Part shown: piece by piece, positions 1 to 64,000 of the stretch
Layout: each line of letters starts with the position of its first letter
Position numbering within the stretch: the stretch's first letter is position 1
Source: Treponema sp.
Lineage (GTDB): Bacteria > Spirochaetota > Spirochaetia > Treponematales > Breznakiellaceae
Reading direction: 5' to 3'
Assembly: GCA_031286205.1 (NCBI GenBank)
Contig: JAITUR010000091.1
Location: forward strand, 1 to 64,000
DNA length: 64,000 nucleotides
Notes under the pieces: generated by a model
The model's database searches: none
What the model was told of the DNA's origin: nothing
What the model saw: the letters and a program-made list of their open reading frames with translations, nothing else
Translations under genes and position numbers: made by a program

Positions 1-15
1 GAGGCAGGAAAATAA

Positions 16-237
16 ATGCTTATATTGTCCAGAAAAATAAACGAAAAAGTAGTAATAGGCGACGATATTTCTGTTTCGATTATTGAAATCCGCGGCGACC
101 AGGTGCGCCTTGGTATTGACGCTCCCAAGAAGGTAAAAGTTTTTAGGCAGGAAGTTTATGATGCAATTAAGGCGGAAAACCTTGCCGCAACTGCAGGTAA
201 ATCTGATATACCTAAAGTGGACTTTGGGAATAATTAA
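16..237 (+). CDS. csrA: Carbon storage regulator CsrA
   Basis: [48 protein letters not shown] matches the CsrA family closely; purine-rich gaggcagg upstream. Confidence 0.97.
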
Positions 238-272
238 AAATTAACTTCGCGCATAAACGCGGAGAAATAGTT

Positions 273-983
273 ATGAAAAAGATTATATATTATTCCATTA
301 TTTTTGAAGATGAAAAAATCGTTGCTGTAAATAAAGCATCGGGTATTTCCATTGGCGGCGATAGATACGATGAAACAAAAGAAAGACTGGATAAATTACT
401 GGAAAAAGATCTAAAAATTAAATTGTTTACTGTTCATCGTATAGATAAAGATACTTCCGGTCTTGTAATTTTTGCAAAAGATAAAGAAACACATAAAAAA
501 TTGTCTGTAGCTTTCGAAAATAGAAATATAGAAAAAAAATATATTGCCATTGTTCACGGCAGAACACCCTGGCAAGAAAAAATTTGCGATCTTTCTTTAG
601 TTCCTAACGGAAACAAAAAACACATGACAATTATAGATAAATATAAGGGTAAAAAATCGTTAACAAAATTTAATTTAATAAAAGGCTCGGGAAATTACAG
701 TATTCTGGAAGCAATGCCGGAAACAGGAAGAATACATCAAATTAGAGTACATGCCGCGGCAATCGGGCATCCCGTAGTATGCGATGAACTATACGGTAAA
801 ATAAATCCTGTAAAACTTTCTTCGTTTAAGCGAGGCTGGAAAGGAGATCCTTTCGAAGAAAAACCATTACTTTCCCGTCTTGGATTACATTCCCTGGAAC
901 TAATATTGCCCGATGGCAAAAAATTGGAAGCGCCCCTTGCAAAAGATATGTCGGCGCTTATTAATCAATTAAATAAAAATTAA
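273..983 (+). CDS. RluA-family pseudouridine synthase
   Basis: HRIDKDTSGLVIFAKD catalytic motif and GRIHQIRVHAAAIGHPVVCDELYG. Confidence 0.93.
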   Translation: MKKIIYYSIIFEDEKIVAVNKASGISIGGDRYDETKERLDKLLEKDLKIKLFTVHRIDKDTSGLVIFAKDKETHKKLSVAFENRNIEKKYIAIVHGRTPWQEKICDLSLVPNGNKKHMTIIDKYKGKKSLTKFNLIKGSGNYSILEAMPETGRIHQIRVHAAAIGHPVVCDELYGKINPVKLSSFKRGWKGDPFEEKPLLSRLGLHSLELILPDGKKLEAPLAKDMSALINQLNKN

Positions 984-996
984 TTTTTACCAACTA

Positions 997-1725
997 CTAC
1001 GGACAAAAACTTGGCATTAATTCAAGTTTGTGTTTGTTTATTCTATGAAGCCTGTCGATTTCTTCTTTTAATGCCGGGTCGGTGCAGATACCTTCTCGGA
1101 TATAGCGGTCTAAAACTTCGTAAGAAAAGCCAAGATTTGCTTCGTCGGTTAAACCGGAAAGTCCGTCTTCTGGTACTTTGTTTATAAACTTGTCGGGCAG
1201 GGCAAGCGCTTTGGCTATTTGTTTTATCTCGGTTACAGTGAACTGCGATAAGGGGCTAAAGTCGCCGGCGCTGTCTCCGTACTTGGTGGAGTAGCCCACC
1301 CAATCCTCGCTAAGATTGCAGGTATTTACAACTCTGCCGTTAAGCGCGGCAGAGACGGCATAGAGCGTTGTCATTCGAATTCGCGCGGGTATATTAGTAA
1401 CTGCCTGTTTGTTCAGGGAAAGCCCGTCTTGGTTAATCGAAGCAAGGAGTGTGTCTACGCTGTCTTTTATATTTACAATATAATATTTAATGCCCAAATG
1501 TACCGCTAAATCTTTTGAATAATCAATATCATGCTGCTCCCCCTGCGGCATAAGAATCCCTATAACCCTGTCTTTACCCAGTGCCTGAACACAGAGCGCT
1601 GCCGCAATGGAGCTGTCCTTGCCGCCGCTTAAACCTATTACAGCATTGCAGTCTTTGCCGTTTTTATTAAAATAATCTTTAATCCAGTTTATTATATTAT
1701 CTTTTGTTTTTACGGCATCAAACAT
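997..1725 (-). CDS. nadE: NH3-dependent NAD+ synthetase
   Basis: SGGKDSSIAAALCVQALG P-loop and NLSEDWVGYSTKYGDSAGDFSPLSQFTVTEI. Confidence 0.93.
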   Translation of the reverse strand: MFDAVKTKDNIINWIKDYFNKNGKDCNAVIGLSGGKDSSIAAALCVQALGKDRVIGILMPQGEQHDIDYSKDLAVHLGIKYYIVNIKDSVDTLLASINQDGLSLNKQAVTNIPARIRMTTLYAVSAALNGRVVNTCNLSEDWVGYSTKYGDSAGDFSPLSQFTVTEIKQIAKALALPDKFINKVPEDGLSGLTDEANLGFSYEVLDRYIREGICTDPALKEEIDRLHRINKHKLELMPSFCP

Positions 1726-1736
1726 ACATCGTTCTC

Positions 1737-3620
1737 CTAAAATAATATTCTAAACGGAATACAGGGTAATCCTTCTTTGTTGTACAACTGCCTGTCTTTG
1801 GGATTATTCGCCCACGCATACAATATTTTTTTTGGATTTTTTATATTTGATAAATCTACAGAAATAGAATCCGGGGTTTCTATTATAAACGGCAGGCGAA
1901 TTTGTTTTTCGCCGGTAATTATACTGATAAACCCTTCTGTATTCTCTGCGCCTTCGTACGAGGATAAATTTAACCCCGTTCCGCAATTATCGAAATAGAT
2001 ATACAGTTTTTTATCTTTTATTTCATGTTTTTTTACTATTGGCCCCGGAGAAGTGTTATCGGATTCAAATAATAATTTTTCTGCCGCAAGGTATAAACGG
2101 TATCCTACATCTTTTTTGTTTATTGGATGTATGTCATTGCTTTCGCCGTATTCCCAGGCTGCCGCCATGCCTGTAAATGGCAGGGAAAGGGCGGAGGCTT
2201 GCGCTTCGCGCATAAGAGCCCAGTTGTGGTTTTCGTTATTATCGGAAGCCTCCAGAAAAATTGGAAGCTGCACAAAAAAGAAAGGCAGTTTATCGTTATT
2301 ATTTTTCTTGCGCCAGTCGAGTACCATTTTTTGGAATAGGGCGGCGTATTCGTGCGGGCGGGATTCGTTTGACTCGCCCTGATACCATATAATACCTTTT
2401 AACGGATATTTAAGCACAGGCGCAATCATTGCATTGTAATTTCCCATTGGCTGCCATTGAAAAAAGAATTCGGAAGGGCGGGTAGCTGAAACTGCCCCTA
2501 TATTGTATTTCCATGTACCGCCCAATTCTATAGATTCATTATCCGAAAAAATCAGGAATGGTTTTTCCAGGGTTATGCCGCCTTGTCCTGAGTTGCAGGT
2601 AACGCGGATTACAATGCGGTTTTTGCCGGGTTTTAATCTGTCATTGGCGGCGTATTTTCTGGGCGGGTAACGGTAGCCTGTATTGCCGATTTCTTCGCCG
2701 TTAAGATAAACTGTATCGGCATCGATTATAGTACCCAGCCAAACTTGAGTTTTCTCTTTTGCAAATTCGGCGGAAACCTCAAAATCTTTGGCAAGCCAAA
2801 TTACTCCGCAAAAGTTTTTTATTTCTTCATCAGGTTTTACGGCTGCCGTTGCAAAATCGCCGGGCAGGATCATTTCCTTCCAGTTACTGATATCTGTTTC
2901 AGGTTTTTGCCAGCCAAGTTTAAAACCGGTATCTTCCTGTCTGTTATTTGTTTCCCATTCATTTATGTCAGAAGCGGACTTTTGAATAATCTTTTCGCGC
3001 TTTGAAGTGTCCGCGTATTGTTCGCCGTCTGCAATAATTTTAGGATAATCGGCAAGGGCTTCTTTACTCATCCATGATTCAATGGGAGTTCCGCCCCATG
3101 CCGTACTTATAAGCCCTATGGGAATTGTTTGTCCTTTATCTATATACTTTTTGTACAAGTTTTTTGCAAAGAACCAGCCGGTTGCGGTAAATTCGTGCAA
3201 GGTTTCTTTTGATGCGAAAATCCATGACGGGGCATTGGCACAGTATGATATTGCAGGGCGAGGCGCGGAAAAATCCCATTCCTGGGGCGCTTTATACTGC
3301 CTTATAATTGGGTATTCTTCTAACTGCCATTCTTCCGAAAAATTATCGTAAAGCCTGGACATTTGCATTTCCATATTTGACTGGCCTGCGCATAACCAGA
3401 GGTCGCCCGCGTATATGTCCTTTAATTCGCAAGTTTCGCTATTGCAGGTTATTTCCAGGGTAAATGGGCCGCCCGCCTGTACAGGATCTAGAATTGTCAG
3501 CCATTTACCGTCGGCAGGCTGCGCTTTATAATTTTTGCCTAAAAATAAGATCGATACATTATTATCCGTCCAGACAGGGAAGTGTGAATCCCTCTGAATT
3601 ATCATTCCATTATTTATCAT
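1737..3620 (-). CDS. Sialate O-acetylesterase-type (SASA) carbohydrate esterase
   Basis: LWLCAGQSNMEMQM (GQSNM), GLISTAWGGTPIESWMS, GIIWYQGESN blocks typical of SASA esterases; lies in a xylan locus, so an acetylxylan esterase role is plausible. Confidence 0.85.
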   Translation of the reverse strand: MINNGMIIQRDSHFPVWTDNNVSILFLGKNYKAQPADGKWLTILDPVQAGGPFTLEITCNSETCELKDIYAGDLWLCAGQSNMEMQMSRLYDNFSEEWQLEEYPIIRQYKAPQEWDFSAPRPAISYCANAPSWIFASKETLHEFTATGWFFAKNLYKKYIDKGQTIPIGLISTAWGGTPIESWMSKEALADYPKIIADGEQYADTSKREKIIQKSASDINEWETNNRQEDTGFKLGWQKPETDISNWKEMILPGDFATAAVKPDEEIKNFCGVIWLAKDFEVSAEFAKEKTQVWLGTIIDADTVYLNGEEIGNTGYRYPPRKYAANDRLKPGKNRIVIRVTCNSGQGGITLEKPFLIFSDNESIELGGTWKYNIGAVSATRPSEFFFQWQPMGNYNAMIAPVLKYPLKGIIWYQGESNESRPHEYAALFQKMVLDWRKKNNNDKLPFFFVQLPIFLEASDNNENHNWALMREAQASALSLPFTGMAAAWEYGESNDIHPINKKDVGYRLYLAAEKLLFESDNTSPGPIVKKHEIKDKKLYIYFDNCGTGLNLSSYEGAENTEGFISIITGEKQIRLPFIIETPDSISVDLSNIKNPKKILYAWANNPKDRQLYNKEGLPCIPFRILF

Positions 3621-3664
3621 TGATATATTATAACAAATTATATATAATTAGTGAAGGAGTTTTT

Positions 3665-4687
3665 ATGAACAATATACCGTTTTCCAAAGGGGTTAATTTT
3701 TCCAAATGGTTCGAGTCAAGAACATTCGACGATATTGTTTTTGAAACATTTACAGAAAAAGATTTTATAAATGTAAAAAGTCTGGGGGCGGATGTTATAC
3801 GCATTCCGATTGCTTTCCATAGATTCACAATGGAAGATAGCAGCAATACAATAAACCCAAAATTATTTAGTTATATCGATTCTGCCGTTGACTGGGCGGA
3901 GAAGCACCAAATTTATCTTATTATAGATAACCATTCTTTTCATCCTGTAAATCCGACAGATCCCAACATAGATAAAATTCTTATTCCTGTATGGAAGCAA
4001 ATTGCAGACCGTTATAAAAACAGAAGCAAATATATTATTTACGAAATATTAAACGAACCCCATAAAATCGATGACGAACTTTGGGGGAGAATTCAGGGAG
4101 ATACAATAAACGCTGTCCGCCAAATAGATAACACACATTTAATTATTGTAGGCGGAACCGATTATAATTCTATAGAAAAATTATTTACAATTCCAGAATA
4201 CAAAGACGACAAATTAATATATACATTTCATTTTTACGATCCTCATATTTTTACCCATCAGGGCGCAACATGGAATAAACCGTCCTTGGCGCCTTTGTCC
4301 AATCTCTCTTTTCCCTATGACAATAAACTGCCTGAAATTCACGAAACTTTTGTTGGTACATGGGTAGAGTCTGCAATAAAAGGTTACGAGGCTGACAGTA
4401 AATACGAAAAGTTAAACGCGACACTGGATAAAGTTTTAAAATTTTCCAAAGAAAGAAATGTCCCCGTTTTTTGCGGAGAGTTTGGGGTGTTAATGATTCA
4501 AAGCCCCAAAGAATCGCGTGTCAGATGGTATCAATTTATTTGCGGCGAACTGAATAAAAGAAAAATATCGTGGACATGCTGGGATTATTACGGAAGCTTC
4601 GGTATCTTTAATTCGCCGGACTATAAAAGCAATTTCGAGACAGATTTAAATATCGAAGTTATCCAGGCTATGGGGTTTACTGTTTAA
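3665..4687 (+). CDS. Glycoside hydrolase family 5 (endoglucanase-like)
   Basis: KGVNFSKWFE, YIIYEILNEPH (acid/base), VPVFCGEFGV (nucleophile). The supplied ORF starts at 3464; the ATG at 3665 (MNNIPFSKGVNF) is the likelier start. Confidence 0.9.
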   Translation: MNNIPFSKGVNFSKWFESRTFDDIVFETFTEKDFINVKSLGADVIRIPIAFHRFTMEDSSNTINPKLFSYIDSAVDWAEKHQIYLIIDNHSFHPVNPTDPNIDKILIPVWKQIADRYKNRSKYIIYEILNEPHKIDDELWGRIQGDTINAVRQIDNTHLIIVGGTDYNSIEKLFTIPEYKDDKLIYTFHFYDPHIFTHQGATWNKPSLAPLSNLSFPYDNKLPEIHETFVGTWVESAIKGYEADSKYEKLNATLDKVLKFSKERNVPVFCGEFGVLMIQSPKESRVRWYQFICGELNKRKISWTCWDYYGSFGIFNSPDYKSNFETDLNIEVIQAMGFTV

Positions 4688-6227
4688 CCCTGCCGTAAAA
4701 AGTTGTAATAGATTTTGGCGCAATCTTTACATTTGCCTTATTGCCGGATACTCTTTGCCTGCCAGCCGATTTAAGTTTTTCTTCGGCAGATGTCCGCCAA
4801 ATGTCAAGCCTAGAAAAATCCGCGCCTTCTAAATCCAAAGAAATTGTATAATCTCCGATTGTATCGTTAATAATTACAACGGCAACTTCTCCTGTAGACG
4901 GGCTTCTGTATGCGCTGGAATAAACCGCTCTTCCTCTGATTGGGCTTGCGGCGGCTTCTATTCTGTGCCAGCCCGGGCGGATAAAGCGGGAGTATTGACC
5001 CATAGCGTAAAGTCTAAGAGAATCTACCAGTCTGCTGTGATCTGTCATTAAAAGCGAGCCCGGAAAAAGCTGGTTCTGCGGGTTTACCTGCCAAAGCCAC
5101 CAAAAAAGAAATGCGTTGGTTTCTGCCAGTGTCATATTAAAATGAATCATTCTTGCATAGTGCATTGCATTATCTATTCCATTGCCTGTAGGAAGATGAG
5201 GCCCGGAACCTGAAACTTCTGTCTGCCAGAATTTTTTTCCGGATGCGATAATTCCCGGGAATTCTTTGGAGCCTGCTCTTACAGATGAATCGTAACCCGA
5301 ATTGTATTGATGAAGCGCGATATGGGTAAGAATGTTTTCCGATATTGGATCGTCCAGCATGGGTTTTATCATTGCGTTAAAATCAATATCAAAATTTTCG
5401 AATTCCGGAGCCATTATACCAAGACTATCTAATTCTATGTTTTTCATTGGAAAGCGAACCGCAATTGTTTTTATAAAATCGCGCAGATCTTCTCCCGACC
5501 AATACGCGGATTCATATTCAACTTTATAGTTTGGTTCATTCTGAATAGATAGAATATTTAACGGAGCGCCCATATTGCTTTCGAAATTCAAAACAAAATC
5601 GGCAAGAAGGTCGGCGTAATCGTTGTATTTATCGCGCCGTAATCTTCCCCAAATATCCGGCTTTGACCAGTCAATTTCATAATCCAGTTTGGAGCTTACT
5701 CCGGTAACATTTTCTTTCCATCGTGTTACTCTGTTGTTGGGCGGTGTCCAGGGAGTGCTGAATACTGTAAGATTTTCCGGCCCGTCGTCGCCAAGAGATT
5801 TTATAAGATCTATTAATTTTTTGGAGTTGGCCATATCCCAGCCATTCCAGTTTAGCGTAAAGGTTTTTGTTCCGTCTTCGTTTACTGTGTATCTGTAAGT
5901 GTTGTCGCTGTTTCTTACGACAAAACCGTCATTGTAACCGGGGTTGTCATCGCCTTGCAGTCTTTCGCGGAAAGGGATTCGGGTTCGTAAAATTGTAAAT
6001 CCCATGCCGTCTTTTTTGGAGTAGAGAAGTCTTGCAAGTTCGGCAGCTACATGGGGGTTTTCCGGAAGCCTTGCCCAGGCATCGGAGCCGCCAAATCCGT
6101 CAATTTCCTGGCGTAATTCGTTGTATTTAATTGACATACTGCCGTCAGGTTCGCCGGACGAGTTACACGCCATAATTACTAACAAGGATAAAATTAATAA
6201 AAAGGATATTTTTTGGATAGATTTCAT
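4677..6227 (-). CDS. GH30-family glucuronoxylanase-like secreted hydrolase
   Basis: Lipoprotein-like signal (LLVIMACNSSG), EIDGFGGSDAW, ILSIQNEPNYK, KKFWQTEVSG. Confidence 0.88.
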   Translation of the reverse strand: MKSIQKISFLLILSLLVIMACNSSGEPDGSMSIKYNELRQEIDGFGGSDAWARLPENPHVAAELARLLYSKKDGMGFTILRTRIPFRERLQGDDNPGYNDGFVVRNSDNTYRYTVNEDGTKTFTLNWNGWDMANSKKLIDLIKSLGDDGPENLTVFSTPWTPPNNRVTRWKENVTGVSSKLDYEIDWSKPDIWGRLRRDKYNDYADLLADFVLNFESNMGAPLNILSIQNEPNYKVEYESAYWSGEDLRDFIKTIAVRFPMKNIELDSLGIMAPEFENFDIDFNAMIKPMLDDPISENILTHIALHQYNSGYDSSVRAGSKEFPGIIASGKKFWQTEVSGSGPHLPTGNGIDNAMHYARMIHFNMTLAETNAFLFWWLWQVNPQNQLFPGSLLMTDHSRLVDSLRLYAMGQYSRFIRPGWHRIEAAASPIRGRAVYSSAYRSPSTGEVAVVIINDTIGDYTISLDLEGADFSRLDIWRTSAEEKLKSAGRQRVSGNKANVKIAPKSITTFYGRVKQ

Positions 6228-6289
6228 ACTTATATAACAACATCAATATAAAAATTTGGCAAGTATTAATTACGGGTAATAATAGATAA

Positions 6290-8260
6290 TTAAGAATAAA
6301 TTTGCCTGCCTTTATTATCTGTAATTCCGGTTTTTCTGTAAAAATAAGTATTAATTTGATCTTTCCATTCGCGGGCATTAACTAACTGGCGTTCGAAGCG
6401 TGCAAGTACGGATTCATAAACTTGATTCTCCAGCAAAGGTTTTAAACTTTTCCAGTCTTCTATCATACTTAATACTTCGTCATAACCTTCAAAATGAATA
6501 TTATAAATATTTTGCAAAAGCGTTTCTCCGTTTTTCATAATAAAATCGTAGCGTAATCTATGAAAAAACAGAATAATATTTTCCGGACAGGTATTTGCAT
6601 CTGCATACATTGCTGCGTTTTTTGGCGAATATTGGGCGGTATAACCGGTTCCCGAAGGAGTGCGGTCTATGCCGATAGCATCCTTATCCGCGCGGTGGTA
6701 TGTACCCCAGCGGGAAAACTCGTATCCTTCTATGCCGGGCCCATAATGATTACTGGGACTTACCATAAAGCATACTCCAAATGGAGCATTGTATTTTTCA
6801 TAAGCGGGGTAAGACCGCAAAAGAATTTCCTGTACTTTTTGCGGAACCTCGGGGTTTGTAAACGAAAGAACACTCCATTCTTCTGCAATTTCTTTTGCGG
6901 TAATGGCAGGGTTCCAGGCAATGCGTCCATAACCATAAAGATTAGCCTGAGCGAGTGTATGCCCTGTCCAATTATTATCCAAACCAACATTTACAACTGC
7001 CGCAAAACCTTCTATATTTTTCTTGCCCAATAATTCCTTAATTTTGCTGTTTTCGCCGTGTATTGTATCGAAGTTCATAATATCTTCCCATATATAAGGC
7101 AGATAACAAAGATCTATCTGGTGTCCGGTATATTCCTGCGTTATCTGCAATTCCATAACATGGCGTGTATTTTTAAGCGCGCCAAAAAGCGGGGCTACAG
7201 GTTCGCGTACCTGGAAATCGTATGGTCCAAATTTAATTTGCAGAATTACATTTTTGTCGAACTTGCCGTCCAATGGCATAAAGTGGTCAAAAGCCGCTCT
7301 TGCGCGATCTGTTTTAGTATCTCTCCAGTCCTGCGTACAGTTGTACACAAAACAACGCCAGATAACTTCTCCGCCAAATGGTTCCAGCGCTTTTGCAAGT
7401 ATATTCGCTCCGTCCGTGTGTGTCCGGTTGTACTGGAAAGGGCCGGGTTCGCCTTCGGAATCCGCTTTTACAAGAAAGCCCGCTAAATCCGGTATATATT
7501 TGTAAATAAGCGCGGCTCTTTTTTTCCACCACTCGGCTACGGCGGGATCCAGCGGGTCTGCGGTTGGTAATTTTCCAAGAGACCAGGGTGCTCCAAAGTT
7601 AATCGAAAAAAATAATTTAATTCCAAATTTCCGGAAAATGGCAGCAAGCTCTTTGGCTTCTTTTAGGTATTCTTCTATTATTAAAAGTTTGGCGTTTGCC
7701 CTTACATTAACATTATTAATGGAAACCCTGTTAATTCCAACACTTGCAAGCAGCCGAGCATAATCTTCTATTCGGGTTTTGTCGTAATCGAAATCGCCGT
7801 CTTTGTAAAAAATGGATCTTCCGGCATAACCCCGCTCGATAGAGCCGTCAAAATTATCCCAGTGGTTTATCATGCGTAAGGGGGAAACAGGAGATTCCGT
7901 TAATTCCAAACCGTTTTTAATTTTTCCAAGCGCTAGAAGAGAAAGAAAACGGAATACGCCGTAAAGTAATCCATTTTCGCCGGAGCCCGTTATGTGTATT
8001 TGGTTTTCTGTAACTTTTATTGTAAATTCATCTTTTACAGAGGATGCATAAGAAGAATTAAGCAAAACAATATTTTTTATGTTATTATGTTTTTTTACAA
8101 TTTTTGGGGAAAAACCAAGCAGCCTTTCTATTCCAAGACAATATTCTTTTTCCGCCTGTTTTGCAACCAAACTTTTTGCATCCGAATAAACAATATTAGG
8201 AATTTCGTAATTAGTTTTTATTTTTACTTTTTGCATCCAGCAATCATATTCGTTTAACAT
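6290..8260 (-). CDS. aguA: Alpha-glucuronidase (GH67)
   Basis: SPLRMINHWDNFDGSIERGYAGRSIF, FLVKADSEGEPGPFQYNRTHTDGANILAKAL, GLDNNWTGHTLAQANLYGYGRIAWNP. Confidence 0.95.
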   Translation of the reverse strand: MLNEYDCWMQKVKIKTNYEIPNIVYSDAKSLVAKQAEKEYCLGIERLLGFSPKIVKKHNNIKNIVLLNSSYASSVKDEFTIKVTENQIHITGSGENGLLYGVFRFLSLLALGKIKNGLELTESPVSPLRMINHWDNFDGSIERGYAGRSIFYKDGDFDYDKTRIEDYARLLASVGINRVSINNVNVRANAKLLIIEEYLKEAKELAAIFRKFGIKLFFSINFGAPWSLGKLPTADPLDPAVAEWWKKRAALIYKYIPDLAGFLVKADSEGEPGPFQYNRTHTDGANILAKALEPFGGEVIWRCFVYNCTQDWRDTKTDRARAAFDHFMPLDGKFDKNVILQIKFGPYDFQVREPVAPLFGALKNTRHVMELQITQEYTGHQIDLCYLPYIWEDIMNFDTIHGENSKIKELLGKKNIEGFAAVVNVGLDNNWTGHTLAQANLYGYGRIAWNPAITAKEIAEEWSVLSFTNPEVPQKVQEILLRSYPAYEKYNAPFGVCFMVSPSNHYGPGIEGYEFSRWGTYHRADKDAIGIDRTPSGTGYTAQYSPKNAAMYADANTCPENIILFFHRLRYDFIMKNGETLLQNIYNIHFEGYDEVLSMIEDWKSLKPLLENQVYESVLARFERQLVNAREWKDQINTYFYRKTGITDNKGRQIYS

Positions 8261-8264
8261 AAAC

Positions 8265-9326
8265 CTACCTTTTGGTTATTGCTTCCCAAAGCCCCGATAA
8301 ATATCCAATTCCAATTGCTCTGTCGTATAATCCGTACCCCGGCATGGATACTTCTCCCCATATTTGCCGTCCATGATCGGGACGCACAGGGCCGTTAAAT
8401 CCAATATCGTAAAATGCTTTTACTATTTCGTACATATCCATAGAACCGTCGCTGGATAAGTGCGCGGATTCTTCGAAGTCGCGCGGGCCATTGTATTTTA
8501 CATTTCTAATATGAGCAAAATGGATTTTCCCTTTTAAGCTGCGTACAATATCCGGAATATCATTATCCGGGCTTGATCCCAAACTGCCGGTGCAAAGATT
8601 TATGCCATTGCAAGGGCTGTCTACCATATTTACCAGTCTTAAAAGTTTTTGCTTATCTGTCATTATTCTTGGAAGCCCAAAAACAGACCATGCAGGATCG
8701 TCGGGGTGCATTGCCAATTTTATATTTAGTTTTTCGCATACCGGAATTATCGCTTTTAAAAAATACTCCAAATTGGCAAATAACTTTTCTTCGTCGATAT
8801 CGCGGTATAATTCGAAAAGTTCTTTAATTTTTGCCATTCGTTCCGGTTCCCAGCCAGGCAGTAAAAAACCTTCGGCTTTTTCATTCATTAAATCTGCCAT
8901 ATTATTGGGATCAATTTTATCTATAAGTTTTTGTTCGTACGCTAAAACCGTTGCGCCGTCAGGCCGTTTTTTTGCAAGATCGGAACGAGTCCAGTCGAAT
9001 ATAGCCATAAAATTATAAACCACAAGATCGATTCCCGCTTCCGCGACAATTTTTAAAGTTTCTATATAATTATCTATGTATTTATCCCTGTCGCTGTTTC
9101 CAATTTTAATTGCATCATGGACACCGACACTTTCTATGCCTGAAATAACAAGATCATTATCTTCTACCTGTTTTTTTAAGGCAAAGAGTTCATCTTTATT
9201 CCATACTTCGCCTGCCGGAGTACCGTACAAAGTTGTTATTATTCCGTGAATCCCGGGAACCTGTCTTATATTTTCCAAAGTTACAGGATCATATTTTTTG
9301 CCAAACCATCTCATTGTAAATTTCAT
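8265..9326 (-). CDS. uxuA: Mannonate dehydratase
   Basis: MKFTMRWFGKKYDPVTLENIRQVPGIHGIITTLY and FNGPVRPDHGRQIWGE, GIGYLSGLWEA. Confidence 0.96.
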   Translation of the reverse strand: MKFTMRWFGKKYDPVTLENIRQVPGIHGIITTLYGTPAGEVWNKDELFALKKQVEDNDLVISGIESVGVHDAIKIGNSDRDKYIDNYIETLKIVAEAGIDLVVYNFMAIFDWTRSDLAKKRPDGATVLAYEQKLIDKIDPNNMADLMNEKAEGFLLPGWEPERMAKIKELFELYRDIDEEKLFANLEYFLKAIIPVCEKLNIKLAMHPDDPAWSVFGLPRIMTDKQKLLRLVNMVDSPCNGINLCTGSLGSSPDNDIPDIVRSLKGKIHFAHIRNVKYNGPRDFEESAHLSSDGSMDMYEIVKAFYDIGFNGPVRPDHGRQIWGEVSMPGYGLYDRAIGIGYLSGLWEAITKR

Positions 9327-11650
9327 TTTTTGCCTACTTTTATTTTCGCGGTATTTTTTTCCAGATTTTCGGAATAAGCCGTTAGTGTTAATTCTCCTGT
9401 CGATTCGCCCGCTTTAATTAACACCAGGGCTTTACCTTCGAAGGCATTTGTTTTTGGCTGGGTAAACCCAAGATTTTGAGTTAAATCCCCCGAACAAGCG
9501 CCAAGGATTTCTCCGTCTCCTTCCAGCGAAAATTCCAATAAGGATTCATCGTTGGCGCATATATTGTTGTTTTTGTCGGCAATATTTACTTCGACATGCG
9601 CAACACCGCCGGGCTGGATACTGCTGTCTGCAATTAAATTTATTTTTTGCGGCTGCTCTGCCGTTTTTAATGTATACGAACAGGTTTCTTTGCCGTTTTG
9701 GATCCCTTTAATTTCTATAATGCCTGTATGGTACTCGAAGGTATATTCGATAATGCCATTTTCAAAATCCGATTTTTTTCTGCGTCCCATTTTTTTAGAG
9801 TTAATATATAATTCGGATTCATCGCAGTTTGTAAAAACCGCGGCTTTTACCGTTGTTCTTTTAAAATATTCATGATTTAGATGGCTTGTTAACTGCGGAA
9901 ACGACCATCTTCCTCTTGCGTAATTATTTTTCTTAAACTGATCATAAAATGCCAAATAAATAAACGGTTCCTGCTGCGGCGTTTTATCCAGCCAAATACT
10001 TTTGCGGAAAAAAGCGTTGGGTTTTAAAAAGCCGCAAATATCCAAAATGGAACCTGTCCAGCCTTTTGCAGGCCAGGAGCTTTCGCCAAGATAATCTATG
10101 CCCGCCCAAATAAATTGACCAATAACATTGTCATTTTCCAAAACAAACTGCCACGGATTTTTTTCCGATACATCTTCGAAATTTGTTCCAACGCTGGAAT
10201 AATATTCGTAACATTCAGTGCCTAAAATAGGTTTGTCTATTGCTTGTGTATAATGTTGATACAATGGTTCGTGGTAATTTAGCCCAAGAATATCGACATC
10301 TTTTGCAAGCGTTTTTGTAATTTTTACAAGTTCTTCTGCAGGGGCATTAACAAGAGAACGCGGATTAGCATGAGGAGCCAACGCGCAGGTTATAGGCCGG
10401 CTGTCTAATTTGCGTACTATGCCTGCAAGTTGTTTTTGAATAGCAATCATGCTTTCTTGCCCCTGATTCTCTACCTCGTTGCCAATACTCCACATAAATA
10501 TACAGGGATGGTTTCTATCGCGAAGAATCATATCGGTTAAATCGCGTTCCGCATCGGTATCGAAATGAGAAGCATAATAGCCGCTTTTCCATTTGTCAAA
10601 ACATTCGTCTACTACATAAAATCCAAGTTCGTCGCAAAGGTCTAAAAATTCTTCTGCCGGTAAATTATGGCTTGTTCTAATTGCATTGCAGCCTATGGAT
10701 TTTAGAATGTTTAATCTTCGCCTCCATACATCGTCATAATAAGCGGATCCTGTAATACCCGCCTCGTGATGAAGACATACGCCTTTTAACTTTATTTTTT
10801 GCCCATTAACTGTCATTCCTTTTTTATATGCAATTTCTATATTGCGAATGCCGAATTTTATTTTAACAGGCTCTGATGCTTCGCCATTAGTGTCGATATA
10901 AATTAAAGCGGTGTATAAATTGGGAGTTTCGCTCGACCACAATAAAGGATTTTTTATTTTTAGTTCATAATCTATTTTAAGTTCTTCTTTTCTGCTTATA
11001 TTAAAAGGAATAGATACTTCTTTTAGAAGGCTTCCGTCCGGGTTTAAAAATTTTAAATTGGCATTGCAAATGCCCGCTCTGTCTTTGCTTATAACTGCTG
11101 TTTTTACGGTAATGTCGGCTTGTTTTAAGTTTTTAGACAATTCAGAATCAATTTGAACACCCCAGGTTTTTATATGAACAAGCGGGACAACTTTTAATAC
11201 AACATTTCTGTAAAGACCGCTGCCGGAATACCATCTGTCAGGTTCTTCGCAGCCATTGTCCAACTGTACGGCAATAAGATTTTTACCGTCTTTTACAAAG
11301 TCCGTTATATCAAGTTCGAAACTGGAATAGCCGGATGCTCTTCCGCCCGCTTCTTTGCCGTTAACAAAAACTTTACTGTTGCGATACGCGCCGCCAAAAT
11401 AAATAAAAACAGCCTTGCCAATAACGGAATCTAAGAAAAATTCCTTGCGATACCAGGAGATACCCTGCCAAGAAAAAAAGCCCTGCATATTCTGAGCTGT
11501 CCAGCCGTCAGGTTTTCCTTTATCGAATGGCTGGCTTATAACCCAATCATGGGGCAGATCTAACTGCTTCCATGTTCTGTCGTCGAAATTTTCGCTTTGA
11601 GCGTTTTTTGGATTTCCAAGAATAAATTTCCAGTTATTGTTAAAGTTCAT
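9323..11650 (-). CDS. GH2-family glycoside hydrolase (beta-galactosidase-like)
   Basis: LPHDWVISQPFDKG, GVCLHHEAG, WSIGNEVENQGQ acid/base region, ILGTECYEYYSS nucleophile region. Confidence 0.92.
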   Translation of the reverse strand: MNFNNNWKFILGNPKNAQSENFDDRTWKQLDLPHDWVISQPFDKGKPDGWTAQNMQGFFSWQGISWYRKEFFLDSVIGKAVFIYFGGAYRNSKVFVNGKEAGGRASGYSSFELDITDFVKDGKNLIAVQLDNGCEEPDRWYSGSGLYRNVVLKVVPLVHIKTWGVQIDSELSKNLKQADITVKTAVISKDRAGICNANLKFLNPDGSLLKEVSIPFNISRKEELKIDYELKIKNPLLWSSETPNLYTALIYIDTNGEASEPVKIKFGIRNIEIAYKKGMTVNGQKIKLKGVCLHHEAGITGSAYYDDVWRRRLNILKSIGCNAIRTSHNLPAEEFLDLCDELGFYVVDECFDKWKSGYYASHFDTDAERDLTDMILRDRNHPCIFMWSIGNEVENQGQESMIAIQKQLAGIVRKLDSRPITCALAPHANPRSLVNAPAEELVKITKTLAKDVDILGLNYHEPLYQHYTQAIDKPILGTECYEYYSSVGTNFEDVSEKNPWQFVLENDNVIGQFIWAGIDYLGESSWPAKGWTGSILDICGFLKPNAFFRKSIWLDKTPQQEPFIYLAFYDQFKKNNYARGRWSFPQLTSHLNHEYFKRTTVKAAVFTNCDESELYINSKKMGRRKKSDFENGIIEYTFEYHTGIIEIKGIQNGKETCSYTLKTAEQPQKINLIADSSIQPGGVAHVEVNIADKNNNICANDESLLEFSLEGDGEILGACSGDLTQNLGFTQPKTNAFEGKALVLIKAGESTGELTLTAYSENLEKNTAKIKVGKK

Positions 11651-11721
11651 TAATCCCTCTTGTTTTGAATTATACCAAAATCAAATATTTTTAACAATAA
11701 GTATTAATTTTATAGATAATA

Positions 11722-12447
11722 TTAATTTATAGTTTGTGTTGTTTTGTTTATATAAAGCAAGGCATTCTGCTGTATTCCGTCAAAATAAGTATCTATAAAC
11801 CGGGCAAGTTCTTTTCCCACATAACGGTAATGCCAGGATTCCCATTTATAACCTGTAATATGTTCGTAACCAAGAGGGTAGGAGAGCGACCAGCCATAAT
11901 TCGAGGCATTAGCGGCAAGCCATTTACCTTCCGGGGTGTCGGCAAACGCATCTGTAATAGAGCCAAAATCGACAACTAAACCAAGTTGATGCTGACTGTG
12001 TCCCGGACGCGCGGAAAAAGTATCCGCTTCTTCCCGTCCATACTGTCTTACATAACGGAGATATACTTGTTCCTGATAAGCATACGACCTGTATGCGGAC
12101 GAAACTGTAAGAGTTAATCCGTCGGCGCGGGCGGCGGCGGCCATTTCTTCCAGCGAATCAAAAGCCGGACGGCAAAGCAGTAGATCGTTCCTGTTAGTTC
12201 TGTACAAAACATTTCTTCCTGTTAATGGGACAAGAACCGAAGGCGCATAATCTGCGGGAAGGGCGTGCTGCTTATCAACTAAAATCCACAAAAACGGATC
12301 GTAAGTTTCCAGTATGAAAGCTAAATCCATTTCCATTTGCGATAATTCTAAAATAACCGGCTGTTCGGCCTGCGAAACAGGATTTCTATTTATACAGGAA
12401 AATAAAACAAAAACAAAGAGAATGCAAAACTTACGGGCAGTATACAT
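11722..12447 (-). CDS. D-alanyl-D-alanine carboxypeptidase, VanY/peptidase M15 type
   Basis: VSSAYRSYAYQEQVYL, ARPGHSQHQLGLVVDFG, YEHITGYKWESWHYRYVG; N-terminal lipoprotein-like signal (LFSC). Confidence 0.92.
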   Translation of the reverse strand: MYTARKFCILFVFVLFSCINRNPVSQAEQPVILELSQMEMDLAFILETYDPFLWILVDKQHALPADYAPSVLVPLTGRNVLYRTNRNDLLLCRPAFDSLEEMAAAARADGLTLTVSSAYRSYAYQEQVYLRYVRQYGREEADTFSARPGHSQHQLGLVVDFGSITDAFADTPEGKWLAANASNYGWSLSYPLGYEHITGYKWESWHYRYVGKELARFIDTYFDGIQQNALLYINKTTQTIN

Positions 12448-13721
12448 TAAATTACTGTTCCCGGATACAGAATTGTATTTTTTGGAATAACAATTATACC
12501 GTCTACGATATAATAATGTCCGTAATTACCGTCTACCCGTTTAATTTCGTCTACACCTATGCGGCATCCTTCGCCGACACGGACATTTTTATCGATAATT
12601 GCGCCCTTAATAATTGCGCCTCTGCCAATACCTACATTTGGAATTCTTGCTTCGGCATTTTGCAGTTTTTGTTTGTCCGATTCGTAAAAGTCTGCCCCCA
12701 TACATACAACACCGTTAAGACTGGAGCCTGTTTCTACAGGTGTACGAATACCGACAATGGAGTTTGTAATATTTGCATTGGTTATTATACAGCCTTCGGC
12801 GGCAATGGATTGATTCATATTAGAAAAGTTCATCTTTGACGGAGGAAGATTACGCATATGGGTGTATATTGGCCTTGATTCGTCGTAGAAATCGAAGCGG
12901 GGACGCAGGGTTGTCAGTTCCAGGTTTGTATCGTAAAAGTTTTTTATGGTTCCGATATCTTCCCAGTAGCCGTCAAATAAATACGCGTTAACTCTAAGTT
13001 TGGAAATAGCTGCGGGAATAATTTCTTTGCCAAAATCTGTAAGTTCATTTGCCAAACATTCTTCCATTACTTTAGCGTTAAAAATATAAATGCCCATAGA
13101 ACCAAGGTAGCAGTCGTCTTTGTTAAAAGTTTCCGTTAAAAGCTCTGAAGGAACTTTGAAGTCGGAAATATCTTTGGTGGGTCCCGGTTTTTCCAAAAAT
13201 TCCGTAATTTGATTATTGGTATCTGCTTTAAGAATTCCAAGACCGCTTGCGTTTTCCCGTGTTACGCCTGTACAGGCAATCGTTATTTCCGCTTTGGAAT
13301 CGATATGTCTTTTAAGGAAATCTTGTAAATCCATACGATAAAGCTGATCGCCGGAGAGTATCATATAGTAAGAGGGTTTTTGAGTTCTAAAGTGAGGAAG
13401 GTTCTTGCGGATTGCGTCCGCGGTGCCTTCGTACCAGCCGGAATGTTCAAAGGTTTGCTCGGCGGCAAGAAGCTCTACATAACCCTTAGAAAAAGAATCG
13501 AAGACATAGGTTTGACCAATATGAAGATGCAAAGAAGCGGAGTTAAATTGGGTTACAATATATATCTGTCTAAGATTGGCGTTAATACAGTTGGAAATTG
13601 GAATATCTACAAGACGGTACTTGCCCCCAAAAGGTACGGCGGGTTTAGATCGATGTTGAGTAAGCGGAAATAATCTTGTACCCTTGCCGCCGCCTAGAAC
13701 TATCGACAAAACTTCTGCCAT
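12447..13721 (-). CDS. glgC: Glucose-1-phosphate adenylyltransferase
   Basis: LGGGKGTRLFPLTQHRSKPAVPFGGKYRLVDIPISNCINANLRQIYIVTQFNSASLHLHI. Confidence 0.97.
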   Translation of the reverse strand: MAEVLSIVLGGGKGTRLFPLTQHRSKPAVPFGGKYRLVDIPISNCINANLRQIYIVTQFNSASLHLHIGQTYVFDSFSKGYVELLAAEQTFEHSGWYEGTADAIRKNLPHFRTQKPSYYMILSGDQLYRMDLQDFLKRHIDSKAEITIACTGVTRENASGLGILKADTNNQITEFLEKPGPTKDISDFKVPSELLTETFNKDDCYLGSMGIYIFNAKVMEECLANELTDFGKEIIPAAISKLRVNAYLFDGYWEDIGTIKNFYDTNLELTTLRPRFDFYDESRPIYTHMRNLPPSKMNFSNMNQSIAAEGCIITNANITNSIVGIRTPVETGSSLNGVVCMGADFYESDKQKLQNAEARIPNVGIGRGAIIKGAIIDKNVRVGEGCRIGVDEIKRVDGNYGHYYIVDGIIVIPKNTILYPGTVI

Positions 13722-13891
13722 TTTCTGCTCCTTTAATAAATATAAATATTTATGTGCAAATTATAGGGTATAAAATAAGATTTGTCTAGTAGTTTTTCGC
13801 ATAAAAATCTGTCAATTATAGCGGTAAATAATCCTTAAAAGTCCGGAAAATACCTGAAATTACCTTGAATTTGCCCAAAATTACCGTAGGA

Positions 13892-14455
13892 TTATACCTG
13901 AATTTTCGAAACAAATTTATTATCTTTGATATAAAATCGTAATGGCAAATCTTTTCCTTCGGAAAGACCTATTCTTGTTGCCGTTATAATTTCCGGTTTT
14001 ATACGGGTATTTTCGATTCGCATTTTTCCTTCCAGAAGCGAAAGATTGTTATGCTTAAGCGTAATTCCGAATGCCTGTGTAAGTTTGCCTGGCCCGCTGC
14101 ACAGGTGTTCTTTTTTTTGGGTTTTGCGTCTTTTTTGCATAAGGGGAATACCCAACACAGGCTCCAGCGCACGGATAAGTACTGCCTCGCCTTCGCCCTC
14201 TTTTCCGCTGACTATGTTTATACAATGATACATTCCATAAATTAAATAAACATAAGTATTCCCCGCAGGGCCAAACATGGGTTTATTTCTTGGTGTCATT
14301 CCGCGGCTTGCATGGCAGCCGGGGTCGTCTTTGTAAAGATACGCCTCTGTTTCTACGATTATTCCGCTTAAATCTCCAAAAATCAGGCGCTTGCCAAGAA
14401 GCGCTTTTGCAAGATCAATCGTAGGCTGACTAAAAAACTTTTTTCCCAACGGCAT
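13892..14455 (-). CDS. 3-methyladenine DNA glycosylase (AAG/Mpg family)
   Basis: LGKRLIFGDLSGIIVETEAYLYKDDPGCHASRGMTPRNKPMFGPAGNTYVYLIYGMYHCINIV. Likely start is MPLGKKFF at 14455 rather than the ORF-track start at 14518. Confidence 0.93.
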   Translation of the reverse strand: MPLGKKFFSQPTIDLAKALLGKRLIFGDLSGIIVETEAYLYKDDPGCHASRGMTPRNKPMFGPAGNTYVYLIYGMYHCINIVSGKEGEGEAVLIRALEPVLGIPLMQKRRKTQKKEHLCSGPGKLTQAFGITLKHNNLSLLEGKMRIENTRIKPEIITATRIGLSEGKDLPLRFYIKDNKFVSKIQV

Positions 14456-14511
14456 GAAGATAATTATATAATATGTTACAATTAAAATACAAAGGGATCT
14501 TATAGAGTATA

Positions 14512-15375
14512 ATGTCAAATTTACAGGACAGGCTTAGAAAAATACAAAAGCAGCAAGACGGGTTAATAGAAAGCAAATTAAAGAATAAGCCTAAAAAGAT
14601 GATTCATTATTCAATTCCGGAAAACCTGGCGGATAAAGGCTGGGAATCCTGCGGGTTTTTATCGTTAAAAAGAGATATTTATATGGCTTCTCCTTTGGAA
14701 AAAAAGACCGTTCTGCCCAAGTTATTGCCGGTTATTGTTTCGGATTTAGCAGGCAGAGCCCTTCCAAAAATAAAAGACTTTCTTTTTTTCGATCTGGAAA
14801 CAACGGGTCTTTCCAGAGGGCACGGAACTGTTGCTTTTCTTGCCGCTTTTGGCAGATTTGTTCCCGAAGATAAACTTAAAATAACCCAATATTTGCTTTT
14901 GGATTATTCCGGCGAAAATGATTTTTTGGAAGCTGTGCTTGGTGAATTTAAAAATAAAAAATCCGTTATAGTAACATATAATGGCAAATGTTTTGATTCG
15001 CCGATTCTAAAAACACGCTGTCTTGTAAATCGGATAAAACCGCCGGAATATTTGCACGCGGATCTTCTGTATCCGGCAAGACGGCTGTGGAAAAAAATAA
15101 TTTCCAGTTGTTCGCAAGTTTCTGTAGAAACAAATATTTTGGGCATAGATCGCGACGATGATATTCCCGGCGCTCTTGCTCCGGAGATATGGTTTGAATT
15201 TTTAAAAACCGGCAGGACAGACAGACTCTTGGGAATATGTGATCACAATACAGCCGACATTTCCGGCCTTGCAAAAATGCTTTCCGCAATGATTTCCATA
15301 GCCCAAGACCCTGTTTATACAGAGTACCGCTACGACAGGAGCCAAATTACAACAGAAATTATGAACAAATCTTAA
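14512..15375 (+). CDS. RNase H-like/DEDD exonuclease-family protein (YprB-type)
   Basis: FLFFDLETTGLSRGHGTVAFLAAFGRF, VTYNGKCFDSPILKTR, CDHNTADISGLAKM (DEDD residues). Confidence 0.85.
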   Translation: MSNLQDRLRKIQKQQDGLIESKLKNKPKKMIHYSIPENLADKGWESCGFLSLKRDIYMASPLEKKTVLPKLLPVIVSDLAGRALPKIKDFLFFDLETTGLSRGHGTVAFLAAFGRFVPEDKLKITQYLLLDYSGENDFLEAVLGEFKNKKSVIVTYNGKCFDSPILKTRCLVNRIKPPEYLHADLLYPARRLWKKIISSCSQVSVETNILGIDRDDDIPGALAPEIWFEFLKTGRTDRLLGICDHNTADISGLAKMLSAMISIAQDPVYTEYRYDRSQITTEIMNKS

Positions 15376-16741
15376 TTTTACCGTTGTCCATAACCGCTGT
15401 TCTGTCGCATAAGTATTCTAAAGCTTCTTTATTATGAGAGATAAACAAAATTGTTAATCCAATTGCTTTGTTTATTTTTTTTAACAGCTTTAATATTTGT
15501 CCTTGAGCCTTTACATCTAAAGAGCTTGTTGCCTCGTCTGCAACCAAAAGGCGCGGTTCCAGAATAAGAGCGCGGGCAATGCAGATGCGTTGTTTTTGCC
15601 CCCCGGACAGTTCATGTACACGGCGTGTTTTAAAAGAGGGATCCAGCCCGACACGAAGAAGCATTTTATCGATCTTTCGTTTTCTTTCTTCCTGTGTTCC
15701 AATTTTGTGAATAACAAGAGGTTCATTCATTAACCAGCCTATTTTTTTACGGGGATTAAGCGAAGCGCCCGGTTCCTGGAAAATCATCTGCAGTTGCCCC
15801 CGAACAGGTTTTTTGCCGGATAAATGTACGCTTCCTTCGTAATCGATAAGCCCAAGAATACACAGGGCAAGGGTAGTTTTACCGCAGCCGGATTTTCCGG
15901 AAAGCCCGAATATTTCGCCCGCATATAATTCCAGATTTATATTTTTTAGTATGTATTTATTGGAGACATTTTTTAAATTTAAAAGCGGTATTTTTTCCGG
16001 TTTATTCTTTATTTTCTCGTATTGTGCCGGAGTCTGATTAACCAAAAATTCCTTTGCAAATTCTTCTTTGACAATTTTTCCCTTGCTCATTACAAGATAA
16101 CGGCTGCAGAATTCTTTAATAATGGAAAGATCGTGGGAGATAATTAACACAGTCATTTTATTTTCTATGTTCATTTTTGCAAGCAGGGATAAAATGCACT
16201 TCTGGCTTTCGGTATCAAGCGCGCTGGAAGGTTCATCCGCTATTAATAATTCAGGTTCCTTAATTAAGGCAATTGCCGCCATAACCCGCTGGCACATTCC
16301 GCCGGAAAGTTCGTGCGGATAGCTGTTATATACTTTTTCCGGTTTTTCAAAACCAAGAGAAGCAAGTATTTCCAGCGCCAATTTATTGTTCTGTTCTTCG
16401 TTTTTTTTACCGCTTAATTCCAGTGTTTCGGTAATTTGTCTGCCGGCTTTTATTAGGGGGTTTAATGCCTGCCGTACTTCCTGAAAAATTACGCCTGTGG
16501 TAATTTTATTGTTAAAAATAATCCCGCTGTTTAGAGAATCGATTTTAGCGGTTTCCGGCAGAAGGTTTGCAATGGACAATGCCGTAAGAGTTTTTCCGCA
16601 GCCGGATTCTCCCGCAATTCCAAGTATATCGCCTTTGTTTATGGAAAAACTTATATCATTAACCGGTTTAATATTGGTTTTTTTTATTTTAACCGTAAGA
16701 TTGGATACTTCCAAAAGTTTTTCCGTCATATTACGCTCCAC
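15359..16741 (-). CDS. Peptide/nickel ABC transporter ATPase with two fused nucleotide-binding domains (YejF/DppD-DppF-like)
   Basis: Two Walker A motifs (GESGCGKT, GKSGCGKT) and two signature motifs (ELSGGMCQR, ELSGGQKQR) in one ORF. Confidence 0.93.
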   Translation of the reverse strand: MERNMTEKLLEVSNLTVKIKKTNIKPVNDISFSINKGDILGIAGESGCGKTLTALSIANLLPETAKIDSLNSGIIFNNKITTGVIFQEVRQALNPLIKAGRQITETLELSGKKNEEQNNKLALEILASLGFEKPEKVYNSYPHELSGGMCQRVMAAIALIKEPELLIADEPSSALDTESQKCILSLLAKMNIENKMTVLIISHDLSIIKEFCSRYLVMSKGKIVKEEFAKEFLVNQTPAQYEKIKNKPEKIPLLNLKNVSNKYILKNINLELYAGEIFGLSGKSGCGKTTLALCILGLIDYEGSVHLSGKKPVRGQLQMIFQEPGASLNPRKKIGWLMNEPLVIHKIGTQEERKRKIDKMLLRVGLDPSFKTRRVHELSGGQKQRICIARALILEPRLLVADEATSSLDVKAQGQILKLLKKINKAIGLTILFISHNKEALEYLCDRTAVMDNGKIKICS

Positions 16742-17559
16742 TTGCCCTTATCTGTAAAACTTCGGCGTAAACCTTCGCCCAACAAATGAAAAGCCGTTAC
16801 AGTTAACATAATAAATAAACCCGGCGCCGCCGCGCCCCAAGGAGACGAAAAGAAATAAGTTTGCGACTCGTAAAGCATACGGCCCCAGGACGGCTCCGGC
16901 GGCTGTATTCCCAGCCCAAGATAACTCATGGAAGCTTCCGCCAGAATTGCGTTTGAAAGTCCAAGAACAGATGCGGATAAAAGAGAGGGAAGAAGGTTTG
17001 GCAGAATATGAATAAAAATTATACGAAAAAAACCTGCCCCTAAAATTTTTTCCGCCTGAATAAATAAAGCATTTTTGTATTGAATCGTTCCTGTCCGCAT
17101 AATTCGTGTATAACTTGGAATAAATAAAATAAAGAGTGCGAAAAACAAGGTAAATTGATTATTATCCATTACCGCAATAAAAAGCAATGCAAGAAGTATT
17201 CCCGGAAAAGAATTAAGGGTGTCAATTATTCTCATAATGATAGATTCTGTTATTCCGCCAAGATACCCTGCCAACCCGCCAAGCAGGCTGCCTGCCGCAG
17301 CCGCCGCTATTACGGTACATACCGCAAGAAAAAGCGAATTCCTGCCGCCCGCCATAATGCGCGAAAAATTATCCCTGCCAAAATTATCCGTTCCCAAAAG
17401 ATGTTTGGCGCTTGGCTTTGCAAACCGGTTTTCGTGATTCATTTGGTTGTAATCGTGGGGAACCCAAAAAAAACTTAACAGAGACATTAAAACAATAAAT
17501 AAACCAAGTATAGCGCCAATTTTTATTTCCAGGTTAAAGCGCGCAAAATTCAGCTTCAT
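16726..17559 (-). CDS. Peptide ABC transporter permease (DppC/YejE-like)
   Basis: LLGTDNFGRDNFSRIMAGGRNSL, EASMSYLGLGIQPPEPSWGRML. Confidence 0.93.
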   Translation of the reverse strand: MKLNFARFNLEIKIGAILGLFIVLMSLLSFFWVPHDYNQMNHENRFAKPSAKHLLGTDNFGRDNFSRIMAGGRNSLFLAVCTVIAAAAAGSLLGGLAGYLGGITESIIMRIIDTLNSFPGILLALLFIAVMDNNQFTLFFALFILFIPSYTRIMRTGTIQYKNALFIQAEKILGAGFFRIIFIHILPNLLPSLLSASVLGLSNAILAEASMSYLGLGIQPPEPSWGRMLYESQTYFFSSPWGAAAPGLFIMLTVTAFHLLGEGLRRSFTDKGKWSVI

Positions 17560-18530
17560 TGATTTCCCCTTGTTTTATTCGTAATAATTGCCGTTCTAAT
17601 TCTGGGGTCTAGAATCATAATTATTATATCCGCAAGAGTATTTGCCATAACAATAATAAATGCTATGTAAACCATTAAAGCCTGTAATAAAGGATAATCT
17701 CTGGATGATATTGCCGCAATTAAAAGCCTGCCAAGCCCCGGAATGGAAAAAACCTGTTCTATAATAATGCTGCCGGAGAGTACTTCCGCAATAATCATTC
17801 CAAACATTGTAATTGCGGGAATAAGCGCATTCTTTAACACATGATGCCGCAGTATGTAAAAGTAATCTGCGCCCTTGCTTTTTGCCGTGCGTACATAATC
17901 GCTTTTTAATTCCTGAATTAACGAACCTCTTAAAAATTTAATTAGTATTGCGGAATTTGGAACGGCAATTGCCAGGGCGGGAAAGATAAGACAGCCGATA
18001 AACCCCAAAAAATGTTCTTTGTAGTCGATATAATTGCCTGGAAGAAAAATTTTTAAGACAAGTCCAAAAAACCAAATAAATAATAATCCCAGAAAAAAAC
18101 CGGGAGTACTTATGCCTGCGGCGGTAAAAAAGTTTACAATTCTGTCGATTATACTGCCTTCTTTTTTTACCGTAAAAAAGGAAACCGGCAAAGAAATTAA
18201 TAAAATAAAAAACAAAGATAAAAGGGCAAGGGTTATGCTTACAGGAAGCCGCTGGGCAATTACCGAACTTATTGATTCCCCACGGAAACGAAAAGATGTT
18301 CCCGGATTTCCTGTAATAAAATTAATTAACCAGTCAAAGTAACGGGCAAAAACATTTCTGTTAAGCCCAAGCTCTTCCCGCAGTGTTTCCACCTGTTCCG
18401 GAGTAGAGTGTATGTCCGATAAATAAACTGCCGCATCTCCGCGTATAACGCTAAATGCCAAAAAACAAAAAAAGGATACCAGAAGCATGGTTACAAGAGC
18501 TGTAAGAATTCTTCTGAGTATGTAATTCAA
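17556..18530 (-). CDS. Peptide ABC transporter permease (DppB/YejB-like)
   Basis: LREELGLNRNVFARYFDWL, DYVRTAKSKGADYFYILRHHVLKNALIPAITMFG, EQVFSIPGLGRLLIAAISSRDYPLLQ. Confidence 0.93.
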   Translation of the reverse strand: MNYILRRILTALVTMLLVSFFCFLAFSVIRGDAAVYLSDIHSTPEQVETLREELGLNRNVFARYFDWLINFITGNPGTSFRFRGESISSVIAQRLPVSITLALLSLFFILLISLPVSFFTVKKEGSIIDRIVNFFTAAGISTPGFFLGLLFIWFFGLVLKIFLPGNYIDYKEHFLGFIGCLIFPALAIAVPNSAILIKFLRGSLIQELKSDYVRTAKSKGADYFYILRHHVLKNALIPAITMFGMIIAEVLSGSIIIEQVFSIPGLGRLLIAAISSRDYPLLQALMVYIAFIIVMANTLADIIIMILDPRIRTAIITNKTRGNQ

Positions 18531-20011
18531 TTGTCTTCTATCCTGTAAATTGCGGCAAAATCAGTAACATATAACGGATAATTTAAAACCCCGCCGTAAA
18601 TTCCGCTGCGGAATGCCCTAAAATAAAAAATATCCTGCAAAAATACACTTGCGGCATTTTGGGTTATTGATCTTTGGGCATCGATATAAAATTGATACCT
18701 TTGCGTTTCGCCGGGTTCCAGCAGAATATTATCGTAAATAATGTCAAATTCGGGGCTGTTAAAATTAATAAAATTTTCTGCATTATTGGAATAGTAACGG
18801 GAAAGAAAACTTTTTGGAGAAACAACGGGGCTGTCCAGCGAAATTATTGTTGACTGATACTGTCTTCCAAAATAAACATCGTTTAACCATGTATTCCAAT
18901 CGACAAGTTTAATGGAAGCATCAATATCAAAATTGGAAAGTTGATTCACAATAACCTGGGCAGTATCTACATGCATAGAATAATTCGAAGGAACAGTAAT
19001 TTCCAGCGAAAGTTTATTTTCTGTATTAAAACCCGCTTGTGCCAGCAAAAGACGGGCTTTGTCGGGGTTATAAGGATACGGCGACTGGTTTTCGTAAAAC
19101 GATGCAAGCCCCGGAATTATCGGGCTGCCCGACGAAATCCCAAGCCCAAAAAAAGCGGTATCTATAATATTTTGAATATTTATAGCATGAATTAACGCCT
19201 GTCTTACTCTTATGTCATTAAGCGGAGGGGCTGCATTGTTAAGGGCTAAAAGCTGAACTGCCGCGGAATAATTATTTAAAATATCGAAATCTTCGTGGTT
19301 AAGCTGTGCTGCCATAGAACCTGTTACATGCGCGCCGTCTATACTGCCTCCGCGAAGAGCCAATAACATAGCTTCGTAATTTTCGAAAAACACCATTGTA
19401 ACTTTATTTAGATGCGGCAAATCTTCTTTCCAGTATTTATCGAACTTTTTTAGTACAAGGTTTCGTTGAGGTCTGTAGCTGTCAATATAAAATGGACCTG
19501 TGCCGATTGCGTTTTTTTCCCTGTCTTTAATATTCGCCCTGGCAATGCCGACAGTCATGTACGGCAGGAATTCATGGTCGGGAGATTTTAACTTAACCGA
19601 TACTATATTGCCGTCTAAAATTTTAACTTCCTGTATTAATGACAAGCCGATATAGTTCATGGATGCCGCTGTTTCCAGACTGAATTTGACATCGTCGGAA
19701 GTAAGAGGCGAGTTGTCATGAAAAAACACTCCCTCTCTAAGAAAAAAATTATAAATAAGTCCGTCCTGTTCGATAGTCCAGGATTCCGCAATACATGGCT
19801 GCATATTTCCATCGGTATCCGGTTTTACAAGCCCTTCGAAGACATTAAACAGAATACTTCTTCCATCGGCTGTATTGCTGGGGTTAAGAGGATCAAGAGT
19901 ATTAGGTTCTGTTGTAAATCCATAGCGTAATCCATTGTCGTCTTCGCCGCAGCCTGCCAAAAAAATGGTTAAAAGCATAACAATTGGCAAGATAAAAAAT
20001 ATTCTTTTCAT
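18527..20011 (-). CDS. Family 5 extracellular solute-binding lipoprotein (peptide ABC transporter)
   Basis: Lipobox FLAGCGEDD; EPNTLDPLNPSNTADGRSILFNVFEGLVKPD, LREGVFFHDNSPLTSDDVKFSLE. Confidence 0.93.
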   Translation of the reverse strand: MKRIFFILPIVMLLTIFLAGCGEDDNGLRYGFTTEPNTLDPLNPSNTADGRSILFNVFEGLVKPDTDGNMQPCIAESWTIEQDGLIYNFFLREGVFFHDNSPLTSDDVKFSLETAASMNYIGLSLIQEVKILDGNIVSVKLKSPDHEFLPYMTVGIARANIKDREKNAIGTGPFYIDSYRPQRNLVLKKFDKYWKEDLPHLNKVTMVFFENYEAMLLALRGGSIDGAHVTGSMAAQLNHEDFDILNNYSAAVQLLALNNAAPPLNDIRVRQALIHAINIQNIIDTAFFGLGISSGSPIIPGLASFYENQSPYPYNPDKARLLLAQAGFNTENKLSLEITVPSNYSMHVDTAQVIVNQLSNFDIDASIKLVDWNTWLNDVYFGRQYQSTIISLDSPVVSPKSFLSRYYSNNAENFINFNSPEFDIIYDNILLEPGETQRYQFYIDAQRSITQNAASVFLQDIFYFRAFRSGIYGGVLNYPLYVTDFAAIYRIEDN

Positions 20012-20124
20012 AGCTGGATTATATATAAAATCGATTAAAAATGGAATAGGAATAGCGGTTTTTAGCGGAAAAACGCCCGAATTTTGCCCTGTAATGGCTG
20101 TTGTTTCCTGCCGATAATTAAATA

Positions 20125-22881
20125 ATGATCTATTTATACTTTTTTCTTAAATTTAAGACACAGCTTCGTAGAACCAGGCCGGAAATTGTTCAACAGATTG
20201 ATGAATCGCTGATAAAAACCATTGTAGATGCCGGAGGCAAAATTACAGGCGACAGATTTATTATTTCCGCTGTATTAAACGAAGAAGTTATCGCTTTTTG
20301 GCTGGATATATTTCTATTAATAGAAAATTTAAAAAAAAATATAGAATCATCCAACGAGTTTTATGGTTATTCGCTGGTTATTACAGACATTATGCCGGAT
20401 GCTCCGGAAATGCTTGGCCGTTATCTTGCGAACTATAACGGAGTTTTTGTTAATGATAGATCGGCAAGAAAACTTGTTCCTTACGCGTCTTTCGAAAAAC
20501 CGTCTGAATGGTTAAGCGGAGCCAGGCGCAGAAAATACGGCTGCGGCAATTTTTACAGGGTTAAAGAATTAAAAGTATTTAAAAATGCAATTAAAGACGA
20601 TTTAAACATGCAAAAAAAAGTTATTATGGCATTGGATCAGGAAAGAGGCAGAAGTAAATTGATACTGTGTCCGCCTTATGCGCAAATTAGAAGCGGTTTA
20701 TACATGTATAACCAAAAATTAAACGGAGATTTTCCACCGCTGTCAATTTACTTTGGAAGCATTGGTCTTGGCGCGCTTGTAGATGCATGGTCGTTAAGCA
20801 TTCGTTCTTTGGCTATAGGGCAGCAACCGGGAAATTCAACTACGGAAGAAATTGATAATTTATGGGAGCTTTTATTCCGCGAAAGAATTAGAGACGAAGT
20901 TTCCGAATATATTATAAGATGCCTAAGAAGGTTTTTGAATCTTGTCTTTGATTTTTACTTTAAGGAAGCTCTTAAAAAGAAATGTACGCCTGTTATAATA
21001 CTGGAGAATATTCATTTGGCGGGCAACAAAATTGCAGATGTGCTTTTGGAAGTATTAAATGAAATAGATTCCGAAAATAAAAAAAAATTAATGCTTCTGG
21101 GTACAGGCGAAATTGATATTTCTTCCGAAAAATTAAAACAGTGGGAGCCGCATTTTGGCAATATTATAAGACTCGAAGCCGCAAAAGAAGATCAAATATA
21201 TTTTCCAAAACTTTCTACAGATCTTTGGGAAATTATTTATGTAATTTTTCTTTTTGGAAGATATTTTTCCCCGGAGCTTTTTCAGCGGCTTCTGGAAGAA
21301 AACGATAAAAACCCGGTTATGATTACCAGAGCCTTTTCCATTCTTCATACTTTGGGGTTAATAGATAATATACGCGAGCCTTGTCCTGTAAACAGGCATT
21401 TGGAAGATTATGCCCGTAAAGTGCTTGGCGAAAGACATGAAAAAATAAAAGAAATGGTTTGCGGACGGTTATTAAATTGGGCGGCAGGAAGAAATCTGAC
21501 ACCCTGTTTCCGCCTGCTGGTTATTATTTCCAACCTGGATGGCGTACAAAAAATCGATGATATACTTCTTCTAAAATCTTTTTTATCCGACATAATTAAT
21601 AATACGGTTTCCGGTATAGAAACAGCAATGAAGTCCGGTCAGTTTGACGAGCTTGTTACGGTAAGGGCTGCGGCTATAAGGTATATTTTTAATACATCAA
21701 GAGCTTTACATTCTGGCAATAACAAGGAAATAGAAAAAATATTTTCTTTTTCTTCGTCTATGGAAAGTCTTAGCTCGGAATGCGATCCTTACCCCGTATT
21801 AAAGGCGCAAATTCTTGTTAACCTTAGCGCGTATTATTTGGGATGCCATTCACATAAAGAAGCTGCGGATAAAGCAAAAGAAGCAATTTTATTGGGGCAG
21901 AGCAGGAACAGCTATTGTCTTCCGCAGGCGTATCGCCTTTTTTCTCTTGTATGTTTAACCAAAAAACAATCTGCAGAAACAATCGAATATTTAAACTTTG
22001 CGTTATCGAACGCGGAAAAAGCCGGTAATTATGACGAGCTTGCAATATCCGCGTATTACGCGGCTGCGGCTCAATTTTTATACGGAGATGTTTATAGCGC
22101 GGCAAGGCTTGCGCGTAAATCCATAGAGCAGGCGCTTGCCACAGGCCACCCGGATTGGGCGGATCGTTCCAGATTTTTGGAAGGACGGCTGGAATTTGAG
22201 CTTGGTCATTACAGAAAAGCCCATGATATATTCGAAACTTTGCGAAAAGATCCATACGGCAAAAAAACCGAAGAAAAAGATCAGGTAATGTCTGCGTGGA
22301 CATATCGCTGTAAATTATATTTCCATGATCCTGCAACTCCAAAACCGCAGCCTGCCAATAATGACGCAGACCTTTTCGAAATAGAAGCGGCTTATTTGTC
22401 CGGCGAGTATCAAAAAGCTGTCGATTTATCGAAAGCCATAAAAAATCCTTTTACCGAAGGTTGTTTTTTATATACAGAACAGGCGGAATGGAGAGGCGGT
22501 TTTTCTCAGTGCGAGCATCTTTATTTTACTCATGGGGAAATTCAAGACAGAATAAAATGTTTGTATGAATCGCTTGCCCTTAGCAAGGTATCGCCGGAGG
22601 GAGCAGTACAGGCATCGAATAATATCCAACAAATATTACGCGACGAAAAATTATGCGAAATGGATCCGTTAGATGCTATTTATTTCTACGCAAAATACCG
22701 TATTTTGGAACAGGCAAAAGCAAGCCTTGTAGACCTTAGTACTGTGGTAAGCATGGCATTTAAACGATTACAGCGCCGCGCCGGTCGCATAGAAGACAGC
22801 GAAACACGCCGCCAGTATATGAACGGTTCCCGCTGGAACCGCGAGCTTAGTGTCTTGGCAAAAGAATATAAATTGATCTAG
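20125..22881 (+). CDS. Large AAA/STAND-like N-terminal region with C-terminal TPR-like repeats; function unknown
   Basis: 918-aa ORF; Walker B-like VIILENIHLAGN and sensor-like LMLLGTGEID, no canonical GxxxxGK[ST] P-loop seen; C-terminal helical repeats (AAARLARKSIEQALATGHPDWADRSRFLEGRLEFELGHYRKAHDIFETL). Confidence 0.6.
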   Translation: MIYLYFFLKFKTQLRRTRPEIVQQIDESLIKTIVDAGGKITGDRFIISAVLNEEVIAFWLDIFLLIENLKKNIESSNEFYGYSLVITDIMPDAPEMLGRYLANYNGVFVNDRSARKLVPYASFEKPSEWLSGARRRKYGCGNFYRVKELKVFKNAIKDDLNMQKKVIMALDQERGRSKLILCPPYAQIRSGLYMYNQKLNGDFPPLSIYFGSIGLGALVDAWSLSIRSLAIGQQPGNSTTEEIDNLWELLFRERIRDEVSEYIIRCLRRFLNLVFDFYFKEALKKKCTPVIILENIHLAGNKIADVLLEVLNEIDSENKKKLMLLGTGEIDISSEKLKQWEPHFGNIIRLEAAKEDQIYFPKLSTDLWEIIYVIFLFGRYFSPELFQRLLEENDKNPVMITRAFSILHTLGLIDNIREPCPVNRHLEDYARKVLGERHEKIKEMVCGRLLNWAAGRNLTPCFRLLVIISNLDGVQKIDDILLLKSFLSDIINNTVSGIETAMKSGQFDELVTVRAAAIRYIFNTSRALHSGNNKEIEKIFSFSSSMESLSSECDPYPVLKAQILVNLSAYYLGCHSHKEAADKAKEAILLGQSRNSYCLPQAYRLFSLVCLTKKQSAETIEYLNFALSNAEKAGNYDELAISAYYAAAAQFLYGDVYSAARLARKSIEQALATGHPDWADRSRFLEGRLEFELGHYRKAHDIFETLRKDPYGKKTEEKDQVMSAWTYRCKLYFHDPATPKPQPANNDADLFEIEAAYLSGEYQKAVDLSKAIKNPFTEGCFLYTEQAEWRGGFSQCEHLYFTHGEIQDRIKCLYESLALSKVSPEGAVQASNNIQQILRDEKLCEMDPLDAIYFYAKYRILEQAKASLVDLSTVVSMAFKRLQRRAGRIEDSETRRQYMNGSRWNRELSVLAKEYKLI

Positions 22882-22885
22882 CCGG

Positions 22886-23476
22886 TTAAATTTTTCTGGA
22901 GCCGGGTTTTACCAAAGGAAGCCCCTGTTTGCAAAGTTCACATTCTGCAGGTTCCCAAATAAAAGCCTGTAACTTTACCGCGGGATAAAACGCCCAAGGA
23001 ATATCCTCTGCGCCTTCGGCACGGCGATCCACTACACAGGCAAGGGCTGTAACTTTTGCGCCCGTACTTTCTATTGCCGCGGCGCACTCCAAAGAGGATT
23101 TTCCCGTAGTAACGACATCTTCCACAATTAAAACATTTAGACCCTCTTTAAGCTCAAATCCGCGGCGGAGAGTCATAGTTCCGTTTTCGTCGCGTTCCGT
23201 AAAAATAGAGGGCAGACCCAACTGGCGCGCAACTTCGTAAGCCGCGACTATGCCGCCCATTGCAGGTCCTACAACAATATCGACGCTGATTTTTCCGCTT
23301 TTTATATCTGCCCGGATACTTTGGACAACTTCTTCTAGCGCCGACATTGCTTTGTCGGGATATTGTAAAAGTTTTGCGCACTGAAAATATTTATCCGAAT
23401 GTTTTCCGGAAGAAAGAAGAAAATGCCCTTCCAGCAAAGCGCCGCTTTCTTTTAATAAATTAATAATACTTCCCAT
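22886..23476 (-). CDS. pyrE: Orotate phosphoribosyltransferase
   Basis: LLSSGKHSDKYFQCAKLLQYP, VVGPAMGGIVAAYEVARQLG, VLIVEDVVTTGKSSLE. Confidence 0.95.
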   Translation of the reverse strand: MGSIINLLKESGALLEGHFLLSSGKHSDKYFQCAKLLQYPDKAMSALEEVVQSIRADIKSGKISVDIVVGPAMGGIVAAYEVARQLGLPSIFTERDENGTMTLRRGFELKEGLNVLIVEDVVTTGKSSLECAAAIESTGAKVTALACVVDRRAEGAEDIPWAFYPAVKLQAFIWEPAECELCKQGLPLVKPGSRKI

Positions 23477-23491
23477 ATTTTTTATCCTCTG

Positions 23492-24457
23492 TTATCCTCT
23501 AATGGAGATTTCCGCCAGGTTTTGAATATTATTGGTTTCCATAAAACTTTGAATATCGTCTATAATATTTAACATAGAAAACGGATCCAAAAAGGACGCT
23601 GTTCCAACCTGTACAGCAGAAGCTCCCGCCATTAAATATTCTAAAGCGTCATTTGCGTTGGAAATTCCTCCCATGCCAATAACGGGTATTTTTATATTTT
23701 CGTCGTTTAAACCTTTGTATAAATCCCAAACCATACGAAGCGCTATTGGTTTTATGGCAGGGCCGGATAAACCGGCAGTTATATTGTCAAAAACAGGTTT
23801 GCGGTTAACCGTATCTATCGCCATTGCCCTGATCGTATTTACAAGAGAAAGCCCGTCCGCGCCCGCTCGTACACAAGCAAGGGCAACCGCAAAAATTGAT
23901 GGAGCATTGGGGGACAGCTTAACAATTAACGGTTTGTTTGTACAAACGCGTCTTACCGCCGCAGTCAGCGCTGCCGCTGTTCCCGCATCCAGGCCAAATG
24001 CCATGCCGCCTTCTCTTACATTGGGGCAGGAAATGTTTAGCTCTACCATATCGACAGATGATTCGTTTAAAAGAATTGCGCCCTGAATATATTCGTCGGA
24101 AGAAGACCCGGAAAGATTCGCAATAATGGCAGGACCTAAGTTTTTTAGAAAGGGCAGATCGTTTTCTATAAAGCTGGGAATACCGGGATTTTCCAGCCCT
24201 ATCGAATTTAAAAGCCCGGAGGGTGTTTCCCAAATTCGTATTCCCGTATTGCCGTCTCTTGGCGGCATTGTAAGGCCTATTGTGCAAATTGCTCCAAGTT
24301 TGGATGTATCAAAAATCTGCGAGTATTCCTTTCCGTTGCCAAAAGTTCCCGATGCGGCAATAACAGGGTTCTTTAATCTTATTCCCGCAATATTTACAGA
24401 AAGATCTATTATGGTGTTTTCATGTATGGTATTTTCATGCATCATATTTTCGTTCAT
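23492..24457 (-). CDS. pyrD: Dihydroorotate dehydrogenase, class 1B
   Basis: LKNPVIAASGTFGNGKEYSQIFD, VELNISCPNVREGGMAFG, IPVIGMGGISNANDALEYLMAGASAVQVGTA. Confidence 0.96.
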   Translation of the reverse strand: MNENMMHENTIHENTIIDLSVNIAGIRLKNPVIAASGTFGNGKEYSQIFDTSKLGAICTIGLTMPPRDGNTGIRIWETPSGLLNSIGLENPGIPSFIENDLPFLKNLGPAIIANLSGSSSDEYIQGAILLNESSVDMVELNISCPNVREGGMAFGLDAGTAAALTAAVRRVCTNKPLIVKLSPNAPSIFAVALACVRAGADGLSLVNTIRAMAIDTVNRKPVFDNITAGLSGPAIKPIALRMVWDLYKGLNDENIKIPVIGMGGISNANDALEYLMAGASAVQVGTASFLDPFSMLNIIDDIQSFMETNNIQNLAEISIRG

Positions 24458-25260
24458 ATTGCACCCCCAAACAGCACATCGGAAGCACGGAATATGGGGC
24501 CGTCAGCGCATAAGCGGCGGGTGCCGTTTGCGGTGTGGATTGTACAGCCATAACACGCGCCGACACCGCAGGCCATTCTGCTTTCCATCGATACAAAACA
24601 AGGTATTTCTTTTGTTTCGCATTTTTTAATAACAGATTTTAACATACCGCTGGAGCCGCAAGCCAATATGACACTGTAGCTTTCCAGATCGAAAAGGTAG
24701 TCGGTTACTTTTCCATGAAGCGCGTTTCTTCCGTCTTCGGCTGTTAAAATAAGTTTTTTTGCCTTTACCGCAGCGCCCAAGGTTGCGGTTTCTTCTTCGT
24801 TATTGGAAAAACCATTTTTAAAGCCGGCTAAAAAATAAAAGTTAAGTTCCGGTTTTTCCGCAACAAGAGCCGCAAGAGGAGCAACCCCCGCGCTGCCGCC
24901 GACAAGCCCCGCCTTTCCGCCGCTATTACGGACATCTTCCGGCAAAAAGTCTTCCCACGAATTGCCAAATGGCCCCGATAGCCGGACTTTTTCTCCGGGT
25001 TTTATGGCGGAGAGTTCTGCCGTCCCCTTGCCAACTTTGACAATTAAAAATTTTACGATATTTTGGGAAGGAATATATTCGAAAATACTTATAGGTCTTG
25101 GCAGAAAAACATTACTGCGGACAGGCTTAATCATAAAGAATTGCCCTGCCTTGGGCGGGCGGCCTTCCCACTTAAAAGACATGCAGAAGGTATCATTATT
25201 AATGGAATGATTAGAGACCAGCTCGCTAAGGAGGCTGTTATTTTTTGTTTCTTGACACAT
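24454..25260 (-). CDS. pyrK: Dihydroorotate dehydrogenase electron transfer subunit
   Basis: GQFFMIKPVRSNVFLPRPISIFEY; C-terminal 2Fe-2S cysteines CGVGACYGCTIHTANGTRRLCADGPIF. Confidence 0.95.
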   Translation of the reverse strand: MCQETKNNSLLSELVSNHSINNDTFCMSFKWEGRPPKAGQFFMIKPVRSNVFLPRPISIFEYIPSQNIVKFLIVKVGKGTAELSAIKPGEKVRLSGPFGNSWEDFLPEDVRNSGGKAGLVGGSAGVAPLAALVAEKPELNFYFLAGFKNGFSNNEEETATLGAAVKAKKLILTAEDGRNALHGKVTDYLFDLESYSVILACGSSGMLKSVIKKCETKEIPCFVSMESRMACGVGACYGCTIHTANGTRRLCADGPIFRASDVLFGGAI

Positions 25261-25302
25261 ACTGTATTGTACAATATTTAATTAATTTGATAAACTGTAA
25301 AT

Positions 25303-25737
25303 ATGTTAAATATCGAAGAAATTAAGAATGGAATTGTAATAGACCATATAAAGGCCGGGCTGGGTATTCGTATCTTTAACTGGCTGCGGCTGGACAAAGC
25401 CCCTTATACTGTAGCCTTTGTGGCAAATGCCGCTTCGGAAAAGCTTGGAAGAAAAGATATAATTAAGATAGATAACACTATCGATATTAACCTTGATGTC
25501 CTGGGGCTTATAGACCCTAATATAACTGTTTGTATTATAGAAAACGAAAAAGTAAAAAATAAGATAAAAATGCAGCTTCCCCAAAAGGTAGAAAATGTTC
25601 TTATATGCAAAAACCCGCGCTGTATTAGCTCTACAGAAAAATACATAACTCATGTATTCCATTTAGTCGATGCCGATGCCAGAACCTATAGATGCGAATA
25701 TTGCGACGAAACAATAGGCGCAGGAGACTGGAAATAA
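25303..25737 (+). CDS. pyrI: Aspartate carbamoyltransferase regulatory chain
   Basis: NGIVIDHIKAGLGIRIFNWL and zinc-site cysteines CKNPRC...CEYC. Confidence 0.95.
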   Translation: MLNIEEIKNGIVIDHIKAGLGIRIFNWLRLDKAPYTVAFVANAASEKLGRKDIIKIDNTIDINLDVLGLIDPNITVCIIENEKVKNKIKMQLPQKVENVLICKNPRCISSTEKYITHVFHLVDADARTYRCEYCDETIGAGDWK

Positions 25738-25750
25738 CCTCTGTACTTTT

Positions 25751-25949
25751 GGGGTTGGGCTAAGGACATCACACGGAGACACAGAGGCACGGAGAGCACC
25801 TGCTAACTTGAAAGTTCAATCAATCCTTCAAGCCCGCGTTTTTAAAAATCCAACTTCTAACCTCTAGAAAGCCCATGAAGGTTACCTTTAGCCCTCAAAC
25901 AACAACCTCCGTGTCTCAGTGTCTCTGTGTGAGAAAATTTCCCAGCCCC
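25751..25949. repeat. Imperfect inverted-repeat element, about 43-nt arms and about 110-nt centre, between convergent pyrI and pyrF
   Basis: Left arm ggggttgggctaaggacatcacacggagacacagaggcacggag (25751-25794) is close to the reverse complement of the right arm ctccgtgtctcagtgtctctgtgtgagaaaatttcccagcccc (25907-25949). Confidence 0.85.
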
Positions 25950-25953
25950 TTTA

Positions 25954-26826
25954 TTACAAAACCGCTCTGATTTCGTCGCGCATTTTAACGGTTGCCCGCA
26001 AGGCGCATTCGGCGGCAAAGTTATTGTTTGCATCGGCGTTATTTGGTTCTTTTTGCCAAGCGGTAATGATCGAGCGGGATGCGTTTACTACGCCGCCATT
26101 GCCATCCCGGAGAAGGAGCGCGGCATCTTCCGCGGCGCCGCCCTGCGCGCCATAACCCGGAATTAGAAAAAACAAATCAGGATAGGCGGCTCTGATTTCT
26201 GCCGCTTCTTCCCGCTCCGTACAGCCTACAACAGCGCCGAACATTCCATAACCGCAGTTACCCTTTGTTTCATTTGCAAGAGCGGAAAGTTTATCGCCGA
26301 CAATGTGGTATACCTTTTTGCCGTTTGTCGTTTCTAAATATTCAAAATCTCTCATGCCGGGATTACTGGTACGCATAAGGACAAAAGCACCCTTGCCATT
26401 TAATTTTGCCTTGGTAAGCCAGGGAGTAATTGCATCTATGCCCATGTAGGGGTTAAGGGTTACAAGGTCGGCTTCAAAATCGCCGGAAAAATGCCCGTTT
26501 GCATAACGGATGGCTGTGTCTGCAATGTCCCCCCGCTTTATGTCGGCAATTGCTATCCCGCCCTTTTGGCGGATATATTTTAAAGTTTCCGAATATGCTT
26601 TTAATCCTTCTATGCCCTTTTCTTCGTAGTAAGCAATCTGCACCTTAAAACAGGCAGCAACCTCGATAGTTGCATCGATTAATGCTTTGTTAAAGGAGAG
26701 TACAGCTTCGGCATCATTGCCTTTGCTGCGCTCAGATTTAGGAACATAATCGATACAAGTATCCAAGCCGACACATACATGACCATGTGTTTTTATTTTT
26801 TCGTATAATTTATCGATTGCTGTCAT
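25954..26826 (-). CDS. pyrF: Orotidine 5'-phosphate decarboxylase
   Basis: [52 protein letters not shown]. Confidence 0.95.
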
Positions 26827-27788
26827 ATTATTTCCTTTACGCCTAAAATACTTGCAAGAAGCGCCATCCTTACAAACATTCCGTATTTGGCCTGTTTAAA
26901 GTAGGCGGCTCTTGGATCGGAATCGACCTCTACCGCAATTTCATTTACGCGCGGCAAGGGGTGGAGTACAACCATATCTTTTTTGGATAATGCCATTTTG
27001 TCGGGGTTTAATACATAGGTATCTTTAAGGCGGATATAATCATCTTCGTTAAAAAATCTTTCGCGCTGAACCCGAGTCATGTACAAAACATCAATATCGG
27101 GCATCGACTTTTCTAAAACTTCTCTTTCTTCGAACTCGATATTTTGCTTTTTTAATAAGTTTTTAATGTAATCGGGAAGCACAAGCTCTTTTGGAGAAAT
27201 AAACAGCATTTTGATTTTTTTGTAACGGGCAAGAGCTTTTGCAAGCGAATGAACCGTGCGCCCGAATTTAAGGTCGCCGCAGAAGCCTACGGTTAAATTA
27301 TCCAGCCTGCCCATAAGCTGTTTAATCGTTAAAAGGTCTGTAAGGGTTTGAGTAGGATGATGATGACCGCCATCGCCCGCGTTTATGACAGGGACAGAGG
27401 AATATTGCTTGGCAAGGAGGGCGGATCCTTCCTTGGGGTTACGCATAACTATGGCATCGGCGTAGGAAGAAGCCATGCGGATTGTGTCGGCTAAACTTTC
27501 GCCCTTAGCGGTAGAACTGGAACCCGGCTCGGCAAACCCCAAAAAACTGCCCCCCAAACGGAGCATGGCGGCTTCGAAACTTAGGCGGGTTCTGGTGCTT
27601 GGCTCGAAAAAAAGCGTGGCAAGCAATTTGCCCCGGCAGCTTTCTCGGAGGTATTTATCGTCTTTTTCGATTTTTTCGGCTAATATAAACAGTGATTCCA
27701 TTTCAGTAATAGAGAAATCTTCAGGCTCGATTAAAGAACGGTTTTTTATCACTAAACATATAATACTTGATACTTTAAAAATTATCAA
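26823..27788 (-). CDS. pyrB: Aspartate carbamoyltransferase catalytic chain
   Basis: [77 protein letters not shown]; exact start uncertain. Confidence 0.96.
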
Positions 27789-27886
27789 GAGGTTTATGTA
27801 GATAATGATTCACATCAAACTGGGGGGGGTAATGTGTTGCCAAACTCGCAGGTTTTAGAAATTTGAAACTGCACTATAATTACTAC

Positions 27887-28951
27887 CTAATTCCCTAAAA
27901 GCTTAATCTTTGCAGAAATATAGTCTAATTTATTGTGATTAAGAACAACACGATTGTAGGGGAAGCCGGGGATACCTTCTATTTTGTAATTTCCTCTTGT
28001 AACGAATTTTTTACTTTTGCCTTCGGTAAACCAATAGATAAGTGCTATATCTTCGCTGGATACCTCGATAGCGTTTATGCCTTTTTTGCCAAGCGCGCAC
28101 CCCGAATTAAAAAGACATGGGACAGGCAATTCATCGCCGTAAAGACTTTGGCGCAGAATGTCGCGTTTTTCCTTGCGTTTTAATTTACTAAGTTCTTTGC
28201 GAAGAGCTTTAACCTCGGCTTCTATACTATCCCGTCTTTCGCCTTTGGATGCAGGGTATTCAAGGCAAAGGCGTTCTATCTCGAACTTAATGTAGTCGAA
28301 TCTGCCAAGAGATTCAAAAAGAGGGCGGTGAGTGTGTCCAATTATGGATAAACAGTGGTTTTCCATGGAGAATGAATATGCTTTTTGTTCTATTACAAAT
28401 CTTTTTTGCGGGTTTCTGGAATCGCTTATATTTTTTATGCCTAGAGGTTTTAGAAAATATCTAATTAGTAATCCAATAAACCAATTAAATCTTGAATAAA
28501 TTGCAGAAAGTTGATGTCCGTGGAATACATAAGCGCAAGCCTTGCCTGTAATAACTTTTACCGCTTGGTAAAGTTTGTAAGGGTAGTCCGGGTGTCGTTT
28601 AAAGTAAATAGAAGCATCATGGTTTCCAATAATTTTATATAAACGGTTTTCGCCGGCAAACATATCAAAAACCCTAAAAAGAGCCGCCCATTTTTTGCGG
28701 ATATTTTCCAGCGGGTATTTTTGGAGCTCCTCTATATCGCCGTTAAGTATTAATGTCCAGCCGTTTTTAAAATAATAGTGCTCTAAAATACAGGTAACCA
28801 TTTCTCCGTTACGATCCAGATCGTCGCGCGATCCATAACCCATGTGAAGGTCGCTTATAACAAGAACCTTTCCGCCTTTGGAAATATCCAGAATAGAGGA
28901 ATCCGGAATATCATTCTCGGCTAATTTTCTAAAAAAGTTTTTATCCGGCAT
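27887..28951 (-). CDS. Metallophosphoesterase
   Basis: KVLVISDLHMGYGSRDD, LNGDIEE, IIGNHDAS, FHGHQ, IIGHTHRPLFE. Confidence 0.88.
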   Translation of the reverse strand: MPDKNFFRKLAENDIPDSSILDISKGGKVLVISDLHMGYGSRDDLDRNGEMVTCILEHYYFKNGWTLILNGDIEELQKYPLENIRKKWAALFRVFDMFAGENRLYKIIGNHDASIYFKRHPDYPYKLYQAVKVITGKACAYVFHGHQLSAIYSRFNWFIGLLIRYFLKPLGIKNISDSRNPQKRFVIEQKAYSFSMENHCLSIIGHTHRPLFESLGRFDYIKFEIERLCLEYPASKGERRDSIEAEVKALRKELSKLKRKEKRDILRQSLYGDELPVPCLFNSGCALGKKGINAIEVSSEDIALIYWFTEGKSKKFVTRGNYKIEGIPGFPYNRVVLNHNKLDYISAKIKLLGN

Positions 28952-30122
28952 TTAATAAATCTTTTATAATACCTATTCCTTGTTCAATCTCTTTATCCGT
29001 AATAATATACGAGGGTAGTAGTCGTAAAGTGTTTCCGCCGGAAGATAATAATAAAAGTCCTTTTTCCAGCGCGGTTTGGAGAAACGGCCAGGATTCTCTT
29101 TCTATATCAATACCAATCATAAGTCCTTTGCCTCTTGCTTCTTTAACTTTGGGTAATGCTTTTATTTCCGTTATTAATTTTTCGCCTTTTAATTTTATAT
29201 TATTAAAAAAGTCGGGTTTATTTACTGTATCTAAAATAACAAGACCCGCGGCGGCGGCAATGGGATTTGCCCCAAAGGTGCTTCCGTGGTCTCCCGGTAC
29301 AAGAACTTCGCTTACTTTTTCTCCGGCAAGAACCGCGCCTGCGGGAATTCCTCCGCACAATCCTTTGGCAAGCGTTACAATGTCCGCTTTTATTGGATTC
29401 CCGCCGGCATCCTTGTATTGTTCAAACGCAAGGAAAGTTCCCGTTCTTCCCATCCCGCATTGGATTTCGTCGAACATTAAAAGAATATCTCTTTCGGCGC
29501 ACAATTTTGCCGCAGCTTCCAGATATTCCTGTGATTGCGGAACAATACCGCTTTCGCCCTGTATTGCTTCCATAAAAAGCCCCGCAACTTTTTTTGGGTC
29601 TAGTGCTTTATCCAGCTCGTTTATATCGCCGCCGGGAATATGCAGAAAGCCTTCTGTAAACGGACCAAAATCTTTATGAAACTTATCCTGACCTGTAGCG
29701 GCAAGAGTTGTTATTGTTCTTCCATGAAAACTGCCCTTAAGCGTTACAATAGTGTGTCTGCCTTCTCCGTATTTTTTAAGAGAATATTTCCGCGCTATTT
29801 TGCATGCGCCTTCGTTTGCTTCCGCGCCAGAGTTTCCTAAAAAAACCTTTTTCATGCCGCCGGGAGCGCATGCTTCTATAAGTTTTTCCGCAAATGCCAA
29901 AGTTACATCGGTCTGATAATAATTGCAAACATGAAAAAACTTTTGCGCCTGCTCCTGAACCGCTTTTACTAAAGGCGGATAATTGTGCCCCAAAAGATTA
30001 ACGGCTATGCCGCTTCCAAAATCTAAATATTTTTTTCCGTTAACATCATATAGATACGCCCCTTCGCCCTTTGCAAAGGTTACGGGTAATCTGTTGTATG
30101 TATTCATAAACATATTATTCAT
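28941..30122 (-). CDS. argD: Acetylornithine aminotransferase family
   Basis: YLYDVNGKKYLDFGSGIAVNLLGHNYP, FLGNSGAEANEGACKIAR, LLMFDEIQCGMGRTGTFLAFEQY, VTLAKGLCGGIPAGAVL. Confidence 0.92.
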   Translation of the reverse strand: MNNMFMNTYNRLPVTFAKGEGAYLYDVNGKKYLDFGSGIAVNLLGHNYPPLVKAVQEQAQKFFHVCNYYQTDVTLAFAEKLIEACAPGGMKKVFLGNSGAEANEGACKIARKYSLKKYGEGRHTIVTLKGSFHGRTITTLAATGQDKFHKDFGPFTEGFLHIPGGDINELDKALDPKKVAGLFMEAIQGESGIVPQSQEYLEAAAKLCAERDILLMFDEIQCGMGRTGTFLAFEQYKDAGGNPIKADIVTLAKGLCGGIPAGAVLAGEKVSEVLVPGDHGSTFGANPIAAAAGLVILDTVNKPDFFNNIKLKGEKLITEIKALPKVKEARGKGLMIGIDIERESWPFLQTALEKGLLLLSSGGNTLRLLPSYIITDKEIEQGIGIIKDLLNAG

Positions 30123-30147
30123 TTAATTTTCCTTTATAAAATTTCTT

Positions 30148-30960
30148 TTAATTTGCAGCCTCGGTAATAGCTTTTGATCTTGCATGGGCTGAGGCAGCTT
30201 CGTTAGATCTTCCCATTTTTGTATAGACATCGCCCAATGCCTTCCAGCTTGCGGCAAGCCCCCAGGAATTTTCTATACGCCTGTCAATTGCAATTGCTTC
30301 TTCCAGCGCCTGAATTGCCCCGGAGTAATTTCCGGCTAACGATCTTATTGACGCAATGATATACCAATCATAAGAGGCGTCTTCCAGATACCTGTCTTTT
30401 TCATGAATCTCCAAGCCTCGCCTTATTGAGTTTTCCGCTTCAGTATACGATTCCAAAGCACGAAGCGCAAGCCCCCTTACTTGCCAGGAAAACGCTATAT
30501 AGTATCTGTCTTTTACTATGTTTGCCTGTTCCCTTATTGTTAAATCCAGCACATTTCGAGCGGTATCCCTGCCTGTCAATAAACTTCCTTTTGCGCGAAA
30601 AATTCTGGAAACAGATAATAATTCTGTATTTCCAAATCTTTGCGCTTCTGCAATGGCTGAATCCCATTCTGCAAATGCTTCGTTAATTCTATTCATAGAT
30701 AGTAATAAATTTCCGTACGAAAGAGATGTCCTTATTACAAGCGATACATCATCAACGCTTACCGCCTTTCTTTTTGCCTCTGTTAATAGCAATAAAGCAT
30801 TGTTATACTGCCCATGTACTACGGCCTTGTTGCCTAAATCAAGTTCTTGTTCCGCTTGTCTGCGTAAAACAACTATTTCTGCGGGTTTTTTGGGTGCGGA
30901 GGAGCAGGAGCCCGATAAAATTAATGCGGCAAGGAATATAAAAAAGATATTTTTTTTCAT
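30148..30960 (-). CDS. TPR-containing lipoprotein
   Basis: Lipobox ILSGSCSSAP; helical repeats (YNNALLLLTEAKRKA, YSGAIQALEEAIAIDRR, WKALGDVYTKMGRSNEAASAH). Confidence 0.8.
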   Translation of the reverse strand: MKKNIFFIFLAALILSGSCSSAPKKPAEIVVLRRQAEQELDLGNKAVVHGQYNNALLLLTEAKRKAVSVDDVSLVIRTSLSYGNLLLSMNRINEAFAEWDSAIAEAQRFGNTELLSVSRIFRAKGSLLTGRDTARNVLDLTIREQANIVKDRYYIAFSWQVRGLALRALESYTEAENSIRRGLEIHEKDRYLEDASYDWYIIASIRSLAGNYSGAIQALEEAIAIDRRIENSWGLAASWKALGDVYTKMGRSNEAASAHARSKAITEAAN

Positions 30961-30972
30961 TTTATGCCTCCG

Positions 30973-31866
30973 TTAAAATTCCAGATTTCTTTGGCTTGCG
31001 CCGCCCGGTCCTGTCTCTACTCTTTCAGGAATACCGCCTTTTAATAAAGGATTGTTAGATATAGCTACCAGTAAATCCTGTATTTCTCTTAAACCGATGC
31101 TTAAATCATTTAATATGACAGGAAGCTGAGAAGGAAGAACATGGGTTGATCTGTTAATATCTTCCAAAATACCGGAAACCGATCTTAACATGGATATCAA
31201 TTCATTGTAAATTGGACCATCGCCGTCAAGAGCCCGCATAATGGTTCCATTTGGATCCGCAAGTCCTCTTGTAACATCTTCTATATATCTTAAAGTCTGC
31301 GAAAGCGGCAAATTTTCAGAACCCGGAGGAGCCGATAAAGATAAATTTATATTTTCCAGAAGTTCATTTACTTGATTCATTATATTGCTGATACTGTCCT
31401 CGGAATCGGTTTTTGTCGTCATGCCGGCCGCTATAAACCTTTTGCCTTCTACAGAATAAATATCCGGTATTAAACTGTATTCATCTAAAATATTAATTCC
31501 GGTTCCGGGATAAAAAATAAATGAATTCCCAAGACCAATAGGACTTGCGACAACTTCGACTAAGGATCCATCCTTAACCCATCTATCCCTGTATTCTTCG
31601 AAAATTGTAAAAGTTGCTTCTACTGTGTCATCGTCTGCAAGTTTAAAATCTTTGACATAACCAATTACAAAACCCTTGTATTGTACCGGCATATTCTTGC
31701 TTAAACCCGAAGCGGACTGAAAATACGATATATAGTGATAATCATACTTAAACCACCTTTGGCTTCTGCCAATCATAAATATTACTACTACCAGAATTGC
31801 AAGTGCAAGTACAACAAGAGCCCCTACAATCTTGTCCGCAAATCTAATTGAAAATCTCATATACAA
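30973..31866 (-). CDS. MCE/MlaD-family substrate-binding protein
   Basis: N-terminal TM then YHYISYFQSASGLSKNMPVQYKGFVIGYVKDFKLADDDTVEATFTI. Confidence 0.9.
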   Translation of the reverse strand: MYMRFSIRFADKIVGALVVLALAILVVVIFMIGRSQRWFKYDYHYISYFQSASGLSKNMPVQYKGFVIGYVKDFKLADDDTVEATFTIFEEYRDRWVKDGSLVEVVASPIGLGNSFIFYPGTGINILDEYSLIPDIYSVEGKRFIAAGMTTKTDSEDSISNIMNQVNELLENINLSLSAPPGSENLPLSQTLRYIEDVTRGLADPNGTIMRALDGDGPIYNELISMLRSVSGILEDINRSTHVLPSQLPVILNDLSIGLREIQDLLVAISNNPLLKGGIPERVETGPGGASQRNLEF

Positions 31867-31872
31867 CCTCCA

Positions 31873-32607
31873 TTATGAAGCTATTCCAATTTTTATAAAA
31901 TCGTTTAAAAGTAAATCGCTTATTATTTCTTCTTTTGGCGCCATGGCAGAAACCTTGCCGTCGATAATTACTGCTACATAGTCCGCTAAATCTATAATTA
32001 ACCTCATGTCGTGGCTGATAAAAAGAAAAGTGCATCCTTCTCTTTGTTTGCTGCGTACAATATTAATTAATCTGTCGGCGGCATTTTCATCCAAAGATTC
32101 CGTCCATTCATCCAAAAACATTAATTTTGGCTCGCATAACAAAGCACGAGCAAATGCTATTAATTTTTGTTCACCCATAGAAAGGTATGCCGGTCTTACG
32201 GTAAGCTTTTTTTTATATCCAACTTTTTCGGTTACTGCATTTATTCGGGATTTTCTTTCTTTGGCAGTCATGCTTGGAAAATGAATTTTTAACGGCAGCT
32301 CCAGAATAGAAAATAAATCCATATTTGCCCAAAGCGCGGAATCCTGAAAAACAAAAGAACAATTGCGCCGGAAATCGCCATTTTCGCCTCTGTTCATATG
32401 GGATATGCTTTTTCCTTCGTAATAAACATTTCCATTATTCGGAACCAATAAACCTGCGGCAAGTTTTAATACAGTGCTTTTGCCGCCGCCGGAAGGACCT
32501 ACAATGGCAGTGGTCTTATTTCTTTTGAACATCATAGAAATATCATTAACTACTATGCCTTGTTGCGCGGAGAAGCTGACATTGTTTAACTCGATAATTA
32601 CTGACAT
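31873..32607 (-). CDS. MlaF-like ABC transporter ATPase
   Basis: AIVGPSGGGKSTVLKLAAGLL Walker A; LSMGEQKLIAFARALLCEPKLMFLDEWTESLD. Confidence 0.9.
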   Translation of the reverse strand: MSVIIELNNVSFSAQQGIVVNDISMMFKRNKTTAIVGPSGGGKSTVLKLAAGLLVPNNGNVYYEGKSISHMNRGENGDFRRNCSFVFQDSALWANMDLFSILELPLKIHFPSMTAKERKSRINAVTEKVGYKKKLTVRPAYLSMGEQKLIAFARALLCEPKLMFLDEWTESLDENAADRLINIVRSKQREGCTFLFISHDMRLIIDLADYVAVIIDGKVSAMAPKEEIISDLLLNDFIKIGIAS

Positions 32608-32618
32608 TTAATTTTCCA

Positions 32619-33404
32619 TTATAAAACCATATAAAATAATACTGATAAAAGAACATTTACCAATATACAAAGCCCAAAAGCGCTGCTTACCGCTTTTAAG
32701 CCGGCAACAGGAATTTCTGTGCTTGCTCTTTCTACCGAAAAACCCTGAACCACAGCAACAATAGATATAATTACACCAAATGATATACTTTTAATAATAG
32801 AAAGTAAAACATCCTGAATAGTTAAGTATTGTAATAAACTGGAAAAATAATGCCCCATTGGTGTAGAACTAAATAATTGCGCAACCAAGTAAGAACCTGC
32901 AAGTCCGAATATGGAAAAATAAATATTTAAAAGAAAAAGGGAGATAGTAACTCCAAGGAATCTGGGAACCGCCAGATGTTCTATGGGGTCTACGCCGACT
33001 GATATATATGCTTCTACTTCGTGCGAAATAACCATGCCCGCTATTTCGGTGGCAATGGCGGTAGCGGATCTTGCGATAACAATAAACGCGGTTAATAGCG
33101 GCCCTAATTCCCTTGTAATAATGATAATTAAAAGCTGATAAATTAGCTGCTCCTGGGAAAAGCCGGAAAGCATGGGCATTCCTATTATTTTTACCGCAGC
33201 GCCAATGGCAAGCGCTAAAAGAGTCGAAATTCCCATAGCATGCACAAATGTAAAAAGAATCTGCATGATAAGTATTCTGAAAGAAGCCTGGGAATGGCGG
33301 ATAAAATAGCCAACGCCCTTTAATGTCCTTGCAAAAAAGCCAAGATTGTAAAAAGTTGTCTTAATCTTATTAATCGGGTTCCACATTACTTTAATTATAT
33401 ACAA
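32619..33404 (-). CDS. MlaE-family permease
   Basis: LIIIITRELGPLLTAFIVIARSATAIATEIAGMVISHEVEAYISVGVDPIEHLAVPRFLG. Confidence 0.93.
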   Translation of the reverse strand: MYIIKVMWNPINKIKTTFYNLGFFARTLKGVGYFIRHSQASFRILIMQILFTFVHAMGISTLLALAIGAAVKIIGMPMLSGFSQEQLIYQLLIIIITRELGPLLTAFIVIARSATAIATEIAGMVISHEVEAYISVGVDPIEHLAVPRFLGVTISLFLLNIYFSIFGLAGSYLVAQLFSSTPMGHYFSSLLQYLTIQDVLLSIIKSISFGVIISIVAVVQGFSVERASTEIPVAGLKAVSSAFGLCILVNVLLSVLFYMVL

Positions 33405-33435
33405 TTTTAGGCCTCTTTGGAATATCTAGCCGCTC

Positions 33436-33464
33436 TTGACATTTTTCCCGAATTTAGCTATAAA
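33436..33464 (+). promoter_or_regulatory. Sigma70-type promoter for the downstream tRNA
   Basis: TTGACA (33436-33441), 17-nt spacer, TATAAA (33459-33464), 12 nt before the tRNA 5' end. Confidence 0.75.
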
Positions 33465-33476
33465 TAAGCAATAAAG

Positions 33477-33531
<55 letters not shown>

Positions 33532-33550
<19 letters not shown>

Positions 33551-34284
33551 TAATTTTTCTCGTATACCTCTATATCGTTCTGGTTATCACATTCCAGCCA
33601 TCTTTCGGTTGTTTTTATTGCCTCGATATTATTGTCCAGGCCGATTAAATGCTGCAATAGGGTAGTCATATCAAGCTTTTCTACAGATTTTGGCATGGGT
33701 AATTTAATCGCCTGTTCTATTTTTAACCAGCCCGATGGCTCGAATTTTAATAGACCCATGTACTGTCCTTGAATATCGTCTTTGGAAGACGGTTTTTTGC
33801 CAATCTCTGTTAGTTTACCGTCTTGCATCTTAAAGGTTTCCAGATCATTTAATGGGTTGTCAAAACGCTTGCACCAAAGATCCCAGAATTCCGTGTAATA
33901 TGTTATGGAAAATTCAGCTTTAGATTCCATTAGTTTTTTTACAGGTTCAGGTGAATATACAATATCAGAATAACTGATTATACATGGTTCTGTAGAAAGC
34001 CATTCCGCGGCTTTGGTAAGGGAGATAAACATATTGGTAACTTCCCATTCAGCATTATGAAAAAATTTGACATCCTTTGCCAAATTACATTGTTCATGGA
34101 TAACTTCGCTTTTGTAGCCCGTAACAATGCCGATATTTTCGGAGGCGAACCCCGCTTTATTTAAACTTTCTATACAGTAATCCAGCAGGGATTTATTCCA
34201 AAGTTTCATCATACATTTTGGAAGATTTGCCGTTGCTTCCAACATTCTGCTGCCTCTGCCTGCCGCAAGTATTATTGCTTTCAT
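33532..34284 (-). CDS. Nucleotidyltransferase, candidate L-glutamine-phosphate cytidylyltransferase (C. jejuni Cj1416-like)
   Basis: MKAIILAAGRGSRMLEATANLPKCMMKLWNKSLLDYCIESL; last gene of an overlapping operon beside Cj1417-like and Cj1418-like genes; 3' end overlaps the tRNA. Confidence 0.75.
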
Positions 34285-34880
34285 TAAATACTCCTGTTAA
34301 AAAATGCATTAAATAGTTCTATATCTCTTTTATTAAACGGCTTTTCCCGTTCGGGATGCCACATTATTCCGGCTATAGGCAGGTTTTTATGTTTGATATG
34401 TTCGATAACACCGTCCGTTGCTTTTTGGATTATATCCAGCTCACTGCCGGAATTATCCGGCGCGTATTCGTGGTAACTATTTACATTGTAAGATGAATCC
34501 AGGTCATGGCGTTTTGCGACATGATTTTCTACCTTGTGCAGCGAGCCTCCAAAATAAATAACTATGGATTGCATTCCCCGGCAGACTCCCAATAAAGGTA
34601 TATTGTTTTTTATCGCATAAGAAATAAGAAAATTATCGGTATTGTCGCGTTCAGGGGCGGAACCGCCGTATTCTACAGGAGTGTTCCCGCCGGTTAACAG
34701 GATGCCGTCAATTTGAATCGATTTTATAATCTCGTTTAAAGATAAAGCATGATTAAAAACCGGAAGCCCGATAATGCCCGCTTCCCATAAAAAATCCGCC
34801 CATTTTTGATCAAGAGCATCGCGGCGTTCATTGTAGCTTTCTATTGTATCAACCCGCTGGCTTACAAGTATTTGCTTCAT
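34284..34880 (-). CDS. Class I glutamine amidotransferase/peptidase C26, candidate gamma-glutamyl-CDP-amidate hydrolase (Cj1417-like)
   Basis: GILLTGGNTPVEYGG, PLLGVCRGMQSIVIYFGGSLHKV (nucleophile Cys), GIMWHPEREKPF (His/Glu); operon context. Confidence 0.75.
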   Translation of the reverse strand: MKQILVSQRVDTIESYNERRDALDQKWADFLWEAGIIGLPVFNHALSLNEIIKSIQIDGILLTGGNTPVEYGGSAPERDNTDNFLISYAIKNNIPLLGVCRGMQSIVIYFGGSLHKVENHVAKRHDLDSSYNVNSYHEYAPDNSGSELDIIQKATDGVIEHIKHKNLPIAGIMWHPEREKPFNKRDIELFNAFFNRSI

Positions 34881-37183
34881 TTAAGAACCTCTATTTTTCT
34901 GTTAGCGCAGTCAAGATGCAGGTTTATAGCTTGTGAGAGCCTGTTAAAAACTTTTTCTCCTACTCCAATAGCGGCAGGAATACCAAGTTCTCCCGCGCGT
35001 ATTGCCATGTGGGAATTTGCTCCTCCGTATGCCGTAATAAAACCAAGAATGTCGCAGGAAAAAACCCAGTCAAAACCCGGGTCTGCCGCTTTTATTAAAA
35101 GTATTTTTCCCGTGATATTATCTTTATTGTGTCCTTCCGCTATTACATCTCCTGTTGCTTCCCCCAGAGTGATATAATTGGGGATACTTGTCGGCATATG
35201 GAATGTGTAAATATCTGCGGGGTTAAGAATTACCGGAGGCATGGTAATGCCAAGTGTTTCTTCGTGCCGTCTTTTTCCCTCTGCGATAGAATCGGCAATG
35301 GCTGTTTTTATATCCGCAGCCGAGGAGTATAATTTATCTATTAAAAAATAATCCAGATAAGATATTTCTTCGCGGCTAAAACCGTATTGGTTTCCAAGTT
35401 TGGCTAAAAGTTCCAGGACATGGGAAAGACTTTTTGTAAAAATAAATTTTGAATATTCTCTTCCCTCTATGCCGGCTTTAAGGAATTTAAACAGGGCAAG
35501 AACATCTCCTTTTAATCCCTGGTTAATCATTTCGTTTTGTATTGCAGAATACTGCCCGATAGAAAGAGCAAATGGTTCTTTTTCGCGGGATGCCGCTTCT
35601 GTTTGTCCGCCAAGGTACATTTCCGGCGCGGCATCGTAGCGTTTGGAAGTTATATCATAAGTTCCGGGACGCAGATGCCCGTATTTTTTTAAAAATGCGG
35701 ACTGAGAAAGTTCCTGCCAGTCTGCGGACATTTGCGAGCTGACAGTATTAAGGCTTCCCATATAATTTTGATAGTCGCGCTCGGAAAGGATGCCAATGGC
35801 AACCAGCGATTTTAAAAGCTGCACGGCAATAAAACCCGCTCGCGCAAGTCCTGCAAAGGGCAGAGTGCCGTAACGAGTGCAATCCGCTATCAGCCAATAA
35901 ATCTTGGATATATCGTCCATTTCGCTGTTTATAATAATTTCGCGGCGTTTATCCAGTATATCAATTTTTTGCGTGTCTATAATCCATAAACCGTCCTGAA
36001 CATTAATTATATTATTGGTTAAATCGCAAAGAGAATTTCGCAGGGTATCTATATCCTGCTGAGTAAAACCATGTTCCGATAATATTTTTAAACGCTGGGG
36101 CAGATCAAATGTGTTGCAGGAAAATACAATTTCGAACTCTACTTTATCGTGCTTGTCAGGGTCTGCGGCAAGGCTGTCCAGGTAATAATTGGCAAGTTTT
36201 TCGCTGAGTGTGTTATCTATATCTTTTGGAATAAATGAATTAAAGCTGATTCTAATATCGATATACGGAAGCCCGCAGAATTCTACCATAAGCGGAAAAC
36301 TACGCAGGTTTTTATAGCCGTATTCGTTGCGCTGATACGCCCAGGTACCGTCTGTAATAAGTTTTTTATACAAAGATGACGCAAGCGGCCTTGGACGAAT
36401 ACCGATCATTTCCGCGGGATTCCAGTCCGGCATAACACCGTAGATTGTACGCCGTCCTTGCGCATAAGGATGCAAACCCATGCCTGTTGTAATAAAGTTG
36501 TATGCCCGTTCCAAAGTTTGGCGTTGTTTATCTATGCAGGCGGTTTCTTTCTGCAAAACAAGAGGTCTGGCTTGTAAAATATACAAAATACCGTCTTTTG
36601 TAAAAGCGAATTCAATATCAATATTTTTTTGTCCAAAAAGTTCGATTATTTCTTCGGATGCTTCTACAAGAGAGTCCAATTTAGCATTGCCGCTTTTTTT
36701 CCCATGAAAAATATAACAGGTAGAAGTATCTGCCTGCTGCCCTGAGGTGATAGATTCGGAAGAACCGCTGGTATCGTCGTAATTTATTACAAAATAATTT
36801 CCGCCTGTGTTGGGATCTACCGTAAACAAAACACCGGACATATCTATGTTTTTTAGCATAGGTTGAATCAGTATTTGGTTGTCTGTACTTTTATCGTTGT
36901 AGGATTCGTAAACTTTTTTTGCGGCATCTATTATATTTTCCGGAGTTATGTTTAAAAGCGAAAGAAATTGCCCTGCCATAGAGCTTTTTTCCGTATCTTC
37001 GTTAGATGCGGAAGAACGCACAATAAGAGGAACTTTAAATTCTTTTTGAACCTCTTTTTTTATTTCTTCCGGCTTGGAAAAAAGATCGCCTGTGTTTATA
37101 ACATACTGCGGCAATATTTTACTTTTTTTTACACAAGGCTCCAGCGATTTTAAAGTTCCTGCTTTTGTAGAAAATTTTAACAT
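34877..37183 (-). CDS. PEP-synthase-like protein, candidate L-glutamine kinase (Cj1418-like)
   Basis: PPDK/PEP-synthase ATP-grasp blocks (LIVRSSASNEDTEKSSMAGQFLSLLN, FTVDPNTGG, DIEFAFTKDGILYILQARP), central GVMPDWNPAEMIGIRPRPLASSLYKKLITDGTWAYQRNEYGYKNL, C-terminal phosphohistidine domain CDILGFITAYGGANSHMAIRAGELGIPAAIGVG. Confidence 0.75.
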   Translation of the reverse strand: MLKFSTKAGTLKSLEPCVKKSKILPQYVINTGDLFSKPEEIKKEVQKEFKVPLIVRSSASNEDTEKSSMAGQFLSLLNITPENIIDAAKKVYESYNDKSTDNQILIQPMLKNIDMSGVLFTVDPNTGGNYFVINYDDTSGSSESITSGQQADTSTCYIFHGKKSGNAKLDSLVEASEEIIELFGQKNIDIEFAFTKDGILYILQARPLVLQKETACIDKQRQTLERAYNFITTGMGLHPYAQGRRTIYGVMPDWNPAEMIGIRPRPLASSLYKKLITDGTWAYQRNEYGYKNLRSFPLMVEFCGLPYIDIRISFNSFIPKDIDNTLSEKLANYYLDSLAADPDKHDKVEFEIVFSCNTFDLPQRLKILSEHGFTQQDIDTLRNSLCDLTNNIINVQDGLWIIDTQKIDILDKRREIIINSEMDDISKIYWLIADCTRYGTLPFAGLARAGFIAVQLLKSLVAIGILSERDYQNYMGSLNTVSSQMSADWQELSQSAFLKKYGHLRPGTYDITSKRYDAAPEMYLGGQTEAASREKEPFALSIGQYSAIQNEMINQGLKGDVLALFKFLKAGIEGREYSKFIFTKSLSHVLELLAKLGNQYGFSREEISYLDYFLIDKLYSSAADIKTAIADSIAEGKRRHEETLGITMPPVILNPADIYTFHMPTSIPNYITLGEATGDVIAEGHNKDNITGKILLIKAADPGFDWVFSCDILGFITAYGGANSHMAIRAGELGIPAAIGVGEKVFNRLSQAINLHLDCANRKIEVLK

Positions 37184-37184
37184 A

Positions 37185-38414
37185 TTATATTCCTTCCGTT
37201 GTTTTTATCATAAAGTCTGCCACCTTTTTTCCTGCTTCCCCTTGATACGCCCATGCTTTGTTTTTTATCTCTGAAATAGATGTATCCAGGGAAGAATCCG
37301 CGGATGCTTTTGTAATTACCTCTTGCAGTTCGTTAAACATGGATGGTTCCAGCGCAATGCCTGTATTTTCAAGGTTGCGAAATGTCCAGATTTCATCCTG
37401 ATCCTTATAAATATCATACGCGTCACGGCCTCTCCAATCAAGCTCCTTTGCGGTATAAAAAACCGGTTTATTAAGCAAAAACATATAATCCAGGATAATA
37501 CCGGAATAATCGGAGATCATTATATCGGCCTTTTTTAGGGAATAAATATTATCTCTTTCTAAATCCCATTCCAGGTTGGCGGTATCCGCGTATTTTGCTG
37601 TAAGGCGGTTTATAATTTCTTTTTCTACAAGCAAAGATTGAGGATGAGGACGAATTATTATACGCCATCCTGTTTTAATTAACGGGTCCAGTAGTTTTTC
37701 TCCAAATCTGGAAAGAAGCGCCGCTTCGCTCCACGAAGGAGAAACAAGAACGGTAAAAACATGATTTTCTTCTTTGGGTATTTCGTTTAATTTTTTTAAG
37801 TATTCATCCAGATAGGTGCAGCCCACTGTTACAATTTGTTTTTCCGGCAGGCGGCGGGCTTTTTCCAGTTTACGGATATGCTCTTCCTGATACTCGTATC
37901 CATTTACAAGCAGGGAATCGAAGTAATCTAAACCGAACATTTCGCATTGCGCAAACTCCGACGGAGTATGATATAAATGGCTGTAATGTTTTACCATTTT
38001 GGAACGCTTCCACTGATAAACATCCAGTCCCGGTGTTGTCGCAAGAACAAAATCTGCGGAAAGAAAATTAAGACGGGCAAAAGCTTTATTTCCTTCGCCA
38101 ATATATTCCGGTTTAATATATTTGTAGTTTGTGCTAAAAACAGGATCTTCCGCAGACGAAGTTAAATAGAGAAGCTCTATACCTTTATTTTCGAATTCTT
38201 CTACAACAGGCTTAAAAAGAGTCCAGTATCTTTTATCTTCCGCGTATATTACAAATTTATGTTTAGAGCCGTACTTGCCCTTGCCGCCTGTAAAAAAATG
38301 TTTAATTTTTAATTTAAAAGCATGAAACCCAAAAAAAACCGCAGAGGCTATTCCAACCAATAAAGAAAAAAGCGCGCTTCCCGTACCGGGGTCTATGTAA
38401 AGCGGAAACATCAT
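37185..38414 (-). CDS. CDP-glycerol glycerophosphotransferase-like protein (TagB/TagF family)
   Basis: GWRIIIRPHPQS, DIMISDYSGIILDYMFLLNKPVFYT; N-terminal TM segment. Confidence 0.85.
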   Translation of the reverse strand: MMFPLYIDPGTGSALFSLLVGIASAVFFGFHAFKLKIKHFFTGGKGKYGSKHKFVIYAEDKRYWTLFKPVVEEFENKGIELLYLTSSAEDPVFSTNYKYIKPEYIGEGNKAFARLNFLSADFVLATTPGLDVYQWKRSKMVKHYSHLYHTPSEFAQCEMFGLDYFDSLLVNGYEYQEEHIRKLEKARRLPEKQIVTVGCTYLDEYLKKLNEIPKEENHVFTVLVSPSWSEAALLSRFGEKLLDPLIKTGWRIIIRPHPQSLLVEKEIINRLTAKYADTANLEWDLERDNIYSLKKADIMISDYSGIILDYMFLLNKPVFYTAKELDWRGRDAYDIYKDQDEIWTFRNLENTGIALEPSMFNELQEVITKASADSSLDTSISEIKNKAWAYQGEAGKKVADFMIKTTEGI

Positions 38415-39108
38415 GAATAACTCCCGTAAGAAGCATCGATCTGTTTAAGCTCTTCCAGCGTGTCAATTTCTATTATATCGTTAAAAGAACATTCGCGAAC
38501 CTCTATTTTATAATCGTTAATAAAATATTCCAAAGGAACCTGATCCCAGTATTTTTCTTTGCCGCCGGGTATTTCGTAAACTTCTTTAATATGTTTGGCA
38601 AGTTTTTTTCCGTCTTCTTCGTTCCAATAAGAAATACCAAACATATGGTGGCAATTGCTTCCGCCGATTTTTACTTTTGTAATAATGTTTCCGTCAGTTT
38701 CAAAACACCAGTCATTTGTATAATCGGTTGGAACGCCCAGATAGTTGGTTTTATTTTGATCTTTGTTTATAAGAACCGGGTTTTTAAGCAAAAGGTCGGA
38801 TTCTATTATATATGCGTTTTGTAAATAATCCTGCGCAATTAAAACGGAAGAAATATTATTTGCTTCTTTATAAAACGGATTTTCTAAAAATTGAATATTA
38901 GGATATTTATCTTTAAGTTGGTCAAACTGTTCCCCCAGATATCCTCTAACAATATAAACATTTTCTATACCGGCGGCATAAACAGCGTCCAATAATGTAT
39001 CGATAATTCTTATTCCATTAACTTTTATAAGAGGTTTGGGTGTGTTAAGAGTAATGGGAGAAAGCCGTGTCCCTGAACCTGCCGCAATAAAAATAGCATT
39101 TTTTACCA

Positions 39109-39109
<1 letters not shown>
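38411..39109 (-). CDS. NTP transferase, candidate CTP:2-aminoethylphosphonate cytidylyltransferase (PntC-like)
   Basis: AIFIAAGSGTRLSPITLNTPKPLIKVNGIRIIDTLLDAVYAAGIENVYIVRGYLGEQF, VLIAQDYLQNAYIIESDLLLKNP; directly after phnW and pepM. Confidence 0.8.
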
Positions 39110-42652
<3,543 letters not shown>

Positions 42653-42690
42653 ATAAGCAAGGTATCATTTTTTATATGATTTAACAAGCA

Positions 42691-43440
42691 CTAGCTGTCC
42701 GTTAAATAATCTATCTTTCCTTCGCTAAGAGCTTTTAGAATTCTTCGTTTTATTTCGCCTGCCTCTTTATTTCTACCGACAAAGTCCGCAATGCGCAGGC
42801 GTATGTTGCGCCGGTTTGAATTCTGTCCGTAGGGGCAGGTACAGGTGTTTTTTAGGATATTTTGTTCGGAAGCGCAGTCTATAATTTGTTTTTCTTCGAG
42901 CAGGGCAAGCGGGCGAATAAGTGTTACTGGGAATTTCCGGTATTTTACCAGGACAGGCATGGCAAGGAGAGTGCCTTTGGAACAAAGATTCATAAAAAAT
43001 GTTTCTATTATGTCGTCCAGATGATGCCCAAGAGCTATTTTATTAAAACCGTTTTCTACCGCGTATTTTATAAGCTCTAATCTTCTTTGGGTAGAACACC
43101 AATAGCAGTTCATTTTTTCGCCCTCTTTTAACCTGCCAATAATAGGCACGAATAAATCCGTAAAAGGAATGTCCCATTCTTCCAGTCTTTTGGATAAAAC
43201 CGGTTTTTTACAGCAAGCGCAGAAATCCGTGCTTATATGCAAGCCTGCCAGTTCGTAATTTATTTTTAATGCGGGTCTAATATGTGATAATGCCCATGAC
43301 AATACACTGGAATCCTTGCCGCCGGATACAGCAATTAATATTCGGTCGCCTTCGTTTATAAGGGATCTTTCCATTACCGTTTTTATTACAAGTTTTTTAA
43401 CAAGTTCGGAAGGCTCTGTTTTTCGCAGGAATCTGCTCAT
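42691..43440 (-). CDS. TtcA-family tRNA thiolation ATPase
   Basis: LIAVSGGKDSSVLSWAL PP-loop, CACC, NCYWCSTQRRLELIKYA, CTCPYGQNSNRRNIR. Confidence 0.85.
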   Translation of the reverse strand: MSRFLRKTEPSELVKKLVIKTVMERSLINEGDRILIAVSGGKDSSVLSWALSHIRPALKINYELAGLHISTDFCACCKKPVLSKRLEEWDIPFTDLFVPIIGRLKEGEKMNCYWCSTQRRLELIKYAVENGFNKIALGHHLDDIIETFFMNLCSKGTLLAMPVLVKYRKFPVTLIRPLALLEEKQIIDCASEQNILKNTCTCPYGQNSNRRNIRLRIADFVGRNKEAGEIKRRILKALSEGKIDYLTDS

Positions 43441-43973
43441 TTATGTTCTCCGATATACCTTTCTTCTTCCGAGAAGATGCACCCGCAGTATTTTTGCATA
43501 TAAAATCCGCTGGTGCGGGCAGAAGATTGACCTTCCCGGAATAATGGGCGAAAATCGGTGTAAAAAAACTGAAGGTCGTATTTTGCGCCTGTTTCTTCGC
43601 CGATTTGTTTTATTATTTTATGATCCTGGTACGGACTGATTAACAATGTTGTAGAGAATGTACTAAAACCTTCTCTTGCCGCAATGGACACTGTTTTTTC
43701 CAGGCGCATACGATAGCAATTTTCGCAGCGGTTTTTTGTATTTGGATGAAAATCATTAAGAAAAGATTTAAGACCGTATTCATTTTGAGTTATAAGTTTA
43801 AGATTTTCGTTATTTGCAAATTTAGACAGGGAATCAAAGCGGGCTTTGTATTCGATATATGGATGAATATTCGGGTTATACCAAAAAAGTACAGGTTCTA
43901 TACCTTCGCTTTTTATGCTTTTAACACAGGAAATGGCACAAGGGGCGCAGCAAGTATGCAGTAATAATTTCAT
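43437..43973 (-). CDS. queH: Epoxyqueuosine reductase QueH
   Basis: LLLHTCCAPCAISC, FWYNPNIHPYIEYKAR, NRCENCYRMRLEKTVSIAAREGFSTFSTTLLISPYQDH. Confidence 0.92.
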   Translation of the reverse strand: MKLLLHTCCAPCAISCVKSIKSEGIEPVLFWYNPNIHPYIEYKARFDSLSKFANNENLKLITQNEYGLKSFLNDFHPNTKNRCENCYRMRLEKTVSIAAREGFSTFSTTLLISPYQDHKIIKQIGEETGAKYDLQFFYTDFRPLFREGQSSARTSGFYMQKYCGCIFSEEERYIGEHK

Positions 43974-45958
43974 AACATACTCACAGGATCGACATCTATT
44001 TCCAAGTACACTTTTGTATCCTTGCCTTTTTCGTAAAGTGACATTGTTTTACGGGCAACTGCGTGAATAGTACTCATGTTCTCGCCGCGTATAATTAATT
44101 GCCGTCTATGATTATTATTTATAATTCCAATCGGACATTCCGAAGGTCCAAGCAGGTCTATCCCGCCGGAGACAAGAGGTTTTGCAAAAGAAGCAAGGCG
44201 GTTAATCGCGCTATCCGCTTTTTTTTCGTCTCTTGCGCGTATGACAAAACGGATTATTCGCGAGTATGGCGGAAAATTTAACGCAAGTCTTTGACCAAGT
44301 TCCGCTTTGTAAAAACCCGCTACATCCATAGCGCAGGATTTAACGATAACAGGATCATTCATTCGCAGGGTTTGGATAATAACTTTGCCGTCGGGAAAAT
44401 AACGCCCTGCGCGCCCGGCTACCTGTACTATCAGAGAAAAAGTCCGTTCGGCTGCGCGAAAATCTGGCAAATGAAGCCCTGTGTCAGCTAACACAACGCC
44501 GACTAATCTTACACCGGGAAAATTAAGCCCTTTAGCAACCATTTGTGTTCCCAAAAGAATATCAATTAACCCCGCCTTAAATTGAGCAAGAGTGTCTTCC
44601 AAGCCGCCTTTCTTTCCGGCAGTGTCAGCGTCGACACGGCGGACACGAAGATCGGGGAATGTAAGGCGGACTTCTTCTTCTATCATTTCTGTTCCAAACC
44701 CCCGGTAGCCTGCTTCTACAGAACCGCATCCGGGGCATACTTTTGGAACAGATTCTGAATAACCGCAATAGTGGCAAATACATTTATTTTTTGTTTTGTG
44801 CCATGTAAGAGAAACAGAACAACTGCGGCAGGTTTGTTCGTAACCGCAGGATTTACATTTATAAAAATAAGCAAAACCGCGCCTGTTTAAAAATAAAATA
44901 GTCTGCCTGCCCATAGCGGCGGTAGCAAGTATTTCTTCTTTTAATTCTTTGGTTATACAGCTTGTGCTTGTTTCCAGGTTTACAGCTTTTATTTTAGGCA
45001 TTATGCCGCCGGATAACCTCCGCGATAAATCCAGCCGCTTTATGGTTTTTGAATCTTCCATAAGTTTCCATGCTTCCAAAGACGGCGTTGCGGAACCTAT
45101 TACAAGGCGGGCATCGCCTTTATTTTCCGCAATTATTTGGCAGCGTTTTAGCGCAACCTGGCGGGCATGATAGCGCGGCGTGTTACTCGATTTATAAGAG
45201 CCGTCGTGTTCTTCGTCTATGATTATAAGCCCAAGATTGGGAACAGGCGCAAAAACCGCGCTGCGAGGTCCTACTACAATTGGCGCATCCCCCTTGCGGA
45301 TACGAACCCATTCAGAAAGCCGTGTAGAAGGAGTCATGCCTGAATGTAAAGTTGCGGCAAGAGAACCAAAGCGGCTGCCAATCATGTTTGCGGTTTGATG
45401 TGTAAGGGAAATTTCCGGAACAAGATAAATTACGGATTTATTTTGATTCAGTACATGCTGGGCGGCTCTTAAAAAAACTTCGGTTTTACCGGAGCCTGTT
45501 ACGCCGTAAAGATAAAATATTTGCGGAAAGTTATCGGCATCTTTTGTTATAGCGCCAAGCGCGGCTGCCTGTTCGTCAGAAATGGATAATGATTGTTCCG
45601 AAGATTCTTCGATGTCGGGAAAAACAGGAACTATAGCTCTTCTGCCGGAAGGTATCATGCAGGAAAGAGCCTGTCCCAGACTGCATAAATAGTAGTCCGC
45701 CATCCATTTTGCAAGCTCTACATTTTCTGTTCCAAAGAGCGGGTCTGCGTCTACAACACGGCGAATTTTTTTTACAGATTCTTCTTTTACTCCCATTGGC
45801 AGCGTGTCCCGTTCTCCAATTATGTAACCTGTAAGCTCTCTTCTTCCAAACGGAACCATTGCGCGTTTTCCGGCAGAGGCAAGTTTTTTATCATCAACTT
45901 GATAAGTAAAACTGCTGGAATTTGGAATATCAAATACTAGATCAAAGTAAGAAGCCAA
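43970..45958 (-). CDS. priA: Primosomal protein N' (PriA helicase)
   Basis: YGVTGSGKTEVFLRAAQHVL, DEEHDGSYKSSNTPRYHARQVA, zinc motifs CKSCGYEQTCRSC...CHYCGYSESVPKVCPGCGS. Confidence 0.96.
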   Translation of the reverse strand: MASYFDLVFDIPNSSSFTYQVDDKKLASAGKRAMVPFGRRELTGYIIGERDTLPMGVKEESVKKIRRVVDADPLFGTENVELAKWMADYYLCSLGQALSCMIPSGRRAIVPVFPDIEESSEQSLSISDEQAAALGAITKDADNFPQIFYLYGVTGSGKTEVFLRAAQHVLNQNKSVIYLVPEISLTHQTANMIGSRFGSLAATLHSGMTPSTRLSEWVRIRKGDAPIVVGPRSAVFAPVPNLGLIIIDEEHDGSYKSSNTPRYHARQVALKRCQIIAENKGDARLVIGSATPSLEAWKLMEDSKTIKRLDLSRRLSGGIMPKIKAVNLETSTSCITKELKEEILATAAMGRQTILFLNRRGFAYFYKCKSCGYEQTCRSCSVSLTWHKTKNKCICHYCGYSESVPKVCPGCGSVEAGYRGFGTEMIEEEVRLTFPDLRVRRVDADTAGKKGGLEDTLAQFKAGLIDILLGTQMVAKGLNFPGVRLVGVVLADTGLHLPDFRAAERTFSLIVQVAGRAGRYFPDGKVIIQTLRMNDPVIVKSCAMDVAGFYKAELGQRLALNFPPYSRIIRFVIRARDEKKADSAINRLASFAKPLVSGGIDLLGPSECPIGIINNNHRRQLIIRGENMSTIHAVARKTMSLYEKGKDTKVYLEIDVDPVSML

Positions 45959-46597
45959 TTATTTTCCCCCGGATTCGTCAAGCCTTGCTTTTATAAGTTT
46001 TAGATCTTCCCAGGCAGGGCGCTTGTAAGATTCGTCGCGTAAAAGAGCAGAAGGGTGATATGTTGCAAGCAGGGGAATGGTAAAAGAATCAATTTTATAA
46101 TCGTAGAATTTTCCGCGTAATTTTCCGATAGCTTCGTTTGTTTTTAATAAAGTTTGGGCGGCAACTCTTCCCGCAGCAAGAATATATTTTGGTTTTAACA
46201 GAAGAATTTGTCTTTTTAAGAAATTTGCGCAAGCGGATGTTTCCTCGGGCAGAGGGTCGCGGTTATTGGGAGGCCTGCATTTTATAACATTGGCAATAAA
46301 AGTATTTTCGTTTCTGGAAAGTCCGATCGAGGCAAGCATTTTATCCAAAAGTTGCCCCGCTTTTCCGACAAATGGACGGCCTTGTTCGTCTTCTTCCTGA
46401 CCGGGACCTTCGCCAATTACCATGACAAGAGGGGTTGGGCAGCCTTCGCCCGGAGCCGCGTTGATTCTCTTTGTATGAAGCCCGCAGCCGGTACAACTGC
46501 GGATTTCGCCTATTATATGATCCAGATTATCCTGTTCTTCGTCTCTTGCCCTGTGGTAACCGGTAGAAAGGTAATCGGACAGTAAATTAAAAAGCAT
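45959..46597 (-). CDS. Uracil-DNA glycosylase, family 4-like
   Basis: CTGCGLHTKRINAAPGEGCPTPLVMVIGEGPGQEEDEQGRPFVGKAGQLLDKML, NVIKCRPPNNRDP, ATYHPSALLRDESYKRPAWEDL. Confidence 0.93.
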   Translation of the reverse strand: MLFNLLSDYLSTGYHRARDEEQDNLDHIIGEIRSCTGCGLHTKRINAAPGEGCPTPLVMVIGEGPGQEEDEQGRPFVGKAGQLLDKMLASIGLSRNENTFIANVIKCRPPNNRDPLPEETSACANFLKRQILLLKPKYILAAGRVAAQTLLKTNEAIGKLRGKFYDYKIDSFTIPLLATYHPSALLRDESYKRPAWEDLKLIKARLDESGGK

Positions 46598-46675
46598 ATG
46601 CCATTATATAGCACATTTTAACTATGGAAAAGGGCAAAAAAATAAACACAAAATATGGGGTAGGGGGTTGACAGG

Positions 46676-46707
46676 TACGCTATATATGTGGCACTATATA
46701 TAGCGTA
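46676..46707. promoter_or_regulatory. NrdR-box-like inverted repeat upstream of nrdR
   Basis: TACGCTATATAT-gtggcact-ATATATAGCGTA, perfect 12-bp arms; preceded by TTGACA at 46668-46673. Confidence 0.75.
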
Positions 46708-46728
46708 GGTAGAAGGAGAGTACACCAT

Positions 46729-47187
46729 ATGCGTTGTCCCCATTGTGGAACCATAGAAGACAAAGTTGTTGAGTCTAGGACTCTGGCTAATGGGGATGCT
46801 GTGCGCCGCCGCAGGGAGTGTATTTCGTGCAACTACAGGTTTACAAGCTACGAAAAGATCGAAGAGCAGCAGTTTATGGTGGTTAAAAAGGATCTCCGCC
46901 GCGAGCCGTTTGATCGATCCAAAATAGAAAAAGGTGTTGTGCGGGCGTTGGAAAAAAGACCTGTTTCCCATATGCAGATAGAGAGCCTTGTTAATGAAAT
47001 CGAGGACGAGGCGGCAATTTTAAGCGGCGGGACACGGGAAATAGCAACCCCTGTTGTGGGAGATTTAGTGCTAAAAAAACTGGAAAAATTGGACAAGGTT
47101 GCCTATATCCGTTTTGCATCGGTTTATAAGCATTTTAATAATCTGGAAGAGTTTGTTCAGGAAATAAAGAAAGTAGGAATAGATTAA
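46729..47187 (+). CDS. nrdR: Transcriptional repressor NrdR
   Basis: MRCPHCGTIEDKVVESRTLANGDAVRRRRECISCNYRFTSYEKIE; YIRFASVYKHFNNLEEF. Confidence 0.97.
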   Translation: MRCPHCGTIEDKVVESRTLANGDAVRRRRECISCNYRFTSYEKIEEQQFMVVKKDLRREPFDRSKIEKGVVRALEKRPVSHMQIESLVNEIEDEAAILSGGTREIATPVVGDLVLKKLEKLDKVAYIRFASVYKHFNNLEEFVQEIKKVGID

Positions 47188-47190
47188 AAT

Positions 47191-47315
47191 AATTGAGGCC
47201 GTACTATAAGTACGAGTTTGACAGCCTTAGGAGGGGCCTTTATACGAGGAGGGCTGACAAAGTTTTTCCTCCGGCTGCTTAATCATCAATGGTTAGGTAG
47301 TCGGGGGTTTTTTTT
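47191..47315 (+). ncRNA. Candidate structured RNA (or structured nrdR 3' UTR) ending in an intrinsic terminator
   Basis: Non-coding interval with hairpin GTACT-ata-AGTAC (47201-47213), GAGGCC/GGCCTT (47195-47200/47235-47240), CAGCC/GGCTG (47222-47226/47252-47256), then the terminator. Confidence 0.55.
47268..47315 (+). terminator. Rho-independent terminator
   Basis: 15-bp stem with G-U pairs CCTCCGGCTGCTTAA (47268-47282) / TTAGGTAGTCGGGGG (47293-47307), 10-nt loop, then eight T. Confidence 0.88.
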
Positions 47316-47347
47316 GGAAATATAGGATTATATAAAATAAAGGATTA

Positions 47348-47429
47348 TGGGGAGCATAGGATTTGAACCTATGAAGGCTGAGCCAACAGATTTACAGTCT
47401 GCCCCCTTTGACCGCTCGGGAAGCTCCCC
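47348..47429 (-). tRNA. tRNA-Tyr (GTA)
   Basis: Reverse complement GGGGAGCTTCCCGAGCGGTCAAAGGGGGCAGACTGTAAATCTGTTGGCTCAGCCTTCATAGGTTCAAATCCTATGCTCCCCA; long variable arm, GTA anticodon. Confidence 0.96.
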
Positions 47430-47475
47430 TGTAAAATTATCTAATATTATAAAAATTATTAAATAATGTCAATAG

Positions 47476-48609
47476 TTAACTTGTAGAAGTTTCGTAAATA
47501 ATTTCCAGTGTTCGTTCTACGCATTTATCCCACGAAAAGTCTTTGGCTCTTTCCAGCCCAAGGCTTCGGTATTCGTTGTAAATATCGCGGTCGCTGGAGA
47601 CAGTTATCATTCTATCCGCCATATCTTCTACATTGTACGGGTCAAAATAAAGGGCGGCATGATCTGCCGTCTCCGGCAGCGAGGCGGCTCGGGCGCAGAG
47701 TACGGGTACTCCGCATGCCATAGCTTCTATCGCCCCCATTCCAAAACCTTCGTACATTGACGGATAAACTACAAAATCCGCGCCCGCATACAGCTCCGGC
47801 AGACTATTTGTCGGAAAATAACCGGTAAAGAAAATATCGCTTTTCCAGGGGGAAGCGGCGGCGGCATCTTTTACAAGAGAGGCATTATTACTGTCTCCGC
47901 CCGCTAAAACAAGGCGATGCGGGAACTTGGTTTTTTCCTTAAAAATATCAAAGGCTTTTATAAGGCGGATATGGTTTTTTACGGGATGATCTATTCTGGA
48001 AACACATAATACATACGGGCGGCGGAAGCTGAACGGCTGGATTAATAAAACACTTTCTTCGTTTCTTTGTCTGGGAAAAAATTTTGTATGATCTATACCG
48101 TTGGAAACAACTTCTATGCGGTTTTCGCTTACTTTTGCGCGTTCGATAAGCTCCTGTTTTACCCAATGACTGACAGCTATTATTCTGTCCAGATGCCGAA
48201 GGGAATTTGGCATTACCATTCTTAAAAGAGCGCCAAGGTGAACCCTTGTTTTTATATTTCCCCAATATGCCGCCATGTCGTGAACAACACCCACAGTAGG
48301 ACAGGGAGATGAATACGGTAAATGCCTGTGAGCTGCCGGGAAAAGACACGCATCGAACTGGCGTTGTTTTGCAAATTGAGGATATTTATAAATATGCCAT
48401 AATGCAATACCGGTTTTTCCTTTAACTCTACAGCGGGGTATAAATTCAAAATTAGGGGCAACATCGCTGTATGTAAATTTATCGTATTCCCAGCCAAATA
48501 GTTCAAAGAGAGCATGGGAAGGCGTTATTCGCCTTAATAGTTCAGATAAGTACATTCCTACGCCGGACTTGCCGCCGTCGCAGGCAAAAGTATCCAGTCC
48601 AATTTTCAT
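47476..48609 (-). CDS. GT4-family glycosyltransferase
   Basis: VVSNGIDHTKFFP, YVLCVSRIDHPVKNHIRLIKAF, YPSMYEGFGMGAIEAMACGVPVLCARAASLPE. Confidence 0.92.
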   Translation of the reverse strand: MKIGLDTFACDGGKSGVGMYLSELLRRITPSHALFELFGWEYDKFTYSDVAPNFEFIPRCRVKGKTGIALWHIYKYPQFAKQRQFDACLFPAAHRHLPYSSPCPTVGVVHDMAAYWGNIKTRVHLGALLRMVMPNSLRHLDRIIAVSHWVKQELIERAKVSENRIEVVSNGIDHTKFFPRQRNEESVLLIQPFSFRRPYVLCVSRIDHPVKNHIRLIKAFDIFKEKTKFPHRLVLAGGDSNNASLVKDAAAASPWKSDIFFTGYFPTNSLPELYAGADFVVYPSMYEGFGMGAIEAMACGVPVLCARAASLPETADHAALYFDPYNVEDMADRMITVSSDRDIYNEYRSLGLERAKDFSWDKCVERTLEIIYETSTS

Positions 48610-49400
48610 CTATTTACCTTTTTTAAAATTTCATCGGATGCCCATCCGGTAATAACGCCAAGGCGTTTTGTAATTGCAGATTCTATTTGAATTCTTGCGG
48701 AAGCAAAATCGGAAATATCAAATCCTGCTATACAGTAAATAAGCAAACCTTCTCTTATGGGTTCTATATAAAGCTGTGCTGTAAATTGCTCCTGTTTAAT
48801 TACAGTAACAAAAAGATAATTTATATTTCTATAATTTGTAAGAGAGTAACGAAGTCCGTTTTGAGTGGGCGCAACTTCCGCGCGGTAGAATGTATTGCCA
48901 AAATTGGCATCTTTTAACCTGATAAAAATTGTCTCGGAGGCGGGAATGCTTAAAGCAGGAGCAGGATCAGGTATAGCTGAAGTTTGAGTGCTGCTTGTAA
49001 TACGGGTAGCTTCTTCGAACAGGGGAGTAGGTCTTCCTCGGGTACTGGAGCTGTATAACCTGCCCTTTAATCCGCGGATATTGCCAAGAGCATTGTAAAT
49101 ATCCAGCATGGTTAAGCCGGAAGAATTTACGGGGATAACCTTTATAGTTTCTATTACATAACCGGAATTTTTATTAAGCACATTATTTGTAATTAGAGGG
49201 TCTATGCCGGAAGATTGATTCGCCAAAAGTGTAATACCCCTTGCCCTATGATGATAGGAAACATTGCCATTTTCGCTAAAACAAGAAGTCCTGACTTCTG
49301 TACTAATGGCAGGGAAAATATCGTTAAAAGCCCTAAGCTGCGCGAAAATGCTTGCAGAAATTATAAAATAAAAAACAAACAATAATGTTATTTTTTTCAT
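48606..49400 (-). CDS. Secreted protein of unknown function in the glycan locus
   Basis: N-terminal signal peptide MKKITLLFVFYFIISASIFAQ; no recognised motif; start overlaps the end of the polyprenyl glycosylphosphotransferase region. Confidence 0.7.
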   Translation of the reverse strand: MKKITLLFVFYFIISASIFAQLRAFNDIFPAISTEVRTSCFSENGNVSYHHRARGITLLANQSSGIDPLITNNVLNKNSGYVIETIKVIPVNSSGLTMLDIYNALGNIRGLKGRLYSSSTRGRPTPLFEEATRITSSTQTSAIPDPAPALSIPASETIFIRLKDANFGNTFYRAEVAPTQNGLRYSLTNYRNINYLFVTVIKQEQFTAQLYIEPIREGLLIYCIAGFDISDFASARIQIESAITKRLGVITGWASDEILKKVNR

Positions 49401-50852
49401 TTAATATGCACCTTTCCCAAAAATAACAACGCCGAATGTTTTATAAATTATCCAGAGATCAAGCCATAAAGACCAGCTTTGCTGATAATATGTATCGTAT
49501 GTAACTCTGCTTTCGTACGCATCCGATCTTCCCGATACCTGCCACATTCCCGTTATTCCTGGTTTAATGGAAAAAACCCGTTCAAAATCATCTTCGTATT
49601 CCGGAACTTCAAAATCAAAAATAGGACGCGGTCCTACAAGGGACATTTCTCCTTTTAATACATTGATAATCTGCGGTATCTCGTCTATGCTTGTTCTTCT
49701 TATAAATTTTCCTATTAATGTAATTCTTGGATCTTTTTTTAACTTATGATTTTTTTTATATTCAGTCATTAGAGCGGGGTCTTTATTCAGTATTTCCTGC
49801 AATTTATTTTCGGCATCCAGTATCATAGAACGGAACTTGTAAACAATAAAATGTTTTCCGTTTTTTCCGACGCGTTTTTGTTTAAAGAATACGGGACCTT
49901 TAGAGGAAATTTTAATTAAAAACGCAATAATTAAAAGAAACGGTAAAACCATAAGACCGCCAATAATTACTATTCCAAGGTCTAAAAGTCTTTTTAGGAA
50001 CAGGTTCCATGTAAGTTTAAATTTGCTGCTTGCATCAATACCCAAGACTCCGTTAAAATCGCGCACCGACATCCAAATACTGGAAAAGGTATAAAAGTTT
50101 GGAATAATTATATTGTATCTAAAAGCAGAAACAGAAGTATTAATAAGTTTTTTTAATTTTTTAGATTCTAAAGCAGGCATTGCTACTATTGCCATTTTAA
50201 TATTATATCTTTTTACAATTTCATGAGCAATTCTGGTATCATGAATAACCGGAATTCCGTCGATTTCGTTGTCAGAATCGGGGTTGTCATCCAGAAAAAG
50301 AACAGGGGTATAACCGGCGCTTGTATTTTTCTTTAAACATTGACAGACAAGCTTTGCGGTTTTACCGGAACCAAAAACAACGGCAGGAATTCCGCCCAAT
50401 TTTGTTTTATATAAAAAAAGGTGACAAACGCTTCTTGCGACAAGAATGATTAATGTAGAAAAAACACAGCTTATTACAAAGGCAGTGTTAATGGAATCCC
50501 AAATATTGTGTTCTAAATAGCGGGAAAAAATAATACCGACATATGCCATAACAGAGCCGATTGTAATACGGCGCATTTCTTCGGAAGGGGCAAGAGAAAC
50601 TCCGGGGTACAGACGAAGTATCTGAAAAATTACTATAAAAACCAGTATATACGGCCAATAGGTAATAAAGCTTTTTGCATCGATACTTTTATAATCAAAC
50701 ATAAACCCCCAAACTCTGACCCAAAAAAAACCCCACGCAAAAGAGATTAGAACGGCCACAAGGTCTGAGAGTATAAAAAAAGTTGCAGTAAGAGCGGAGC
50801 TGGTTCGCCTATACCTTGTGCGATACCAGACATCAAACTCGTTTAAGTTCAT
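49401..50852 (-). CDS. Polyprenyl glycosylphosphotransferase (initiating sugar transferase)
   Basis: N-terminal TM region plus CoA-binding-like domain; KRLLDLGIVIIGGLMVLPFLLIIAFLIKISSKGPVFFKQKRVGKNGKHFIVYKFRSM, RRTSIDEIPQIINVLKGEMSLVGPRP, PGITGMWQVSGRSD. Confidence 0.95.
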   Translation of the reverse strand: MNLNEFDVWYRTRYRRTSSALTATFFILSDLVAVLISFAWGFFWVRVWGFMFDYKSIDAKSFITYWPYILVFIVIFQILRLYPGVSLAPSEEMRRITIGSVMAYVGIIFSRYLEHNIWDSINTAFVISCVFSTLIILVARSVCHLFLYKTKLGGIPAVVFGSGKTAKLVCQCLKKNTSAGYTPVLFLDDNPDSDNEIDGIPVIHDTRIAHEIVKRYNIKMAIVAMPALESKKLKKLINTSVSAFRYNIIIPNFYTFSSIWMSVRDFNGVLGIDASSKFKLTWNLFLKRLLDLGIVIIGGLMVLPFLLIIAFLIKISSKGPVFFKQKRVGKNGKHFIVYKFRSMILDAENKLQEILNKDPALMTEYKKNHKLKKDPRITLIGKFIRRTSIDEIPQIINVLKGEMSLVGPRPIFDFEVPEYEDDFERVFSIKPGITGMWQVSGRSDAYESRVTYDTYYQQSWSLWLDLWIIYKTFGVVIFGKGAY

Positions 50853-50929
50853 AAATATAAAATGACTTAAAAAGTAAAAAATTACAAGTATATCTGGACA
50901 AATAATTGTTATATTGCTATATTAAAGAT

Positions 50930-52909
50930 ATGAAAAAACATCTAATTATTGTAGTTTTGTGTGCTTTTATTGTTAATTTACCGGTATTTGCACAGACCCA
51001 TAGTCCGGTTCCATTAGGGGACCAGATTTACCATATTTTGGAGATTGCTCAAATGCGCGGTCTTACGGGAGCATTGCCGGGAGTAAAGCCTTACTCCCAC
51101 GCTCAAGTCCTGAATATAATCGATAAAATCCTGGATGCGGATTTAAGCGATACAGAGCGTTCAATTTTGGAACAGCATAAAAAACGGCTTAGTCCGCCCA
51201 GGGAAGGTTTAGACCTTGTCCGCGGGACAATTTCCGAAGAACTTACCGTAAATGATTCCTATTTTTCTTTTGAATTTGGTTTTGGATTGGATTTTGTTTT
51301 TTCGGGCGGGTATTATGCCATTGCAGGCGGTTATGAATACGCAGATGGCGATCCCGAACAATTTAAGGGCGCAAGTCACGCAAAAGCGGGATTATATACA
51401 GCGATTGATATTGGTATTCCTCTTTCTTTTAAGGGTGACCTTGGAAAAAACACTTCCTACGGACTTTCCATTATTGGTAGAATTGTTAAAAATCCCCGTG
51501 CTGTTTTAGGAAGAGGGCATAATATATTTTGGGAATATGTTCCGGAAGATGATCCCAGAAATACTCACCCTTTATACAGACAGGTTACAATTTTTGGCGA
51601 ACCTTTAGCGTATTTTCCTTATACCTATAAAAGACGATGGGACGGTTTTGTTTGGCCTTATGATAATTTATCCTCTAGTTCTATGAGAGCATGGCCTTAT
51701 GATCTTTCTGTAGGTTATACAATGATTCCGGAGCTTTCCGGTACTCTTTTAGATAATTATGTTAGTTATCGTATAGCCCGTATAGATCGTGAATGGGCGG
51801 GTATAACGACCGGTTCCAGTCTTGTACTTAACCAGGCGGCGCAGCCTTTCCTTGGGGCGGAACTAACTATTACAACCCCTTTCGAATGGTTTAATATATC
51901 TTCGCTTACAGGGGTTCTGGAATTTCATAATGCTTTCGGAAGAAATCCGAATAGTTTAAACGATTCTTCATTAAAAAGATCGTCGGAGGTTTTTCAGAAT
52001 GCTTTTTCTATTGTAATGCTGGAATTGGATTTTAAATATGTTCATTTTGATGTAGGAACAACTTCTGTATGGTCAAAAAGATTTGAACTTGCATACCCTT
52101 TCCCATTTGCAGAAAATCTTATGACTCAGAATAATCTTGGAGATTGGGATAATATGTCATTGTTTTTTAATATAATGGGACAGTATCCGAGTATAGGTAA
52201 AGTATGGTTTTCCTGGCTTATGAATGAATTTAATATTTCCGAACCGAATAAATGGGAAAAAGACAGAAGTATGTTTATATTTCAGGCAGGCGCTTCTGTA
52301 ATGATACCAAAGCTTCCATTTACGACAATTACATTTAGCTATACAAAAAACGAACCATATAACTATACACATACCCGCGAAAATATGCCGTGGTATGGAG
52401 TAGACGATAACGGAAACCCGCTTTTAATGGAAACAAATTATATTAATTTTGGAAAATCTTTAGGACATTATATACCGCCAAATTCGGACGAGATTCTTGT
52501 GCGCATAACTACTATGCCTCTTAGCAATTCCATGTTTAGTTTACAATACCAGTTAATTCGTCATGGTGCGGATTATGGGGACAGGGCAGTAGACGGAAGT
52601 TCATTATGGTCGGAATTGGGAGGAAACAGGAGTTCGCAGCCCGAGTTAAGAAAATATTTTCTTCGTGATGGCGCATACCAATGGATGCATATTGCAAAAG
52701 TAAGAGGAGAATATTCTTTTGTAGAAAAAAAATGGCCGTTTAAAGTATTTGCGGAAATTGGCGGAGTATATTCTTATTTTACGGATATTGATTCCGGCAT
52801 ACCGCCAAATTCAGGCGAACCTAATCCATATAGCGTAATAAATACACCGCAATATCCGCATCAGTTGTATTTTATTGGAACTATAGGGATAACAATATTC
52901 CCAAAGTAA
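50930..52909 (+). CDS. Putative outer-membrane beta-barrel, possibly capsule-assembly Wzi-like
   Basis: Signal peptide (MKKHLIIVVLCAFIVNLPVFAQ, start 50930), long alternating aromatic strands, glycan-locus position; Wzi relationship tentative. Confidence 0.55.
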   Translation: MKKHLIIVVLCAFIVNLPVFAQTHSPVPLGDQIYHILEIAQMRGLTGALPGVKPYSHAQVLNIIDKILDADLSDTERSILEQHKKRLSPPREGLDLVRGTISEELTVNDSYFSFEFGFGLDFVFSGGYYAIAGGYEYADGDPEQFKGASHAKAGLYTAIDIGIPLSFKGDLGKNTSYGLSIIGRIVKNPRAVLGRGHNIFWEYVPEDDPRNTHPLYRQVTIFGEPLAYFPYTYKRRWDGFVWPYDNLSSSSMRAWPYDLSVGYTMIPELSGTLLDNYVSYRIARIDREWAGITTGSSLVLNQAAQPFLGAELTITTPFEWFNISSLTGVLEFHNAFGRNPNSLNDSSLKRSSEVFQNAFSIVMLELDFKYVHFDVGTTSVWSKRFELAYPFPFAENLMTQNNLGDWDNMSLFFNIMGQYPSIGKVWFSWLMNEFNISEPNKWEKDRSMFIFQAGASVMIPKLPFTTITFSYTKNEPYNYTHTRENMPWYGVDDNGNPLLMETNYINFGKSLGHYIPPNSDEILVRITTMPLSNSMFSLQYQLIRHGADYGDRAVDGSSLWSELGGNRSSQPELRKYFLRDGAYQWMHIAKVRGEYSFVEKKWPFKVFAEIGGVYSYFTDIDSGIPPNSGEPNPYSVINTPQYPHQLYFIGTIGITIFPK

Positions 52910-54521
52910 ACTGACCTCCGGTTTTTGTGGAACCTTTATAGTTATTTATTACCCCGGTTAGATCGCAGTTAAGTGTAATGTATTTTGATATTTTCCATTT
53001 TGCATCTAACGATAAGATAAAATTATTTTCCGCGCTTCCTGAGGGGGTTTTTTCGGCTGTAGCTTTTTCGCTTACAATCCAATCCCATAATAATCCGTCT
53101 TTATCGTGTTCGCCTTTAGAAATCCAGGAAAACCTGCCGGAAATATTTAATGAATATTGATTAAAAAACTCTGCTCCCAAAGAGAGTGTTATGGTATCTC
53201 TTGGATAACCAATAAATCTGTATCCTCCGGCATAATCCATATGTATAATGCTTGCAAAAGGCGAGTTTAGAATATGCAGATATGGGTCTGTGTATATAAA
53301 TTCCAGAAAAAATACAGAGCCCCATTTATTAAATGAATGACTGTATTGAATCCCCGCCAAAAAACCTGTTCCATTAGGCGGCTGGTCGGGATCAGCCTTT
53401 AATTCTTCCTGAGTTGCCCATTGATTCATAACAAATTGTCCGTAAACAGAAAGGGAACGGATTATATTATAATTTAATTCGACAGAAAAAAATGAACCAT
53501 TCATATATCCTATTGATTTGTCGGTATTTGTAGGCTGCCATGTATCATATTTCTGCCATGTAAATAATGAATGAAAAAGCATAATAGGGTTAAGATATTG
53601 TAATTCTATAGACGAGTTCCCTGCCATTACCCCTTCCATTAAAGATATTGTTAATTTTTTAAACAAAGTAATATCAAAACGATGAATATAAAAATAACGG
53701 TCTAATGTTTTTTTCAGAAAATCATCATCCCAATCTAAGTTGTGTAAATCTGTGTCGATCATGCTTTTGTAAATAGTAAGCGGCATTTGATTTACAATTA
53801 CAGAATATTTTACGGAAGGAGTAAAAAAAGAAGCTCTGGCAAAAGTATAGTAGTCCGTTTTATCGTTAAAAGAAAGGCTTCCTGTGTGTCCTGAACCCCA
53901 GTAGAGTTTATCCCTGCCAATTTGGAAATTCCACCAATTGCCGCCCGCAGCTCCAAAAGCTCTTAATGGTATTTTATTTTCTGTCTGCGAAAAACTAAAA
54001 GGAATATTAATATCAAAAGTATCAAATCTGTCATTGTATCCGGGTCTCATAATTAAAACAGGTTCGACATAAAACTGTAAAGAATTAAAAAATCCAAGAC
54101 GGACAGGGGCGGAAATTAAAGCCGGAGTTTCCGGATATGGAGAAGGCCAGGTAAGATTGTCATTGTATTTTAATCTTGCTTCCAGGTTAAAATTTAAGTC
54201 TGCCAAAAATGTAAAATCTTCGTAATTTATAGATATAAAAGCTGTTGGTACAAGTCTGTCCATTATTCTGTCATAAGCCAGTTTTGCGGGAAGCGAAAGA
54301 TTTTCCGGGTCTATGCTGTTAATAAAGTTTTCCAGTTCGCCAAGACCCAGCGGCGGGGAATAAGAAAGAAAGGGTTTCCCTGTTTCCAGCGAAAGAAATC
54401 GTATATCCTGAAAGACAGGATCATTTGTTAAAACCATATCAAAAGGTTTTGCGTATAATATACCCGTTTTTAACAAGATTAAAAGGAATAAAATAAATGG
54501 ATGCCGATAAACTTTGTTCAT
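52881..54521 (-). CDS. Putative outer-membrane beta-barrel, possibly Wzi-like
   Basis: Signal peptide; WNFQIGRDKLYWGSGHTGSLSFNDKTDYY and repeated amphipathic aromatic strands; C-terminal strand LGILLSL. Confidence 0.5.
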   Translation of the reverse strand: MNKVYRHPFILFLLILLKTGILYAKPFDMVLTNDPVFQDIRFLSLETGKPFLSYSPPLGLGELENFINSIDPENLSLPAKLAYDRIMDRLVPTAFISINYEDFTFLADLNFNLEARLKYNDNLTWPSPYPETPALISAPVRLGFFNSLQFYVEPVLIMRPGYNDRFDTFDINIPFSFSQTENKIPLRAFGAAGGNWWNFQIGRDKLYWGSGHTGSLSFNDKTDYYTFARASFFTPSVKYSVIVNQMPLTIYKSMIDTDLHNLDWDDDFLKKTLDRYFYIHRFDITLFKKLTISLMEGVMAGNSSIELQYLNPIMLFHSLFTWQKYDTWQPTNTDKSIGYMNGSFFSVELNYNIIRSLSVYGQFVMNQWATQEELKADPDQPPNGTGFLAGIQYSHSFNKWGSVFFLEFIYTDPYLHILNSPFASIIHMDYAGGYRFIGYPRDTITLSLGAEFFNQYSLNISGRFSWISKGEHDKDGLLWDWIVSEKATAEKTPSGSAENNFILSLDAKWKISKYITLNCDLTGVINNYKGSTKTGGQFTLGILLSL

Positions 54522-54584
54522 GTTTAATGATTATAAAAAATAACAGTATTGTCAATAGGGGTAATTTACAGTAGAATATAAATT

Positions 54585-55712
54585 ATGATTACCGTACTTG
54601 TTTATTATGAGAGGATTTCTCTTTATCATACTATGGTTCCATTTTTTTTAAGGAATTACGAGAATAAAAAACCGGTATTCCATTTTACCCAGTCTGTAGA
54701 ATGGTGTCTAACAAAGGACAAAAATACCGTGCTTTTTATGGAAAGGTGGTTTCAACACAGGCAGCCGCGCGATTTAGAAGATTCTGATTTTGAACTTTTA
54801 CGAAAACTGCGGGATAAATATAAAAAAATAGTTTTTTTCTGCGGTCAGCCGGAGGCGGGTAATAATAGAATGGATATTTTACCTTATGTCGATAAATTAT
54901 TTTATAAATCAATTTTTACTGACAGAGATAATTACTGCAAAAAGCTGTACGGTAAAAATCTTTTTTCGGATTATTATCATAACCAATATGGCATTAATGA
55001 TGATCCAATATATATAATTAAATCTGAAGTAAATCGGCAGGATGCTGTAAAACCCGAATTATCGTGGAATATTGGATTAGGCACATATCCCCGTTATCAT
55101 TGGCCTCAGCGGCTAGGGACTGCAATGGCAAGGGCATCAATGCCCGGTTTTGGCAAGCTGATTGGAGGCAAAACACAAAAACGCGCAAAGCTGCCGGGAG
55201 CGGGAAAGCCGCCCAAAGATTTTTCTGGCAGCGCTAGAAGTATATCCGTACATGCCAGGATACAGCCGGTAACTTGTCCGTCTATAGCGTATCAGCGGGT
55301 GCTTTTTTTAGAATGTATCAAGGCATTACCTGAAGACAAGCAACAATTTTTTATTACAGGCAGAGTTGCGCAAAACAAGTACTATAACGAACTTGCAGAT
55401 TCTAAAATAACACTTTCTCCTTTTGGCTGGGGAGAAGTTTGCTTCCGCGATTTCGAAGCTATTTTGGCAGGTTCTCTTTTATTTAAGCCCGATATGTCGC
55501 ATCTTGTTACATGGCCTGATGTGTATATTCCTTACGAAACATATATTCCGCTAAAATGGGACGGAAGCGATTTATTGGAAAAAACAGAACGGTATTTAGA
55601 TGACGAAAAAGAAAGAAATCGAATAACCGTAAATGCGCTGGATCAGTATCGATCTGAAATGCAGGGGCTTTCGCAAAGAACCGATCTTATTATGAATTCT
55701 TTACAGCTTTAA
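54585..55712 (+). CDS. Putative glycosyltransferase (CgeB/exostosin-like C-terminus)
   Basis: YNELADSKITLSPFGWGEVCFRDFEAILAGSLLFKPDMSHLVTWPDVY. Confidence 0.6.
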   Translation: MITVLVYYERISLYHTMVPFFLRNYENKKPVFHFTQSVEWCLTKDKNTVLFMERWFQHRQPRDLEDSDFELLRKLRDKYKKIVFFCGQPEAGNNRMDILPYVDKLFYKSIFTDRDNYCKKLYGKNLFSDYYHNQYGINDDPIYIIKSEVNRQDAVKPELSWNIGLGTYPRYHWPQRLGTAMARASMPGFGKLIGGKTQKRAKLPGAGKPPKDFSGSARSISVHARIQPVTCPSIAYQRVLFLECIKALPEDKQQFFITGRVAQNKYYNELADSKITLSPFGWGEVCFRDFEAILAGSLLFKPDMSHLVTWPDVYIPYETYIPLKWDGSDLLEKTERYLDDEKERNRITVNALDQYRSEMQGLSQRTDLIMNSLQL

Positions 55713-56382
55713 TTCCCAGTTTAAAAAGAGAAGCTGCGCACCCTAATCCATAAAACGCGGCATTAAACCAAACAACTCCCCACATGCACGGCAAAGAATC
55801 GATATAATGAAAAATTAAAACAATGGGCATTAGAAAACCGGTAATGCCTGTGTTATTTGCAAGTATTTTTTCTAAGGAAACAGATTTTCGGGCGCTGTCT
55901 CCTACAATGTTTTTATACATTTGAAAAGCAACACGGGTAAGCAGGTTTGCGGAAGAAGTAAGCCCTACAATAATAAGTACAGGCCAATAATCGGTTTTCC
56001 AAAAAATCCACATTCCTGTTCCAAAAAAAACCATAGTATATGCAATATAACCTGTTACAGCATCCGCCCAGCCGCCCCAAGGACCCGCTTTGCCTGTAAC
56101 TCGCGCCATATTGCCGTCCACGCAATCCAATACGGCAAAAACATTAAAAAGTATTGCGCCTATGCCAATAAGCTGGTAATTGCCGGGCAATGAAAAAAGA
56201 ATGCCGCCGGCCATGCAAATAAAAGCGGATATATATGATACAACGGAAGGAGAAAGGTGGAATCGTAATAAGAGCCAGGAAATCGGAAATGATACGGGGC
56301 GCAGAAAAATGTTTATCCATATACTGTCTATTTTTCTTTTTTCGCGGGGCAGGGAAGCTATAATTTCTTTCATGGTATACAT
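55690..56382 (-). CDS. CDP-alcohol phosphatidyltransferase-family membrane protein (variant motif)
   Basis: DCVDGNMARVTGKAGPWGGWADAVTG against DxxDGxxARx8GxxxDxxxD; several TM segments; start taken at the ATG at 56382 (MYTMKEI). Confidence 0.85.
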   Translation of the reverse strand: MYTMKEIIASLPREKRKIDSIWINIFLRPVSFPISWLLLRFHLSPSVVSYISAFICMAGGILFSLPGNYQLIGIGAILFNVFAVLDCVDGNMARVTGKAGPWGGWADAVTGYIAYTMVFFGTGMWIFWKTDYWPVLIIVGLTSSANLLTRVAFQMYKNIVGDSARKSVSLEKILANNTGITGFLMPIVLIFHYIDSLPCMWGVVWFNAAFYGLGCAASLFKLGIKAVKNS

Positions 56383-56418
56383 ATTGATACTTATATCAAT
56401 ATATGCTAAATTATTCAA

Positions 56419-57504
56419 GTGATTATTTTACATGTAATGGAGCCGTTTGCCTCCGGTATTACCACTGCTGTTTGCTCAATAATCGGCGAGCTTCCTGAAT
56501 TTACACATATTGTTATACATGGTTTTAGAAACTGTATCGATAATATCGATAATACAAAAAAGCGTTTTCCTGCAGGTGTTTCTTTTATTGAATGGAAAAA
56601 TGCCGACAGGGAAATAAATCTTGTAAAAGACTGGAAAGCTTATAAAGAACTTAAAGCTATTCTAAAACCATATTCATTAAAAAATCAAAAAAACAAATTT
56701 GTAGTGCATCTTCATTCTTCCAAAGCCGGTTTTATTGGTCGTTTTGTCTGCCGCTGTTTGGGAATAAAATCTGTTATCTATACACCGCATTGCGGCGCTT
56801 TTTTACGAACAGATATTAATTTTTTTAAACGAAATCTGTACCGGTTTTTTGAATGGGTTGGAGGGTGTTTTGGGGGAAGGGTAGTAGGATGCGGTCCTTC
56901 AGAGGGAGAATTGTATAAAAATCTGGGAAAAAATACTACCTATGTTTCCAATGGTGTAAAACTAAAAGAAATAAAGGAAATAAAGGCGGACAGGAATCTT
57001 GTTAGTTTTACCGGAATAGCCTGGCTGCAAAAAGCTCCTGCCTTGTGGAATGCTGTAGCAAAAAACTGTTTTATTCCCGCTCGCGACAACGGTTTTTCTT
57101 TTTACTGGATTGGAAGCGGCCCCTGGGAAAACGAACTGGAAAAGGAATTTATTACTGTAACAGGCTGGAAATCCGCGCAAGAAGTGGAGGCACTGCTTCT
57201 TAAAACATCGATTTATTTTTCCACATCTGCCTGGGAAGGGCTGCCTTATGGAGTGCTGGAAGCCATGAACTGCGGCTGCGCGCTGCTTTTAAGAAATGTT
57301 CCGGGTAACAGGGAACTTGTAATTCCAGGGGAAAACGGCTGGCTTTTTAATACAAAGGAAGAAGCAAAAAATAAATTAGAGGTTATGTTAAAAGATAAAA
57401 CACTTCTTGCAAAAATGGGAAAGAATAGCCGCAAGTTAATAGAACAAAGTTTTAGTCTTAAACAAATGGGCGACGGTTACAGAAAAATATATTTAAGTTA
57501 TTAA
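56419..57504 (+). CDS. GT4-family glycosyltransferase
   Basis: VVHLHSSKAGFIGRFVCRCLG, VIYTPHCGAF, YVSNGVKLKEI, YFSTSAWEGLPYGVLEAMNCGCALLLRNVPGNRELV; apparent GTG start. Confidence 0.9.
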   Translation: MIILHVMEPFASGITTAVCSIIGELPEFTHIVIHGFRNCIDNIDNTKKRFPAGVSFIEWKNADREINLVKDWKAYKELKAILKPYSLKNQKNKFVVHLHSSKAGFIGRFVCRCLGIKSVIYTPHCGAFLRTDINFFKRNLYRFFEWVGGCFGGRVVGCGPSEGELYKNLGKNTTYVSNGVKLKEIKEIKADRNLVSFTGIAWLQKAPALWNAVAKNCFIPARDNGFSFYWIGSGPWENELEKEFITVTGWKSAQEVEALLLKTSIYFSTSAWEGLPYGVLEAMNCGCALLLRNVPGNRELVIPGENGWLFNTKEEAKNKLEVMLKDKTLLAKMGKNSRKLIEQSFSLKQMGDGYRKIYLSY

Positions 57505-57516
57505 TAAAGGTAAACA

Positions 57517-60177
57517 ATGATACAGGAAATATTCTATACATTTTTTATATGGCCTATTCAATTTATCCTTGAATTCTTATTTGTTCTTTTTGTAAGAATA
57601 TTTAACTCTCCCGGTTATGCGATTATTTTCTTAAGCGTAGTTGTAAGTACAATGTGCATTCCTCTTTTTAAGATAGCGGAACGCTGGCAAAAGGAAGACA
57701 GGGAACTGCAAAAACAAATGAAGCCAAAGCTGGACAATATTCGTTCTGTTTATAAGGGCGATAAACGCCAGATGATTATAAATACATATTACCGGCAAAT
57801 GGGATATTCGCCTGTCGGTATTCTTAAATCCAGCATGGGTTTGCTTTTGCAGGTACCGTTTTTTATTGCGGCTTATAATTTTCTTTCTAATACCAGAATG
57901 TTGTCCGGAGTATCGTTTCTTTATATAAAAGATCTTGGCGCTCCGGGTGTTTTTTTTGGAATTAACATACTGCCAATTATAATGACAATTATAAATTTAA
58001 TTTCTTCTTTTGTTTATGCAAAAAATCTTGGAAAAAAGGACTTTATTCAGCTTTCCGCAATATCTCTTGTATTTTTATTTCTTCTTTACGATTCTCCTAC
58101 CGGGCTTGTACTTTACTGGACAATGAATAATCTGTATTCACTTTTTAAAAATATTGCGAATAAAACTTTAAAAAAACCGGGTATAATTTTAAAAATTGCC
58201 GCAGCTCTTGCCGCTTTGGCATTTATTATTTTAATTATATCGGGAAAGGCAAGGGTAGAGCGGTTTGGAATTTTATTTGCGGCAGCTGCTGTGGTTTTTG
58301 CGGTAATTCCCTTTGTATGGAAATATATTAAACATGGAATAAACAGCATAGCGCAAAAACTGCAATTTAATATAAAAGAAGAAACTAACCCTAAAAACGA
58401 TTCATTATTTTATATTTCTATAATAATATTATTTTTATTAATTGGAGTGCTGAATCCCGCTCAGGTTTTATCTTCTTCGGTTTCAGATTTCGAAACACCC
58501 TGGTTGTTTTTATTCCGTACTATATTTCAGGGGTTTTCTTTTTTAGTATTGATTCCGCTGTTTATTCGCGCGTTTTCCGCGGATAATATCCGAAAAGTTT
58601 TGTCGTTTGTAATGTCAGCGCTGGCAATTAATGCGCTTATTTGTTATTTTGCGCTGTCTGCATATTATGGAATTATGGACAGAAATTTTAAACTTGACGA
58701 TACCAACCGCCTTTTATATGCCTTTCCCCTGTGGGTAAGCCTTGCGTCTCCGCTTGCCGCATTGGCTTGTACCGGATTATTTACTGTATTAAAAAAGAAA
58801 AAGATTTTAGCGGTATTGTTTCAGGCGGGGTGTGCGGCTATTTTAATTATAATAGGCATTAATCTGGTAACGCTTGGAAAAGGCGCTGCACAGGTAAAGG
58901 AATTAAGAAAGACAGATGATATTACAATACGGGAAATTCCCGTTTATTTTCCTGTTTCCAGAACAGAAAAGAATGTGTTTATTGTTTTTATGGATAGAGC
59001 GCAGGGAAGTGCTGTAACGGATGCGCTTGAGTATATGCCCGAATTTAAAGAATATTTTGACGGCTTTGTTTTTTATCCGAATACAATTTCTTTTGGAGCA
59101 AATACTGTTATTGGCGTTCCATCTATGCTTGGCGGATATGATTCTACACCGCATAAAATAAATAACCGCAAAGATGAGCCTCTTAAAGATAAGGTAAACG
59201 AAGCAATATCTTTTATTCCCAAAAAATTTGCAGATGCGGGTTATAATGTTGTAATTACAGATCCTGTAATAGCAAACTTGCAATCTGTACCTGATATTTC
59301 CATTTTTAATAATATGCCAAATGTAGTCGCGCGACTTCTTTCGGGGAAGTTGACGCATCATTATCTGAATGAATTTAATGATGATACTAAAGAGATAAGC
59401 AATACTTTTGATTTTGATATATTATTTAGATACGGATTATTCCGTACAGCTCCCCCTGCTTTGCGTTATGCAATTTATTATAAAGGTCAGTGGTGGAGAG
59501 AAGCTGCTTACAATAGTTTTGGAAGAGCAACAGCTGAATTTTCCGGTTTATACTACCTGCCGCAGTTAACATATGCAGACAATGGCGGTGCGACACTGAA
59601 TATTTTAATGAATTATATAACTCACGAAGGCGGATCTTACAACAATAATTTTATACCCCAGAATATTCCGTATGAAATTAGCCGGGAAGAGATAGAAAGA
59701 TGGGGAAGCGAAGAAAATGTCGAATATATTTATACGCTTATTGCAGGAATGACCCAGCTTTCCAAATGGTTTAATTATTTAAAAAGCGAAGGAATTTATG
59801 ACAATACAAGAATTATTATTGTTTCGGATCATGGCAGCGGCCGCTATAAAAAATTCCAGGACACAGCCGGAATGGAAGGTTTTAATCCGCTGCTTATGGT
59901 AAAGGATTTTAATACAAGAGGGCAGCTGACAGTATCAGAAAAAATAATGACGCACAGCGATACGCCATATCTTGCGGCAGAAGCTTTGGGTATTACAGGG
60001 ATTATGGATTTGGAAGCTGCGGAAAAAATAAAGAAAGAAGGAATCCCGGTATTTAGCGCGGTTTCGTCCCAGCCTTTGCGGCATGGACCTTATCTGTATA
60101 ATTTAACGGGAAAAAGAAATTTTAACGGAAATAATGTATTGGAAAGAGAAAGCTGGGGAGAGTGGGAGAGTTTTTAA
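57517..60177 (+). CDS. YidC/Oxa1-like insertase domain fused to alkaline-phosphatase/sulfatase-superfamily domain
   Basis: N-term YidC-like (VVSTMCIPLFKIAERWQKEDRELQKQMKPKLDNIRSVYKGDKR, LLLQVPFFIAAYNFLS, YDSPTGLVLYWTMNNLYSLFKNI); C-term VFIVFMDRAQGS, SFGANTVIGVPSMLGGYDSTP, RIIIVSDHGSG. Confidence 0.88.
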   Translation: MIQEIFYTFFIWPIQFILEFLFVLFVRIFNSPGYAIIFLSVVVSTMCIPLFKIAERWQKEDRELQKQMKPKLDNIRSVYKGDKRQMIINTYYRQMGYSPVGILKSSMGLLLQVPFFIAAYNFLSNTRMLSGVSFLYIKDLGAPGVFFGINILPIIMTIINLISSFVYAKNLGKKDFIQLSAISLVFLFLLYDSPTGLVLYWTMNNLYSLFKNIANKTLKKPGIILKIAAALAALAFIILIISGKARVERFGILFAAAAVVFAVIPFVWKYIKHGINSIAQKLQFNIKEETNPKNDSLFYISIIILFLLIGVLNPAQVLSSSVSDFETPWLFLFRTIFQGFSFLVLIPLFIRAFSADNIRKVLSFVMSALAINALICYFALSAYYGIMDRNFKLDDTNRLLYAFPLWVSLASPLAALACTGLFTVLKKKKILAVLFQAGCAAILIIIGINLVTLGKGAAQVKELRKTDDITIREIPVYFPVSRTEKNVFIVFMDRAQGSAVTDALEYMPEFKEYFDGFVFYPNTISFGANTVIGVPSMLGGYDSTPHKINNRKDEPLKDKVNEAISFIPKKFADAGYNVVITDPVIANLQSVPDISIFNNMPNVVARLLSGKLTHHYLNEFNDDTKEISNTFDFDILFRYGLFRTAPPALRYAIYYKGQWWREAAYNSFGRATAEFSGLYYLPQLTYADNGGATLNILMNYITHEGGSYNNNFIPQNIPYEISREEIERWGSEENVEYIYTLIAGMTQLSKWFNYLKSEGIYDNTRIIIVSDHGSGRYKKFQDTAGMEGFNPLLMVKDFNTRGQLTVSEKIMTHSDTPYLAAEALGITGIMDLEAAEKIKKEGIPVFSAVSSQPLRHGPYLYNLTGKRNFNGNNVLERESWGEWESF

Positions 60178-60189
60178 TAAGGCTTTGTT

Positions 60190-62952
60190 TTAATAGCGTT
60201 TTGTAATTTTTGTCCAGTTGTTTTTATCGAAAATATTATCTTTTACATGATAAAAATAGGAAACTTTATCTAATGCTTCCCAACCGGTAAAATCTTGTGT
60301 CTGAGATGAACCGCCAAGAAAAATATTTACACCGTCTTCTTTTTCAGAAAAAAAGCTTTGCCCCGAAAAAGGATTTTTTGCATTCGGTATAATATCCATG
60401 ATTGCTAATAAAGGCGTGTCTGCATTAGTCATAAAACTGTTATCCGTTCTTAATTCTCCTGTACTGTTAAAATCTTTGAACAAGAGTATTGGATTATAGG
60501 CAGTATAATCCCGGCCTATTAAGCCGGAAGGATCGTTAAATAATACCCCTGCATGGTCTGAAACAATAATGATACGGGTATTGTTATAGACATTATTTTC
60601 TTTCAGAAAATCAAACCACTTTTCCAGAAGAAGATACGAGGCGGCATTTACATGGTAAAATTGATGTGAATTTATATTTCCGTTAAATAAATCCGGACCA
60701 AAATCGGTTACTTCGGAAACAACGGTGTAATCAGGATACTGTAAAAAAGAAGGATCGTGCGCCATGTTGGCAACCATTAAGGTAAAGGTGTTTTGCGTAT
60801 TTTCTATACAGGTTAATTCCGGTAAATAATGAAGAACCGCATAACTGGTAAGAGCGCTGTTTGTTACAATATCTAAACGTGAATTGTCAGTTACCGCCCA
60901 ATAATTTCCCCTGTCGTAAATTATTTTTCTTAATATGACAGGAGATGTTAAAAAAACGCTAAACATTGTAAAATTATGTTTTAGTATTAGTTCTGTCTGC
61001 GTCTCTTTTAATGGTGCATCAGAGCCAAGAAAATCTATAAATTTTTTATTATATTTTCCCTCAAGATTGTTTGCATTTATACCCCGTTCTGTAAAAAATG
61101 AGAGTTCCATATTTCTTTGATGATTTACATAGGGCAGATCGTATACATTTGCGGAATAATCATGATTCTTAAAAAGTTCGGGAAGAACAAGGGAAGATTC
61201 GGTGTATTTATCTTTCATTAATTCATTGTTTCTTTGGTGCAATCTTTCCGGAGTGTATTCATAACCGCCAAATAGGGGAGGAGCCCCCAATATAGTTGAA
61301 CGATAAAAAGAAACCGTATTGGGATAGTAAACAAATCCATTAAAAGATGTCTTTAGTCTTTCGTGTTCGTTAATAATGCTCTTAAAAAAAACTCCCAAGG
61401 CCTTGTCCAGCATTACAATAAACACATTGTGCCCGTCTTTCGAAAGGAATATTTGTTTATCAAGTTTATCTTCATTTACGGAAAAAGATTTATTTTGATT
61501 GTCAATAGAAAGACTGTCTATATTGCTTTCTACTATAGATTTATGGGAAAGATAGCCTCTTTGAATTTCAGCAGTTTTTATCGCAGAGAAGAAAATCATG
61601 GATACCATAATGATTGAAGATATAGCAGATAGTATTTTAAGTTTATTAAAACGGAAAACAGACAGAATTAATAGAAAAATACAAATTCCGGCCGCGATAT
61701 TATAAGACGAAAAAGTATTAGAAACCATAAAATTGGTACTGCCCGGAAATGCGAGAGTTTGCGAAAGCATTCCATAATTTCCGGAAAATAAAAAAGTATT
61801 AATTAACCCAAAAACAAGGGCAAAAGACATAAAAAAACTGATACCGATTCTGATCTTGTCATTACCAAGAAAATAAATACATATAGGCCAAAAGCAAAAT
61901 AATCCAAGCGAAACAAAAAGAGGCGGAACCAATACATTAAAGGGAGAAGCGTTTACAATATAGGAAAATTCTGCCGGATCTGAAGCTACTATGTTAAAGG
62001 GAATAAATATAGCGCACAATACACCAAAGGAAAGACAGGATAATATAAATATAGTTTTAATTTGTCCGCTTTCTTTTTTTAGGAAGAAGAAATGTTTTTT
62101 TAATCCAGGTATAATTAACTTTAATAAAATAGGAATGGAAAGAATAAAAACTGAAAAACCTATAGCGGCCAGTCTAAAAGATATTTGATTGCTTCTTCCC
62201 GTAAAGCGAAAGAAAATAACATATAAACACGAAGATATAAGTAGCACAGAAAGTAAAATATAAAATATTAAACCGCTGTGTTTTGATTTAAGAATTATAT
62301 TTTTTACAAGAGAAATAATATTATTGCAGGTCCAGTATAGCACCAGTGCTGCCGGAGAATTATATAAAAGAACCAGAAAAAATATAGACATACCATAAAG
62401 CTGCAATTTTTCTTTTATAGGGAACCCGCGTGTATAAATAAAGCCTGAAACAATATTTATAAGCGTCATTAGAACAGGAAGTATATTTATAGTTATAGAA
62501 CCAAAAGAAATAAGCGCATCGGGTGCCCCTAAATTGCGTATCCAGAGAAAAGGTTCGCCCTGTAATGGTTCGAAGCCGGACAAAAAGTGATACGCCGCTA
62601 TGAAAAACGGAACCTGTATTAAAAGACCAAATGAACTGCGAAGGGACATAATGGGGTGATAGTGGTTTATTCGGTAATACATGGAGATAAGCATATATTG
62701 TTCGTCTTTTTTAAAGTATTGTTTTATTTGGGCAATTTTTTTTGCCATTTTCTGTTGAATAAGCCGTTCTTTTTCCTGCAATTTTTCCGCTTTTAAGTAC
62801 AGGGGCAGGCAAAGAAGACTTACAATAACACTGATTCCCAATACCGCAAAACCGTGATTATTTCGTACAACCAATACAAGAAATCCATAAACAGATTCCA
62901 GAATTAAGACGATCGGGCCAATAATTAAATTGTATATACTTGATAAAATCAT
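60190..62952 (-). CDS. Paralogous YidC/Oxa1-like insertase domain fused to sulfatase-superfamily domain
   Basis: N-term VIVSLLCLPLYLKAEKLQEKERLIQQKM, LLIQVPFFIAAYHFLSG, YNSPAALVLYWTCNNIISLVKNI; C-term VFIVMLDKALGV, SFYRSTILGAPPLFGGYEYTP, RIIIVSDHAGV. Confidence 0.88.
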   Translation of the reverse strand: MILSSIYNLIIGPIVLILESVYGFLVLVVRNNHGFAVLGISVIVSLLCLPLYLKAEKLQEKERLIQQKMAKKIAQIKQYFKKDEQYMLISMYYRINHYHPIMSLRSSFGLLIQVPFFIAAYHFLSGFEPLQGEPFLWIRNLGAPDALISFGSITINILPVLMTLINIVSGFIYTRGFPIKEKLQLYGMSIFFLVLLYNSPAALVLYWTCNNIISLVKNIILKSKHSGLIFYILLSVLLISSCLYVIFFRFTGRSNQISFRLAAIGFSVFILSIPILLKLIIPGLKKHFFFLKKESGQIKTIFILSCLSFGVLCAIFIPFNIVASDPAEFSYIVNASPFNVLVPPLFVSLGLFCFWPICIYFLGNDKIRIGISFFMSFALVFGLINTFLFSGNYGMLSQTLAFPGSTNFMVSNTFSSYNIAAGICIFLLILSVFRFNKLKILSAISSIIMVSMIFFSAIKTAEIQRGYLSHKSIVESNIDSLSIDNQNKSFSVNEDKLDKQIFLSKDGHNVFIVMLDKALGVFFKSIINEHERLKTSFNGFVYYPNTVSFYRSTILGAPPLFGGYEYTPERLHQRNNELMKDKYTESSLVLPELFKNHDYSANVYDLPYVNHQRNMELSFFTERGINANNLEGKYNKKFIDFLGSDAPLKETQTELILKHNFTMFSVFLTSPVILRKIIYDRGNYWAVTDNSRLDIVTNSALTSYAVLHYLPELTCIENTQNTFTLMVANMAHDPSFLQYPDYTVVSEVTDFGPDLFNGNINSHQFYHVNAASYLLLEKWFDFLKENNVYNNTRIIIVSDHAGVLFNDPSGLIGRDYTAYNPILLFKDFNSTGELRTDNSFMTNADTPLLAIMDIIPNAKNPFSGQSFFSEKEDGVNIFLGGSSQTQDFTGWEALDKVSYFYHVKDNIFDKNNWTKITKRY

Positions 62953-63776
62953 TTTTTCTTAAAAATATCCCTGATTAATACTAAAAGTTTCCCATATTGC
63001 CGGTAAAAAAAAGATGAAGTGTAAAAAAATAACCGTACTTTTTCTATAAAATAAAAACGGCTTCCCAATTTTCCACAAAAATGAACAACCGAAGGAAAAA
63101 CAAAAGAGCCGAATTTTTTAAATCGTGCGTACCCTTTAACAACATTTATTGTTATATCCTCTGCTCCTATAAGGGTTCTGGAGAATCTTCCGCAGTCATC
63201 GAAAGGTTTAATCCCTTTTTTTGCAAAAGCAAGAGCAAAGAATGGTTCGTCCGGATACATATTTTTTCTAAAATAGCCGACATTAAGTGCTGTAGGATTT
63301 TTCATATAATCGTTGGCGGTTTTGAATAGTTCTGTAGAATCCTTATTTTTATAGAATAAAAGCATACCGCTGTTAAATTCCGGTATCCATTCGACAGAAT
63401 GTTCGTTTTTTGTTTTTTCAATATCATAATACCAGTGTCCGTTATAACGGAGCATGCCATAATAAAGAAAAAATGATTTATCCAAAAAATAAAAATAATA
63501 ATCAATATTATTAAATACAAGGGAATCTGCATCAAGAAACAGATTTTTTTCAAATGGGGTATATAAATGAATAAGGGTTTTTGTTTCGAAGGGTGCGCCT
63601 AAATCCTCTTTATAATCAATAATAATGTCAAAAAAAGGTTTTAGATATGCGCCGCAGTCGGTTATTACAGCTCTGGGAATATGAGGAGCATGAACCATGC
63701 AGGAAAGTGCCAAATACTTTGCCTGTTTCGCGTATTTTTTTCCTACAGCAATTGTAATTATTCCTTTATTAAGCAT
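62949..63776 (-). CDS. Putative nucleotide-diphospho-sugar transferase (GT8-like)
   Basis: ITIAVGKKYAKQAKYLALSCMVHAPHIPRAVITD, TPFEKNLFLDADSLVF (DxD), EFNSGMLLFYKN; ATG at 63776 preferred over the ORF-track start at 63803. Confidence 0.75.
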   Translation of the reverse strand: MLNKGIITIAVGKKYAKQAKYLALSCMVHAPHIPRAVITDCGAYLKPFFDIIIDYKEDLGAPFETKTLIHLYTPFEKNLFLDADSLVFNNIDYYFYFLDKSFFLYYGMLRYNGHWYYDIEKTKNEHSVEWIPEFNSGMLLFYKNKDSTELFKTANDYMKNPTALNVGYFRKNMYPDEPFFALAFAKKGIKPFDDCGRFSRTLIGAEDITINVVKGYARFKKFGSFVFPSVVHFCGKLGSRFYFIEKVRLFFYTSSFFYRQYGKLLVLIRDIFKKK

Positions 63777-63790
63777 GATGTTTATTCCTT

Positions 63791-64000
63791 TTACCTTTGC
63801 CAATCGCAGCGTTTACAAATACCCAGAGTTCGTTTACCATGAAAAAGTTCGTGATGAACTTCCAGAAATTGCTTTGAATTAAGAATTTCTTTTAATGATA
63901 AAGAAGAAACATTGCCAAAAACAAACCGATTTTGCCAATCCAGGCAGCAAATACTTATATCGCCGTAACAATTAACCGTTATATCTCTTATTGTTGCATA
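63791..64000 (-). CDS. Partial radical SAM/SPASM-domain protein, C-terminus only, runs off the window
   Basis: Reverse strand reads ...NCYGDISICCLDWQNRFVFGNVSSLSLKEILNSKQFLEVHHELFHGKRTLGICKRCDWQR*, a SPASM-type cysteine pattern. Confidence 0.75.
   Translation of the reverse strand, partial: YATIRDITVNCYGDISICCLDWQNRFVFGNVSSLSLKEILNSKQFLEVHHELFHGKRTLGICKRCDWQR

Follow-up and report, generated by a model that had tools for sequence, protein, structure and literature searches.

What is an insertase fold doing at the head of an enzyme that resembles lipid head-group transferases? The question is raised by two adjacent genes in a 64,000-nucleotide stretch of a Treponema contig (the window). From its letters alone, each gene had been predicted to fuse a YidC/Oxa1-like domain to a domain of the alkaline phosphatase superfamily, with the YidC-derived part serving as a membrane platform or lipid channel for a putative periplasmic phospho- or phosphonotransferase. 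That reading fits everything found here. Across the phylum, the fusions are also accompanied by a single cytoplasmic partner gene, and together they suggest an undescribed machine by which groups made inside the cell are attached outside it.

Architecture of the fusion proteins

The first gene, fusion A (57517..60177, + strand, 886 residues), encodes a YidC-like domain, a linker with multiple transmembrane (TM) helices and an LtaS/EptA-like catalytic domain; the second, fusion B (60190..62952, − strand, 920 residues), shares this architecture. Both reading frames are open throughout. Fusion A is preceded at a distance of 12 bp by a GT4-type glycosyltransferase gene (56419..57504, +), and a putative glycosyltransferase gene overlaps the start of fusion B (62949..63803, −). 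A profile search of the host genome located a third copy, fusion C, about 2 kb outside the window (contig C92:65852-68617), where the gene run comprises a radical SAM gene, a gene of family PF04464 and the third fusion.

Pfam searches placed PF02096 (60KD_IMP) at residues 33-213 of fusion A (84 bits, E 1.2e-23) and 34-222 of fusion B (81 bits, E 1e-22), far above the 35-bit cut-off, and NCBIfam returned matches to the YidC C-terminal domain in the fusions. PF00884 (Sulfatase) exceeded its cut-off in fusion A at 35 bits and was below detection by Pfam in fusion B, which aligns full-length with fusion A and conserves its catalytic residues. The motifs quoted in the original prediction, QVPFFIAAY, SP.GLVLYW..NN, VFIV.D and IIIVSDHG/SDHA, are all present.

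An AlphaFold model of fusion A built from 90 sequences (pLDDT 90.8, pTM 0.88) allowed both halves to be recovered by Foldseek. The YidC/Oxa1-like domain (residues 1-217, 57517..58167, +; in fusion B, 62287-62952, −) superimposes on E. coli YidC 6al2 with an rmsd of 3.7 over 210 columns at 25% identity, which bears out the predicted N-terminal fold. The top matches (9nww, 5fgn, 6xlp and 4uor) belong to the MCR-1, EptA, PbgA and LtaS set, in agreement with the predicted likeness to phosphoglycerol and phosphoethanolamine transferases. When the part that follows the YidC domain was modelled separately, PbgA, EptA and MCR-1 were matched again with modest TM-scores. The alignments to EptA, MCR-1 and PbgA span about 600-700 columns, but at an rmsd of 16-17 and with low TM-scores for the linker, so that in the model the linker corresponds only roughly to the five-TM domain of EptA. 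The linker (residues 218-467, 58168..58917, +) contains seven TM helices in the AlphaFold2 model; since this number is odd, and loop charges agree, the catalytic domain (residues 478-850, 58948..60066, +) is predicted to lie outside the membrane.

Distribution and copy number

Counted at E <= 1e-40, the fusion was detected in 107 of the phylum's 394 genomes, representing 32 of 169 genera, with Treponema bryantii and T. putidum among the named carriers; Clostridia also possess the architecture, with as many as about a dozen copies in a genome. Full-length homologues from many genera and two phyla share 29-46% identity, which excludes chance or a local artefact and, together with the uninterrupted frames, upholds the original view that sequencing error is an unlikely cause. 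In the YidC-domain tree the fusions form one long-branched clade apart from the canonical YidC proteins of both phyla (support 1.0), pointing to a single origin. Apparent alternative N-terminal domains were rejected: the hits in question covered only the last two thirds of the profile and on inspection were ordinary fusions whose linkers had diverged, so the joining of the two domains is constant. A viral origin was likewise rejected, as no relatives were found in viral contigs and the BFVD matches were generic sulfatases.

The host genome contains four PF02096 genes, namely the three fusions on this contig and the separate canonical yidC whose presence the original prediction had made a check (C34:7114-7782, 204 bits); its only PF00884 matches are the fusions. 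Copy number is higher elsewhere: two clostridial genomes (G434, G435) hold up to about a dozen PF02096 matches each, and loci L086 and L078 carry tandem arrays around a single PF04464 gene, for example four fusions, the partner and four more fusions. A typical fusion was also seen on a contig labelled as a Tannerella metagenome-assembled genome (L067), possibly a mis-binned spirochaete contig. Some relatives bear copies that are split into a YidC frame and a catalytic frame or interrupted by stops, two of them in the complete T. putidum chromosome (L078:16649-19350, L078:20658-22500, G050:C20:126368-128858, G056:C16:2134-4868 and G031:C1:143898-146372). These may be either pseudogenes or switchable copies; the homopolymers examined there for phase variation were only tracts of 7-8 A in AT-rich DNA. 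Split genes excepted, the YidC part is joined to the enzyme in every copy examined.

Conservation of the catalytic and YidC-derived domains

The metal site and nucleophile anticipated for the C-terminal domain are both present. Asp493, Thr530, His703, Asp771, His772 and Asp815 are identical in all 123 homologues, fusions B and C included; the fusion A codons lie on the + strand at 58993-58995 (Asp493), 59104-59106 (Thr530), 59623-59625 (His703) and 59827-59832 (Asp771-His772), and the corresponding residues of fusion B (− strand) are Asp516, Thr553, His732 and Asp799-His800. In the LtaS profile alignment, Asp493 falls on the metal-ligand Glu and Asp771-His772 on its Asp-His pair. The usual second-site metal His is Asn in 108 of the 123, as in a one-metal site. 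Type I sulfatases need a Cys or Ser nucleophile, which becomes formylglycine, and a Thr nucleophile fits LtaS/EptA chemistry; the nucleophile is Thr in all 123 homologues, with no Cys or Ser substitution, which excludes a formylglycine sulfatase. No NCBIfam family of the LtaS/EptA type matches the fusion. Like LtaS, EptA, MCR-1 and PbgA, then, the fusion sets an alkaline-phosphatase-fold domain, predicted to be periplasmic, with a Thr nucleophile and Asp-His ligands behind TM helices; unlike them, it has a full YidC-type domain in front, replaces the Glu ligand by Asp and mostly the second-site His by Asn, and is tied to a PF04464 gene. As its candidate activity, the enzyme probably decorates surface sugars with groups that contain phosphate or phosphonate.

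The YidC part is the best conserved, with a mean majority identity of 0.69 as against 0.57 for the catalytic domain and 0.43 for the linker. It retains the five-TM core and cytoplasmic hairpin of YidC/Oxa1 insertases and, as predicted, lacks the large periplasmic domain. It also departs from the insertases in its long-branched clade and in its groove: at the position of E. coli Arg366, 21 of 22 canonical YidC sequences are basic (Lys or Arg), whereas all 121 fusions with a residue there have Ser, Thr or Asn (Ser44 in fusion A, 57646-57648, +, by alignment to E. coli YidC). A further fusion, L028, which is not one of those 121, carries Phe at the equivalent position. Loss of the groove charge from the most conserved part of the protein suggests that the domain is under strong selection and yet unlikely to be an ordinary insertase.

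A PF04464 partner gene accompanies the fusion

A gene of about 410 codons for a PF04464 (CDP-glycerol-phosphotransferase-like) protein adjoins the fusion in 59 of 78 loci, with a median gap of 3 bp and 64 of 65 pairs on the same strand. Of 394 genomes, 104 have both genes and 285 lack both; 3 carry the fusion without the partner and 2 the reverse. The resulting co-occurrence phi is 0.97 (Fisher P = 4e-89, a statistic that ignores relatedness), whereas PEP mutase reaches 0.40 and LicD 0.35; on this weak association LicD was rejected as a partner. Counted by genus, the fusion occurs in 32 of 169 and the partner in 33, one genus having the partner alone. The linkage persists when the two genes are far apart, as in genome G081, where they lie on different contigs. 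Of the two PF04464 genes in the host genome, one lies beside the third fusion and the other in the phosphonate operon of the window; the latter encodes a membrane-anchored protein of 409 residues directly beside a PntC-like gene (37185..38414, −).

Like TagB, TagF and TarL, the partner scores over the PF04464 gathering cut-off and bears RPHP and SDFSG motifs; NCBIfam gave no match for it. It differs from them in its obligate fusion company, in a single N-terminal TM helix and in a near-invariant YIDPGTG motif, found within the first 60 residues of 60 of 62 partners.

Activated groups in the gene neighbourhoods

The original prediction had set the two genes in a glycan locus near a phosphonate/phosphoramidate operon. 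The phosphonate link is firm in this window, where pepM, phosphonopyruvate decarboxylase and AEP aminotransferase genes all exceed their NCBIfam cut-offs; the operon (38411..42652, −) encodes a LicC/PntC-like nucleotidyltransferase, a PEP mutase with an N-terminal cytidylyltransferase domain, the aminotransferase and the decarboxylase. The phosphoramidate-like genes (33532..37183, −), named by resemblance, encode an NTP transferase, a GATase like gamma-glutamyl-CDP-amidate hydrolase and a PEP-utilising protein like glutamine kinase. Both sets lie on one strand between 33532 and 42652 with the PF04464 gene between them, and an MlaE/MlaF/MlaD-type lipid-transport ABC operon (30976-33404) adjoins the phosphoramidate-like genes.

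As a general rule, a strictly phosphonate system is rejected, with PEP mutase in only 46 of the 107 fusion-bearing genomes. Fusion neighbourhoods are rich in glycosyltransferases, and LicC/PntC-like nucleotidyltransferases adjoin the fusion or partner in 27 of 78 loci. Loci with PntC-AEP-aminotransferase fusions carry pepM and phosphonopyruvate decarboxylase, and one locus has a LicC-choline kinase fusion. In some loci an NTP_transferase-aminotransferase fusion is located between fusion and partner; three such proteins beside the fusion or partner join a nucleotidyltransferase to a class I/II, possibly CobD-like, aminotransferase (L041:12723-14696, L050:12654-14690 and L062:13922-15748). These three would make a CDP-aminoalcohol. 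What unites the loci is a phospho- or phosphono-group activated with a cytidylyl moiety, and phosphonate is only one form of it.

The same cytidylyltransferases serve the Lic (LicC-LicD, phosphocholine) and Pnt (PntC, AEP) pathways. LicD acts on the glycan directly, in the cytosol, and is only loosely associated with the fusion; here, unlike in those pathways, the transfer would fall to the fusion and its partner. The PntC protein Tde1415 makes CMP-AEP (PMC6697681).

Discussion

Taken together, a model for a two-gene surface-decoration machine emerges, which we advance tentatively, as somewhat short of an even chance. LicC/PntC-type cytidylyltransferases would make a CMP- or CDP-activated group X, a step that the neighbourhoods support; X would be AEP where phosphonate genes are present, choline at a single locus and, in the remaining loci, probably other amino-alcohols. 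Going by its family, the PF04464 partner would load a membrane lipid with X-phosphate or X-phosphonate to form an intermediate that we infer. The YidC-derived groove, polar and devoid of Lys/Arg, may then pass the lipid head group across the membrane and hand it on. The LtaS/EptA-type domain would accept X-P on its invariant Thr, where Asp and Asp-His form a one-metal site, and pass it to a surface glycan, its putative substrate.

Lipid scrambling via the insertion groove has been shown for E. coli YidC and further insertases (PMC10491306), which makes the crossing plausible. Because insertion-defective BhYidC mutants scrambled less in simulation (PMC10491306), loss of the groove charge could also lower scrambling rather than specialise it. 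The three genomes with a fusion and no detected partner, and the two with the partner alone, are exceptions to the scheme. To our knowledge, PF04464 enzymes act on lipid-linked glycans and not on phospholipid, which counts against the lipid-loading step. The loci hold 137 fusions and 65 partners, about 2:1, a ratio that fits one maker of the donor lipid serving several transferases; multiple fusions per partner may then differ in acceptor specificity.

That same ratio, with four to eight fusions per partner in some loci, is awkward for the main rival to the relay, which presumes a fixed 1:1 complex and which we consider unlikely. Here the groove would be a docking site for the TM helix of the partner, with the YIDPGTG tail outside and the two transferases face to face. 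The tail supports it through the invariance of Tyr5, Ile6, Asp7, Pro8, Thr10 and Gly11, as does the near-perfect co-occurrence. So does the predicted topology: the short tail before the helix averages about 0.6 Lys/Arg and a net charge of +4.5 follows it, so the N-terminus would be outside and the enzyme domain cytosolic.

Two separate modifications are no likelier an explanation, and we doubt it. TagB and TagF decorate or extend a lipid-linked glycan in the cytosol, and EptA and LtaS use an ordinary phospholipid (phosphatidylethanolamine or phosphatidylglycerol). With the known chemistry of both families and neighbourhoods rich in glycosyltransferases in its favour, the PF04464 protein would modify the cytosolic glycan and the fusion the exported one, the YidC part being a structural scaffold; neither the tight co-occurrence nor the conservation of the YidC part, the highest in the protein, would then be explained.

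A C-terminal domain that strips groups from glycans, as a sulfatase or phosphodiesterase would, is improbable. PF00884 is the sole catalytic-domain family over its cut-off, and the profile matches include choline-sulfatase and phosphonate monoester hydrolase; against this stand the uniform Thr nucleophile, the membrane transferases MCR-1, EptA and LtaS, with PbgA, as top fold matches, and the biosynthetic neighbourhoods. Least probable of all is a working insertase that carries an enzyme and inserts, for example, the partner or glycan-export proteins: fold and hairpin are kept, and an N-out helix is of the kind that YidC inserts, but the groove charge has been lost throughout and the host genome has its canonical yidC.

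No earlier description of the fusion architecture or of the fusion-partner pair was found in open-access full texts, a search with subscription papers and preprints largely outside its scope. The parts are of known kinds; their joining, the loss of groove charge and the obligate partner appear new to us. Extended beyond this locus, the relay would mean that an insertase fold has been turned into a lipid-head-group crossing domain and, with PF04464, provides a general route by which CMP/CDP-activated groups are loaded inside, crossed and attached outside, supplying the missing last phosphonoglycan steps in spirochaetes and Clostridia; this broader claim we regard as possible rather than probable.

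Insertase lipid scrambling has been demonstrated in vitro, and the portions of that report considered here name no dedicated biological use for it (PMC10491306). The fusion, in which an insertase fold is covalently attached to an enzyme resembling lipid head-group transferases, would be a natural test case. For phosphonoglycans, Rice et al. describe the steps after C-P bond formation as "enigmatic", with only cytidylyl activation solved (PMC6697681). The fusion-partner gene pair is a concrete candidate both for these later reactions and, more generally, for zwitterionic modification of the spirochaete surface.
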